Source of the DNA: Actinomycetota bacterium
GTDB lineage: Bacteria; Actinomycetota; CADDZG01; WHSQ01
Direction of reading: 5' to 3'
DNA length: 46,590 nucleotides
Assembly: GCA_009380005.1 (NCBI GenBank)
Contig: WHSQ01000023.1
Coordinates: forward strand, 1-46,590
Below are positions 1 through 46,590 of this stretch, in pieces. The notes below the pieces were generated by a model. That model ran no database searches, was not told where the DNA came from, and saw only the letters and a program-made list of their open reading frames with translations. How positions within the stretch are numbered: the stretch's first letter is position 1; every line of letters starts with the position of its first letter. The position numbers were made by a program, and so were the translations under genes.

Positions 1-2
1 AG

Positions 3-713
3 CTCTCGGTGCAGCAGGTCCGGAGCCTCTCGGACTCCGATCTCGTCGTCTTCCTTGGAGCCGGGTTCCAGCCCGCGATCGAGGACGCGGTTTCGGCGCT
101 GAACGAGGACCGAGCCCTGGACGTCCTGGAGGAGATCGACCTCTTGCCAAGGAGCGGAGATCACGAGCACGAGGGTGAAGCCGAACACGAAGGTGGAGAG
201 GAACGGGATCCCCACGTCTGGCTCGACCCCTCGAACATGACGACGATCGCCGAGGCGGTTGCCGCTCGTCTGTCCGAGATCGATCCGGCCCACGCCGAGG
301 CTTACGAGAGCAATGCCGAAGACCTCGCCGCGAGATTGGATGTTCTCGATGCCGAGCTGGCGGACGGTCTGAGTCAATGCGACAGTCGCGACATCGTCAC
401 GAGCCACGCCGCCTTCGGCTATCTGGCGGCACGCTACGACCTCGATCAGGTCAGCATCTCGGGGATCGACCCCGAGGCCGAACCTTCACCCGGGCGTTTA
501 GCGGAGGTCGCCCGCTTCGTGCACGAACATGACGTCTCCGCGATCTTCTTCGAGGAGCTCGTTTCTCCCGCAGTGGCAGAGACGATCGCGAACGAGACCG
601 GAGCCCGCACCGCGATGCTCTCGCCGTTGGAGTCCCGGCCGTCATCGGGCGATTACATCGACGCGATGGAATCCAACCGGGACGAATTGACCAAGGCGCT
701 CGACTGTGGCTGA
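3..713 (+). CDS. znuA: Zinc/manganese ABC transporter substrate-binding protein, 5'-truncated
   Basis: This is the extracytoplasmic metal-binding component of a Zn(II)/Mn(II) ABC importer (cluster A-I, ZnuA/TroA family). The frame is open to the left edge of the window, so the signal peptide, lipobox and first metal-binding His are missing; the GTG at 9 is only the first possible start inside the window. Counting from that GTG, a His- and Glu-rich loop at about residues 51-65 is followed by the DPHVWLDP motif with metal ligand His69, by SHAAFGY with His133, and by FFEE at about 180-183. The acidic and His-rich loop is typical of zinc-specific members. The gene overlaps the next by 8 nt, consistent with a coupled operon. 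Zinc rather than manganese is inferred from the loop and the downstream Zur-like regulator. Confidence 0.9.
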   Translation, partial: LSVQQVRSLSDSDLVVFLGAGFQPAIEDAVSALNEDRALDVLEEIDLLPRSGDHEHEGEAEHEGGEERDPHVWLDPSNMTTIAEAVAARLSEIDPAHAEAYESNAEDLAARLDVLDAELADGLSQCDSRDIVTSHAAFGYLAARYDLDQVSISGIDPEAEPSPGRLAEVARFVHEHDVSAIFFEELVSPAVAETIANETGARTAMLSPLESRPSSGDYIDAMESNRDELTKALDCG

Positions 714-1437
714 GCAGGAGTCGGTCCTCCGGCTGGAGCGGGCGTCGGTCGTCCTTAGCCACCAACACGTGCTTCAGGATGTGGACTTCCGTTTGGCACG
801 GGGAGAGTTCCTGGTCCTTCTCGGCGCGAACGCGTCCGGCAAGACGACCCTCGTCAAGACGCTGCTCGGCCTCATCCCTACGGCATCGGGACGGGCCTAC
901 GTGTTCGGGGAGCCGGTCGAGCGTTTCAACGGCTGGAGCAGGATCGGCTACGTCCCGCAACGGGTCACCGCCGCATCGGCCGTGCCCGCCACGGTGGAAG
1001 AGGTCTTGATGTCCGGGCGGGCGTCCAGGGTGGGCCTGCTGGGTCGTTACGGCAGGGAAGATCGGCTCGCCGTCGATAGGACGTTGGAGCTCGTCGATCT
1101 CGGGGACGCCAGACGATCGCCGGTCGCCAGGCTCTCGGGGGGTCAACAGCAGCGCGTGCTCATCGGGCGCGCCCTGGCTGGCGAACCCGATGTGCTCGTG
1201 CTGGACGAACCCGTCGCGAGCGTAGATCTCGCCCATCAGGAGAGCTTCGCGGGAACGATCGAGATCCTGCTCCGATCCGGCACCTCCATCTTGATGGTGG
1301 CTCACTCCTTGGGGGCCGTTGCGCGGTTGGTGCAGCGGGCCGTGGTGCTGGAGCGAGGGCGCGTGATCCATGATGGCCCGCCCGTCGACCTCAAGCTCGA
1401 GCACGCGCATCATCCCGATATCGGCCGGAGCGCGTGA
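706..1437 (+). CDS. znuC: Zinc/manganese ABC transporter ATP-binding protein
   Basis: This 243-residue ATPase powers the metal importer. Visible motifs are Walker A GANASGKTT (about residues 40-48), the Q-loop YVPQR (Gln85), the ABC signature LSGGQQQR (143-150), Walker B VLVLDEP (163-169) and an H-loop VAHS near 200. Length and motif spacing are normal for ZnuC/MntB ATPases. The GTG start at 706 lies inside the end of znuA, and the stop overlaps the upstream GTG option of znuB, so the three cistrons are very likely co-translated. Substrate identity comes from context only, because the ATPase itself does not discriminate between Zn and Mn. Confidence 0.93.
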   Translation: MAEQESVLRLERASVVLSHQHVLQDVDFRLARGEFLVLLGANASGKTTLVKTLLGLIPTASGRAYVFGEPVERFNGWSRIGYVPQRVTAASAVPATVEEVLMSGRASRVGLLGRYGREDRLAVDRTLELVDLGDARRSPVARLSGGQQQRVLIGRALAGEPDVLVLDEPVASVDLAHQESFAGTIEILLRSGTSILMVAHSLGAVARLVQRAVVLERGRVIHDGPPVDLKLEHAHHPDIGRSA

Positions 1438-1439
1438 GC

Positions 1440-2246
1440 ATGGACATCCTGGGATTCGCCTTCATGCAGCGGGCGCTGGTGGCGGGTGCCTTGGTCGGGA
1501 TCGCTGCGCCGGCGGTGGGGATCTTCATAGTGCAGCGTCGGCTGTCCCTGATGGGGGATGGGATCGGACACGTTGCGTTCGCGGGAGTTGCGGCCGGTTT
1601 GGTCCTGAGCATCTCACCGATACTGTCGGCCTTGGTGTTCGCGATCTGTGGTGCGATCGCGATCGAGCTGCTCCGCAACGATCCGAGAACGCAGAGCGAT
1701 ATGGCGCTCGCGCTCGTCTTCTACGGAGGGATCGCGGGCGGGGTGTTGCTGCTCGGCTTCGGTGACGTGTCGACCATCAACCTTCACTCCTATCTCTTCG
1801 GGTCGGTCGTCACCGTCAGCGACAACGATCTCTGGCTGGTATCGACCGTGGCGGCTTGCGTCGTGGTTCCCTCATTCGCGCTTCGCAAGCACCTTTTCGC
1901 GATCGCCTACGACGAGGAGGTCGCACGCGTATCCGGACTGCCGGTCGTGAGCCTGAACATCGTCGTGGCGCTGCTGGCCGCCTTCGCCATCGCGGCGACG
2001 GCGAAGGTCGTGGGGATCCTGCTCGTCGCGTCGATGCTCGTCCTTCCCGTCGCGGCGGCTCAGCAGGTGACCCGCAGCTTCCGGGCCACGGCCTACGCGA
2101 GCATGGGCTTCGGCGCGGCCGCCGCGGTCGGTGGCTTGGTGATCGCGTTCTACGCCGACGTCTTCCCGGCGGCCACCATCGTGCTCCTGTCCATCCTTGC
2201 CTTCGTGGTGGCCTCACTGCTCTCTCGCACGAGGCTGATCGGATGA
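1440..2246 (+). CDS. znuB: Zinc/manganese ABC transporter permease
   Basis: This is an integral membrane permease of the ABC-3 family and forms the translocation channel for the metal ion. It is almost entirely hydrophobic, with about eight predicted membrane segments, and carries the family landmark GDGIGHVAFAGVAAGL near residues 40-55. An ATG at 1440 preceded by GGAG (1427-1430, 9-nt spacer) is preferred. A GTG at 1434, which overlaps the znuC stop, is the alternative and adds two residues. The product is 268 residues. It sits between znuC and the Zur-like regulator, completing a substrate-binding protein, ATPase and permease set. Confidence 0.92.
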   Translation: MDILGFAFMQRALVAGALVGIAAPAVGIFIVQRRLSLMGDGIGHVAFAGVAAGLVLSISPILSALVFAICGAIAIELLRNDPRTQSDMALALVFYGGIAGGVLLLGFGDVSTINLHSYLFGSVVTVSDNDLWLVSTVAACVVVPSFALRKHLFAIAYDEEVARVSGLPVVSLNIVVALLAAFAIAATAKVVGILLVASMLVLPVAAAQQVTRSFRATAYASMGFGAAAAVGGLVIAFYADVFPAATIVLLSILAFVVASLLSRTRLIG

Positions 2247-2271
2247 AGCGATCGGGAGGATACTGCTGGCG

Positions 2272-2682
2272 ATGAGCAAGCGACGTCCGACACGGCAGCG
2301 AACGGCGATCCTGACCGTTCTCGAGGAAGCCGATTCCTTCCTCAGCGCCCAGGAGCTCTACGACGCCCTCCGCCTCAAGGGTCTCAGCGTCGGTCTGACC
2401 ACCGTCTATCGCAATCTCCAGACGCTGGCGGACAGGAACGAGGTCGATGTTGTGCGGCGGGAGGACGGTGAGTGGATCTACCGTCGATGCGACGCGGACC
2501 AGCACCACCACCATCTGGTCTGTCGTTCATGCGGCCACGCCGTCGAGCTGGCCAACGACGAGCTCGAGTTGTGGACGAAGTCGCTGGCCAGGAAGCATCG
2601 CTTCTCGGAGGTGACGCACGATCTCGAGCTCTTCGGATTATGTCGAGAGTGTTCGACGAGCTCGGCGAACCAGCGTAGGTAG
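2272..2682 (+). CDS. zur: Fur-family transcriptional repressor, probably zinc-responsive (Zur)
   Basis: This 136-residue Fur-superfamily metalloregulator has an N-terminal winged helix (about 1-70, with TRQRTAIL and TTVYRNLQTL) and a C-terminal metal-binding and dimerisation half. The half contains a His cluster at 78-81 and two CxxC pairs, Cys84/Cys87 and Cys124/Cys127, which form the structural zinc site of Fur/Zur proteins. A GGGAGGA ribosome site lies at 2254-2260. It begins 25 nt after znuB in the same orientation, so it probably represses its own importer operon when zinc is plentiful. Zur is favoured over Fur or PerR by this context. The operator would lie upstream of znuA, outside the window. 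Confidence 0.87.
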   Translation: MSKRRPTRQRTAILTVLEEADSFLSAQELYDALRLKGLSVGLTTVYRNLQTLADRNEVDVVRREDGEWIYRRCDADQHHHHLVCRSCGHAVELANDELELWTKSLARKHRFSEVTHDLELFGLCRECSTSSANQRR

Positions 2683-2937
2683 GGCTCGCCGCCGGGCTCG
2701 GCTCTCCCGACGCTCGAAGAGGCCATCCAGCACGAGGCGAAGAGCCGACCCTCGAAGCCGGTTGCCGCGCCGCCGCCGTGCCCCCGCGCCTACCCGGCTG
2801 CAAGGCAAGCAAGCGGAGTCGCTGCGAGCGATCCTGCTTCCACGCGTGATCGTTGCCGAAATAGCGCGCATCGGCTTGAACCGCGCAGCTACCTCCTTCG
2901 TATATCCGACGGAGACCTCATACCTGGGAGGTGTGCC

Positions 2938-3441
2938 ATGCGACGGACTTTGGTGCTGGTCGCTGCTGTGGCGGTTCTGCTGGCGGCCTGTGGAGGCGAT
3001 GAGGGCGAACCCACGGCCGGGGAAGGGCAGGACGCCCAGGAGGGGGCCGCGGCCACCGTCGAGGTGGCCGACAGCGACCTCGGAGAAGTCCTCGTCGACG
3101 GCGAGGGGAACACCCTTTACATGTTCGTGCCCGACGAAGAGGCGAACGGTGAGCCGACCTGTTACGACGACTGTGCAGAGGCTTGGCCTGCGTACGAGGC
3201 GATCGACGAGCCGACCGCGGGCTCGGGCGCAGACCAGTCCATGCTCGCGACCGTCGAACGCAAGGACGGGACCGACCAGGTCACCTACAACGACCTGCCG
3301 CTGTACTACTTCTCCGGGGACGAGGCGGCGGGCGATACCAACGGTCAGGGTCTCAACGAGGTCTGGTGGGTGGTGTCACCTGAGGGGCGGCCGATCAAGG
3401 GCGACCAGGGCGCGAACGGAGACCCGTACGGGATGGGTTAG
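2938..3441 (+). CDS. Lipoprotein with paired secreted repeats of unknown function
   Basis: This is a 167-residue predicted lipoprotein. A basic N-terminus and hydrophobic core lead to the lipobox LLAAC, with Cys18 as the lipidated residue, followed by an acidic, Gly/Glu-rich linker. The mature part carries two copies of the repeat found in the family 'secreted repeat of unknown function' (PF03640, Lipoprotein_15). The first is about residues 55-90 (DGEGNTLYMFVPD, then CYDDCAEAWPAY). The second is about 115-150 (DLPLYYFSGD, then GLNEVWWVVSPEG). The start is well supported by GGGAGG about 8 nt upstream. It stands alone between zur and the convergent mobA. The family is common in actinobacteria and its molecular role is unknown. 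Confidence 0.85.
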   Translation: MRRTLVLVAAVAVLLAACGGDEGEPTAGEGQDAQEGAAATVEVADSDLGEVLVDGEGNTLYMFVPDEEANGEPTCYDDCAEAWPAYEAIDEPTAGSGADQSMLATVERKDGTDQVTYNDLPLYYFSGDEAAGDTNGQGLNEVWWVVSPEGRPIKGDQGANGDPYGMG

Positions 3442-3557
3442 CGCGACGGTCACAGTTGAGGCTAAACGTCGCGACAAGATCTGCTGAGGGTAACGATCCG
3501 AAGACGGCTTGGCTGAAGGGATGGACGTTGCACGTCGCTTCTTCTCGACGTAGGTCG

Positions 3558-4154
3558 TTAGGACGTCCAAGCATCGGTCGCAGCTTTGAGCATCTCCACG
3601 TCTTCGATGCGGTTGAGGTTGAACGCGAAACGTCCGCTGGGATCGGCCGGCCGCCATTGTTCTTCGTCTACGAAACGAACCTTGAGGTCCTCGAGCACAC
3701 GTCTCAAGGAAAGCCGTTCGGTAACTAGTGCGCGTTCCATCAAGGGCAACGCCGACATCGAATAGACAGCGTGCAACGGCTGGGACCCATCACCGGTGAT
3801 CGGCACGACCGCATCCTCGCCCCTATACAACCTGCAGAGGGCCCGGAAGACATCCGGACTCGCGAAAGGCATGTCCGCGGCCAGCACCGCCACCAACTGA
3901 TGAGGTGACGCTCGCATCGCCGCGACTATCCCACTTACCGGCCCTGCGTTCGGAACGATATCGTCGACCTCCGGATATCCGAGATCGCCGAGTCGTCCGC
4001 TGTGGCCGGTCGCCAGTATCACGGGATCGGCGAACGTCTCCAGGCATTGTGCAACATGGACGACTAGGGGCCGCCCTCGCACGTTGAGCAGGGCTTTCTC
4101 GCGCCCCATCCGCTTGCTCTGGCCACCGCAAAGCACGACCCCGCATACGTCCAT
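3558..4154 (-). CDS. mobA: Molybdenum cofactor guanylyltransferase MobA
   Basis: MobA transfers GMP from GTP to molybdopterin to give the guanine-dinucleotide cofactor needed by formate dehydrogenases of the DMSO-reductase family. The 198-residue protein begins with the nucleotide-binding motif LCGGQSKRMGREKALL (residues 8-23), matching the family pattern GGxSxRMGxDK. It also has the metal-binding loop LAADMPFAS with Asp94, and a C-terminal NLNRIEDV typical of MobA. It is transcribed away from moaA, with only about 100 nt between their starts, so the two cofactor genes likely share a regulatory region. The formate dehydrogenase nearby is the obvious client. Confidence 0.92.
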   Translation of the reverse strand: MDVCGVVLCGGQSKRMGREKALLNVRGRPLVVHVAQCLETFADPVILATGHSGRLGDLGYPEVDDIVPNAGPVSGIVAAMRASPHQLVAVLAADMPFASPDVFRALCRLYRGEDAVVPITGDGSQPLHAVYSMSALPLMERALVTERLSLRRVLEDLKVRFVDEEQWRPADPSGRFAFNLNRIEDVEMLKAATDAWTS

Positions 4155-4162
4155 GACGTGAT

Positions 4163-4216
4163 CCTTAACCTAAGGGGGACCGGGCGCTTGGGCCAAGCCG
4201 GGGGGAGGTTCCTCCC
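4163..4216. promoter_or_regulatory. Three short inverted repeats in the mobA/moaA divergent intergenic region
   Basis: Three consecutive dyads fill this short region. They are CCTTA-ACC-TAAGG at 4163-4175, GCTTGG-G-CCAAGC at 4186-4198, and GGGAGG-TT-CCTCCC at 4203-4216. They lie between two divergently read molybdenum-cofactor genes, where operators or RNA structures would be expected. I could not match them to the known Moco RNA motif. The role is inferred from position only. Confidence 0.4.
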
Positions 4217-4258
4217 GATCTGCTACGCGTGAGATTATGTCGTCGAAGGGGGCTCTTG

Positions 4259-5275
4259 ATGACGGAGCGAGGCGTCTCGGACAAACTCGGTCGGCCGCTC
4301 CGAGATCTCAGGATCTCGGTGACAGACCGATGCAACTTTCGCTGCACCTACTGCATGCCGAAGGAGGTCTTCGGCCACGAGTACCAGTTCATGGAGCGGG
4401 CCGAGCTGCTCACCTTCGAAGAGATCGAACGCCTCAGCCGGATCTTCGTTTCCCACGGCGTGGGCAAGGTCCGTCTCACCGGCGGAGAGCCTCTGATCCG
4501 ACGCGATGTGGACCGTCTCGTGGAGATGCTCGCCCGGATACCGGAGATCTCCGATCTCGCGATCACCACCAACGCCTCGCTGCTGGCGTCCAAAGCACAG
4601 AGGCTGAAGGAGGCGGGACTTAGGCGTGTGACCGTCAGCCTCGATGCTCTGGATGACGAAACCTTCAGCGCGATCAACGACGTGGGCTTTCCCGTGGCTC
4701 GGGTACTCGAGGGTATCGAAGAGGCGGCCCAAGTCGGCCTGGGCCCGGTCAAGATCAACTGCGTGGTGAAACGGGGTGTGAACGAGCACGCGGTCCTCGA
4801 CCTGGCCCATCATTTCCGAGGCACCGGTCACATAGTCCGGTTCATCGAATACATGGACGTGGGTACGAGCAACGGGTGGCGCCTCGATGATGTCGTTCCC
4901 GCGCGCGAGATCGTCACGAAGATCCAGGCGGAGATGCCCATCGAGCCCGTTGGCAAGAACTACACGGGAGAGGTCGCCGAACGGTACAGGTATGCCGATG
5001 GATCCGGCGAGATCGGGATCATCGCGTCGGTGACGCAGCCGTTCTGTCAGGCCTGCACTCGGGCACGATTGTCGGCCGACGGGAAGCTGTTCACCTGCCT
5101 TTTCGCTTCTATCGGGCACGACTTGCGGGCGCTATTGAGGAACGGGACTTCGGACGAAGAGATCCACGACGAGATCGGGCGTATCTGGGGTAGGCGTGAT
5201 GATCGCTATTCGGAGATCCGCTCCTCGCAGACCGAGTCTCTGCCACGGGTCGAGATGTCCTACATCGGAGGATGA
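4259..5275 (+). CDS. moaA: GTP 3',8-cyclase MoaA (molybdenum cofactor synthesis)
   Basis: MoaA is a radical-SAM enzyme that, with MoaC, converts GTP to cyclic pyranopterin monophosphate, the first step of molybdenum cofactor synthesis. With the ATG at 4259 the protein has 338 residues. The radical-SAM cluster cysteines are Cys25, Cys29 and Cys32 (CNFRCTYC), and the second 4Fe-4S cluster is held by Cys263, Cys266 and Cys280. The protein ends in IGG, matching the conserved C-terminal GG. This ATG is chosen because a G-rich ribosome site lies just upstream (about 4246-4252); a GTG at 4229 would add ten non-conserved residues. It overlaps the DUF971 gene by 4 nt (ATGA). moaC, moaD/E and moeA are not in the window. 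Confidence 0.94.
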
Positions 5276-5598
5276 CTACACCTCCTCCTCAGAAGGTCGA
5301 CGTCGACCCAGAACGGCTCGTCGTTTCCTGGTCGGACGATCACGTCGGCAACTACGACCTGATCGAGCTCCGGCGCGCATGTTTGTGCGCACAGTGCACG
5401 CAACTGCGTGAAGTTGGGGAGGCGGCGTGGCCTCGCCCCGGCGCGCCTGAGCGGCTCACGGTCGTGGGCGCTGAGCTCATGGGCGCTTGGGGACTCAATC
5501 TGCGCTGGAACGACGGTCACGAAACCGGCGTGTATCCGTGGGAGACGATGTTGGCGTGGTGTGACTGCGAAAGATGTGCCGCTAGGAAGAGGCGGTGA
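5272..5598 (+). CDS. DUF971 / GBBH-like N-terminal domain protein
   Basis: This 108-residue protein consists of a single DUF971 domain (PF06155, similar to the N-terminal domain of gamma-butyrobetaine hydroxylase). The landmarks are a beta-strand start [10 protein letters not shown], the [10 protein letters not shown] segment with closely spaced cysteines at about residues 36-42, the stretch [16 protein letters not shown], and a terminal CDCERC. The cysteine-rich pattern suggests metal or Fe-S binding. DUF971 genes are often found beside mrp-type Fe-S carriers, and here mrp follows tail-to-tail with a 17-nt overlap of coding ends. It is translationally coupled to moaA by an ATGA overlap, tying it to cofactor assembly. 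The exact function is unknown. Confidence 0.82.
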
Positions 5599-6676
5599 CG
5601 TTTAGAACCGGCAGTGAGATGCGGCTCGGCGCCATCTGCAGCAAGCTCCCGGCGACCTTCTCGATCGAGCGGGCGGCTTCCGACTCGGGGTCCGATCCGA
5701 CGATCGGCTGGCCCACGTCGCCGCCCTCGCGCAGCTCCGGCATCAGCGGGATCTGACCCAGGAGCGGCACACCTAACTCCTGCGAGAGAAGCTGGCCCCC
5801 GCCGGAGCCGAAGATCTCGTAGCGGTAGCCGTCACGCCCGGTGAACCAACTCATGTTCTCGATAACGCCGGACACGGTGAGATTGACCCTGCGGGCCATG
5901 TATGCGGCGCGCTGCGCTACGCGCTGCGCGGCGGGCTGTGGAGTGGTGACGACCACCACCTCCGTCGCCGGAAGGAACTGCGCCATGGTCAGCGAGACAT
6001 CGCCGGTACCGGGAGGCATATCGATCACGACGATATCGGGGTTGTCCCAAAAGACGTCTGTAACGAATTGGGTGAGGGCTTTGTGCAGCATCGGCCCTCT
6101 CCAGATGACCGGATTGTTCTCGGAGGCGAAGAAACCGATCGAGATCACGGTGACACCGTGGGCTTCGGGGGGGATGATCATCCGGTCGATGACGACCGGC
6201 TTACGGTCGATCCCGATCATGCGTGGGATCGAGAAGCCGTAGACGTCCGCGTCGATGATCGCGACCCGCTTACCTCGCCTGGCGAGCGCCACTGCCAGGT
6301 TCGTGGAGATCGAGGATTTGCCCACTCCGCCCTTACCCGACGACACCGCGACGACGCGGGAGCGAGAGAAGGCTTCGGGAACCGATGAGGGCCCGTCACC
6401 ATGCAGCTTCGTGCGCAAAGTGGCTCGCTGATCGTCGGTCATCGAGGTGAAGTCGACGAACACGTGGTCGACGCCGAGGGAGCGCACCGCGGCGGTGACG
6501 TCCTCGTGGATCTTGGCCTTGAGCGGGCAGCCGGGCACCGTCAGCGCGATCGAAACGCGGACCCCGCCGGGGTCCACCACGACCCCTCGGACCATGTCGA
6601 GCTCGGTGATCGGGCGGTGCAGCTCGGGATCCTCGACCCGAGCGAGTGCCTCACGAACGTCGGTGTCGGTCGGCAC
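5582..6676 (-). CDS. mrp: Mrp/ApbC-family Fe-S cluster carrier ATPase
   Basis: This P-loop ATPase of the Mrp/NBP35 family is thought to carry or insert Fe-S clusters into apoproteins. An N-terminal DUF59/MIP18 domain (about 1-85, with DPELHRPITELDMV and GCPLK) is followed by the ATPase domain. The deviant Walker A is SSGKGGVGKSS near residue 113, with DADVYGFSIPRM and DMPPGTGDV downstream. The CxxC that holds the bridging cluster in many Mrp/ApbC proteins is absent: the matching segment reads WFTGRDGYRYEIFGSGGG. Actinobacterial Mrp proteins commonly lack it. The GTG at 6676 (364 residues) is preferred for its upstream GGGGGAAGG; a TTG at 6688 is also possible. It converges on DUF971 and diverges from the formate dehydrogenase operon, whose subunits need several 4Fe-4S clusters. 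Confidence 0.87.
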   Translation of the reverse strand: MPTDTDVREALARVEDPELHRPITELDMVRGVVVDPGGVRVSIALTVPGCPLKAKIHEDVTAAVRSLGVDHVFVDFTSMTDDQRATLRTKLHGDGPSSVPEAFSRSRVVAVSSGKGGVGKSSISTNLAVALARRGKRVAIIDADVYGFSIPRMIGIDRKPVVIDRMIIPPEAHGVTVISIGFFASENNPVIWRGPMLHKALTQFVTDVFWDNPDIVVIDMPPGTGDVSLTMAQFLPATEVVVVTTPQPAAQRVAQRAAYMARRVNLTVSGVIENMSWFTGRDGYRYEIFGSGGGQLLSQELGVPLLGQIPLMPELREGGDVGQPIVGSDPESEAARSIEKVAGSLLQMAPSRISLPVLNVTASS

Positions 6677-6829
6677 CCCTTCCCCCAATCAATACAAGCA
6701 AATCTGCATTCGCCTCATCCGGCGGAGCGAAGCCAGAAGTGTAATATGCAAAATCGAAATGGTGGTCTTTGAGTAGACGAAGGGCCGCTGCTCGGGGCCG
6801 CCCCTATGAACAGGGGGGGATGGGTCGCC

Positions 6830-9800
6830 GTGGAACTCACTCGTCGAGACTTCTTCAAGCTGTCCGCCGCCGGAGGTGCCGGGGCCGCGTGGGCGGCGTT
6901 CGGTTTCGACATGGAGCCCGCTTACGCCCAGGTTCGAGAGCTCAAGATCTCACGTGCCACCGAGGTGCGTTCCGTGTGTCCTTACTGTGCGGTGGGCTGT
7001 TCGATGATCGCCTACGTCACGGGACACGAATCCTTCAACACGACTCCCCATCTCGTTCACATCGAGGGCGATCCCGATAGCCCGATCAACGGCGGATCCC
7101 TCTGCCCCAAAGGGGCCAGCACGATGCAGCTCGCCGTCAACTCGAATCGGGTCAAGTCTCCGATGTACAGGGAGCCCGGAGCCAGTGAATGGCAGGAGAT
7201 CTCGTGGGAAGACGCGCTGGATCGCCTCGCGCGTCTGATGAAGGATGCGCGCGACGAGCGTTTCGTCGATAAGGATGACGAGGGCAACACCGTCAACCGC
7301 AACGAAGGCTTCGCCTGGGTCGGCGGAGCCACCATCTCCAATGAAGAGGGTTACCTGACCACCAAGATGTTCCGTGCCCTCGGGTGCGTGGGATTGGAGC
7401 AACAAGCCCGGGTTTGACACGGCCCCACGGTGGCCAGTTTGGCCGCCTCGTTTGGCCGGGGGGCCATGACCAATCACTGGGTCGATTGGAAGAACTCCGA
7501 CGTCTTCATCGTTATCGGAGCGAATCCGGCGGAGAATCATCCTTGCGGGTGGAAATGGGCCCACGTCGCACGCGACACGCGCGGGGCCAAGATCATCCAC
7601 CTCGATCCTCGCTACACCCGTACTTCGGCGGTCTCGGACATCTGGGCACCGATCCGCGCCGGCACCGACACAGCCTTCTTCGCAGGACTCATCAATTATG
7701 TGCTGGAGAACGAGCTCTATCACGAGGAGTACGTAAAACTCCACACGAACGCGTCATTCATCCTGTCCGAGGACTTCGAGTTCAACGACGGATTGTTCTC
7801 CGGCTACGACGAGGACACGCGCGGCTACGACACGACATCCTGGTCGTACGAGGCTGAGCCCGCGACCGACCAGCCGCCTCCCGGCTTGGCGCAGGCGGCT
7901 CAGAAGACGAGCGATAGCCCGACCAATGCCAGGCGCGACCCGAGCTTGAAGCACCCGCGCTCGGTATTCCAGTTCCTCAAGCGCCATTACGCACGCTACA
8001 CACCCGAGATCGTCTCCAAAGTCACCGGGATCCCCGAGGACAAGTTCCTCGAGATAGCCGAGATCATGGGATCCACCGGTACCGCAGACCGGGCCGGCAA
8101 CGTGGTGTACGCAGTGGGTCTTACGCATCACACCATGGGCGGGCAGATGATCCGAGGGATCGCCGTCCTCCAGCTGTTGCTGGGCAACGTGGGGAAACCC
8201 GGAGGAGGCGTCAACGCCGAGCGCGGGCATGCCAATATCCAAGGCAACACCGACAACGCCCAGTCGTGGGAGATCCTCCCCGGCTACCTGCGGGTGCCCC
8301 AGGTCGGCCAGGAGACCCTTGCGCAGTACGTCGAAGAGAATGCCTCCACGAAGTCTGCGGCGAACTCCCTCAATTTCTTCGGCTCCATGTACAAGAACTT
8401 CATGGTCAGTCTGCTCAAGGCGTGGTTCGGAGATGCAGCCCAGAAGGAGAACGATTTCGGCTACGCATGGCTCCCGAAGCCCGATAAGAACTGGTCGTGG
8501 ATGACGATCCACGATGAGGCGCGGGCCGGGCGGCTCCACGGTCTCTTCAACGGCGGGATGTCGAGCGTCAACATCGGCCCGGACTCCAACCGCATCATCG
8601 AGTCGCTGTCGAACCTCAAATGGTTCGTCGTCATGGATCCGCTGCCGACGGCCTCGTCCGACTTCTGGCGCGGCCCGGGTATCGATCCGGAGCAGGTGCA
8701 GACAGAGGTGTTCTTCCTCCCCACGACCCACTGGATCGAGAAGTCTGGGGCGTTCACCAACTCCGGCCGTTGGGCGCAATGGAAGCATGCAGCGCTTCCC
8801 GCGGAGTCGGGGATCCGGGACGACAGCTACATCCTGGCCCAGCTCTTCTCGCGCTTGCGGGCGCTGTATGAGGAGGAAGGCGGTCCGCACCCCGAGCCCA
8901 TCGTCAATCTGAGCTGGCCGTACACAAATCCCGACAACCCGCCTCTGGAGGAGCTGTCCAGGGAGATCAACGGGAAGGACCTGACGACGGGCCTTCAGCT
9001 GTCCAGCTTCGTCGACTCCAAGGACGACGGCTCCACGAGCCAGGGCAATTGGATCTACACGGGCTCTTACACCGAAGAAGGCAACATGATGGACCGGCGC
9101 GGTACCGATGATCCGACCGGCATGGGCTTCTTCCATAACTGGGCGTGGTCGTGGCCGGCGAACCGCCGGGTTCTCTACAACCGGGCGTCCGCAGACGCCA
9201 AGGGGGAGCCGTGGGATCCATCCCGGCCCGGTATCAGGTGGAGCGGAAGCTCGTGGGTGGGAGATGTTCCCGACTTCCCAGCCGATTCCGACCCGAAGGA
9301 GGATGTCGGGTCCTTCATCATGACCGGCGAGGGCGTGGGGCGGCTCTTCGCGCCCGCAAGCCTGATGCGGGACGGCCCCGTGCCGGAGCACTACGAACCG
9401 CAGGAGTCGCCGATCGAGAACCTGCTCAGCTCGACGCGTAACGATCCCGCGACGATCATCTACGAGGGAGCCGCTGCCAGCTTCGCGGAGGACGACAGCG
9501 AGTTTCCCTATGTCGCAACGACCTATCGAGTAACCGAACACGAGCATTTCGTCACGCAGCACGTGCCCTTCCTGGTCGAGGCGATGCCGGACTTCTTCAT
9601 CGAGCTCCCGGTGCAACTCGCCGAGGAGAAAGGCATCGAGAACACCGACATGGTGAAGGTGCGCTCCAAGCGCGGCGAGGTCGTCGGCGTGGCGCTGGTA
9701 ACCAAGCGCATGCGTCCGATCAAGATCGGAGACGGGAAGGTCGTGTACCAGGTGGGGATCCCCGTCCACTGGCACTACGCGGGCGGAACGGGGAAGGGTA

Positions 9801-9901
9801 AAGCCGCTCAGATGGCGAATCTGCTGTCGCCTTATATCGGTGATGCCACGGTCAACACCCCCGAGTTCAAGGGGTTCCTCGTCGACATCGAGAAGGCGTG
9901 A
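6830..9901 (+). CDS. fdnG: Formate dehydrogenase catalytic subunit, selenocysteine-containing, Tat-exported
   Basis: This is the large molybdopterin subunit of a membrane-associated formate dehydrogenase (FdnG/FdoG type), which oxidises formate to CO2. The frame is interrupted only by TGA at 7415-7417, within QQARV-U-HGPTVASL. This is the position of the catalytic Sec, followed by the invariant His, so the TGA is read as selenocysteine. With the GTG start at 6830, Sec is residue 196, as in E. coli FdnG, and total length is about 1023 residues against about 1015. A Tat signal (TRRDFFK at 4-10, AYA at 31-33) and 4Fe-4S ligands Cys50, Cys53, Cys57 and Cys92 are visible. AGGGGGGGA at 6812-6820 supports 6830; an ATG at 6806 is the alternative. 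A conventional gene caller would split it into 6806-7417 and 7430-9901. Confidence 0.93.
7415..7465 (+). promoter_or_regulatory. Selenocysteine TGA codon and SECIS-like hairpin
   Basis: The TGA codon at 7415-7417 is followed within the coding sequence by a two-part stem. The lower stem pairs 7421-7426 with 7460-7465 (GGCCCC/GGGGCC). The apical stem pairs 7429-7435 with 7441-7447 (GGTGGCC/GGCCGCC, one G-U) around the loop AGTTT. The apical stem starts 11 nt after the TGA, close to the spacing of bacterial SECIS elements bound by SelB. The hairpin also encodes conserved formate dehydrogenase residues, so part of the pairing could be incidental; folding and comparison with homologues would decide. 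Confidence 0.75.
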
Positions 9902-9913
9902 GGGGGGAGAGGG

Positions 9914-10903
9914 ATGGCAACCGAACTAGGCCTGGCCGTCAGACGGAAGTCGGCCACACCGACCTCCTCGACCAGCATCCGCCGCGACAGCATCGAGGTC
10001 TCGAAGCTCGTCGACATCGATCTCTGCATCGGATGCAAAGCGTGTGAGATCGCTTGTAAGGAATGGAACGACCTCGAGGTAGAAGAGACCCACAACTTCG
10101 GCGGTTACCAGAGCCACGAGGACCTCACACCGGATACATGGGACCTGATGCGTTTCAACGAGGTGGATCTCGAAGATGGAGGGATCGCCTGGCTGATCCG
10201 CAAGGATTCGTGTCTTCACTGCGAAGAGCCGGGGTGCCTGCTGGCGTGCCCGGCCCCTGGAGCCATCGTTCAGTACGAGAACGGGATCGTCGACTTCGAT
10301 CAGGAGAAGTGCATCGGGTGCCAGTACTGTATCGCCGGCTGCCCCTTCGACATCCCGCGCTTCGATACCGAGACGAAGAAGGTCTACAAGTGCACCTTGT
10401 GCGTCGATCGGGTTTCCAACGCACTCGAACCGGCTTGTGTCAAGGCATGTCCCACCGGGTCGATCAGGTTCGGGACCAAAGAGGCCATGCAGGAGTACGG
10501 CAAAGAAAAGGTAGGGAAACTCCAGGACAGGGGTTTCGAGGACGCTCTGCTCTATGACCCGGAGGGCGTCAAGGGCCTCCACATGATGTACGTGGTCCCA
10601 CGCGGCGAGATGCTCGAGGAATACGGGCTTCCCAAAGATCCAACCGTTACGTCCAAGCTCGGCTTCTTCCCGGCGATGGGCGCTCTGAGGAAGCTCGGTT
10701 CCGGTGCGATGTGGGCCGGCCTGTTGGGCTCCGCGCTGTTCTTCCTGCGCACTGGGCGCAGGTTCCCACCACCTGAGGAAGAGGCGGTCGCCGCGGCACG
10801 CTCGAAGGGGAGTGAGGCGCCCGGAGAACGTACAGATGCTGCGACCCGCCACGATGCCGACGACTCGCTCGACCCGGGTTCTGAAGGAGACGGTCATGCT
10901 TAG
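9914..10903 (+). CDS. fdnH: Formate dehydrogenase iron-sulfur (beta) subunit
   Basis: This 329-residue four-cluster ferredoxin-like subunit passes electrons from the catalytic subunit to the membrane cytochrome. Cysteine groups in order are CIGCKACEIAC (Cys38, 41, 44, 48), CLHCEEPGCLLAC, CIGCQYCIAGC, and CTLC followed by ACVKAC. Together they are enough for four 4Fe-4S clusters, as in FdnH. A C-terminal hydrophobic helix (GAMWAGLLGSALFFL, about residues 266-280) would anchor it to the membrane, followed by a hydrophilic, acidic tail longer than usual. It starts 12 nt after the catalytic subunit and overlaps the cytochrome gene by 8 nt. It has no signal peptide of its own and would be exported with the Tat-bearing partner. 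Confidence 0.93.
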   Translation: MATELGLAVRRKSATPTSSTSIRRDSIEVSKLVDIDLCIGCKACEIACKEWNDLEVEETHNFGGYQSHEDLTPDTWDLMRFNEVDLEDGGIAWLIRKDSCLHCEEPGCLLACPAPGAIVQYENGIVDFDQEKCIGCQYCIAGCPFDIPRFDTETKKVYKCTLCVDRVSNALEPACVKACPTGSIRFGTKEAMQEYGKEKVGKLQDRGFEDALLYDPEGVKGLHMMYVVPRGEMLEEYGLPKDPTVTSKLGFFPAMGALRKLGSGAMWAGLLGSALFFLRTGRRFPPPEEEAVAAARSKGSEAPGERTDAATRHDADDSLDPGSEGDGHA

Positions 10904-11537
10904 AGAGCACGATCCTGAGCGCGACATCGTCCGTTACTCGCTTGCGGATCGGGTGGCCCACTGGTGGGTGTCCCTGACGTTCATCTACCTGCTTCTTTCC
11001 GGGCTGGCCTTGGGCTACCCGCGCATGGCGTGGCTCTATCAGATCCTGGGAGGCGGTCAGACCGTTCGTTTCCTGCATCCATGGGTGGGCGTTGCCTTCA
11101 CACTGGGCATCTTCTACATGTTGTTCGCGTGGGTGCGCGACATGACGTTCGATCCCGTCGACCGCGAGTGGGCCCGGAGCCTGGGCACCTACTCCAAAGA
11201 AGGACACGTCGATCTGGACGTGGGTCGTTACAACGCCGGCCAGAAGGGCTACTACTGGTTCGCCGTCCTCACCGGGGTCCTGTTGCTGCTGACCGGGATA
11301 CCGATCTGGATCCCGTCCTTGCTGAGCTCCGGGTGGAACCAGGCCGCCCGGATCATCCACCACGTCCTCTTCCTCCTTACCGTCGGCGGCTTCATCATCC
11401 ACGTCTACATGTCCACCGCGATGTTCCCGGGGACGATCCGGGGCATGACGACCGGACGGGTGGAGCGGAGGTGGGCGGCATTCCACCACCCGAGGTGGTT
11501 CCGGGACCGCGACGCGCGCGGGACGCGCTTAGGGTGA
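10896..11537 (+). CDS. fdnI: Formate dehydrogenase cytochrome b (gamma) subunit
   Basis: This 213-residue di-heme b-type cytochrome anchors the formate dehydrogenase and delivers electrons to quinone. Four membrane helices are visible, with candidate heme ligands in DRVAHWW, FLHPWVG and the last helices (IIHHVLF, GGFIIHVYM). The start is the ATG at 10896 with AAGGAGA at about 10884-10890. The same frame stays open upstream to 10704, but that part lies over the beta subunit and looks like a shadow. The stop overlaps the GTG of fdhE by 4 nt. Its presence makes the complex an FDH-N/FDH-O type, with formate oxidised on the outer face, rather than a soluble cytoplasmic enzyme. Confidence 0.92.
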   Translation: MLREHDPERDIVRYSLADRVAHWWVSLTFIYLLLSGLALGYPRMAWLYQILGGGQTVRFLHPWVGVAFTLGIFYMLFAWVRDMTFDPVDREWARSLGTYSKEGHVDLDVGRYNAGQKGYYWFAVLTGVLLLLTGIPIWIPSLLSSGWNQAARIIHHVLFLLTVGGFIIHVYMSTAMFPGTIRGMTTGRVERRWAAFHHPRWFRDRDARGTRLG

Positions 11538-12397
11538 AACATCCGAGCGCCGGCCCCGGCGACTTCGAGCGCCGGCTGGAGAGGGCTCGGTCGATCGAAG
11601 CGGCTGATGCCGCGGCCCAGCCTCTAGCGTTCTTGGTGCGGGTCCTCACGCATCAGCTTCGGCGCTCTGCAGAGCCTGCGGTTCGCGAGGCTGCCGCGCG
11701 GACTGCGGAGGATGCCCTCCCCAACAGGCTCGTGCAGCAGTACCCCCTGTTGGATCTGACGAGTGCCGCCGCCCCGATCGCCGGCGAGACGCAGGCTGCC
11801 GTGGAGGAGTTGGGAGACGCTGCACCTGGTCCGCTGCGGGAAGCCGGGTTGTCCCTCGTCGCACGTTCCGAGATGGAGCAACGGGAGCTGGTGGAGGCCT
11901 GGCTCGACGACACCTCGTTGCTCGATCCCCGTCTGGCGCTCTGGATCAGGGTGACGGCCGGACCGATACTGGAGCTCGCCGCGGCGCGTTCTGAGCCGCC
12001 CGAGAAGGAAGAATGGACGGGGCTGGCATGTCCACTGTGCGGCGACGCCCCCCAGTGCTCGGTGATAGTGGAAGAGTCGGGCGCCTTCCTGCAGGGATCG
12101 CCGCGCTATCTCGTATGCGGGCGCTGCGCGGGGTGGTGGGACTTTCCTCGCGCCAAGTGTCCTACGTGCGGCGAGGATGACTCGCGGAAGATCTCCCCGT
12201 ACGCGGCGGAGGACTGGCCGTGGGCTCGCATAGACGTCTGTGAGGCGTGCCGCGGCTACATCAAGACATTCGATCTGCGGGAGAAGGGAGCGATGAAGGT
12301 CGTGCCCCTCGTCGACGACGTGGCGACCCTGGCGCTGGACGTGTGGGCTCACGAGCAGGGTCTGACTCGCCAAGGGTTGTCCCTGGCGGGGGTGTGA
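11534..12397 (+). CDS. fdhE: Formate dehydrogenase accessory protein FdhE
   Basis: FdhE is a cytoplasmic rubredoxin-like protein needed for assembly or quality control of Tat-exported formate dehydrogenases before export. The 287-residue product has an alpha-helical N-terminal half. Its C-terminal half holds metal-type CxxC pairs: CPLC, CGRC, CPTC and CEAC, between about residues 165 and 245, followed by GYIKTFDLR. This matches the FdhE family layout. The GTG at 11534 overlaps the cytochrome b stop (GTGA). The frame runs open further upstream across the cytochrome gene, but that part has no FdhE similarity. Its position directly after the structural genes fits an enzyme-specific maturation role. 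Confidence 0.9.
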   Translation: MKHPSAGPGDFERRLERARSIEAADAAAQPLAFLVRVLTHQLRRSAEPAVREAAARTAEDALPNRLVQQYPLLDLTSAAAPIAGETQAAVEELGDAAPGPLREAGLSLVARSEMEQRELVEAWLDDTSLLDPRLALWIRVTAGPILELAAARSEPPEKEEWTGLACPLCGDAPQCSVIVEESGAFLQGSPRYLVCGRCAGWWDFPRAKCPTCGEDDSRKISPYAAEDWPWARIDVCEACRGYIKTFDLREKGAMKVVPLVDDVATLALDVWAHEQGLTRQGLSLAGV

Positions 12398-12408
12398 ACG
12401 GAAAAGCC

Positions 12409-12678
12409 ATGGCCGACTTCCTAGAAGAGTTCGCCGCCGCGTTGGATGGACGATTGGGCACCGGTCCGGATGCAGCCCTCTCCCGCGAGCTCAAGAACCC
12501 GCTGCTCGATCTAGCGCGCGTGGTCGCGCACTCGACCGAGCGCAAGAACGCTCCGTTGGCCACGTTCATCGCCGGGCGTTACGTAGAACTTCGTCGTGCC
12601 CAGGGTGCGGACGACATGACCGCGATCGGTGAAGTCGCCGAGGCCGCGGAAAAGCTGCTCCCTGCGGAGGGGGATTAG
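12409..12678 (+). CDS. DUF6457 domain protein (molybdenum cofactor-linked)
   Basis: This small 89-residue helical protein begins MADFLEEFAAALDGRLG and has the internal stretch LLDLARVVAHSTERKNAPLATF, which I recognise as DUF6457. From memory, this domain is common in actinobacteria as a stand-alone protein or fused to MobA-like nucleotidyltransferases and lies near formate dehydrogenase genes; that is recall, not a database result. A GTG at 12394, overlapping the fdhE stop as GTGA, would add five residues. The stop codon directly abuts the fdhD ATG, so translation is tightly coupled to the two maturation factors. A role in cofactor loading or chaperoning is inferred from this position only. 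Confidence 0.7.
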   Translation: MADFLEEFAAALDGRLGTGPDAALSRELKNPLLDLARVVAHSTERKNAPLATFIAGRYVELRRAQGADDMTAIGEVAEAAEKLLPAEGD

Positions 12679-13560
12679 ATGGCCCGGCGTCCCGGGAGCC
12701 GTGTGCGGGCCAAGATACGGGTCATCGAGGATTCCTCCCAAGCGGCGCGCTCCGATTACCTGGCTACTGAGGAACCCCTCGAGGTCAGGCTCGCCGCCGG
12801 GGCCGAGAGGAAGACCATCGCCGTCACCATGCGCACTCCGGGATCGGATTTCGAGCTTGCCGTCGGGTTCTTGTTCTCCGAAGGCATCCTCGCCGCGGGG
12901 GAGGATGTTCTGAGCATCCGCTATTGCACCGATCCCGATGTCGACGCCGAACAGCAATACAACATCGTCACGGTTGAACTGAACGCACGCTCACTCCCCG
13001 ACCTCAAAAGCCTGGAGCGCCACTTTTACACGTCGAGTGCGTGCGGCGTCTGCGGCAAGGCGACCCTTGAATCGCTGGAGCTGCGCGGCTGCCCGGTCAT
13101 CACCGGAGGCCCGCGCGTACCTGCCCATCTTCTGTATTCGCTCCCCGACAGACTGCGCGCCGCCCAGGGAGTTTTCGAGTCGACTGGGGGTTTACACGCC
13201 GCAGGCCTGTTCGATGCCGCGGGGGACCTGATCTGCGTACGAGAGGACGTGGGTCGTCACAACGCGATCGACAAGCTCGTCGGGTGGGCGTTGCTCGCCG
13301 GCCGCTTACCGTTGCACGATTGCATCGTGGTGGTGAGCGGACGCGCGAGCTACGAGATCATGCAGAAATGCCTCGTTGCCGGGGTGCCCATCGTCTGCGC
13401 CGTCTCCGCACCTTCGAGTCTCGCAACCTCAGTCGCGGAGAGCTTCGGGATGACCCTCGTAGGGTTCCTTAGAGGCCAGAGATTCAACGTCTACGCGGGG
13501 CAGGAGCGCGTAGTGACCGAAAGCGATGTGCTCACGGGACCGGTTGTAGCCGAGCCGTGA
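12679..13560 (+). CDS. fdhD: Formate dehydrogenase sulfurtransferase FdhD
   Basis: FdhD moves sulfur from the cysteine desulfurase IscS to the molybdenum cofactor, creating the sulfido ligand required for formate dehydrogenase activity. The 293-residue protein shows the conserved EEPLEVR segment (31-37), the catalytic loop SACGVCG with Cys122 and Cys125, GLHAAGLFD, the VREDVGRHNAIDKL block and SGRASYEI. All are standard for FdhD and the length is normal. It is the last gene of the run fdnG-fdnH-fdnI-fdhE-DUF6457-fdhD, all rightward with overlaps or very short gaps except the first, consistent with one operon covering synthesis and maturation of the enzyme. Confidence 0.94.
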   Translation: MARRPGSRVRAKIRVIEDSSQAARSDYLATEEPLEVRLAAGAERKTIAVTMRTPGSDFELAVGFLFSEGILAAGEDVLSIRYCTDPDVDAEQQYNIVTVELNARSLPDLKSLERHFYTSSACGVCGKATLESLELRGCPVITGGPRVPAHLLYSLPDRLRAAQGVFESTGGLHAAGLFDAAGDLICVREDVGRHNAIDKLVGWALLAGRLPLHDCIVVVSGRASYEIMQKCLVAGVPIVCAVSAPSSLATSVAESFGMTLVGFLRGQRFNVYAGQERVVTESDVLTGPVVAEP

Positions 13561-13783
13561 CCGGACGGAAGGTCTGGCCCATTTAGACCCACTTTCATCG
13601 ACCTGCGCTGGAGATTTGTTGGACCAGCAAGTGAAGCGAAATCGTTCCGCGTCCGAGGGGCACAACGAACGAACGGAGTCGTGACCTGGAGTGACGCGCG
13701 ACCCTCGGATCGCTTCTCGACCGACTACGCCTAGCGTCCAACGCGAAGTCCAACACGCCTACCGGGTTCGCAGTGAGCTGTTC

Positions 13784-14953
13784 TCACGGTACCGAATGGA
13801 TGGCTCGCTCGGGCGGGAGCTGTCCGGTGAGTTTCACGCATTGCTGTCTGAGGTAGTCGCGGTGAAAGCCCGGTTGATCCGCGGCGGCAAACACCGCTAG
13901 CGCGAGGTCCCTGCGGCCTTCAGCGAGAGCTAGTTCCGCCATCGTGGTGATTCGCTCCCATTTCTCCGACCCCATCCTTGCTGCGGCTGGGACGAAGCGG
14001 TCGTACCGGCGTTTGGCCACGTAGAGCTCGGCGAGAAGGTCGAGCGCCTCTTCCGCGTAGAACTCCAACGACGGAAAGTCTTGCGACAGCGTACGTAGCT
14101 GTTTCTCCTGTGTGAGGAGGATCTCTTCGGCGAGGTCGAAGCGCTCTTTGGTGATGGAGCGAAAGAACGCGCCGAGCCGTTGATCGGTAAGCGCGTAGTT
14201 GTCCCACACGGCAAAGACGATGAAGTCCACGTAGTAGGCCTCCGGCGTGATGCCGGTGTCCTCCCAGGGGAGACCTATGTAAGTGGGCAGGTGTTCCTGG
14301 AAGAGGTCGCCAACCGCTCCGTAGGAGTCGTCTAGGTGGTCCATCGCTTGCATCAGCGCGGTCAGGAATCCTCGATAACACGCGAGACGTGAGGCGGCGT
14401 CGGGGCATCGCCTGTCCTCGTCAGCGAGAAGACGCTCAAGACGTCTAACGAACCCGAAGGTGGAGCCCTTGGGATAGAAGTCACGTTCCTCTAACTCGCC
14501 GGCGAACACGGACTCGTAGGGCTCCGGTGAGACGGGGAAAGCATCCCAGTGACCACGAAGAGCTCGGGCACGTAGTAATCGTGGCGCCGTGTTGCGCATC
14601 GCTTCGGTCTGGGCACGGCCCTCGTAGGCCTCTTGGTCGAAGAGCTTGCGGCGGGCCTTGTAGAGGACCTTGCGGTCGAGGGACGTTTCATCGAGGCAGT
14701 CCTCGGGTGCAAGCTGTTGCCGCTCGAGTCTGGCGCGTAGCTCGTTGAGATGGCTCATCTTCCGCTCGACATCGTCGTGGTGCCCGTAGGAGCGCGCGCA
14801 GCGTTCTTTGATGAGTTGCTTGAGGGCATCCCAGTCGCCCCCAACGTCAGTCTCGAGGACGGCAAGGAACCACCGATCCCAGTGAACGAACGTTTCGGCG
14901 CCCACGGTTTTCCACGGCTCCGGGCCGTAGATCGGTGGGATACGGGACTTCAT
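13784..14953 (-). CDS. Hypothetical protein, alpha-helical, TPR-like C-terminus
   Basis: I do not recognise this 389-residue protein. It is soluble, lacks a signal peptide or membrane segment, and is rich in Arg, Glu, Leu and aromatic residues. The C-terminal third (about 290-375) has regularly spaced helices such as EEALDLLAELYVAKRRYDRF and AELALAEGRRDLALAVFA, resembling TPR or other helical repeats. The first 60 residues contain a Trp-rich stretch (HWDRWFLAVLETDVGGDW). No catalytic motif is evident. It begins 7 nt after the upstream gene (14961-16292) in the same orientation, so the two almost certainly form one transcript. This pair starts the accessory segment that ends at tRNA-Arg. Codon structure is clean, so it appears to be an intact gene. 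Confidence 0.72.
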   Translation of the reverse strand: MKSRIPPIYGPEPWKTVGAETFVHWDRWFLAVLETDVGGDWDALKQLIKERCARSYGHHDDVERKMSHLNELRARLERQQLAPEDCLDETSLDRKVLYKARRKLFDQEAYEGRAQTEAMRNTAPRLLRARALRGHWDAFPVSPEPYESVFAGELEERDFYPKGSTFGFVRRLERLLADEDRRCPDAASRLACYRGFLTALMQAMDHLDDSYGAVGDLFQEHLPTYIGLPWEDTGITPEAYYVDFIVFAVWDNYALTDQRLGAFFRSITKERFDLAEEILLTQEKQLRTLSQDFPSLEFYAEEALDLLAELYVAKRRYDRFVPAAARMGSEKWERITTMAELALAEGRRDLALAVFAAADQPGFHRDYLRQQCVKLTGQLPPERAIHSVP

Positions 14954-14960
14954 CAGTCGC

Positions 14961-16292
14961 CTACGCGAAGATGTTGCGGCGCGGTGCGACCGAGCGGGCC
15001 CGAAGGCCCTCTAGCCCTGTCGCCACGCCGAAGTGGGTCAGCTCCAGCGAACGGTCTTGCCAGTCACCGCCCTTGGACATCATGCCCAACGGCACGGCGA
15101 TCTTCGTGACATCCCACATGCCTCTTGCTGCGCCGCGCTCATCGATCGGGACGCTGTTGCCCCATTCGTCGCGTGTGCTCCACCCTTGTTCGGCGAGGAT
15201 CGGGGCGAGACGCGCCTCGATGTCGTCGGTTGGGATTTCTCCTTCGGTGATGAGCAGAGGAAAGAGGACCTCGGCCACGGCGTACTCGAAGTCCTCGCCC
15301 ACGAAGAGCCCACGTGCGACCGTCCGCCACAGCGTCTCGATGTCCTTGAGCCCCCGCCGTCCTGCCGGGGCCAGCAACAGCTTGCGGCCCTTGCGGCGGA
15401 CCAGCTTGAGCCGGCGTGCGAAGTGGTGCAGCTTGCGCAGGTAAGGGACCTCGAGCTCGGTGGTCAGGCGATGGAAGAAGTCCCACCAGTCATAGCGCGC
15501 AGCCGCCTCCTGGACGAAGGCCCGGCCCAGGTTGTGCTTCTGTGTGAGGGGGATTTCCTGTTCGGCAGCGCTAAGGAACCAACGAAGTGGCTCCAGTGAC
15601 TTCTCGGCGTCCTCGGGAACGGCCATCGGTTCCGCGAGTCGCGCAGCGATCCTTTCCAGCAAGGAACGGCGCGCGTCGCTGCGGCCCCGCAGCCAATCCT
15701 CCACGCGCTCGGCATGCACGGCTTCGAGGGGCGTCTTGCCTTCGAAGGCCGCGTTCGACGTCGTGAGCCACGCGCGGGTGATCTCCTTTTGTCTCTTGGT
15801 CCATCCCGGCGCCCCCGGCTCAAGGTCGCCGGCGAGGATCGCCATCTCCAACGCGGCCGCGGCTCCGGAAAGAGCGGCGTTCTCCTGCAACCCGAAATAG
15901 GTGCCCCAGGCAAGCTCCTCGGTGTCCGGGGGCTCCACGCCGGAGCCCTTCTGCGCGCGCCGATAGGCGGGGAGACCCTCGTCCTTGTCCCACGCTTTGA
16001 TGCAATCGCGCGTCGTCTCGGATCGGGAGATGGCCGCGTACCGGCTGAGGCCGACCATCTCCAGTAGCCGCCCGAGGGCATCGGCTACTTCGAGCTGGGT
16101 CTCGACGGATGCCAGGAACTTCTTTGGCAGCGTGTACCAGAGGAAGTCCTGCAGGGCGTGCTGAGTGACGCCGTCGAAGCCCTCTCCGGCGGTGAGCCAC
16201 TGGACCGCGGAGTCCGCGCTCTGCGCCGCTTTCGGATCTTCCGATCGCAGGGTCTCTAGGGCCGTATCGAGGTCCCGCACGGTGGGTTGCAT
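14961..16292 (-). CDS. Conserved hypothetical protein with winged-helix-like C-terminal half
   Basis: This 443-residue protein has no known name. The middle and C-terminal region (about 235-345: IPLTQKHNLGRAFVQEAA, LRKLHHFARRLKLVRRKGRK, a GRRGLKD turn, then LWRTVARGL) resembles the region found downstream of the pRiA4b ORF-3 (PF07929) domain in some actinobacterial proteins. The N-terminal ORF-3 domain itself is not visible. A segment near 185-205 (TPLEAVHAERVEDWLRG) recalls MbcA/ParS-type antitoxin helices, but this is weak. The start is uncertain: ATG at 16292 or GTG at 16301, neither with a clear ribosome site. It is co-transcribed with the helical protein downstream. A DNA-binding role is a guess. 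Confidence 0.65.
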   Translation of the reverse strand: MQPTVRDLDTALETLRSEDPKAAQSADSAVQWLTAGEGFDGVTQHALQDFLWYTLPKKFLASVETQLEVADALGRLLEMVGLSRYAAISRSETTRDCIKAWDKDEGLPAYRRAQKGSGVEPPDTEELAWGTYFGLQENAALSGAAAALEMAILAGDLEPGAPGWTKRQKEITRAWLTTSNAAFEGKTPLEAVHAERVEDWLRGRSDARRSLLERIAARLAEPMAVPEDAEKSLEPLRWFLSAAEQEIPLTQKHNLGRAFVQEAAARYDWWDFFHRLTTELEVPYLRKLHHFARRLKLVRRKGRKLLLAPAGRRGLKDIETLWRTVARGLFVGEDFEYAVAEVLFPLLITEGEIPTDDIEARLAPILAEQGWSTRDEWGNSVPIDERGAARGMWDVTKIAVPLGMMSKGGDWQDRSLELTHFGVATGLEGLRARSVAPRRNIFA

Positions 16293-16371
16293 GGTCACCA
16301 CTACTATCAGGTTCGCGATGCGGGAGCCCGCGAGGGGGGGACTCCGGTCCGATGACGGTCCAGCGCGTGTC

Positions 16372-16684
16372 CTAGGGCTCAGACGGATCCGGTCCCGGCG
16401 CCGTGCTGACCCTTTGAAGGAAGTCGAACAGGGGTCGATACGCGATCCCTTCGAAGATTTTCTCCTGTATCGAGGTAGTACCAGTCACCCATCTTCGGAT
16501 TCTGTCGGTCTCGGCGAAACACGACCTGCCTGTCGGTCTCGCGATCCATCGCTGGCTCGTCGTCTCTGATCTGGAGCGTGGGCCGCGAGCCATACCCATG
16601 GCAGCCCAAGAGTCGCGTGAAGTGGGAGGTTTGGTAGCTGGGTAGCGGAGGCGGTTGAGTGGGATAGCGATAGATATCGCTCAA
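16372..16684 (-). pseudogene. Frameshifted small ORF (about 104 residues if repaired)
   Basis: Two overlapping leftward frames each look half protein-like. The upstream frame gives a Tyr/Trp-rich segment ending MGDWYYLDTGE. The downstream frame continues KIFEGIAYRPLFDFLQRVS and stops at 16372. They join naturally if one A is added to the AAAA run (TTTT at 16458-16461 on the plus strand). This suggests either a homopolymer error in the assembly or a true one-base deletion. The 5' end is unclear: TTG at 16684, or an ATG about 45 codons in. I do not recognise the family. It sits directly upstream of the two unknown genes and downstream of the AbiE-like pair. Confidence 0.4.
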
Positions 16685-16780
16685 ACGCTAGCGATTCGGC
16701 CCCCTTCTCACGGCCGGGCCGCCGTCCCGCGTCACCCGACTTGGTGGCGTTGATCAGCTGCTGTGGCTGGTCGCTGCCGT

Positions 16781-16819
16781 GTCATGGGTTGCCTCAAGAT
16801 TCTTGAGGTTAGTCATGAC
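16781..16819. terminator. Nested stem-loop downstream of the AbiE-like pair
   Basis: The inner stem CCTCAAG-ATT-CTTGAGG (16792-16808) is flanked by an outer stem GTCATG/CATGAC (16781-16786 with 16814-16819), separated by symmetric 5-nt internal loops. It lies about 80 nt beyond the stop codon of the leftward nucleotidyltransferase gene, where a terminator would be expected. No T-run follows on that strand, so it could instead be a processing site or a protein-binding palindrome. The rest of 16685-16901 shows no gene. A 9-bp direct repeat CCCCGGACT is also present at 16829-16837 and 16846-16854. Confidence 0.4.
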
Positions 16820-16901
16820 GCGCCAACGCCCCGGACTAACCGATTCCCCGGACTGGGAATTCTTTAAGACGCTCGCGCAAGGCGCGTAGAGCTACCGTCT
16901 C

Positions 16902-17765
16902 TCAGCCCAAGTCCTTTGCCAGGGACTTCCTGAGGTCGGCGATGAACCCGTTGCAGACCGCCCGGGCACGCTCCTCCGGCACCGCGCCTCTGAGATAGGC
17001 GATCGCTAACGTCGTACCCGGAGTACCGGCAGCACGGAACTGCTCGATCAGGGATTCGACTCCTGAGGAGACGGACTCTCCGATCCGATCGTCCCTCATA
17101 AGCTCCGCGGCGGTGCGAGCACAGTCTGTGGGACTGGATGTCTGCATCAGTCGGTACACGTCGCCGGCGTCCTTCGCTATGACGCGGCCCGGCCTCCTTG
17201 TCTGCTCGAGGCGCTCCTGAATCTTGTGGGCTTTTGCGACTAGAAGAGCGAGGGGGCCGGCCACCTTCACGTCGAGCGCTCGATCGTCCCCTGGATCGAG
17301 GCTCTCAACGGTCATGATGCTGTTGTCAATCACCGCCGCCTCTAGTCCCGGGATCTTTCGTGCCGCGACTTTCCCGTGAGGTCCGAGACGCGCTCCTCGC
17401 CGCCCTGCTTTGGCCGCGAATTCGCTTGGCACGATGAGGTCGACGGGGAATTCGGCGGTTTCACCGGCCACGGTTCGCTCAACGATCCATATCCCTGGCT
17501 CGGGCTTGTCCTTGGGCTTGAGTTCGAAACCAGCCTCTTCCATCGCTCGTCCCAGCGTGGGCTCGTCACGCAGTCGCGAGGGGTCGAGCGCGATATCACC
17601 GTCGGTGGTAAAGGGCGCGATCGCAAGATCCGCTGCACCGGCCCGCAGGTAAACAGCTTGTGCTCCGACAACGATGATCGCGTCGAGGTGACCGGTGAGT
17701 GCTTTTAGCGCGTCCAGAAGCACGCGCCTGGCCTCGACATAGAGCGGGTCGATGTCTGCGCTCAT
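16902..17765 (-). CDS. Nucleotidyltransferase-fold protein, AbiEii-like toxin candidate
   Basis: This 287-residue protein has a nucleotidyltransferase-like N-terminal part. IIVVGAQAVYLRAG (about 32-45) matches the Gly-rich start of the fold, and PFTTDGDIAL (about 51-60) supplies the DxD metal-binding acids. A later segment PVDLIVPSEF and helical C-terminus complete an AbiEii/DUF1814-like layout. In type IV AbiE systems this partner is the toxin, and some members transfer nucleotides to tRNA. The ATG at 17765 overlaps the stop of the upstream regulator gene (ATGA), the usual AbiEi-AbiEii gene order. A GTG at 17777 would add four residues. The family is diverse, and an antibiotic nucleotidyltransferase-like protein without toxin function is possible. 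Confidence 0.68.
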   Translation of the reverse strand: MSADIDPLYVEARRVLLDALKALTGHLDAIIVVGAQAVYLRAGAADLAIAPFTTDGDIALDPSRLRDEPTLGRAMEEAGFELKPKDKPEPGIWIVERTVAGETAEFPVDLIVPSEFAAKAGRRGARLGPHGKVAARKIPGLEAAVIDNSIMTVESLDPGDDRALDVKVAGPLALLVAKAHKIQERLEQTRRPGRVIAKDAGDVYRLMQTSSPTDCARTAAELMRDDRIGESVSSGVESLIEQFRAAGTPGTTLAIAYLRGAVPEERARAVCNGFIADLRKSLAKDLG

Positions 17766-18883
17766 CCGGGGACCCACTCAGGCATTTTGAGATCGGATAG
17801 CGAAGACGATCGCCAGCTCTTTTCGTTGTCGGCCATCCAGGCGATCAGAGCTTCACCCTCCGACGGCATGCGTCCGCTACCTGACAGGCAGTCGATGGCC
17901 ACCTGACTTGGGGCGGCCCACAAGAGTCCCTCTTCCTCTCGGACGTTCAGGTACACGTTTGTGTTCTCTGGTCTAACAAGCGCGACGTCCCCTCCTTCAG
18001 GCGCAGGTAGCAGGTTTAGCCGCCCGGCTAGCCGATCCTTGTTCGCGGACGGCGTGAAGAGAACGAGTAGTGCAGGAGCGGCGATAGGTGCGAGTCGCAC
18101 GGCGGCGAAAGAACCGGTAACGACGAATTTCTCTTCCGGTTCGCCGCGCAACTCTTGGAGGAACGCGCGCGCTCCGTTCGGCGCGATGTAGAGACTGGAA
18201 GTGTGGGGTGCGAGGAGGTCGAGAGCTTCGGCGCGGCGTCGGATCAGACCCTGCCAGTTAACGTCGATGACCTGGCCTCTCGCGGCGCCCCGCTCGATCA
18301 GGGCTTCCGCAGACAAGGTTTCCAGAATGCGGGTGACGTAGCCGGGAGTAACGCGTGCGGCATCGGCAATCTCCGTGACCCCGTAAGGGGGTCGGGCATC
18401 TACCAGCACCCTTATGACGCTGCCAACTTTGGCGCCGCGCAACCCCCGTGCGCGGCGAGGCTTCGCGAAGGGGTTTTGATCGGCGCCGCGGGTTTCGAGG
18501 AAGACCGCTGGATTGCTGAGGACCAACCGAAGATTCCCGGTTAGGTCGAGGTAGTTGACGTCCTCCTCGACCAAGAGCTCGCGGCTGCGAGGGCTGACGA
18601 AGGGTGCCACGACCAGAATCGGATCGCCGCCAACCGCCCTGAGTCGCTTGAGCAGCCCGCCACCGAGCATGAGCTGGACATCGCGAGGGGAGAGCGATGC
18701 TCGGGCCTCGACGATCAGTCCCCGGCTTGAGCTGCTGGGCCCACGGATTTCCCACAGGTTGTCTGCTTGGCCTGACCCTGCGTTGTACATGACTTCCTCG
18801 ACCGACCAGTCGGGGGGAAGGCGATCTCGGAGGATCGCCATGGCTTTTGGTAGAAGTTCCTTCTCAACGTCTTTGACCACCAT
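17762..18883 (-). CDS. AbiEi-like winged-helix regulator / antitoxin candidate
   Basis: This 373-residue protein resembles AbiEi-family regulators of type IV toxin-antitoxin systems. The N-terminal region (about 1-130) includes LIVEARASLSPRDVQL and DPILVVAPFVSPRSRELL, followed by NYLDLTGNLRL, a hallmark of the family. A winged helix lies at about 155-200 (GVTEIADAARVTPGYVTRIL), and a C-terminal domain follows. The ATG at 18883 has GAAGGA eight nt upstream and is preferred over a TTG six nt earlier. The coding sequence couples to the nucleotidyltransferase by ATGA. AbiEi proteins repress their own promoters by binding inverted repeats; two palindromic copies lie over and upstream of this start, fitting autoregulation. 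Assignment is by pattern recognition, without a database search. Confidence 0.7.
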   Translation of the reverse strand: MVVKDVEKELLPKAMAILRDRLPPDWSVEEVMYNAGSGQADNLWEIRGPSSSSRGLIVEARASLSPRDVQLMLGGGLLKRLRAVGGDPILVVAPFVSPRSRELLVEEDVNYLDLTGNLRLVLSNPAVFLETRGADQNPFAKPRRARGLRGAKVGSVIRVLVDARPPYGVTEIADAARVTPGYVTRILETLSAEALIERGAARGQVIDVNWQGLIRRRAEALDLLAPHTSSLYIAPNGARAFLQELRGEPEEKFVVTGSFAAVRLAPIAAPALLVLFTPSANKDRLAGRLNLLPAPEGGDVALVRPENTNVYLNVREEEGLLWAAPSQVAIDCLSGSGRMPSEGEALIAWMADNEKSWRSSSLSDLKMPEWVPG

Positions 18884-18961
18884 GGGCAATATCCTTCTTT
18901 AGGCAAAGATTGACTAAAAGGAAGTATTGACCACCATGGTCAAGGTGTCAATTTAGGCAAA
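18873..18961 (-). promoter_or_regulatory. Duplicated operator-like palindromes and promoter of the AbiE-like operon
   Basis: Two copies of a near-palindrome (TTGACC-ACCAT-GGTCAA, perfect at 18927-18943; one mismatch at 18873-18889) lie 54 bp apart. Each is followed by TTTAGGCAAA (18898-18907 and 18952-18961), also 54 bp apart. On the gene strand a -35 TTGACA (18946-18951), a 17-bp spacer and a -10 AATACT (18923-18928) can be read. The perfect palindrome overlaps this spacer, while the other copy covers the AbiEi start codon. A repressor bound here would block both transcription and the start region. The sequence is directly visible; the repressor identity is inferred. Confidence 0.65.
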
Positions 18962-19031
18962 ATAGCAGGTAGTAGGGCACTTTTGGTGGAGGAGGGTATC
19001 TCTCTAGCTCGGCCCGGCCGGCGGATTTCCA

Positions 19032-19110
19032 GGTGGTCCCTAGTTAGTGGCCAGGGGGTGGTCCCTAGTTAGTGGCGAGAAGTGCCTAAAGGTGGTCCCT
19101 AGTTAGTGGC
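19032..19110. repeat. Three exact 20-bp direct repeats
   Basis: GGTGGTCCCTAGTTAGTGGC occurs exactly at 19032-19051, 19057-19076 and 19091-19110, separated by 5 and 14 nt. The gene-free stretch 18962-19302 contains these repeats and nothing else I can identify. Irregular short spacing rules out a CRISPR array. Multiple terminal repeats of an insertion sequence (as in IS21-type ends) or an iterated protein-binding site are the likeliest explanations; no transposase gene is adjacent. Confidence 0.8.
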
Positions 19111-19302
19111 AGGCGACAGTCCTGGGTACGGACCTCTTTCCTTCCGTCGATCGGTGGCCCCACCCTCAATCCGAAACAAACTCGCGGTCGGCTCGGGACG
19201 CTTTGCAGTGATGGATTCTGGTTGGATTCCGCCTCCCGATGGGCCCGCATAATTCGCGCCGCATTGCTGAGGAAATCGCCCTGACAAGGGGGGTTCATCC
19301 AG

Positions 19303-19376
19303 CGCGCCCGGAGGGATTCGAACCCCCGACCCTCGGATTAGAAGTCCGATGCTCTATCCAGCTGAGCTACGGGCGC
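19303..19376 (-). tRNA. tRNA-Arg (anticodon TCT)
   Basis: The minus strand folds into a full cloverleaf of 74 nt. The acceptor stem is GCGCCCG/CGGGCGC, the D-arm contains TAGCTCAGCTGGATAGAGC, the anticodon loop is CTTCTAA with TCT, and the T-arm is GGGGGTTCGAATCCC. The discriminator base is G and CCA is not encoded. A -10-like TATACT lies at 19403-19408 on the same strand. Its 3' end points into the accessory region, a usual arrangement for island integration. The 317-nt stretch from here to the next gene (19377-19693) shows no other recognisable feature. Confidence 0.95.
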
Positions 19377-19693
19377 AGCGCCTCGTTTCCGCACGTGTAG
19401 CGAGTATAGGAGTGGCTTGCTACAGGTATCGGGTCCGAGTCTCCAAAGATCCCCCCGATCTCTGAAGGTAGCGAAAGGCGTTCCGGTTACGAGAGCGGCT
19501 CCTCGTTCGCTTCTCGACGCGCGGCGCCAAACGCCTTTCCGGGCGCCTGGATGGAGATGCGGCTGAGCGAGTTCTTCCGCGAGGCCCGGACACCGGCCCC
19601 GCGGCCACTGAAGCAAGCCGGGCAGCGGCCGTTTCGTGGTACAAGGCTTGGGAACAGACGTTGAGGTCATGTTCCGTCGAAGGGAGACGAGGG

Positions 19694-19873
19694 ATGCCCA
19701 AGTACCTGAGGGTGGTCGAGAAGGACGACAAATGGTCCGTCGAGTTGGATGGCGAAGAGCAAGCCGTTTACGACACGCAGGCAGAGGCCGAGGTGAGGGG
19801 CCGGGAGCTCGCCAGGGAGAAGGGCGCGGAGTTCCGGGCCGCCCACAAGCCGACCGACCCCGGCCCCCGCTAG
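19694..19873 (+). CDS. DUF2188-like small protein
   Basis: This 59-residue protein has the pattern of the DUF2188 family: an N-terminal strand MPKYLRVVEKDDKWSVEL, then DTQAEAEVRGRELAREKGAEF, and a short basic tail. Family members are small cytoplasmic proteins of unknown function, often present in several copies in actinobacteria. The ATG at 19694 is chosen because a purine-rich GGGAGACGAGGG precedes it; the open frame extends 11 codons further upstream without family similarity. The stop codon TAG lies inside a perfect 21-bp tandem duplication (19861-19902), so the gene end may have been changed by that duplication. Confidence 0.7.
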   Translation: MPKYLRVVEKDDKWSVELDGEEQAVYDTQAEAEVRGRELAREKGAEFRAAHKPTDPGPR

Positions 19874-19902
19874 CGACTCCCCGGCCCCCGCTAGCGACTC
19901 CC
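19861..19902. repeat. Perfect 21-bp tandem duplication over a gene end
   Basis: A 21-bp unit starting CGGCCCCCGCTAG and ending CGACTCCC occurs at 19861-19881 and again, identically, at 19882-19902. The first copy holds the TAG stop codon of the DUF2188-like gene. It is probably a recent replication-slippage duplication. Confidence 0.9.
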
Positions 19903-19968
19903 AGGGCGGCGAGCCACCGACATCCCTGCTAGATCGCCCGGGTCGGCGCGTCTCGGGAAGCTTCGACC

Positions 19969-20784
19969 CTAGATCGCCTGGGCGAACGCGTCGGCGATGA
20001 TCCGGTAACCGGAGTCGTTCGCGTGCAGGCAGTCCGTACCACCGACGAGGTCGGCCGGGCCCAGTCGACCGTACGTCTCAGCCACCGAGGCCCCGGCGCC
20101 GGCAGCGATCGCTCGGATCCAGTCGTTGAGGCCCATCGCCAGGATCCCGGGGGCTCCTTCGAGCACGACGTCACCCAACGAGGAGAGAGCTGCGAGGTTG
20201 CAACCCACCAGCGAGTTGTAATACGTCATCACCACGATCTCTGTATCGGGCCCCGCAGCAGCGCGCAATTGATTCAGCGTCAACGTGAAGTTCTGGATGA
20301 AGGTCGTGAACCTCTGTTGGATGCCGAGCTGGCAGTCGGCGGTGAACCCACCCGCGCAGACGGCGACGAGGGGGAACACGTCATTGCCACCGATGTCAAC
20401 GGTGATGACCGCTACATCGTTCCGGGACGTGGCGTCCTGGTTCCTGGCTTGCAACTCGGCGAGCGCTTGAGGCATCTGGACCTGGAGGAGGCTGGTGCTC
20501 GTCGCCCCGCTCACGCCGACGTTGTTCAGGCGCAGCGATGGACAAACCTGGGAGTCTCCCCGCCCGCACGAGAGGTTCTCGCGCAGATACTCGTGGAAAA
20601 GCGGCACGTAGGCGGTCTCGGCCCGATCCGACGCTCCGACCCCCGTGGCGAGGGAATCACCCAGGGCCACGTAGGTGGGAACGGAGGCTCGAGACGGAGG
20701 CGTCGCAGGATCGGCGAGAGCAAACGTGGGTACTGCGAGTACGGATGCGAGGACTCCGGCGACAAGACTCGTGATCCTCTTCAT
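19969..20784 (-). CDS. Secreted SGNH/GDSL-family hydrolase
   Basis: This 271-residue predicted secreted esterase or lipase has a signal peptide at about 1-25 (KRITSLVAGVLASVLAVPTFALA). The GDSL block is VALGDSLATGVGA with Ser44 as the nucleophile. GGND occurs in the middle (the third SGNH block), and TDCLHANDSGY near 250-260 supplies Asp251 and His254 for the catalytic triad. Four or more cysteines suggest disulfides, consistent with export. The ATG at 20784 is chosen because it starts the signal peptide; the frame is open further upstream but overlaps the CAP-domain gene. It begins 20 nt after that gene ends, so the two are probably co-transcribed. The substrate is not evident. Confidence 0.86.
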   Translation of the reverse strand: MKRITSLVAGVLASVLAVPTFALADPATPPSRASVPTYVALGDSLATGVGASDRAETAYVPLFHEYLRENLSCGRGDSQVCPSLRLNNVGVSGATSTSLLQVQMPQALAELQARNQDATSRNDVAVITVDIGGNDVFPLVAVCAGGFTADCQLGIQQRFTTFIQNFTLTLNQLRAAAGPDTEIVVMTYYNSLVGCNLAALSSLGDVVLEGAPGILAMGLNDWIRAIAAGAGASVAETYGRLGPADLVGGTDCLHANDSGYRIIADAFAQAI

Positions 20785-20804
20785 GATGTCGCCCAACTCA
20801 CGGC

Positions 20805-21281
20805 TCAACACATGCTCAACCTGGTCCCGGGATCGCGCACTGCTTCGAAGGTGATCGTCGACCAGATGTAGCGACCCTTCCGCACGGTGCCCACCCCGAT
20901 GTGAACCCAGTCGGAGGCGAGGATATTGGCGCGATGAGGCGCGCTGCGCATCATCAACCGGAACGCCCGCCGGACCGTGCGCGTGTGCCCGATGTTCTCC
21001 CCGAGGCTGATCCAGCGAGTGACGCGCCACCCGAGGACGGAAGAGGGCGTGTGATAGAGCTTGCGGCGTTTCGCCATCTCGTAGCTGTGTTTCCGAGACA
21101 CCCTCGACAGCTGCGGATCCAGCCGCAGTGCGTTCAGCCCGCGGTTCAACCGGGCGTTATTGATCTTGGAGGCGAGTCGCCTCTCGGGTTTCCTATAGGT
21201 CCAGCACGAAGCGCGCGCGGGGTCAGGGATCAACGTGATAACCATCGCCGCCGCCGCTCCGATCGCAAGCGTTCTCAGCAA
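20805..21281 (-). CDS. Secreted CAP-domain (SCP/YkwD-like) protein
   Basis: With the TTG at 21281 this is a 158-residue exported protein. It has a signal peptide (MLRTLAIGAAAAMVITL, with cleavage near ARAS) and a CAP domain. Visible CAP elements are INNARLNRGLNALRLDP, SYEMAKRRKLYHT (the first His-containing motif), SLGENIGHT, APHRANILASDWVHIGVG and a YIWSTITF end. The TTG is favoured because GGGAGG precedes it by 8 nt and it places the signal peptide at the N-terminus. An ATG at 21383 would add 34 residues without a clear role. CAP proteins are common extracellular factors of largely unknown function. It pairs with the SGNH hydrolase downstream. Confidence 0.82.
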   Translation of the reverse strand: MLRTLAIGAAAAMVITLIPDPARASCWTYRKPERRLASKINNARLNRGLNALRLDPQLSRVSRKHSYEMAKRRKLYHTPSSVLGWRVTRWISLGENIGHTRTVRRAFRLMMRSAPHRANILASDWVHIGVGTVRKGRYIWSTITFEAVRDPGTRLSMC

Positions 21282-21527
21282 GAGGACCACCTCCCGTCGG
21301 GACTCCCTGCCAGAGCCACCGCCGATCGCTGATGCTTGAATCGTTGGCGCTGGGCTACCCAGTCCCTGCTGCCCCAAAAACATCCCGCGTTGAGGGTGAA
21401 ACCCGACGATCTCTCCCCAAATCGGACGCCGGGCTGTGCCCGGGGCACAGACCCAAGCTCATCTAACGGGCGAAACGGTCGCTACTTTCGATGCAATTTC
21501 GGCGCTCGAATCGTTTCGAGGGCCGAG

Positions 21528-22379
21528 TCAGGCGGCGCTGTTTCGCATCCGTTCGATACCCCACCGCACTTCCGGCGGCGGAGGGAAGAGGCGGCGGATC
21601 GTACGGGTGAGCCCGAAGATCGAGGCACGGAGCGGCGGCGTGAGGGGCACCCAAGGAAGCCGGTAGATCCGTCGCATCCTTGCCGGCAGGATCGCGATCG
21701 TCGCGGTCGCGAGGGTCGTCCACACGGCTCGGCCCGGCAGAACCAGGAGCCGCCCCCCGGGCACATCCGGGATCTTTCCTCCGGGCAACGGGACGGGCGG
21801 CATCAGTACGAACTTCATCGCCTCCCGGCCATCGGGCGTCGCCATCAGGTCGCGTGCGTCGATGTATGCCTTCAGCTCGGCAACCGTTGTGGGCGCCATG
21901 TCGCGAGGGATCCCGATCAGCTCCGCCGCGGTGACCATCTCGCTCACGTAGCGATCGGCGTCCTCCGGGCTCAGTCCTCGTCCGTAAGCGCGGTAGCCCT
22001 CGAGGAACGAATCGACCTCGGCCGCATGGACCCATAGCAAGAGATCGGGATCCGCCGCGTCGTAGATCTTGCCGGTGACGGGATCGATGCCCTTTATGTG
22101 CTTATGGATGGCGCGCACCCTCGCCGCGGCGCGATCGGCCGTTCTCCGGTCGCCGTAGGTCGTCGCCATGATGTACTGCGATGTCCGGACGAGGCGCCCC
22201 CACGAGTCATTGCGGTAGTCGCTGTGTTGGGCCACCCCGGCCATGGTTGGCGGATCGAGCGCCTGCAAGAGCAGGGCCCGCAGTCCACCGATCATCCCGG
22301 AGGGGTCCCCGTTGACCCGCCAGGTGACCGAGCGAGGGCCGAAGTAGCCCTCGTCCTCGAAGCTCTTCTCGATCGCCAT
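21528..22379 (-). CDS. Oxygenase MpaB family protein (DUF2236)
   Basis: This 283-residue protein matches the MpaB/latex-clearing-type DUF2236 family (PF09995), predicted heme-dependent oxygenases. Landmarks are GPRSVTWRVNGDPSGMIGGLRALLLQALDP (about 14-43, read in parts), a VAQHSDYRNDSWGRLVRTSQYI block, VRAIHKHIKGIDP with conserved His, and DPDLLLWVHAAEVDSFL with a further His. Length is typical for actinobacterial members. It is read leftward and stands about 170 nt from the acetyltransferase gene. Below its stop, 21434-21450 holds a hairpin CTGTGCC-CGG-GGCACAG that may act as a terminator, though without a T-run. The substrate cannot be predicted. Confidence 0.82.
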   Translation of the reverse strand: MAIEKSFEDEGYFGPRSVTWRVNGDPSGMIGGLRALLLQALDPPTMAGVAQHSDYRNDSWGRLVRTSQYIMATTYGDRRTADRAAARVRAIHKHIKGIDPVTGKIYDAADPDLLLWVHAAEVDSFLEGYRAYGRGLSPEDADRYVSEMVTAAELIGIPRDMAPTTVAELKAYIDARDLMATPDGREAMKFVLMPPVPLPGGKIPDVPGGRLLVLPGRAVWTTLATATIAILPARMRRIYRLPWVPLTPPLRASIFGLTRTIRRLFPPPPEVRWGIERMRNSAA

Positions 22380-22547
22380 CCATCCAACATGCCACGTCGC
22401 GGGGCGTCGGGGTGCCCCTACCCGATGAGACCGCGCGGAGGCGGGGCCCCTCGAGCCACCTCCCTCGCCGACGACTACGGAACGACGTGGTCGATACCTT
22501 CGAGATGCCGTTGTTCAGGTTGACCGTGAATCGCACGGTGGTCGCGG

Positions 22548-23066
22548 TCAGAGGCGAAGGATGAGGTAGATCTCCTCGCGGTCGTCGCCCGGGGCCACCC
22601 TGATCGCGTCGGGCACGCGGGCAACGATCTCGTAGCCGTGCTTGACATAGAAGGCCTCGGCCCCCGTGCCGCCGCGCACCCGGGCTCGAAGCTGCTCGAG
22701 CCCAAGGTCCCTGGCGCTCTGCGCCGCCGCCTGCAACAGCTCGGTCCCGAGACCGGCGCCCTGGAGATCGGGTCGGATCTGAAGCCGCTTGAGCTCCGCC
22801 CAGTGGCGGAACAGGGGGCCGGGTCGGTGCTCCAGGAAGAAGAACCCGACCGGTTCGCCGCCCGTCTCGGCGACCACCAGGTGGCTCTCCCCGGTCCGCA
22901 CCGCGCCGAAGGCCTTGTCGGCGAGGGGCCGCACGTCATCGACCGTCACCGGTGGTACGAGACCCACCGCACCGTCCGCGTTCGTAACGTCGGTCCACAG
23001 CCGGATGAGCCGGGTCGCGAGATCGGGCCCGATCTCGGGGTCCACGTGGAAGTCGAGATCAACCAT
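22548..23066 (-). CDS. GNAT-family N-acetyltransferase
   Basis: This 172-residue acetyltransferase shows the GNAT core: SHLVVAETGGEPVGFFFLE (strands beta2-beta4), LKRLQIRPDLQGAGLGTELLQAA (motif A with the acetyl-CoA pyrophosphate loop), and GLEQLRARVRGGTGAEAFYVKHGYEIV (motif B). The ATG at 23066 overlaps the stop of the peptidase gene by one base (TGATG), so the two are translationally coupled. An in-frame start 30 nt upstream is also possible. The substrate is unknown. The 168 nt between this gene and the MpaB-like gene show no further feature. Confidence 0.85.
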   Translation of the reverse strand: MVDLDFHVDPEIGPDLATRLIRLWTDVTNADGAVGLVPPVTVDDVRPLADKAFGAVRTGESHLVVAETGGEPVGFFFLEHRPGPLFRHWAELKRLQIRPDLQGAGLGTELLQAAAQSARDLGLEQLRARVRGGTGAEAFYVKHGYEIVARVPDAIRVAPGDDREEIYLILRL

Positions 23067-24418
23067 CAGTCGATAGTCGCGAAGTCTCCGAGCCACTCCA
23101 CCGTGTACTCCGCGATCCTCAAGAAGTCCTCGACCCGGCAGTTCTCGTTCGGGGCGTGGATGTTGGAGGTCGGACGGTGGACGCCCGCGGGGGAGACCGT
23201 GGGGATGCCGAGATCCGCCGCGATGTAGGACATCGGTCCCGTCCCGAGCATCATCGGTGCGATCGCCGGGGCTTGATCGAACACTCGCTCGGCGGCCGAG
23301 ATCGTCGCCTTGCCGATGGATGAGTCGCGGCGGGAGCGGACGGGGGCCTCGTTCGAGAACCGGTTGATCTTGATATCTCCGTAACCATGTTCGTCGAGAT
23401 GCGCTCGCAACTTCGCCACGATGTCGTCGGGGTGCTGGTTCGGTACCAGGCGCATGTCGAGCTTCGCCATCGCTTCCCGAGGTAACACCGTCTTGGACCG
23501 TCCCGGGACGGTGAACCCGGCGACGATCCCGGCGATGTTGCAGGTCGGATCGTAGAAGTACCGCCGTAGGAAGTCGACGCCGGTCACGTTACCCACGAAG
23601 TGACTCACGCCGAGACGTCGTTGCTCCTCTTCCTCATCGAAGGGGAAGGCTCGGAGCATGGCCATGTCGTCCTCGTCGGGCTCGACGACATCGTCGTAGA
23701 AACCACCGATGGATACGCTCCCGTCGGACGAACGTAGCGTCGCCAAGGCCTCAACGAGGTGCCAGACGGGGCTGGGCGCTACGACCGCGAGTGAGGAGTG
23801 TTGATCTTCGCTGAGACCTGTGTACTCGAGCTCGACGTACGCGAGTCCCTTCGCACCGAACACCAACTCGGGCCGACCGGCGTGATCGATGCCGTGGCCC
23901 TCCCATACGCACCCATCCGCGGCGAGGCGCTCGGCGTAGCGGTGAACGATGTCGGGGAAGTGGCTCGAGCCGGCCTCCTCTTCGCCTTCGATGAGGAACT
24001 TCAACGTATAGGGAAGACCACCGTGCAACCGGCGATGGACGTCGAGCCCCGCCAGACGGGCCACGAGGTCGCCCTTGTTGTCCGCAGCTCCTCGTGCGAA
24101 GAAGACGCCGTCGCGGATCTCCGGCTCGAACGGTTCGGAGTTCCACAGATCGAGGGGATCCACCGGTTGTACGTCGTAATGGTCGTACACCAACAAGCTG
24201 CGCTCGCCCCTCCCTAAGGTGCCGAGGATCGCGTCGGGAGCGTCGGGGACCGTGAGACGCTCGATGGTCGCGCCGAGAGACGTCAGCTTGTCCTCGACCC
24301 ACGTCGACATCTCTTTCAGGGCATCGGTCTCGCCCGACATCGAAGGGATGGAACAAGCCTCCGTGAGCCACCCGACATAGATATCGGCGTTATCGCGGAT
24401 GAGTTCGGACGCCTGCAT
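23066..24418 (-). CDS. M20-family metallopeptidase (dipeptidase)
   Basis: This 450-residue zinc peptidase of the M20 family hydrolyses dipeptides or related N-acyl amino acids in the cytoplasm. Metal-binding and catalytic motifs appear in order: YDHYDVQPVDP (first metal His and catalytic Asp), FARGAADNKGD (bridging Asp), LIEGEEEAGS (catalytic Glu pair), a dimerisation 'lid' domain in the middle, LDMRLVPNQ, and HAPNENC (terminal metal His). The ATG at 24418 is supported by GGAGA six nt upstream; a TTG directly before it is less likely. It is coupled by a one-base overlap to the acetyltransferase gene, hinting at shared amino-acid or peptide metabolism. Confidence 0.9.
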   Translation of the reverse strand: MQASELIRDNADIYVGWLTEACSIPSMSGETDALKEMSTWVEDKLTSLGATIERLTVPDAPDAILGTLGRGERSLLVYDHYDVQPVDPLDLWNSEPFEPEIRDGVFFARGAADNKGDLVARLAGLDVHRRLHGGLPYTLKFLIEGEEEAGSSHFPDIVHRYAERLAADGCVWEGHGIDHAGRPELVFGAKGLAYVELEYTGLSEDQHSSLAVVAPSPVWHLVEALATLRSSDGSVSIGGFYDDVVEPDEDDMAMLRAFPFDEEEEQRRLGVSHFVGNVTGVDFLRRYFYDPTCNIAGIVAGFTVPGRSKTVLPREAMAKLDMRLVPNQHPDDIVAKLRAHLDEHGYGDIKINRFSNEAPVRSRRDSSIGKATISAAERVFDQAPAIAPMMLGTGPMSYIAADLGIPTVSPAGVHRPTSNIHAPNENCRVEDFLRIAEYTVEWLGDFATID

Positions 24419-24444
24419 CAACTCTCCTTCGGTCGGATCGCTCG

Positions 24445-24515
24445 AGCGGGTGAAGGGAATCGAACCCTCGTCATCAGATTGGAAATCTGAGGCTCTACCA
24501 TTGAGCTACACCCGC
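24445..24515 (-). tRNA. tRNA-Gly (anticodon TCC)
   Basis: A 71-nt cloverleaf is read on the minus strand. The acceptor stem is GCGGGTG/CACCCGC, the D-arm is TAGCTCAATGGTAGAGC, the anticodon loop is TTTCCAA with TCC, and the T-arm is GAGGGTTCGATTCCCTT. The discriminator base is T and CCA is not encoded. A weak -10-like TATCCT is seen at 24531-24536. It lies directly upstream of the M20 peptidase gene in the same orientation. Confidence 0.95.
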
Positions 24516-24628
24516 AGTACGCCGCTACGCAGGATATCGAGGCTCGGCTCCCAGGCCGATCGGCCCCCGAGGCGGATGGAACCTCGCAACCTCGCAGGTC
24601 CGCCCGCGCGCGACGGGATCGTTGCCGG

Positions 24629-27600
24629 TCAGCCGACGTATCTCAGTACCAACAGAGCGATGTCGTCGCGGGGTTCGCCCGGTAGGTAGTCGACGGCGGC
24701 CGTCTCGACGCGATCGACTATCTCGTCGGCCGTCCGGCCCCGGAGCGACGGGAGCATGGCCCCCAACCACCCGTCGTCGACCTCCGGCCCCCGTTCGTCC
24801 GTCACTCCGTCGGTGTACAGGACCACGACGTCCCCGGGGTGGAGATCGACCGTGATGTCGGTCAGGTCGGGATCGTCCATGACGCCGAGCATGCTGCCGG
24901 GCTCTCCGATCTGCCGGACGCTGCCGTCCGCTCTGAGCAGATAGGGAAGCGGATGACCACCGGTAGCCAACGTCAAGGTCGCGGCGTCACCCTCCGGTTC
25001 GATCTTGCCGAAAGCGACGGTGCAGAACTGCTCCTTGAGCTCTTCGCGCAATACGGCTCGGTTGAGGATGTCGAGCACGCCGCTGGGCTTGGATTCGTAC
25101 AACGCAGCGGTGCGAACCGTGTGTCGCGCCAGGCCCGTCAGAGCGGCAGCTTTCGGTCCTTTCCCGCACACGTCCCCCATGACGACGGCACGTTCGGTTT
25201 CACCGACGCGGAAGACGTCGAAGAAGTCGCCACCCACCTGGTTGCCCTCGCCCGCGGGACGGTACCGGGCGGCAAGCTGGAACCCCTGAACCGAAGGCAG
25301 CTGCGGAGGCAGGAGGCTCTTCTGCAACGTACGAGCGAGATGCGCGTATCGCTCCTTGCTCTCTTCGAGGTTCGTTTCGATCTGTTTCTGCTCGGTGATA
25401 TCCACCATCACGCCGCGCAGCAGGTTGGGTTTCCCCGCGGCACCAGGCAGTACCGTGACGATGTCTTTGAACCACATGACCCGACCATCGTCGGCGATGA
25501 CGCGGTACTCGGTGTCGTGGTCTTCCAACCGGGACGTTGCGATACCTCTCGCCTCGACCACCGGATCGCGATCGTCCGGGTGGATGATCGACGCCCAGAA
25601 CCCCGGCTCCTGCCACCGGTCGAGTGGGTACCCGAGCAGTTCCTGCGCACGCCGGCTGACGAAATTGAACTGGAACGTGCGGGCGTCTGCCTCCCAGAAG
25701 ATCGCTCCGAGTCCCTGGACGAAGTGGCGGAACCGCTTCTCGCCCTCGTCGATCTCCTGGAAGAGGCGAGCGTTCTCGATGGCGAGGGCTGCATGACGAG
25801 CAAGCTCCTCGGCGAACAACACGTCTTCCTCTTCATAAGCCCGCTCGGATTCGGAGCTCGCCAGCGAAAGAACGCCGAGCGTGCGCCCGCGTGCCTTCAA
25901 CGGCACGTGCATCATCGATCTGAGCTGCAGGTCCAAGAGCATCTGCAGGTGTTCCGCATCTCTCGCCGTCGCCTCGAGCATCTCCCGGGTGATCTCCCGA
26001 TGGAGCTCCGACTCCCCGCTTCGCATGACCCTCGGCGGACCGGTCGGTGCATCCGGATCCTGTGGGTAGCGCTCGTTCAAGGTCTGCGCGAGTTGCACCT
26101 TGGCGGGATCCGAATGTGCGACGACGATGCGGTCGATGTCGTCGTCCTCAGCGACGTAGATCGAAACCCAATCAGCGATACCCGGGACGGCAAAGTTGGC
26201 TACCTGCGACAACGTCTCTCGATAGTCGAGTGAACTGCTGAATATCTCACTTGCTCGCGCGAGGAACCGGAACCTCCCTTGAACCAACTCTGATCGCGTG
26301 CGCGCATCGCGTTCGGCCTCGAACAGATGTGCGCGTTGGAGTGCCTGGGAGCACTGCTGCGCCAACGATTCCATGAAGATCTTGTCTTCGTCACCGAACT
26401 GTCGAGGCTCGTCGAAGCTGATGCCAAGACCGCCGATGGCCCGGCCCTCTACATACAGTGGGATCGCCACGAGCGACTTATGCGGGATCGCCGTCGTCTT
26501 GAATTGTGGGTAGTCGATCAGCAACTGTTCGACGGATTCGACGTAGACCGATCGACCGGTACGCACCGCGTCGGATAGCGGGTAGCGAGCATCCAGGGGG
26601 AACCTGGAGAACTTGGCGAGCAAGTCCTCCGGATAGCCCGTCGCGGTCACGACGTGGAGACCTTGCTGGTCTTCGTCGAGCAGGACGATCGATCCCGCAC
26701 CGGCCTGCAGCGCGAGCAGCCCGCGTTGGATGACGACCTCGCACACCTGCTTCTCCGAGACGGCCTCGGACAGCGACGACGTGACGCCCTGCAACAATGC
26801 AAGGCGGTTCGCCATGGCGACGGCTTCGCGTCGGCTCGCCTGCTCGGCCTCCAACAGGCGGGCGTGCTCGATGGCGTTGGATGCGCGGTCCGCGACGAGG
26901 CGCAGCAGCGAGAGGTCATCCGAGGTGAATCGCCGTTGTTGGAACGTTCCAACCTGCAGCACTCCGCAGACCGGATCGCTCAGGAACAAGGGGATGGCAG
27001 CTATCGATTTGACGCCGAGGTCCTTCATGGAGCTCAAAGCGACCTCGATGTCGCTGATGTCCTCGACGGCTATCGGCTGACGGGTCGCGGCTACGCGACT
27101 GACAAGGCCTTTGCCGATCGGGATGTGCGCGTAGCGCTCGGCCGGGCCGGGCATGCCGATCGCCGCCCGAACGGCGAGATGGTCCTCGCCCTCCGGCAGC
27201 ATGATCACCGCCACATCAGCCAGCAGCTCGTTCCGGATCCGTAGGAGGAGCTCTGACAACAGCTCGTCCAACGGAAGTCCGGCGAGGGCCGCGTCGGTGA
27301 CCGTCTGGATCGAGCGCAGCTCTTGGGCCACGGACTCGGCGGCCTCGCGAGCAGACCGCTCGAGCGTGAGGAGCTCGCCTTGAACCTCTTCGGCCCACAC
27401 CCGTTGCGCGGCCGCGGCCAGCACGTTGGCCACCGCCTCCATGAAGACGACGTCGTCCCGCGAGAACTCCCGCGGTCGCGTGCTGAAGCCCGCGAGGATC
27501 CCGAAAGGCCTGGTCTTGGCTCGGATGATGACGCTGACGGCGCCGCTCACTCCGAGCTCGTCGAGCAGGGGGTGGCCTTGGTAGCGAGATTCGAAGCTGA

Positions 27601-28306
27601 GGTCCGAGGTCAGAACCGGCTCGTTCTGCTGGAGCGTGTAACCGGCGAGGGTGTCGCCGCCGGATGAGACTCGTAGCTCACCCACAAACCCCCTCGGCCA
27701 TCCGAAGCCCGATCTCATGAGCAATGCTTCCTCGCCGTCGAGCAGCTCCAGGATCGAGCAATGATCGAGTGCGAGCGTCCTGGCGACCTGATCGGCTGCC
27801 TCGTCCATCAGTTGTTGGAGGGGCAGTCCGGAGAGGGCTCGTTGCCCGAGGCGGACGACGACTTCTTGCTGTCTCGTACGCCGGTCGAGCTCGGCTTGGG
27901 TCATCTTCTCGTGCGAGATGTCGTCGAACACATTGACGGCGAACCGGACCTCGCCTTCCTCGTCCGTGACGGGGGTCGCCTTCACTACCGACCATCGTTC
28001 TTCGCCGGTCGCGCGGAGCCGGAACTTCATGATCGTGCGAGGGGCTTCCTCCCCGAGGAGGGCGAGACGACCGGGCAACCGCTCGAGGGGAAAGGGATCG
28101 CCGCTCTCGTCGAAGATCTCGAAGGCGCTCAGGATCTCCTCCGGAGGCGTCGAGACCATCTCATCTGCGGTGGCGAAACCCACGAGTCGGGCCGCCGCGT
28201 CGTTCGCGTAGATCAGCCGACCGGTGGGATCCTGGGCGGTGACGCCGTCCGCGACGGCTTCGAGGATCTGGACGTACTCCTCGAGGTGTTGGTGGTAGTC
28301 CTGCAC
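24629..28306 (-). CDS. Multi-sensor PAS/GAF protein phosphatase (SpoIIE/RsbU type)
   Basis: This 1225-residue cytoplasmic signalling protein has an N-terminal PAS domain (about 8-130) and four GAF-type sensor domains (about 165-305, 345-485, 510-655 and 690-850). A second PAS with PAC follows (about 860-985; IHPDDRDPVVEARG, EYRVIADDGRVMWF), then a SpoIIE/PPM phosphatase domain (about 1010-1225). The phosphatase retains metal-binding acids in GGDFFDVF, MGDVCGKG, TDGVTDERG and DDIALLVLRY. No histidine-kinase or HATPase domain is present. Such proteins usually dephosphorylate anti-anti-sigma factors to switch on stress sigma factors; no partner gene is nearby. The GTG at 28306 starts the PAS domain. 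The sensed ligands are unknown. Confidence 0.9.
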   Translation of the reverse strand: MQDYHQHLEEYVQILEAVADGVTAQDPTGRLIYANDAAARLVGFATADEMVSTPPEEILSAFEIFDESGDPFPLERLPGRLALLGEEAPRTIMKFRLRATGEERWSVVKATPVTDEEGEVRFAVNVFDDISHEKMTQAELDRRTRQQEVVVRLGQRALSGLPLQQLMDEAADQVARTLALDHCSILELLDGEEALLMRSGFGWPRGFVGELRVSSGGDTLAGYTLQQNEPVLTSDLSFESRYQGHPLLDELGVSGAVSVIIRAKTRPFGILAGFSTRPREFSRDDVVFMEAVANVLAAAAQRVWAEEVQGELLTLERSAREAAESVAQELRSIQTVTDAALAGLPLDELLSELLLRIRNELLADVAVIMLPEGEDHLAVRAAIGMPGPAERYAHIPIGKGLVSRVAATRQPIAVEDISDIEVALSSMKDLGVKSIAAIPLFLSDPVCGVLQVGTFQQRRFTSDDLSLLRLVADRASNAIEHARLLEAEQASRREAVAMANRLALLQGVTSSLSEAVSEKQVCEVVIQRGLLALQAGAGSIVLLDEDQQGLHVVTATGYPEDLLAKFSRFPLDARYPLSDAVRTGRSVYVESVEQLLIDYPQFKTTAIPHKSLVAIPLYVEGRAIGGLGISFDEPRQFGDEDKIFMESLAQQCSQALQRAHLFEAERDARTRSELVQGRFRFLARASEIFSSSLDYRETLSQVANFAVPGIADWVSIYVAEDDDIDRIVVAHSDPAKVQLAQTLNERYPQDPDAPTGPPRVMRSGESELHREITREMLEATARDAEHLQMLLDLQLRSMMHVPLKARGRTLGVLSLASSESERAYEEEDVLFAEELARHAALAIENARLFQEIDEGEKRFRHFVQGLGAIFWEADARTFQFNFVSRRAQELLGYPLDRWQEPGFWASIIHPDDRDPVVEARGIATSRLEDHDTEYRVIADDGRVMWFKDIVTVLPGAAGKPNLLRGVMVDITEQKQIETNLEESKERYAHLARTLQKSLLPPQLPSVQGFQLAARYRPAGEGNQVGGDFFDVFRVGETERAVVMGDVCGKGPKAAALTGLARHTVRTAALYESKPSGVLDILNRAVLREELKEQFCTVAFGKIEPEGDAATLTLATGGHPLPYLLRADGSVRQIGEPGSMLGVMDDPDLTDITVDLHPGDVVVLYTDGVTDERGPEVDDGWLGAMLPSLRGRTADEIVDRVETAAVDYLPGEPRDDIALLVLRYVG

Positions 28307-28474
28307 AGCCGTTTCCGCCCTTCGCTCACGCCGCCACCCCCCGAAGGGAGTTCCCCGGCTGACCCCTCGGCGCCGCGCTTGTCACGCAGCGCAGCGTAGC
28401 ACCGGCGGGATACCGGGCCGGGGTGGATGTCTACTGCCGGCGCTGTCTCGCCCCGCCGAGGATCGCGATCGCGG

Positions 28475-28549
28475 TCGGGGCGGCCGGATTCGAACCGGCG
28501 ACCTCGTGCTCCCAAAGCACGCGCGCTAACCAAGCTGCGCTACGCCCCG
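28475..28549 (-). tRNA. tRNA-Pro (anticodon TGG)
   Basis: A 75-nt cloverleaf lies on the minus strand. The acceptor stem is CGGGGCG/CGCCCCG, with a D-arm containing TAGCGCAGCTTGGTTAGCGC. The anticodon stem-loop is CGTGC-TTTGGGA-GCACG with TGG, and the T-arm is GCCGGTTCGAATCCGGC. The discriminator base is A and CCA is not encoded. It sits between the phosphatase gene and trigger factor, divergent from the latter. Confidence 0.95.
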
Positions 28550-28685
28550 TGCTCCTAGCTTCGCAGATGCCCGATGCGGTGACCCGGAGTGCAACGTTGT
28601 GGGGCTGTTGTGGGGCTACTGAGAAGGATGGACCCCTCACTGAGCGTGAGGAGTGCCCCTAAAATGGGTAGACGACGGTTGGGTA

Positions 28686-28784
28686 GGCCAAGGCGGGGGC
28701 CAGGGGCCGTCATCCCCACTTCGTCCGCCTAGTGCGGTTCCTGGTCCCCACCTTGGCCCGAGGGGTTCGCGCCGGGGAGGCGCG
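28686..28784. repeat. Long imperfect inverted repeat and adjacent hairpin upstream of tig
   Basis: The arms 28686-28704 (GGCCAAGGCGGGGGCCAGG) and 28740-28758 (CCTGGTCCCCACCTTGGCC) pair over 19 positions with one mismatch and one G-U. They enclose a 35-nt loop that itself holds CCGC-CTAGT-GCGG. A second hairpin CGCGCC-GGGGA-GGCGCG follows at 28768-28784. The 341-nt gap 28550-28890 contains these structures, a CCTCAC-TGAGC-GTGAGG dyad at 28635-28651, and no gene I can support. A terminator, leader RNA or mobile-element remnant are all possible. Confidence 0.6.
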
Positions 28785-28878
28785 ACTGACGGTGTGTTCG
28801 CCGTCGCCGCCCCATTCTCCTTCTCCCGACTTCGTCCGCCGTCTCCCCGCCCGATGCCCCCCCGTCGTGTGCCGCCGC

Positions 28879-28884
28879 TAACAT
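28879..28884 (+). promoter_or_regulatory. -10-like TAACAT close to the tig start (leaderless candidate)
   Basis: TAACAT ends 6 nt before the ATG of trigger factor, and no ribosome-binding purine run lies between them. This spacing is that of actinobacterial leaderless genes, where transcription begins at the A of the start codon. No convincing -35 is visible about 17 bp upstream. Confidence 0.4.
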
Positions 28885-28890
28885 GCATCG

Positions 28891-30252
28891 ATGAGCACAG
28901 CGACCGTCCAGACGTCTTCGGAGCCCGTCGGCAAGGATCGGGTCAAGCTGCGGGTCGAGGTGGCCGAGGACGCCCTCGGACCCGCGATCTCCGCCGCCTA
29001 CCGGAAATGGTCCCAGGAGATGAAGGTCCCCGGGTTCCGAAAGGGCAAGGTCCCGCGTCAGATCATCGACACCCACGTGGGTCCCGGCGTCGTCCGGGAA
29101 GAGGCCCTTCGGGAGGCATTGCCGGCCTTCTACCGCCAGGCGATGGAGGCGGAGGGGTTGGAGGCCCTCGCACCGCCCGAGGTCGAAGTCGTGACCTTCG
29201 AGCCGGGCGCGCCCATCGTGTTCGAGGCGACCGTGGACGTGCGGCCCGAGATCGAGTTGCCGGATCTCTCGACGATCGAGGTGGAGGCCCCGTCCAGCGC
29301 GGTGACCGATGACGACCTGGCCGAGCAGCTCGACCGTCTGCGTGATCGCTTCGCGGAGCTCGAGACGATCTCGCGGGAGGCCCGCCGCGGCGACCACGTT
29401 CTGATCGATATCAGGGGTTACCAGCACGATCAGGCGATCGACGAGGCCAGTGCCACCGACGTCCTCTACGAGGTGGGCTCCGGCAACGGTCCCCCCAAGC
29501 TCGACGCCGAGCTCGAAGGCAACCGGCCGGGATCGATCCTCAAGTTCACGGACCGGGTCCACATCCATCGCGACGGTGAGGCCGACCACGACCACTCGCA
29601 CATGGAGGAGGTCTCCTTCACCGTCCTCCTCAAAGAGGTCAAGATGAAGAAGTTGCCGGAGGCCGACGACGAGTTCGCCAAGACGGTGGGCGAGTTCGAT
29701 ACCTTTGACGACCTGAAGGACGACCTCCGCAAGCGTCTCGCCGGCGTCAAGACCGAGATGGTCGAACAGGAGGTCCGGACCCGGACCCTCGCCGCCCTGG
29801 TCGAGGCCACCGATCTGGATGCCCCCGAGCGCCTGGTGGAGCAAGAGTTCGAACATCGTCTCGCGCACGCCGAGGACGACCTGCGACGCTCCGGGATGAC
29901 GCTCGATCAGTATGCGCAACAGGCTGGTCTCACCGAGCTCGAGATCAGACGCGATATCCGCGAGGAGACCGTCCGGTCGTTCAAGGCGGAGCTCATCCTC
30001 GAAGATCTCGCCCGTAGAGAGAAGGTCGACGTGACGGAGGAGGACATCGGCCGGGAGATAGCCCTTGTTGCGGCACGCGCGGGGCGGGATCCAAAGGAGG
30101 TCGCGGAACAAGTCGTGGAGCAAGAGCGTTTGGGCGATATAGCGGCCGATATCATGCGCCGGAAGGCCTTGGATCGCGTCGTCGAACGCGTCAAAGTGAT
30201 GGGCCGGCCTGAAGTCGAGCCGGACACAACCTCGGAGGCAGAACTCAGATGA
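28891..30252 (+). CDS. tig: Trigger factor, ribosome-associated chaperone
   Basis: Trigger factor binds the ribosome exit tunnel and helps nascent chains fold; it also has peptidyl-prolyl isomerase activity. The 453-residue protein has the N-terminal ribosome-binding domain with the signature GFRKGKVP (48-55). An FKBP-type isomerase domain follows (about 160-250, containing [13 protein letters not shown]), although an inserted acidic/His stretch (about 220-250) is unlike many homologues. A helical C-terminal chaperone domain comes last. The gene heads tig-clpP-clpX, the usual actinobacterial and wider bacterial arrangement linking folding to proteolysis. It overlaps clpP by 4 nt (ATGA). A Shine-Dalgarno sequence is not evident. 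Confidence 0.93.
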
Positions 30253-30959
30253 CCTCAGACGAAAGAGACCGTTACGGCAACTACCTCGTTCCGGTGGTGG
30301 TCGAGCAGACGAGCCGTGGCGAACGCAGCTTCGACATCTATTCGCGGCTTCTAAAAGAGCGCATCGTCATGTTGGGCACGCCGATCGACGATCAGATCGC
30401 GAACCTCATCATCGCTCAACTTCTGCATCTCGAGTCGGAGGACCCCGACAAGGACATAAACCTGTACATCAACTCGCCCGGTGGTCAGGTCTACGCCGGG
30501 TTGGCGATCTACGACACGATGCAGTACATCAAGCCGCAGGTCTCGACGATCTGTGTCGGCATGGCGATGTCGATGGCTGCGATCCTTCTGACCGCGGGTG
30601 CTCCGGGTAAGCGGTTCGCCTTGCCTAATTCGAAGATCATGATCCACCAGGGTTCGGCCGGGTTCCAAGGAACTCCCGCCGACATCGATATCCAAGCTCG
30701 CGAGGTCCTCTCACTGCGTCAACGTATGGCGGAGATCCTCGCGGAACACACGGGGCAGCCCGTCGAGCAGGTCGAGAAGGACATCGATCGTGACCGATTC
30801 ATGACCTCCGGAGAGTCGAAGGCCTATGGGATAATCGACGAGATCATCTCCAGTCGAGCGGCCGTCGAGGCGGGGGACAAGGGTGTGTTGAAGGGCGAAC
30901 CGACCAGACTGATCGAGAAGACCGTCGAAGAGCAGTCCGCTCCCGAGGCCGGAGCTTAG
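30249..30959 (+). CDS. clpP: ATP-dependent Clp protease proteolytic subunit
   Basis: ClpP is a serine protease that forms a double heptameric chamber and degrades proteins fed by ClpX or ClpC. The 236-residue protein contains the catalytic triad Ser108 ([10 protein letters not shown]), His133 (MIHQGSAG) and Asp182 (IDRDRFMT). The handle region follows the His, and the conserved INSPGG lies at 75-80. The C-terminal tail of about 30 residues is longer and more acidic than in E. coli. It overlaps tig by ATGA and precedes clpX by 8 nt. Many actinobacteria carry two adjacent clpP genes, but only one is present here; a second may lie elsewhere. Confidence 0.95.
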
Positions 30960-30967
30960 GGGAGACG

Positions 30968-32239
30968 ATGCCGAAGTTCGGCGACGGCGGCGACCTGCTG
31001 AAGTGTTCGTTCTGCGGTAAGTCCCAGAAGCAGGTCAAGAAGCTGATCGCGGGACCGGGCGTCTACATCTGCGACGAATGCATCGATCTCTGCAACGAGA
31101 TCATCGAGGAGGAGCTCGCCGAAACCCCCGAGTTCAAACTGGAAGATCTTCCGAAGCCCAAGGAGATCTACGAGTTCCTGAATGACTACATCGTGGGTCA
31201 GGATCAGGCGAAGAAGGTCCTCTCGGTTGCCGTCTACAACCACTACAAGCGCATCCAGGTCGGTGCGACCACAACGGATGCAGATGTCGAGCTGGCGAAG
31301 TCCAACATCCTGCTGCTCGGCCCCACCGGTTGCGGCAAGACTTTGCTGGCGCAGACATTGGCCCGGATGCTCAACGTGCCGTTCGCGATCGCCGATGCGA
31401 CGGCTTTGACCGAAGCCGGTTATGTCGGCGAGGACGTCGAGAACATCCTCCTCAAGCTGATCCAGGCCGCGGACTACGACGTGAAGCGTGCGGAGACGGG
31501 CATCATCTACATCGACGAGGTCGACAAGATCGCTCGTAAGTCCGAGAACCCTTCGATCACCCGTGACGTTTCCGGCGAGGGCGTTCAACAGGCTCTCCTG
31601 AAGATCCTGGAAGGAACGACCGCATCGGTGCCTCCTCAGGGTGGCCGCAAGCATCCGCACCAAGAATTCATCCAGATCGATACGACGAACGTGCTCTTCA
31701 TCTGCGGTGGTGCATTCGCCGGGCTCGAGAAGTTGATCGAGAGCCGCATCGGTCGCAAGGGAGTGGGCTTCGGCGCCGACGTGCGCAAGATGGAAGAGAA
31801 GGACCTAGGTACGATCCTCGAGCACGTATTGCCCGAGGATCTCCTCAAGTACGGCCTGATCCCCGAGTTCGTCGGGCGCCTTCCCGTGCTGACCCACGTG
31901 CATAACCTGGACACGGATGCTCTCGTCGAGATCCTGACGGAGCCGAAGAATGCGCTGATCCGCCAGTACATGAAGTTCTTCGAGTTCGACGGCGTCGAGC
32001 TCGAGTTTGCCGACGACGCGCTCGTTGCAGTGGCGGAGCAATCGATGCTGCGGGGCACCGGAGCCCGCGGCCTACGGGCCATCCTCGAAGAGGTTCTCCT
32101 GAATGTGATGTACGACCTGCCGAGCCGCGAAGACGTCGGTAAGTGCGTGATTAATCGCGAGGTGGTCCTCGAGAAGGTGAACCCCACGCTGGTGCCGAGG
32201 GCCGAAGAGCGTCCCGAGCGCAAGGAACGCTCCGCCTAG
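30968..32239 (+). CDS. clpX: ATP-dependent Clp protease ATP-binding subunit ClpX
   Basis: ClpX is the AAA+ unfoldase that recognises substrates and threads them into ClpP. The 423-residue protein begins with the zinc-binding domain (Cys13, Cys16, Cys35, Cys38). The AAA+ core follows with Walker A GPTGCGKT (118-125), Walker [10 protein letters not shown] and the ClpX signature [16 protein letters not shown]. The C-terminal small domain contains [14 protein letters not shown]. The ClpP-docking IGF-type loop falls around residues 260-275 (IGRKGVGFG). The Walker A has Cys where Ser is usual, a conservative change. A GGGGAGACG ribosome site precedes the ATG. It forms the protease pair with the upstream clpP. 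Confidence 0.95.
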
Positions 32240-32331
32240 CTCCTTCGAGGTTCCCGTCGCTCCCCGGACGACGGATCTCCAGACACCCGTGCCGACCGGT
32301 CTCGCGAACGGGCTGCTCGTAGGATTCCTGC

Positions 32332-34023
32332 GTGTCGGATGTTCGGACCCAGACCGTCGGAGCTCCGCCGGGCGTGCCTCCCGGGCTGGTCGGCACCGAC
32401 GACCTTCCTCCGGGACGACCCCGCCGCCGGCGCTGGATCGCCCTGGCGTTGGTCTCCGTCCTGCTGGTCGGAGGCGTCGCCTACGGCGCGATGCGCCTCT
32501 TCTCTCACGCCGACGATCACGCGATCGACCTCGTTCCCAAGCGATCCCTCGCGTACGCGAACGTCTTCCTCGAGCCCTCGACCGCGCAGCGCCGTGCGAT
32601 CCGCGATCTCCTCGAGCGCTTCCCGGTGAAGACGCCGGAGCGAGCTCAGGATCTGATAGCGAACTTGCTGGACGAGCCCTTGAGCGAGATCGGTCTCCAG
32701 TTCGAGCGCGACGTGCAGCCATGGCTGGGCGATCAGATCGCCGGGTTCGCCCTTCCTCCGCAGTCGCTCGAGGCCGATCTCAACGGTGGCGTCCTGATAG
32801 CGACAACGGACGAGGACGCGACCCGAGTGGCCCTCGAGAAGTACCGACGGAAGAACGACCTGGGAACCGAGCGAAGCACGTACAAGGATCGTGATCTGGA
32901 GATCGATGCCGACGGGACGGTCACGGGTTTCCTCGGCTCGTTCCTGTTCGTGGGGACGCGCGCTGGGTTCGAAGCCGCTGCCGACGCAGAGGCGTCGGGC
33001 GATTCGCTCGAGGATTCGGCGCGCTACGAACGCGCCGTGCGCGGTCTGGAGGAGGATCGGCTCGCCGTCGGCTACCTGGACACCTCGGGGTTCATGAGGC
33101 TGCTTCGACGTGAGGGCGGACCGGAGGTGCTCCCGCTGCGACGGTTGGGGCTCACGCAAGGACAGACGCAGGCGGCGGTGATGTACGCCACGTCGAAGGC
33201 CGTGATCGTGGATCAGGTCTCCCATGTGCCCCAGCGCGGGCTGGGGCGCGAGCTGGCTCGCATCTACGGCGAGCCGGGGATCATGGAACGTCTGCCACGG
33301 GACGCGTGGGCGGCGATGAGCCTGCCGAACGTGGGTAGCGTCGGGAAGGCGATCTTCGCTCAGGCGGCCGCCTTCCTCCCCGGGGGCCTGGGGCCGGCGG
33401 CCGCCAACGAGAGGATCCGCCGAGAGACGGGGCTGGATCTCAACCGCGATGTTCTCGGTTGGGTGGAACATGCCGCTCTCTACGTATCGGGAACGAACCG
33501 AGTCGACATCGGGGGCGGGGTGCTGATCTCGTCGTCCGATCCACGCGCCTCGAGACGAGCCGTGCATCGGATGGCCGGCCTCTTGATAGCCGAGGGAGCG
33601 GCCATCGAACAGCGGACCTGGACGTGGCGGGGGAACGTCGACATCGGCAACGATGGCCGGGACACCAAGGGCTATGCCCTGGATATCGGGGCCGAGGAGC
33701 CGGTGCACCTTGTAGCCGACGAGGATCGCGTGGTGCTCGCGTATGGGGACGAGGCCACGGGCCAGGCGATCGACGCGAGCTCGTACATGGGGGATGGACT
33801 GGAGTGGCTCGAGTCCGTGAAGACGCTGGAGAAGGATTACGTTCCTATCTTCTACGTCGATCTTCAGTCGGCCAGAGCGGTCCTCGAAGCGTTCGGCGCC
33901 GACGAGGAGGACGTCTACGTGGAAGATGTGGAGCCCTGGCTCCGACCTCTGTCGCACGTCATCTCCGGCGCTCGACGTGATGGGGACAGGGTGCGGATCA
34001 GAACCGTGATCGGAGCGTTGTGA
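32332..34023 (+). CDS. DUF3352 membrane-anchored protein
   Basis: This 563-residue protein has a Pro/Arg-rich cytoplasmic N-terminus and one membrane helix (WIALALVSVLLVGGVAYGA, about 35-53). A large extracytoplasmic domain matching DUF3352 (PF11832) follows. Landmarks are LVPKRSLAYANVFLEPS, RDVQPWLGDQIAGFALP and the repeated pattern FLGSFLFVGTRAGFEAA. The family is widespread in actinobacteria and uncharacterised; the repeats suggest a beta-rich lipoprotein-like or substrate-holding fold. It starts with a GTG about 90 nt after clpX and overlaps the valS start (GTGA), so it is translated with valS. Its place between protease and tRNA-synthetase genes gives no clear functional clue. A second N-terminal start is unlikely because the helix would be truncated. 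Confidence 0.8.
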   Translation: MSDVRTQTVGAPPGVPPGLVGTDDLPPGRPRRRRWIALALVSVLLVGGVAYGAMRLFSHADDHAIDLVPKRSLAYANVFLEPSTAQRRAIRDLLERFPVKTPERAQDLIANLLDEPLSEIGLQFERDVQPWLGDQIAGFALPPQSLEADLNGGVLIATTDEDATRVALEKYRRKNDLGTERSTYKDRDLEIDADGTVTGFLGSFLFVGTRAGFEAAADAEASGDSLEDSARYERAVRGLEEDRLAVGYLDTSGFMRLLRREGGPEVLPLRRLGLTQGQTQAAVMYATSKAVIVDQVSHVPQRGLGRELARIYGEPGIMERLPRDAWAAMSLPNVGSVGKAIFAQAAAFLPGGLGPAAANERIRRETGLDLNRDVLGWVEHAALYVSGTNRVDIGGGVLISSSDPRASRRAVHRMAGLLIAEGAAIEQRTWTWRGNVDIGNDGRDTKGYALDIGAEEPVHLVADEDRVVLAYGDEATGQAIDASSYMGDGLEWLESVKTLEKDYVPIFYVDLQSARAVLEAFGADEEDVYVEDVEPWLRPLSHVISGARRDGDRVRIRTVIGAL

Positions 34024-36554
34024 GCAAAGGCAGACAGACCGAAGAGCAGCTTCAGATGGAGGCGGATCTCCGCGATCTCTGGGAGATCGCCGCGGTCTAT
34101 CACTACGACGGCTCGCGTGGCCGGGATGAGACTTTCGTCGTCGATACTCCGCCGCCGACCGCCAGCGGATCGCTGCACATCGGTCACTGCATGTCCTACA
34201 CGCACCCAGACCTGATCGTGAGGTTCAAGCGGATGCAGGGGCTCAACATCTTCTATCCGATGGGCTGGGACGACAACGGCCTGCCGACGGAGCGCCGCGT
34301 GCAGAACGTCTTCGGCATCCGGTGTGATCCGAGCCTTCCCTACGACCCGGATCTGCAGCTGGAATGGGGTCGTCAGGGCGACCAGATACCCGTTTCCCGG
34401 CAGAACTTCATCGAAGCCTGCGGCGTCGTGGTCGAGGAGGACGAGAAGAAGTTCAAGGAGCTGTTCGAGCGCCTCGGACTGTCCGTCGACTGGCGGCAGA
34501 CCTACGCCACGATCGACGAGCGCTGTCGCTTCGTCGCCCAACTCTCCTTCCTGCGTTTGCTGGAGGAGGGCGAGGCGGAGCTTCGGCAGGCCCCCACGAT
34601 GTGGGACGTCGATTACCAGAGCGCGATCGCGCAAGCCGAGATAGAGGATCGCGAGCGCGAGGGGGAGTTCTACAAGATCCGCTTCGCTGTGGACGGGGGT
34701 GACGGCTTCACGATCGCTACGACGCGTCCGGAGCTGTTGCCGGCCTGCATAGCGGTGGTGGCTCATCCGGACGACGAGCGGTACAAGGAACTGATCGGGA
34801 AGACCGCGGTGACTCCCTTGTTCCGCGCCCCGGTGCCGATCTTGGCCGACGATAACGCGGACCCCGAGAAGGGGACCGGCATCCTCATGGTGTGCACGTT
34901 CGGCGACACGGCCGACGTTGAGAAATGGCGGGAGATGGGCGTGCCCGCGCGTGAGGTGATCGGGCTCGACGGCCGGATCAAGGCCGCACCGTGGGGCGAG
35001 GGTCACTGGGAGACCCACGACGCCGCGGCGGCATCGGCCGCGCACGAGCAGCTGGCTGGGTCGTTCGTGAACCAGGCGCGTCGCCGGATCGTCGAAGTGC
35101 TCGGCGAGGCAGGCGCGCTCGCAGGGGAACCCGAGAAGATCCGCAGACCGGTGAAGTTCTACGAACGCGGAGAACGGCCGCTGGAGTTCGTGGTCACACG
35201 CCAGTGGTTCATCAAGGTGCTGGATAAGAAGGAAGCGCTGCTGGAGCAAGGTCGGAAGATCGCGTGGCACCCCGAACACATGCGACGTCGTTACGAGGAC
35301 TGGGTCGAGGGATTGAACCTCGACTGGAACGTCAGCCGCCAGCGCTATTTCGGGGTCCCGATCCCGGTCTGGTACGAGGTGGATGCGGACGGGAAAGTCG
35401 ACCACTCGAAGACGTTGAGGCCGGAGCCGGGCCGGTTGCCCATCGATCCTTCGCAGGACGTCCCCGACGGCTACGACAACAGCCAGCGCGGACAGCCTGG
35501 GGGCTTCGTGGGTGACCCCGACATCTTCGATACCTGGGCGACCTCGTCGTTGACGCCCATCATCACGACGCCGTGGCCGGAGGAGTCGTACCGAGAGCTG
35601 TACCCGAACGACCTGCGCCCGCAGGCTCACGAGATCATCCGGACGTGGGCGTTCTACACGATCACGCGCGCGATGCTCGAGGACGGCTCGATCCCGTGGA
35701 GCGACATCGCCATCAGCGGCTTCGTGGTCGACCCCGACCGGAAGAAGATGTCGAAGTCGAAGGGCAACGTCGTGATCCCGACCGAGCCTCTCGACGAGTT
35801 CGGTGCCGACGCGGTTCGTTACTGGGCGGCATCGGCCCGGCTGGGGATCGACGCGACGTTCGACACCAACGTCTTGAAGGAAGGCAAGCGGCTGGTCACG
35901 AAGATCCGAAACGCCTCCCGTCTGGTCCTGGGGTACGAAGGGGAAGCCGGTCCTCCGACGCATGCGCTGGACGCCGCGCTCATCGAACGTCTGGCGCGGG
36001 TCGTGGAAGAAGCGACCGAAAGGATGACCGCCTACGACCATTCGGGGGCGCTCGGGGCGATCGAGACCTGGTTCTGGTCGGACTTCTGCGACAACTTCCT
36101 CGAGTTGACGAAGAACCGTGCCTACGCGGGGGACGCGTCTGCGATAGGTACCTTGCGGCGAGGTATCGACGTGGCCCTCCGGCTGTTCGCTCCGTTCGTG
36201 CCGTACGTGACCGAAGAGGTGTGGCAGCAAGGGCAGGGCGCCCCTCGATCTATCCACGCAGCGCCCTGGCCGAAGCGTGAGGAGCTGGCGGACGGCATGG
36301 ACGACGGTTCGTTCGAGGCCGCGGTCGCGGTTCTGACCGAGATCCGAAAGGCGAAGTCCGAGGCAAAGGTCTCCATGCGCACTCCCGTGGAACACCTCGA
36401 TGTCCGAGGGCCGGGGGACCGACTGGAACTCCTGAAGAAGGTCCTCGACGACATCGTGTCCACGGGGAACGTCAAGGAACAGCAACTGAGCGCCGACGGA
36501 GATGCCGGTCTGACCGTGACCGTTCGTTTGGGCGAACCAGAACGCCGCGCCTGA
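34020..36554 (+). CDS. valS: Valyl-tRNA synthetase
   Basis: ValRS charges tRNA-Val and edits mischarged threonine. The 844-residue class I enzyme has the HIGH motif in GSLHIGHCMSY (about 55-65), the CP1 editing domain (about 200-380, with FTIATTRPELL and GTGILMVCTFGD), and the KMSKS loop KKMSKSKGN (about 576-584). An anticodon-binding helical domain follows. It belongs to the shorter form found in actinobacteria (PMGWDDNGLPTERRVQN, RCDPSLPYDP, SQRGQPGGFVGDPDI) and ends soon after the anticodon domain. It lacks the C-terminal coiled-coil arm of E. coli-type ValRS. The GTG start overlaps the DUF3352 stop, and folC begins one base after its stop. Confidence 0.95.
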   Translation: MSKGRQTEEQLQMEADLRDLWEIAAVYHYDGSRGRDETFVVDTPPPTASGSLHIGHCMSYTHPDLIVRFKRMQGLNIFYPMGWDDNGLPTERRVQNVFGIRCDPSLPYDPDLQLEWGRQGDQIPVSRQNFIEACGVVVEEDEKKFKELFERLGLSVDWRQTYATIDERCRFVAQLSFLRLLEEGEAELRQAPTMWDVDYQSAIAQAEIEDREREGEFYKIRFAVDGGDGFTIATTRPELLPACIAVVAHPDDERYKELIGKTAVTPLFRAPVPILADDNADPEKGTGILMVCTFGDTADVEKWREMGVPAREVIGLDGRIKAAPWGEGHWETHDAAAASAAHEQLAGSFVNQARRRIVEVLGEAGALAGEPEKIRRPVKFYERGERPLEFVVTRQWFIKVLDKKEALLEQGRKIAWHPEHMRRRYEDWVEGLNLDWNVSRQRYFGVPIPVWYEVDADGKVDHSKTLRPEPGRLPIDPSQDVPDGYDNSQRGQPGGFVGDPDIFDTWATSSLTPIITTPWPEESYRELYPNDLRPQAHEIIRTWAFYTITRAMLEDGSIPWSDIAISGFVVDPDRKKMSKSKGNVVIPTEPLDEFGADAVRYWAASARLGIDATFDTNVLKEGKRLVTKIRNASRLVLGYEGEAGPPTHALDAALIERLARVVEEATERMTAYDHSGALGAIETWFWSDFCDNFLELTKNRAYAGDASAIGTLRRGIDVALRLFAPFVPYVTEEVWQQGQGAPRSIHAAPWPKREELADGMDDGSFEAAVAVLTEIRKAKSEAKVSMRTPVEHLDVRGPGDRLELLKKVLDDIVSTGNVKEQQLSADGDAGLTVTVRLGEPERRA

Positions 36555-36555
36555 T

Positions 36556-37872
36556 ATGGGCTTCCCGGAGGCAAGGAACCACCTCGATGCACTCGGCATC
36601 GATGCCATGAAGTCGCTCAAGCCCACGCTGCACCGCATCGAGGCACTGTGCGAGGTCATGGATCATCCCGAGCGTTCCGCCCCCGCCATCCACATCACCG
36701 GCACCAACGGGAAGTCCTCGGTCGCGCGCATGGCGACGGCACTCCTCGATACTGCCGGGTTGAAGGTCGGAACCTTCACGTCCCCCCATCTCATCTCGGT
36801 CACGGAGCGGATCGCTCTGGGAGGGATTCCGATCTCCGAGGAGGAGTTCGGAGATGTCTTCGACAGCGTCAAGCCGTACATCGACGTCGTCGAGCGCGAT
36901 CTGGCCGAGAGGCTGAGCTACTTCGAGACGTTGGTCGGCATGTTCTTCCTGTGGTGCGCGGATGCACCCGTCGACGCGATGGTCGTGGAGGTCGGCCTCG
37001 GCGGACGCTGGGATGCAACTAACGTGGTTGGGAGTCCGGTGTCGGTGATCACGGGCATCGGTCTCGATCACACGGCGATGCTCGGTGAAGCGAAGGAGAA
37101 GATCGCCGCCGAGAAGGCCGGGATCATCAAACCCGCCTCGATCCTCGTAACGGGTGAACGGTTCCCGAACATACTGGCGGTTTTGACCGCCGAGGCGGAA
37201 CGGGTGGGCGCGGAGTCTTCGATCATGGGCCGGGATTTCGAGATCGTCGACGATCGACTCGCGCTCGGAGGTCGCTACCTCGATCTCCGCTCGTCGCGCG
37301 CCGGATACGAAGAGATCTACCTTCCGGTCCACGGTCATCACCAGGCGATCAACGGCGCGATGGCGTTAGAGGCGGTGACGCGGTTCATCCCGGGCCGGGA
37401 GCTTGGTGACGAGCTCGTACGCGACGGTTTCGCGGGTCTCGTCCTCCCGGGTCGTATTGAGATCGTGCAGGCAGCGTCCGAGGACTCGCCGGCGGTCGTG
37501 ATGGACGTCGCCCACAACCCGGATGGGATATCGGCCCTCGTCGACAGCCTGCTGGAGACCTTCGCGTTCGAGCAGGCCACGGTGGTGATCGGCGTGCTCA
37601 ACGACAAGGATCTGGTGGGGATGCTGACGGAGCTGGCGAGGATGCCCTGCCGCTTGATCGTCACCAGAGCCTCCACGGAGCGTGCCATCCCTCCACCGGA
37701 GTTGCACGCCCATGCCCAAGAGATCGGTCTGGAAGCAGAGATCGTCTCCGATTCGCGAACCGCGCTGGACGTCGCGGTGCGCGAGACGTCGGCATCGGAT
37801 CTGGTGTGCGTCACCGGTTCGCACTACGTCGTGGGAGAGACGCGTTCGTCCCTCGCCGGAACACCCGGCTGA
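36556..37872 (+). CDS. folC: Folylpolyglutamate synthase / dihydrofolate synthase
   Basis: FolC adds glutamate to dihydropteroate or to folates using ATP, keeping folate in the cell and active. The 438-residue Mur-ligase-type protein shows the P-loop ITGTNGKSSVARM (about 49-61), the conserved TSPHL, the metal-binding EVGLGGRWDATN block, TGIGLDHTAMLG and DVAHNPDGI near the C-terminal domain. The ATG at 36556 follows the valS stop almost directly, so the two are coupled. Whether it carries both activities (as in bacteria without a separate folylpolyglutamate synthase) cannot be told from sequence alone. The valS-folC-ndk order is common in actinobacteria and some firmicutes. Confidence 0.93.
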   Translation: MGFPEARNHLDALGIDAMKSLKPTLHRIEALCEVMDHPERSAPAIHITGTNGKSSVARMATALLDTAGLKVGTFTSPHLISVTERIALGGIPISEEEFGDVFDSVKPYIDVVERDLAERLSYFETLVGMFFLWCADAPVDAMVVEVGLGGRWDATNVVGSPVSVITGIGLDHTAMLGEAKEKIAAEKAGIIKPASILVTGERFPNILAVLTAEAERVGAESSIMGRDFEIVDDRLALGGRYLDLRSSRAGYEEIYLPVHGHHQAINGAMALEAVTRFIPGRELGDELVRDGFAGLVLPGRIEIVQAASEDSPAVVMDVAHNPDGISALVDSLLETFAFEQATVVIGVLNDKDLVGMLTELARMPCRLIVTRASTERAIPPPELHAHAQEIGLEAEIVSDSRTALDVAVRETSASDLVCVTGSHYVVGETRSSLAGTPG

Positions 37873-37915
37873 TACGGTGCAGACCTCTCTAGAGGTGCTC
37901 TAGGAGGAGGTGACG

Positions 37916-38323
37916 GTGCCCGAGGTTCAGCAGACATGCATCATGGTCAAGCCGGATGGCGTCCGTCGCGGCCTGATCGGTGAGGTCATCCGGCGGATCG
38001 AGCACCGGGGCTACCGGATTCGGGAGATGAAGCTCTTCACCGTCGACCCGGAACTGGCCCGGGAGCATTACGCGGAGCACAGCGAGAAACCCTTCTTCGG
38101 GGAGCTCGTCTCGTTCATCACCAGTGGCCCGGTAGTAGCCATGATGGTTGAGGGCGACGATGCCGTGGCCGGGATGCGCCAGATCATGGGGGCCACGGAC
38201 CCCCGGGACGCCGCGCCGGGATCGATCCGGGGCGACCTGGCGACCCTCATCACGGAGAACATCGTCCATGGCTCAGACTCGGTCGAGTCGGCCGAAAGGG
38301 AACTGAAGCTGTTCTTCGGCTAG
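37916..38323 (+). CDS. ndk: Nucleoside diphosphate kinase
   Basis: NDK equilibrates nucleoside di- and triphosphates through a phospho-histidine intermediate. The 135-residue protein starts with the family pattern [18 protein letters not shown], has the [11 protein letters not shown] and MVEGDDAV segments, and carries the catalytic His in ENIVHGSDS near residue 116, followed by the ERELKLFF end. The GTG at 37916 is chosen because AGGAGGAGG (37902-37910) is then at a proper distance; a GTG at 37910 overlaps this ribosome site. Length and motifs are complete. An ACCTCT-CT-AGAGGT dyad at about 37882-37895 lies between folC and ndk and might be a weak terminator or operator. Confidence 0.95.
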
Positions 38324-38360
38324 TCTTTCGCGCTCTTCGCCAGTAAGACCAGGAGCAGAT

Positions 38361-39392
38361 ATGCAAAGCATGTTTCAGATGATCGGCCGCGACATGGCCG
38401 TCGACCTGGGAACGGCCAACACGCTCGTATACGTCCGCGGCCGGGGCATCGTCCTCAACGAGCCGTCGGTCGTCGCCATCAACACCAAGTCCGGAGCGAT
38501 CCTCGCCGTGGGGGCCGAGGCCAAGCAGATGATCGGCCGCACCCCTGCCCACATCGTCGCGATCCGCCCCCTGAAGGACGGGGTCATCGCCGACTTCGAC
38601 GTCACCGAGAAGATGCTCAGGTACTTCATCCAGAAGGTCCACCGTCGCACGTTCCTCACTAAACCCCGCGTGGTCGTGTGCGTCCCTTCGGGGATCACCG
38701 GCGTCGAACAACGCGCCGTTGAGGAAGCGACGATCTCTGCCGGTGCACGCAGCGCGTTCATCATCGAAGAGCCGATGGCGGCAGCGATCGGTGCGGGGCT
38801 GCCGGTACACGAACCGACCGGCAACATGGTGGTGGACATCGGTGGTGGGACGACCGAGGTCGCAGTCGTGTCACTCGGCGGAATAGTGACCAGCCAGTCC
38901 ATCCGGATCGGTGGTGACGAGCTCGATGAAGCGATCATCCAGTACATCAAGAAGGAGTACTCGTTGATGCTGGGTGAACGCACCGCTGAAGAGATCAAGA
39001 TGGCGATCTCATCCGCGTTCCCGATGCCGGACGAACCCCAAGCAGAGATCCGCGGACGTGACCTCGTCACCGGTTTGCCGAAGACGATCATCGTATCGGC
39101 GGAGGAGATCCGCCGGTCGATCGAGGAACCGGTCAACGCGATCGTCGACGCGGTCAAGAACACGCTCGACAAGACTCCGCCCGAGCTCGCAGCCGACGTC
39201 ATGGACAAGGGGATCGTTCTCGCCGGTGGAGGCTCGCTCTTGAAGGGACTCGACGAACGCTTGAAGCACGAGACCGGGATGCCTATCCATATCGCCGAGG
39301 ACCCGCTCTTCGCCGTCGTGAAGGGCTCGGGCAAGTGTCTGGAGGAGTTCGAAGCTCTCAAGCGCGTGCTGATCTCCTCCACCCGGCACTAA
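38361..39392 (+). CDS. mreB: Rod-shape-determining actin homologue MreB
   Basis: MreB is a bacterial actin that forms membrane-bound filaments and guides the elongation machinery. The 343-residue protein has the phosphate-1 loop [10 protein letters not shown] (about 14-23), the conserved [17 protein letters not shown], the phosphate-2 loop [12 protein letters not shown], and the adenosine motif [15 protein letters not shown]. The amphipathic N-terminal peptide MQSMFQMIG would bind the membrane. An AGGAGCAGAT ribosome site precedes the ATG. It heads mreB-mreC-mreD-mrdA-rodA, indicating a rod-shaped or elongating cell, and begins 37 nt after ndk. Confidence 0.96.
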
Positions 39393-39393
39393 C

Positions 39394-39446
39394 TGGTAGC
39401 CTTTTCCAGACGCGGGCGGAGCTCTGGTCCCGTTCGCGGGCTACCA
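39394..39446 (+). promoter_or_regulatory. Stem-loop between mreB and mreC
   Basis: TGGTAGCC (39394-39401) and GGCTACCA (39439-39446) are perfect 8-bp arms starting right after the mreB stop. They enclose CCAGA (39406-39410) and TCTGG (39423-39427), which pair inside. It has no trailing T-run. It could be an attenuator or RNA-stability element that lets mreB be made in excess of mreC and mreD. Assignment is from position and pairing only. Confidence 0.4.
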
Positions 39447-39532
39447 TTGGCGCAGCAGGGCGGCGGCGTGCCAGGCATCTGCGCCCTTTCGCCCCCAGGT
39501 TTTTCGCCCAGTGCGAAGAGGTTTGACAACGT

Positions 39533-40423
39533 ATGTATCGCCGTAGCGGGCGGGGACGGTTCACGCTGATCGTCTTCTTGATCTTGTCCATCGCCCTCAT
39601 CACGTTCGATTACCGCCAGAACTGGGGCGTGCTCGAGCGAGCCAAAGACGCCGGGGTGTCTATCGTCGCCCCGGTTCAGCGTGGCTTGACGGCGGTCTTC
39701 CGTCCGGTGGGGGATTTCTTCGCAACGGTCGGAGAGCTCGGCGATCAACGGCGTCAGAACCAACAGTTGCGCGACGAGGTCGAGAGTCTCGTGGCGGAAC
39801 GCGAGGAGAAGGAGCAGCTGGCGGACGAGAACGAACGGCTTCGCGACATCCTCGAGCTGGCGAAGTCGTGGCACTCGGTGGACTCGGTGACCGCCGAGGT
39901 GATCGGTCGGGTTCCTTCCAACTACAAATGGGCGATCTTCATCAACAAAGGCACCGATGACGGTATCGAGAAGGACATGCCGGTCCTCGCGCCCGAGGGC
40001 TTGGTTGGGAAGGTCGTCCGAGCCGAGGCCCACCGCGCCACGGTTCTGTTGCTCGTCGATCCTCAGGGTGCCGCCGCGGCGCGCGTCAAGACCGTCCGGG
40101 ACACCGGCCTGATCACGGGCAACGGAGGTAGCAAGAACCTTTCCTTGGAACTCGTGGCAGCCGACAAAGAGGCGAAGATCGAGGTGGGCGATGAGGTCAT
40201 CACCTCCGGCTACGACGAAGGTCTGTTCCCCGCCGGCATCCCGATAGGCGAAGTCGTGAGAGTGAGCGGGGATAGTGCCGGTCTCGAGCAGGTGATCGAG
40301 GTACGTCCTTTCGTACAGCCTCAGGCCCTGGGCGAATACGTTCAGGTCCTGCTCCATGTCGGGCCGCTCAGGGTCGCCAAGGATGGGGCCCAGGCCGACC
40401 GAACCGTTGCGGGCGGTGGCTGA
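39533..40423 (+). CDS. mreC: Rod-shape-determining protein MreC
   Basis: MreC is a periplasmic scaffold that links MreB and MreD to PBP2 and RodA. The 296-residue protein has an N-terminal membrane helix (about 9-27, FTLIVFLILSIALITF), a coiled coil (about 65-105, QRRQNQQLRDEVESLV and following), and the beta-rich MreC domain with DDGIEKDMPVLAPEGLVGKV and the C-terminal VGDEVITSGYDEGLFPAGIPIG. The ATG follows GAAGAGG. The mreD start codon overlaps its last base. Length is normal. Confidence 0.94.
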   Translation: MYRRSGRGRFTLIVFLILSIALITFDYRQNWGVLERAKDAGVSIVAPVQRGLTAVFRPVGDFFATVGELGDQRRQNQQLRDEVESLVAEREEKEQLADENERLRDILELAKSWHSVDSVTAEVIGRVPSNYKWAIFINKGTDDGIEKDMPVLAPEGLVGKVVRAEAHRATVLLLVDPQGAAAARVKTVRDTGLITGNGGSKNLSLELVAADKEAKIEVGDEVITSGYDEGLFPAGIPIGEVVRVSGDSAGLEQVIEVRPFVQPQALGEYVQVLLHVGPLRVAKDGAQADRTVAGGG

Positions 40424-40983
40424 TGGCGGTGTTCAATGAGACCCGACGGACGGGAGTCATCGCCAACGTGGGATTGACAGGAGCGGTAGCCATCACGATC
40501 GTGATGATCGCGGCGCTGGCGATCCAGTCGACCCTGCTGCCACTGGCGACGCTACTCGGCGTGATCCCGCAGGTGGTGTTCGTCGTCGTCGTGAGCTTCG
40601 CCTACCTCAACGGCGAGAGGGTCGGCATCGTGACGGGGTTCGTCGGGGGCCTGCTCATGGACCTTCTTATCCCAGGTGCTCCGGTTGGGGTCAACGCCAT
40701 GCTGTTCGTGCTGATCGCCTACGGCGTCGCCCGTTTCCGTTACCTCACGCCGTCGGAGAGCGTCTGGACCCCCGTCTTCGTCGTGGTCGTCGGGTCGGCG
40801 ATCGCCGAATTCGGCTACGCGGTGCTACAGATCATGTTCGGCCAGCCCTGGATCTCCCTCGCCGATACGGCCAAGGTGGCCGGGCTGGTGGTCCTCTACA
40901 ACACCCTGCTCACCCCCTTCGTGTACCCGCTCGTGAGGCGGGTCTCCGACCGCTTCGGTCCGGGGAGGGCGGACGCGTGGTGA
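40423..40983 (+). CDS. mreD: Rod-shape-determining membrane protein MreD
   Basis: This 186-residue integral membrane protein of the elongasome has about five or six membrane segments (for example VAITIVMIAALAIQSTLL and VVFVVVVSFAYL). The motif GFVGGLLMDLLIPGAPVGVNAML is typical of MreD. It overlaps mreC by one base and mrdA by 7 nt, so it is translated with both neighbours. Sequence conservation of MreD is low, so the assignment rests partly on operon position. Confidence 0.88.
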   Translation: MAVFNETRRTGVIANVGLTGAVAITIVMIAALAIQSTLLPLATLLGVIPQVVFVVVVSFAYLNGERVGIVTGFVGGLLMDLLIPGAPVGVNAMLFVLIAYGVARFRYLTPSESVWTPVFVVVVGSAIAEFGYAVLQIMFGQPWISLADTAKVAGLVVLYNTLLTPFVYPLVRRVSDRFGPGRADAW

Positions 40984-42974
40984 TGGGGGGAACGGGCGCA
41001 GGGGGCGGGATCGACCGCACCAAGCTGCGTGTGGCGGCTCTCTTCGTGCTGATCGTTGCCGCGTTCACGACGCTGTTCTCTCGTCTCTATTTCCTGCAGG
41101 TCCTCGCCTCGAACGAGTTCACCATCGCGGGAGAAGAGAATCGGGTCCGAGTCATCGAATCGGAACCTCCGCGTGGTCGGATCCTCGACGCCAAGGGGAA
41201 GGTTCTCGTCAGCAATCGACGATCGCTCGCGTTGACCGTCGAGCGCCACATCATCGATGATCCTGCTCGGCGCCGGACGGTGCTGGACCGTCTCGCCGCG
41301 ACGCTCGATGTTCCTTTGAAACGTCTCTACGAAAACATCGAGGATGCAACCTTCTCGCCCTACAAGCCGGTCGCAGTCTTGATCGACGTTCCGGAGAAAG
41401 AGGTCTACAGGGTTAGAGAGCTACGCGATGAGTTCCCCGGCGTGGACGTCGAACGTCGCTGGGTTCGTCAATATCCGGAGGGCAACTCCGCGCCCCACGT
41501 CCTCGGGTACGTGAACGAGATCTCCAAGTACGACCTCGAGGAGGACGAACACTTCAAGGGCGTCAAGCCCCGGTACGAGCCGGGCGACATCGTGGGGAAA
41601 TCCGGGATCGAGTATCAGTACGACCGCTACCTGCGCGGTCAGCCACGGGTGGAGAAGGTGATCGTCAACTCGATGGGGGAGGTGGTGGCCCGGCACAAGG
41701 TGCAGGACGAGAGCCCTGGACGCGATGTGAAGCTCGGCGTCGATATCGAGCTGCAGAAACTCACCGAGCGCGCCCTGAAGTCTGGGCTGCGTGCTTCTCA
41801 GGGGGCCGGATACAAGTCGCCCGCCGGTGGCGTGATCGTCATGGATCCCTACTCGGGCTACGTCCGCGCTGCCGCGACCTTCCCCACGTACGACCCTCGG
41901 ATCGCAATCGACGGGTTCTCGATCAAAGAGTTCCGCAAGCTCGGCAGCAGGACCAAGAAGAACTTCGACGACGACGCGCTCTTCTTCCGACCGATCGCGG
42001 CGCAGCGCAACCCTGCGTCGACTTTCAAGATCGTGACCGGTGGAGCCGCGTTGTGGAGCGGCGTGGCGACTCCCTACACGACCCTCGGTTGTCCCGCGAG
42101 CATCGTCTATCCGCCGAACGACCCCGGCGGCGAGGAGTTCAACAACTACACGACGGCGGACTTCGGAACGATGGGTTACCCCAGGTCGCTCGAGGTGTCC
42201 TGCGACACGTTCTATTACGAGCTCGGTTGGCGGATGGAGCGGAGCTTCGGCCCCGTCTTCGGTGACGGTACCGAGAGGTTCCAGAAGTACGCGCGCCGCG
42301 CAGGGATGGGGCATCCAACGGGTATCGACTTGCCGGGCGAGAAGGGCGGGATCCTTCCCGACCAGAAGTGGTGCCGCCGGCAGTTCCAAGCAACCAAGCA
42401 TCTGCAGCGCCCGACCTGCGAGCGGGGGTGGCTACCGGGTTACTCGGTGAACATGGCGATCGGACAGGGCGACATGATCGTGACCCCATTGCAGATGGCC
42501 GTGACCACGTCGGCGATCGCGAACCGGGGCTTCGTATGGAAGCCGCGCGTGGCGCGGGAGCTTCTTACGCAGGACGTCTCGGGTAAAAACCTGTTCAGCA
42601 AGCAGGTCAAGCCGAGGGTAGGGGCACGCCTCGAGCTGTCTCCGGAGGGCTACGGGGTGATCGAGGAAGGGATGGAGCTCGTGCTCCGTACCGGCGAGGG
42701 GACGGCGCGGGCGGCCTTCTCGGGTTTCCCTCTGGACGAGTACCCACTCGCAGGTAAGACCGGGACCTCCGAGCTCGGCGAGACGAACCTTCAGGACGCG
42801 TGGTTCGTGTCGTATGGACCCGTGGGCGATCCGAGGTACGTCGTCGTGGTCTATATGGAGAAATCGGGACACGGTGGTGAGTCCGCGGCGCCCGTGGCCC
42901 GCGAGATCTGGGAGGGGATCTTCAACATCGACAAGGAAACCTCCGTGCGACTCGGAGAGGACGACTCGGGCTGA
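40977..42974 (+). CDS. mrdA: Penicillin-binding protein 2 (elongation transpeptidase)
   Basis: PBP2 cross-links peptidoglycan during cell elongation. The 665-residue class B enzyme has a short cytoplasmic tail, one membrane helix (about 19-39) and the N-terminal pedestal (ESEPPRGRILDAKGKVLVSNR, VGKSGIEYQYDRYLRG). The transpeptidase domain has the catalytic SxxK at Ser348 (ASTFK), the second motif in EVSCDTFYYELG (Ser-Cys-Asp in the usual SxN place) and KTG at Lys594 (AGKTGTSE). An insert of about 40 residues between pedestal and active site (FDDDALFFRPIA region) is not unusual. It overlaps mreD by 7 nt and rodA by one base. Confidence 0.94.
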   Translation: MVMGGTGAGGGIDRTKLRVAALFVLIVAAFTTLFSRLYFLQVLASNEFTIAGEENRVRVIESEPPRGRILDAKGKVLVSNRRSLALTVERHIIDDPARRRTVLDRLAATLDVPLKRLYENIEDATFSPYKPVAVLIDVPEKEVYRVRELRDEFPGVDVERRWVRQYPEGNSAPHVLGYVNEISKYDLEEDEHFKGVKPRYEPGDIVGKSGIEYQYDRYLRGQPRVEKVIVNSMGEVVARHKVQDESPGRDVKLGVDIELQKLTERALKSGLRASQGAGYKSPAGGVIVMDPYSGYVRAAATFPTYDPRIAIDGFSIKEFRKLGSRTKKNFDDDALFFRPIAAQRNPASTFKIVTGGAALWSGVATPYTTLGCPASIVYPPNDPGGEEFNNYTTADFGTMGYPRSLEVSCDTFYYELGWRMERSFGPVFGDGTERFQKYARRAGMGHPTGIDLPGEKGGILPDQKWCRRQFQATKHLQRPTCERGWLPGYSVNMAIGQGDMIVTPLQMAVTTSAIANRGFVWKPRVARELLTQDVSGKNLFSKQVKPRVGARLELSPEGYGVIEEGMELVLRTGEGTARAAFSGFPLDEYPLAGKTGTSELGETNLQDAWFVSYGPVGDPRYVVVVYMEKSGHGGESAAPVAREIWEGIFNIDKETSVRLGEDDSG

Positions 42975-44155
42975 TGGCACAGGGCATCTTCGGAGATGCC
43001 GTCGACCGCATAGGAGGGCAGCCGATCGCGGCGCGCATGGCGCGCAAGGCACCGATCCGGCACCTCGATCCCACGCTGTTGCTGGTAACGCTGCTCCTAT
43101 CCGCGTACGGCGCCGTGATGATCTACTCGGCGACTGTGGCGGACCAGCGCGCCGCGGGACTCCCGGAGGATTACTTCCTCAAGCGTCAGCTGGCGTTCCT
43201 GATCGCAGGCGCCGTCGTGCTGTTGATCACGACCTTCTTCGATTACCGGCGCCTGCGAGGGGTCTCGCCGGTCCTGTACGGGCTCACATTCATGGGGCTG
43301 ATCCTCGTTCTCACCCCGCTGGGCGAGTCGGTCCAAGGCGCTCAGCGCTGGATCAACCTGGGCTGGTTCCAGGCGCAGCCGTCCGAGCTCATGAAGTTGG
43401 TGCTCATCATCACGCTGGCGGCCTATATGGCGGAGCGTGGCGGAGAGCTGTCGGGACGCGATATCGCGGTGGCCGTCGCTCTCTTCCTCATCCCGGGTGC
43501 CTTGATCTTCTTCCAGCCCGACCTGGGCACGATGATGGTCATGGTCTCGATCGTGTGCGCCATGCTGCTGGTCGGCGGCGCGAAGATCCGGCATTTCTTG
43601 GTCCTCGCCGGGATATGCCTGGTCGTTCTGGCGATAGCCCTCCAGGCGGGCCTGATCCGCAACTATCAGGTCGACCGCCTCACGGCCTTCCTCGACCCCG
43701 ACCCCGATCTCTCGAGCGAGGGCTACAACCTCGTGCAGTCCAAGATCGCGATCGGCTCGGGCGGCGTCCGAGGCAAGGGCTTCGCGGACCCGGAGGGCCA
43801 GACCCAGACGGCGCTCGACTACGTTCCCGAACAGCACACCGACTTCATCTTCACGGCGGTAGGTGAGCAGCTCGGGTTCGTGGGGACCGCCGCCTTGCTC
43901 GCGCTTTTCGCCTTCCTGTTGTGGAGAGCGCTGCGGATCGCGACGTTGTCGCGCGACATGTTCGGAACGCTGCTGGCATCCGGTGTAGCCGCCCTATGGG
44001 CGTTTCACGTCTTCGTCAACGTCGGGATGACCATCGGCATCATGCCGATCACGGGCATCCCCCTCCCGTTCATCTCCTATGGAGGTTCAAGTCTCATCAC
44101 CAACTACTTCGCCATCGGACTCTTGCTCAACATCCATATGAGGCGGTTCCTATGA
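42974..44155 (+). CDS. rodA: Peptidoglycan glycosyltransferase RodA (SEDS family)
   Basis: RodA polymerises lipid II glycan chains for side-wall growth in partnership with PBP2. The 393-residue membrane protein has about ten membrane helices. It carries the SEDS signatures VQGAQRWINLGWFQAQPSEL (about 116-135), LIFFQPDLGTMMV with the essential Asp in QPDLG, and GIPLPFISYGGSS near the C-terminus. The ATG overlaps the mrdA stop (TGATG), and its own stop overlaps the RNase gene (ATGA). It directly follows its cognate transpeptidase, the standard arrangement. Confidence 0.95.
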   Translation: MAQGIFGDAVDRIGGQPIAARMARKAPIRHLDPTLLLVTLLLSAYGAVMIYSATVADQRAAGLPEDYFLKRQLAFLIAGAVVLLITTFFDYRRLRGVSPVLYGLTFMGLILVLTPLGESVQGAQRWINLGWFQAQPSELMKLVLIITLAAYMAERGGELSGRDIAVAVALFLIPGALIFFQPDLGTMMVMVSIVCAMLLVGGAKIRHFLVLAGICLVVLAIALQAGLIRNYQVDRLTAFLDPDPDLSSEGYNLVQSKIAIGSGGVRGKGFADPEGQTQTALDYVPEQHTDFIFTAVGEQLGFVGTAALLALFAFLLWRALRIATLSRDMFGTLLASGVAALWAFHVFVNVGMTIGIMPITGIPLPFISYGGSSLITNYFAIGLLLNIHMRRFL

Positions 44156-45729
44156 CCGAAGGCGCACCACGGCCCCGTGAACGAGCCGCCGACATCAGCG
44201 ACGCGCCGCCGGCTCCCAAGCGCATCCGACAGCCTGCTCCCGACCCGGCCGGTGACGGGGCTCCTCCCAAGCGCGAGAAGGCCACAGAGATCGACGACCG
44301 TGCGTCCACGGCCAAGCGCACGCGTAGAAGGCGGAGCGGCAGCCCGGCCTCGGCGCGCGACGCGAAACCCACCCCCGCCCGCGAGCCCGACGAGAAGCCG
44401 GCCCCGCCTCCCGACGAGCCGGCCGACAAGGCCCGTCGGTCACGAGGGCGAGGTCGGGCGCGCACGCGCCGCCGGCCCCCACGCCGAGTCGCAACCGACC
44501 GGGTCATGCTCGTTCACGGGACCGAGGACCACATCGAGATCGCGGTCCTCGAGGAAGACCGCATCGTCGAGCACTACGTCGCAACCGATCGCGATCGCTC
44601 CATGGTGGGAAACGTGTACTTGGGCCGGGTGCAGAACGTGCTGCCGGGGATGGAGGCTTCGTTCGTGGACTTCGGCGAGGGCCGCAACGGGGTTCTCTAC
44701 GCCCGCGAGGTTGGGATCACGACCGATGAGGGTGACGAGATCCCGCGCATCGAGACGGTCCTGAAGAGCGGGCAGGTCATCCTCGTCCAGGTGACCAAGG
44801 ACCCGATGAAGGGGAAGGGCGCCCGCCTGACGGCGCAGGTCTCGCTGGCCGGACGTCACCTCGTGCTCGTGCCGAACGCCGGCTCGATCGGCGTGTCCCG
44901 TCGCCTATCGGACAAGGAACGCGAGCGCCTGCGCGACCTGGCTTACAAGATGAAGCCAGAGCCTCACGGCCTGATCGTCCGGACAGCAGCGGAGGGCGTA
45001 AGCGAGCTCGATCTTCGGAAAGACCTCGAACGGGTGCTGGAGTCCTGGAACGAGATCGAGGAGAAAGCCTCCTCAGGCAAGGCACCGCAGCTCCTCTATC
45101 AGGAACCGGAGCTGGAGCTGCGGGTGGTCCGTGACCTGTTCAACCGCGCCATCTCGAAAGCCGTAGTCGACGATCGTGATCTCGAGGCCAAGCTTCGTTC
45201 CTACGTGCGCGAGACGAGTCCCGACCTCGATCACCGGCTCGAGCTCTACGAGGGCGAGCTGCCGATCTTCGAGGAGTTCCGGGTGGCGGAGCAGATCCGC
45301 AAGTCACTGGACCGGCGCGTATGGCTGCCGTCCGGTGGCCACATCGTCATGGATCGTACCGAGGCCATGACCGTCATCGACGTCAACACCGGCAAGTTCG
45401 TCGGCAAGACGAATCTCGAGGAGACGGTGTTCAAGACGAACCAGGAGGCCGCGGTGGAGGTCGCTCGTCAGTTACGGCTGCGCGACGTCGGCGGCATCAT
45501 CGTGATCGACTTCATCGACATGGAGGATCAGAAGAACCGCGACGAGCTGATCAAGACGTTCCGCCGCGAGCTCGAGCGAGATCTGTCACGCACCCAGGTC
45601 TTCGACGTCTCCCCGCTGGGCCTCGTTCAGATGACCCGTAAGAACGTGTCCACCGGGATCATCGAGGCATTCTCGGACCCCTGCCCCCACTGCGAGGGCC
45701 GCGGCCTGATAATCCACGACGTCGACTAA
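44152..45729 (+). CDS. rng: Ribonuclease E/G family protein
   Basis: RNase E/G is the endoribonuclease that starts mRNA decay and matures rRNA. With the ATG at 44152 the product has 525 residues. The first 115 are low-complexity, rich in Pro, Arg, Asp and Lys, and probably disordered. An S1 RNA-binding domain follows (GNVYLGRVQNVLPGMEASFVDFG region, read in parts), then the catalytic DNase-I-like part with metal-binding acids in DVNTGKFVG and IDFIDM. The zinc-link CPHC in DPCPHCEGRG holds the dimer. The frame is open to 43921 but the upstream part lies within rodA. The long basic N-terminal extension recalls RNase E of actinomycetes. It ends the rod-shape operon, as in many actinobacteria. 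Confidence 0.93.
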   Translation: MTEGAPRPRERAADISDAPPAPKRIRQPAPDPAGDGAPPKREKATEIDDRASTAKRTRRRRSGSPASARDAKPTPAREPDEKPAPPPDEPADKARRSRGRGRARTRRRPPRRVATDRVMLVHGTEDHIEIAVLEEDRIVEHYVATDRDRSMVGNVYLGRVQNVLPGMEASFVDFGEGRNGVLYAREVGITTDEGDEIPRIETVLKSGQVILVQVTKDPMKGKGARLTAQVSLAGRHLVLVPNAGSIGVSRRLSDKERERLRDLAYKMKPEPHGLIVRTAAEGVSELDLRKDLERVLESWNEIEEKASSGKAPQLLYQEPELELRVVRDLFNRAISKAVVDDRDLEAKLRSYVRETSPDLDHRLELYEGELPIFEEFRVAEQIRKSLDRRVWLPSGGHIVMDRTEAMTVIDVNTGKFVGKTNLEETVFKTNQEAAVEVARQLRLRDVGGIIVIDFIDMEDQKNRDELIKTFRRELERDLSRTQVFDVSPLGLVQMTRKNVSTGIIEAFSDPCPHCEGRGLIIHDVD

Positions 45730-45823
45730 AAGCCCGGCCCGCCACGCGCGCCCGCTTCCGCTCGTACCGGCCCCCACTTGCGGCTCGGTCCCGCTCCCGC
45801 GGCCACCGGGCGCCGGTTCCCAC

Positions 45824-45874
45824 CGACGTTTGTCACGTGGTTGCCCTATAAGGGGTACTACGTGACAAACGTCG
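45824..45874. terminator. 51-bp inverted repeat between convergent genes (bidirectional terminator candidate)
   Basis: Perfect 15-bp arms CGACGTTTGTCACGT (45824-45838) and ACGTGACAAACGTCG (45860-45874) flank a 21-nt centre that continues pairing (G-U, G-C, T-A, two mismatches, then CCCT/AGGG around ATA). It lies 95 nt after rng and 26 nt after the stop of the leftward gene, so it can serve both as a terminator. It lacks classic T-runs, and such long perfect arms are also seen in mobile palindromic repeats. Confidence 0.6.
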
Positions 45875-45899
45875 CCCGATCGCTTATCGAAGGCGGCTA

Positions 45900-46590
45900 C
45901 TAGTTGTCGTCGGCGCTGGGGTCCAGCGTCACCGGGATGCGGACCTGGTTGATCGGTTCCCCGCTCTCGGCCGACACCTCGTATACCTCCAGCGTCCCAT
46001 CCTGGATCTGGTCCAGGTCGATGTCGATGCGAGCCTTCCACGTTCCGCGGCATCCGGACCCACATGTGGCCGTCGTGAACCATTCGTCGACCGGCTTCTT
46101 CTTGTCGTTGACGAGGACCGAGTTCCCGTTCGCGTCCAGCACCCGATAGGTCACCGTCGCTTCGAAGACGTTGGCCGTCCCGCTGATGACGTCCAGATCG
46201 GTGAGCGTGGCTCCGGGGTAAGGCCAGGCCACCGTGATGGGCGCAATCAGATCCTTAAACTCAGCCGGCGCAACGGGGGAGATGACGCCTTCTCCCCCGA
46301 TCGAGTTCACCGGATCGCCATCGATCTCGAAGCGGACACCTAGGCGGGCGAAAGGCCTCATGGTCCACACGATCTGCGCGACCCGCATCCTCATCGACAG
46401 CGAACCGCCTCCGTCGTCGAATGCCGAAGTCAGATCGACCGTCGCTATGCCGTCCTGGATACCCACGCCATTCAGCTGCGTCTCGGCGGGGATAGCGGTT
46501 GCCAACCCGGCCGAGAGCTCATCATTGTTCGGTCTCGCCAGGAGCTTAGTGAGGATCTCAAATGCTTCTCGTGCAGGTTGTGAAGGGCTC
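45900..46590 (-). CDS. GerMN and Gmad2 domain protein, 5'-truncated
   Basis: The coding frame enters from the right window edge, so the N-terminus (signal peptide or lipobox) is missing; an internal TTG at 46505 is not the true start. The visible 229 residues hold most of a GerMN domain (AFEILTKLLARPNNDELSAG, AIPAETQLNGVGIQDGIATVDL, about the first 110). A Gmad2 immunoglobulin-like domain follows (ITVAWPYPGATLTDLDVISG, TANVFEATVTYRVLD, ending EPINQVRIPVTL). Both occur in extracytoplasmic lipoproteins of actinobacteria and firmicutes, originally named from spore germination proteins. A cell-envelope role is likely, without evidence for sporulation here. It is convergent with rng. Confidence 0.82.
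   Translation of the reverse strand, partial: SPSQPAREAFEILTKLLARPNNDELSAGLATAIPAETQLNGVGIQDGIATVDLTSAFDDGGGSLSMRMRVAQIVWTMRPFARLGVRFEIDGDPVNSIGGEGVISPVAPAEFKDLIAPITVAWPYPGATLTDLDVISGTANVFEATVTYRVLDANGNSVLVNDKKKPVDEWFTTATCGSGCRGTWKARIDIDLDQIQDGTLEVYEVSAESGEPINQVRIPVTLDPSADDN

Follow-up and report, generated by a model that had tools for sequence, protein, structure and literature searches.

The window analysed here, a stretch of 46,590 nucleotides, carries on its forward strand a cluster of genes in the order fdnG-fdnH-fdnI-fdhE-DUF6457-fdhD, of which fdnG is the first. This cluster is a full formate dehydrogenase N (FDH-N) operon. The features of the locus are the following:

4229-5275, + strand: moaA, molybdenum cofactor biosynthesis, upstream of the operon (TIGR02666, 387.5 bits)
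6830-9901, + strand: fdnG-type formate dehydrogenase alpha subunit, predicted selenocysteine (Sec) at residue 196 (TIGR01553, 1KQF_A)
7412-7470, + strand: bacterial SECIS element, Rfam SECIS_3 (RF01989), matched over its full length (1-59 of 59; 65 bits, gathering score 63)
7415-7417, + strand: TGA codon, predicted to be read as Sec
7421-7426, + strand: 5' arm of the lower stem in the predicted fold, pairing with 7460-7465
7429-7447, + strand: apical SECIS hairpin of 7 bp with loop AGUUU (8 bp if the A and U of the loop close)
7460-7465, + strand: 3' arm of the lower stem
9914-10903, + strand: fdnH, formate dehydrogenase beta subunit, 4Fe-4S (TIGR01582, 375.6 bits, cut-off 334.7)
10896-11537, + strand: fdnI, formate dehydrogenase gamma subunit, cytochrome b (TIGR01583, 182.4 bits, cut-off 115.85; PF01292)
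about 11534-12397, + strand: divergent fdhE-like accessory protein (the longer open reading frame 10964-12397 passes the cut-offs of PF24860 and PF24859)
12247-12678, + strand: DUF6457 protein between fdhE and fdhD, start codon uncertain (PF20058, 44.2 bits)
12679-13560, + strand: fdhD, formate dehydrogenase accessory sulfurtransferase (NF001943, 316.2 bits, cut-off 269)

The fdhE-like protein scored 63 bits against TIGR01562, which is below the cut-off of that model. The long fdhE frame at 10964-12397 that is produced by plain ORF calling was rejected as spurious, its N-terminal part overlapping the gamma subunit in another frame. The DUF6457 protein is a possible accessory factor. Further upstream, positions 9-2682 of the window encode an ABC system for metal uptake, with a ZnuA-like binding protein, an ATPase and a permease, and then a Fur-family regulator.

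The fdnG frame starts with GTG at 6830 and encodes 1,023 residues if the internal TGA is read as Sec. Only two stops occur in this frame, namely the internal TGA at codon 196, which is followed by 827 open codons, and the terminal TGA at codon 1024. An alternative in-frame ATG is present at 6806, in which case Sec would be residue 204. The third-position G+C content is 75% before the TGA and 84% after it, and high values on both sides fit a single coding gene. The predicted N-terminus is Tat-like (RRDFFK), and the residues around the TGA read QARV-Sec-HGPTVASLAASFGR. The conceptual protein matched TIGR01553 (formate dehydrogenase-N alpha) over residues 3-1022 with 1290.9 bits against a cut-off of 814.2, and chain A of PDB entry 1KQF, the Escherichia coli FdnG, over residues 2-1023 (E=0). 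In the latter alignment the TGA falls on the X that denotes the Sec of 1KQF, which is likewise residue 196. The original prediction had placed an in-frame TGA at the active-site Sec position and, with the GTG start, Sec at residue 196 as in E. coli; both statements agree with this alignment. Judged from the sequence, the region 6830-9901 almost certainly encodes a Sec-containing FDH-N alpha subunit in which UGA at codon 196 is inserted as Sec.

As had been anticipated, plain ORF calling breaks fdnG into two frames, 6806-7417 and 7430-9901. Taken at face value, this split would yield two separate proteins, a fragment of 195 residues and a protein of 823 residues starting from GTG 7430. We regard this as exceedingly improbable, since the break would separate the Fe-S cluster region from the remainder of a single catalytic unit, whole-length models match straight across it, and codon conservation downstream of the TGA reflects the hairpin. 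For annotation, this means that one selenoprotein of 1,023 residues should be called rather than two fragments.

The TGA in this frame could also stem from a sequencing error or from a nonsense mutation, the gene then being a misread Cys enzyme or a pseudogene, and it is true that the window derives from a fragmented draft assembly. However, TGA was found at the Sec site in all 15 homologues in which this site was readable (seven FDH-N enzymes and eight of a second type), and TGC or TGT in none. These homologues come from other assemblies, among them named records of Nitriliruptorales, Acidimicrobiia, Acidobacteria and Chloroflexi. An error or nonsense mutation is already refuted by this conservation of the TGA across independent assemblies, and the long open frame downstream of the TGA, the matching SECIS and the presence of all sel genes likewise argue against it; we consider the chance that it applies to be very slight.

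Eleven bases (7418-7428) separate the TGA from the apical stem, which pairs 7429-7435 with 7441-7447 (7 bp; loop AGTTT in the DNA). The apical hairpin alone has a predicted energy of -13.4 kcal/mol (z -4.0), which was matched by none of 200 shuffles, whereas the whole stretch of 59 nt was only mildly more stable than its shuffles (z -1.4). The lower stem of 6 bp is also present in the predicted fold. Bacterial SECIS rules ask for a loop of 3-9 nt, an upper stem of 4-16 bp, a G at loop position 1 or 2, a distance of 16-37 nt from the UGA and an energy of at most -7.5 kcal/mol (PMC13188914). The hairpin conforms to all of these, with a loop of 5 nt, a stem of 7 bp, a G at loop position 2, and a location 18 nt after the UGA at the above energy. 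The Rfam SECIS_3 score lies just 2 bits above the gathering cut-off. Folding of the region and comparison with known bacterial SECIS elements, as had been proposed, thus recovered the expected structure.

The pairing was then assessed in 16 sequences, in which the apical stem was paired in 95.5% of the cells and the lower stem in 77%. The two-stem hairpin originally described, with 7 bp in the apical and 6 bp in the lower stem at 11 nt from the TGA, therefore stands as far as both stems form, but the lower stem had been given too much weight. Within the whole SECIS structure of these sequences, 31 cells had changed on both sides, as compared to 15.7 in shuffles. The covariation was highest at zero slide, with lower values for all slid versions, and covarying pairs are present in the apical stem. 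It should be noted that this covariation largely separates the two enzyme types and thus counts as few evolutionary events. In each type separately, codon identity at conserved residues peaked in codon windows starting at or beside the TGA codon (0.76 versus 0.59 and 0.73 versus 0.54; one-sided p-values of about 0.02 each, and of 0.046 for the first type without two near-identical Acidobacteria sequences).

The original prediction had further implied a Sec pathway, while noting that sel genes are absent from the window. Indeed, the proposed search of the genome detected every component in the same assembly, on contigs other than that of the window and each above its curated cut-off: a tRNA-Sec on contig C277 (84.5 bits, cut-off 47) to which ARAGORN assigned the anticodon TCA (UCA), selA (538.8 bits) and selB (340.7 bits, with SelB winged-helix domains) on C33, and selD (386.4 bits) on C77. 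The sequence GGCACK identifies the selD product as the Cys form. The TGA, the conserved hairpin and the full operon are thus accompanied by a selA, selB, selC and selD set in one assembly, a draft of 639 contigs with an estimated contamination of 1.43%. A second selB-like match (G000:C22), which with 196.8 bits stayed below cut-off, turned out to be EF-Tu translated beyond its stop codon; it lies beside fusA and ribosomal protein genes. Between selA and selB (region 2995-7854 of L059, G000:C33), on the same strand and overlapping the end of selA, lies a gene for a PucR-type HTH regulator, which may regulate the Sec genes.

These components also bear on the view that the UGA is recoded other than as Sec, through reassignment of UGA or general read-through. 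Such recoding is hardly credible, because the gene's own terminal stop is TGA, the genome has a tRNA-Sec (anticodon TCA) along with the Sec machinery, and the codon lies opposite a Sec known from a crystal structure. A covariance model built from the 16 SECIS sequences did not find a second such SECIS in the genome (next match with E 2.1; 150 of 5,369 first-look candidates were scored), and the one further molybdopterin oxidoreductase detected there (C628) had no internal stop.

The tRNA-Sec scored above cut-off in 16 of 24 searched genomes of the class, and the Sec trait is therefore widespread in the class to which the window belongs. Three of the 10 class members with this enzyme family (G004, G007 and G023) had no detected tRNA-Sec, which probably reflects incomplete assemblies. 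Conversely, nine genomes (G002, G005, G009, G012, G014, G016 and G019-G021) have a tRNA-Sec and no close dehydrogenase homologue at E 1e-60, and they therefore probably hold other selenoproteins.

SelB loaded with Sec-tRNA-Sec and GTP would bind the hairpin immediately 3' of the UGA and deliver Sec at codon 196 instead of termination. With its Tat-like signal, the product would be exported together with the Fe-S beta subunit, and the cytochrome b gamma subunit would anchor the exported enzyme, which, by analogy with its family, would then oxidise formate on the outer side of the membrane and pass the electrons to the quinone pool. We infer the read-through, export and activity of FdnG.

The closest named homologues of the window protein belong to Nitriliruptorales, Acidimicrobiia and an Actinomycetota bin; a literature search found no report of Sec in Acidimicrobiia. 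The contig of the Actinomycetota bin (L022) opens with sequence identical to that of a contig of G013, which belongs to the same family as the window, and this supports the view that the host is an actinobacterium. Among the relatives compared for dehydrogenase type (G001, G003, G004, G007, G010, G013, G022 and G023), most of those with a Sec formate dehydrogenase carry the second type, whereas the window genome carries FDH-N; G013 has both. The second type is likely NF041513 ('formate_DH_Act'). This distribution points to gene transfer or to the differential loss of two Sec enzymes.

The TGA-containing feature is real, correctly identified and ordinary. In bacterial surveys no selenoprotein family is more widespread than FdhA, and by 2006 Actinobacteria had been listed among the phyla rich in selenoproteins (PMC1794560; PMC5029168); the enzyme is therefore a Sec formate dehydrogenase of a well-known kind, with nothing new in its mechanism. 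For an actinobacterial lineage that has been poorly sampled, the finding adds a complete Sec pathway together with a Sec FDH-N operon. The window protein shares with E. coli FdnG (PDB 1KQF) full-length homology, Sec at the same residue, a Tat-like N-terminus and partner beta and gamma subunits. In contrast to the E. coli system, the cluster continues with fdhE, the DUF6457 gene and fdhD, and the apical stem of the SECIS lacks a bulged nucleotide. The second-type enzymes of other family and class members have the same Sec position, the same hairpin layout and a covaried stem, but are just 39-50% identical to the window protein, which is closer to Acidobacteria and Chloroflexi homologues (56%). 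Lastly, although the UGA and hairpin match SECIS_3 over its full length, the loop is AGUUU rather than AGUCU, and the U at column 20 (alignment A1), which is bulged in that model, is invariant and can pair with G or A both here and in the relatives. We tentatively consider, while thinking it rather doubtful, that the SECIS subtype of this lineage swaps the bulged uridine for a U·G or U-A pair and that SelB would read mainly the G-U of the loop. If true, a paired-U subtype would represent a small variation in SelB-SECIS recognition.

Follow-up and report, generated by a model that had tools for sequence, protein, structure and literature searches.

We conclude that the window, the 46,590-nt stretch of DNA analyzed here, carries an AbiE-like operon encoding a wHTH regulator or antitoxin-like protein and an NTase, and that the first of these proteins very probably represses its own promoter through a tandem operator, a reading built on sequence comparison. 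The features that carry the argument are as follows.

17762-18883, minus strand: AbiEi-like gene, 373 aa, counted from the ATG at 18883; in-frame TTG at 18889
16902-17777, minus strand: NTase-like gene (putative toxin), overlapping the AbiEi-like gene by 16 bp
18923-18951, minus strand: predicted promoter TTGACA-17-AATACT, a consensus match
18951-18946, minus strand: -35 hexamer TTGACA, followed by a 17-bp spacer
18928-18923, minus strand: -10 hexamer AATACT
18892-18897, minus strand: putative Shine-Dalgarno-like GAAGGA
18910-18960, minus strand: operator unit 1, four half-sites (35/42, p 0.005), holding the -35 and -10
18960-18954, 18943-18937, 18933-18927 and 18916-18910, minus strand: unit 1 half-sites TTGCCTA, TTGACCA, TGGTCAA and TAGTCAA
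18856-18906, minus strand: operator unit 2, an incomplete copy across the start codon, with three of four half-sites and two mismatches in the genome pattern search
18906-18900, 18889-18883 and 18879-18873, minus strand: unit 2 half-sites TTGCCTA, TTGCCCA and TGGTCAA; the fourth is absent

The regulator gene comes first and the NTase gene overlaps it, and the original prediction of an AbiE-like operon is supported. The promoter, too, is present where it had been placed, and it is the sole promoter-like match in the 3.7 kb scanned (16300-20000). The closest homologue, L062 (58% identity), keeps TTGACA-17-AACAAT. A perfect palindrome, TTGACCATGGTGGTCAA, lies in the spacer and extends two bases into the -10 (18943-18927, minus strand), and the same palindrome with one mismatch, TTGCCCATGGTGGTCAA, lies 54 bp downstream (18889-18873), where it spans the ATG at 18883-18881; both had been claimed and both were found. 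Additionally, TTTGCCTAAA (TTTAGGCAAA on the plus strand) has only two copies in the window, 54 bp from each other; the expectation with one mismatch allowed is 0.22 chance matches. This sequence had been described as a separate second motif. Its duplication at 54 bp holds, but it is not separate, being the outer half-site of each operator unit.

A fourth half-site that had previously been missed, TAGTCAA at 18916-18910, turns unit 1 into a 51-bp nested palindrome. Each unit thus has the architecture L-17/18-L-gap-R-17/18-R, with two left and two right half-sites over about 51 bp in the window. The 54-bp period corresponds to the unit length of 51 bp plus 3 bp, so that unit 2 follows unit 1 almost directly, and the inner palindrome of unit 2 is centered on the start codon. 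Searching the 3.8 Mb genome for the four-half-site pattern returned only units 1 and 2 of the AbiEi-like gene promoter.

The same block had been explained as a recent duplication of a promoter segment, which would have left two operator copies by descent. A 35-nt direct repeat (18873-18907 and 18927-18961) that is 77% identical at an exact 54-bp offset speaks for such an event. However, seven of its eight mismatches fall in the linker of 8 nt, where just 1/8 positions agree when the two copies are compared by eye, so the repeated element is a set of short half-sites and nothing more. The second copy also lacks the -35 and -10 hexamers. Furthermore, homologues with 35-58% identity share the tandem layout, which makes it an old family feature; the inner pair recurs in tandem at 53-56 bp both in L062 and in homologues at 35-50% identity. 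L062 does not have the second TTTGCC outer half-site, indicating that half-sites turn over one at a time. Recent duplication is largely refuted by the unlike linkers and the shared layout, and we consider it quite improbable. Judged by its sequence, the block at 18873-18961 is a tandem operator and not a duplicated promoter.

We examined a named set of 63 nonredundant homologous loci and a second set of 28 loci with more distant homologues. Averaged across the 63 homologues, palindromy is highest at centers +2, -1 and -52, counted from the start codon. To derive the spacing of the half-sites, we searched around the strongest palindrome at every locus for further copies of its arms. Both sets gave a second left arm 17-18 bp upstream and a second right arm at the same distance downstream, with z values of 5.0 and 12.0 in the named set and 7.1 and 4.7 in the second. 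We then searched for L-17/18-L-gap-R-17/18-R, scoring the mutual agreement of four 7-mers (maximum 42). Scores of at least 30/42 were reached at 41 of the 63 named loci, compared to 0.14 expected from dinucleotide shuffles, and at 27 of the 28 second-set loci, compared to 0.11 from shuffles; the second set does not count as a strict hold-out, as the spacing was derived from both sets together and it includes a few loci that are close or identical to named ones. The named set on its own yields the same 17-18 bp spacing. At control spacings of 13-16 and 20-26 bp, only 0-1 loci scored at or above 30/42, no comparable excess.

Other subfamilies have a single full unit centered on the start codon (-1, +2), at -10, or near -28 to -33, which means that the start-codon position is not universal. 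Four loci (L110, L112, L115 and L124) have a unit centered -10 from the assigned ATG, and in their close relatives an ATG or GTG lies within the palindrome, nine bases farther upstream; the start codons of these four may be misassigned or shifted. The distant homologues L012-L061, many of them AT-rich, have near-perfect four-half-site operators upstream, and the operator of L016 (AGTTTCA AGTTTCA TGAAACT TGAAACT) scores 42/42.

The suggestion that the upstream regions of homologous pairs be aligned for the 54-bp spacing was borne out, with the spacing kept at 53-56 bp. When we paired a palindrome near the start with a like one farther upstream, ignoring the spacing between them, 15/63 loci scored at least 19/24 compared to 0.17 expected, a count that, like the 13/19, 18/63 and 17/19 below, includes phylogenetically related sequences. 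The spacings of these pairs are mostly 53-56 bp. Among related loci that have a unit centered between -58 and -48, the layout of the window, the inner pair is repeated 53-56 bp downstream in 13/19, compared to 2.3 expected if positions were uniform; about a third of the loci with this layout have no clear start-codon copy. The best inner-pair repeats, matching at 13/14 positions, are those of the window and L088. At least five of six base pairs flank the start codon in 18/63 loci, again including relatives, compared to about 1.8 at random centers, and the rule-based and therefore uncertain assignment of some homologues' start codons lowers such start-centered counts.

Conserved N-terminal residues (M-x-A-N, M-R-N) could produce similarity at the start codon as a by-product, and Ala-Asn is indeed common at codons 3-4 among the homologues. 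Yet the codon-3 alanine is GCA in 17/19 cases, related sequences included, and GCA makes up 13.7% of the alanine codons in these genes, so the constraint acts on the DNA and not only on the peptide. The left arm, moreover, precedes the start and is paired with the right arm. We give the by-product reading hardly any weight. The operator constraint that a tandem copy over the ATG imposes would extend into the coding sequence and fix the first codons of the repressor.

The position of the promoter differs among the homologues. In 30/63 loci, 7-13 nt separate the end of the best predicted promoter from the start codon, suggesting transcripts that are leaderless or nearly so. At these loci the start-codon site falls on the predicted transcription start, and the left palindrome arm would hardly be transcribed. 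In the window and in L062 the promoter lies inside unit 1 and is followed by a leader with a Shine-Dalgarno sequence. Because operator spacing is kept while promoter position varies, the spacing appears to serve the protein.

These observations bear on whether the start-codon palindrome acts in the mRNA, either as a hairpin that presents or hides the AUG or as a protein-RNA site. The arms do flank the AUG, and the leader in the window, about 30 nt with its Shine-Dalgarno sequence, would include both of them. However, the leader's fold is no more stable than those of shuffled sequences (z 0.38), and on this ground the RNA hairpin was set aside, as was the original suggestion of translation-level action through RNA structure. 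Many homologues look leaderless, the same half-sites also occur upstream of the promoter, and the wHTH is of a DNA-binding type, all of which makes an mRNA site unlikely. A DNA-bound roadblock at the start codon is possible.

The probable binder of the tandem sites is the encoded AbiEi-like protein. The start of its recognition helix, residues 179-185, reads TPGYVTR. Using one sequence per 50%-identity cluster as the sole control for phylogeny among these related sequences, and pairings picked after inspecting the data, we found S, T or A at position 182 with a [GA]TTCC half-site in 7/9 cases compared to 0/24 for other residues (Fisher 8e-6), and D or N at 179 with a GTTG half-site in 6/7 compared to 3/26 (5e-4). 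This co-change of helix and half-site favors the encoded protein as the binder. Promoters are often targeted by several regulators, and the operator could in principle belong to another one, but three observations count against this: the half-site letters track the recognition helix of the linked gene's wHTH, the pattern is confined to the AbiEi-like promoter in the genome, and the linkage between operator and gene holds across several phyla. We judge a foreign regulator to be a poor prospect and infer that the AbiEi-like protein is a dedicated autorepressor.

The AbiEi-like protein has a PD-(D/E)xK-like N-terminal domain, a central wHTH (approximately residues 151-208) and an NTase-like C-terminal domain. 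Its only profile matches are generic wHTH ones; none of the AbiE models of Pfam, NCBIfam and PADLOC matched. A contig scan with the single protein as query found no homologues. Within the family, PF09952 (AbiEi_2) matches 16/60 members at E<=0.01 (best 5.5e-6), the window protein not being among them. Following the literature, we take PF09952/AbiEi_2 to be equivalent to COG4861. By sequence the family resembles COG4861/AbiEi_2 and appears closer to it than to COG5340. The label AbiEi stands in the sense of AbiEi_2-like, but not in that of the COG5340 AbiEi of Streptococcus agalactiae.

An AlphaFold model built from a 60-sequence alignment has a mean pLDDT of 93. Foldseek against the PDB gave domain-level matches to EndoMS and other nucleases, to IclR/MarR wHTH proteins including TtgV, and to MenT1-like NTases; nothing for this protein or for the NTase-like protein reached E<=0.001. 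From the nature of these matches, the modeled N-terminal domain is probably EndoMS/nuclease-like, the central one IclR/MarR-like and the C-terminal one MenT1-like. Sequence searches of the PDB with either protein found only wHTH-level or chance matches. The PD-(D/E)xK triad of the window protein is D41, E59 and R61; 42 of the 60 homologues have E at position 59, and at position 61 K is present in 31 and R in 24. The state of the triad, with R61, makes nuclease activity of the window protein doubtful.

The NTase-like protein has motifs I-IV (hG[G/S/A], DhD, K..R and [KR]DxxD), as defined for AbiEii (PMC3985639), with a longer spacing between motifs I and II than in AbiEii. The corresponding residues, G38, D59xD61, K182..R189 and KDxxD at 202-206, are invariant in 54/54 homologues. 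PF08843 (AbiEii/DUF1814) matches only 2/54 of these at E<=0.01 (best 0.0071), PF12281 (NTP_transf_8) matches 20/54 NTase partners, and the window protein itself has no Pfam match. Its model (pLDDT 94) has fold matches to ANT(2'')-Ia and other NTases. The NTase gene adjoins the AbiEi-like gene in 77/80 homologous loci identified by tblastn against genome contigs. The pairs come mostly from Actinomycetota and also from Chloroflexi, Acidobacteria, Myxococcota, Proteobacteria and others. The two proteins probably form a type IV-like toxin-antitoxin pair in which the NTase is the toxin.

AbiE of S. agalactiae (AbiEi COG5340, AbiEii DUF1814) is negatively autoregulated (Dy 2014, PMC3985639). Its AbiEi binds two 23-bp inverted repeats 3 bp apart (TGTTGCTTTTA-N27-TAAAAGCAACA) that cover the -35, -10 and +1, and transcription starts 26 bp upstream of the ATG (PMC3985639). 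The window shares with this system the bicistronic regulator-NTase operon, the wHTH protein, the inverted repeats at the promoter and NTase motifs I-IV. In contrast, the wHTH of the S. agalactiae protein is N-terminal, the position expected for COG5340, whereas that of the window protein is central, after an EndoMS-like domain, and in place of two 23-bp repeats the window has four half-sites at 17-18 bp and a second unit over the start codon. Rv2827c-Rv2826c of Mycobacterium tuberculosis is also autorepressed, through repeats IR1-IR4 that are bound with differing affinities (Beck 2020, PMC7319586). These 23-bp repeats lie within -1 to -131 and end before the start codon, with a 13-bp gap in pairs and 4 bp between them (PMC7319586). 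Both loci have two sets of inverted repeats in the promoter, but Rv2827c is COG5340-type with another spacing rule and no repeat over the start codon, which unit 2 of the window covers.

COG4861 (AbiEi_2)-COG4849 pairs such as Rv0837c-Rv0836c have been described only as putative regulators or antitoxins (PMC3985639, PMC7319586), and our literature search found no operator described for COG4861-type AbiE-like systems. The window resembles these pairs in its NTase partner, in having the regulator gene first and in the 16/60 relatives that match PF09952; the window protein itself falls below PF09952 detection. TtgV (IclR family, PDB 2xrn/2xro) is alike in its wHTH, by profile and by fold, and the matches are confined to that domain. 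The window protein has no effector domain, unlike TtgV. TtgV is a tetramer that binds a long operator. As in autoregulated toxin-antitoxin operons, the window has repeated symmetrical sites over the promoter that are specific to the operon. We therefore regard the locus as AbiE-like, apparently a new variant of the autoregulated toxin-antitoxin operator, and not AbiE in the strict sense.

In the mechanism that we propose, four wHTH domains, probably from a dimer of dimers of the AbiEi-like protein, would occupy unit 1 and exclude RNA polymerase from the promoter core. Unit 2, with its mismatch and missing half-site, would have lower affinity and be filled next, at higher protein levels. Once occupied, it would block the initially transcribed region and the start codon from the DNA side, as a roadblock. 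Filling unit 1 and then unit 2 would produce a graded, cooperative shut-off, and the NTase would be the toxin held in check.

The wHTH antitoxin-like proteins with NTase partners form a large, barely characterized superfamily. We lean, by a little, toward the view that all of it uses one operator grammar of four half-sites at 17-18 bp, with letters readable from recognition helix 179-185, and that head-to-tail tiling of the unit in Actinomycetota places its second copy over the start codon. If true, such a universal grammar would amount to a testable DNA-recognition code for an entire defense-related family. Because the four-half-site unit is found upstream of most sampled homologues, it predicts binding sites in other genomes and offers a way to check start-codon calls, and the homologous loci provide ready natural repressor-operator pairs for studying change in wHTH recognition.

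Two features adjoin the operon on its upstream side.

18982-19127, plus strand: block with three copies of GGTGGTCCCTAGTTAGTGG, adjoining the operator and not part of it
19302-19376: tRNA-Arg (TCT), directly upstream of the operon

The copies of the 18-mer GGTGGTCCCTAGTTAGTGG in this 146-bp block are spaced by 25 and 34, the block ends 21 bp upstream of the operator, and the 18-mer occurs only there in the genome. A block with 90% identity and the same spacings is present in a different genus of the family (G002, L147), where we detected no AbiEi-like homologue. The triple repeat of GTGGTCCCTAGTTAGTGG was considered as extra operator copies and rejected, as it does not fit the unit grammar and the block also occurs in the genus with no detected homologue; the block may be the end of a mobile element. 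We likewise rejected insertion of an island at the tRNA-Arg: no repeat of at least 13 nt of the tRNA 3' end is present in the window, so no att sites are shown. Downstream of the operon, a 446-aa protein (14961-16301) has a weak match to an Xre/MbcA/ParS C-terminal domain, below the curated cut-off. Farther along, a formate dehydrogenase alpha subunit gene (6806-9901) is split by an in-frame TGA at approximately 7415, with a SECIS_3 match at 7412-7470; its product is a predicted selenocysteine enzyme, and the gene is followed by iron-sulfur, cytochrome-like and FdhE/FdhD-like genes.
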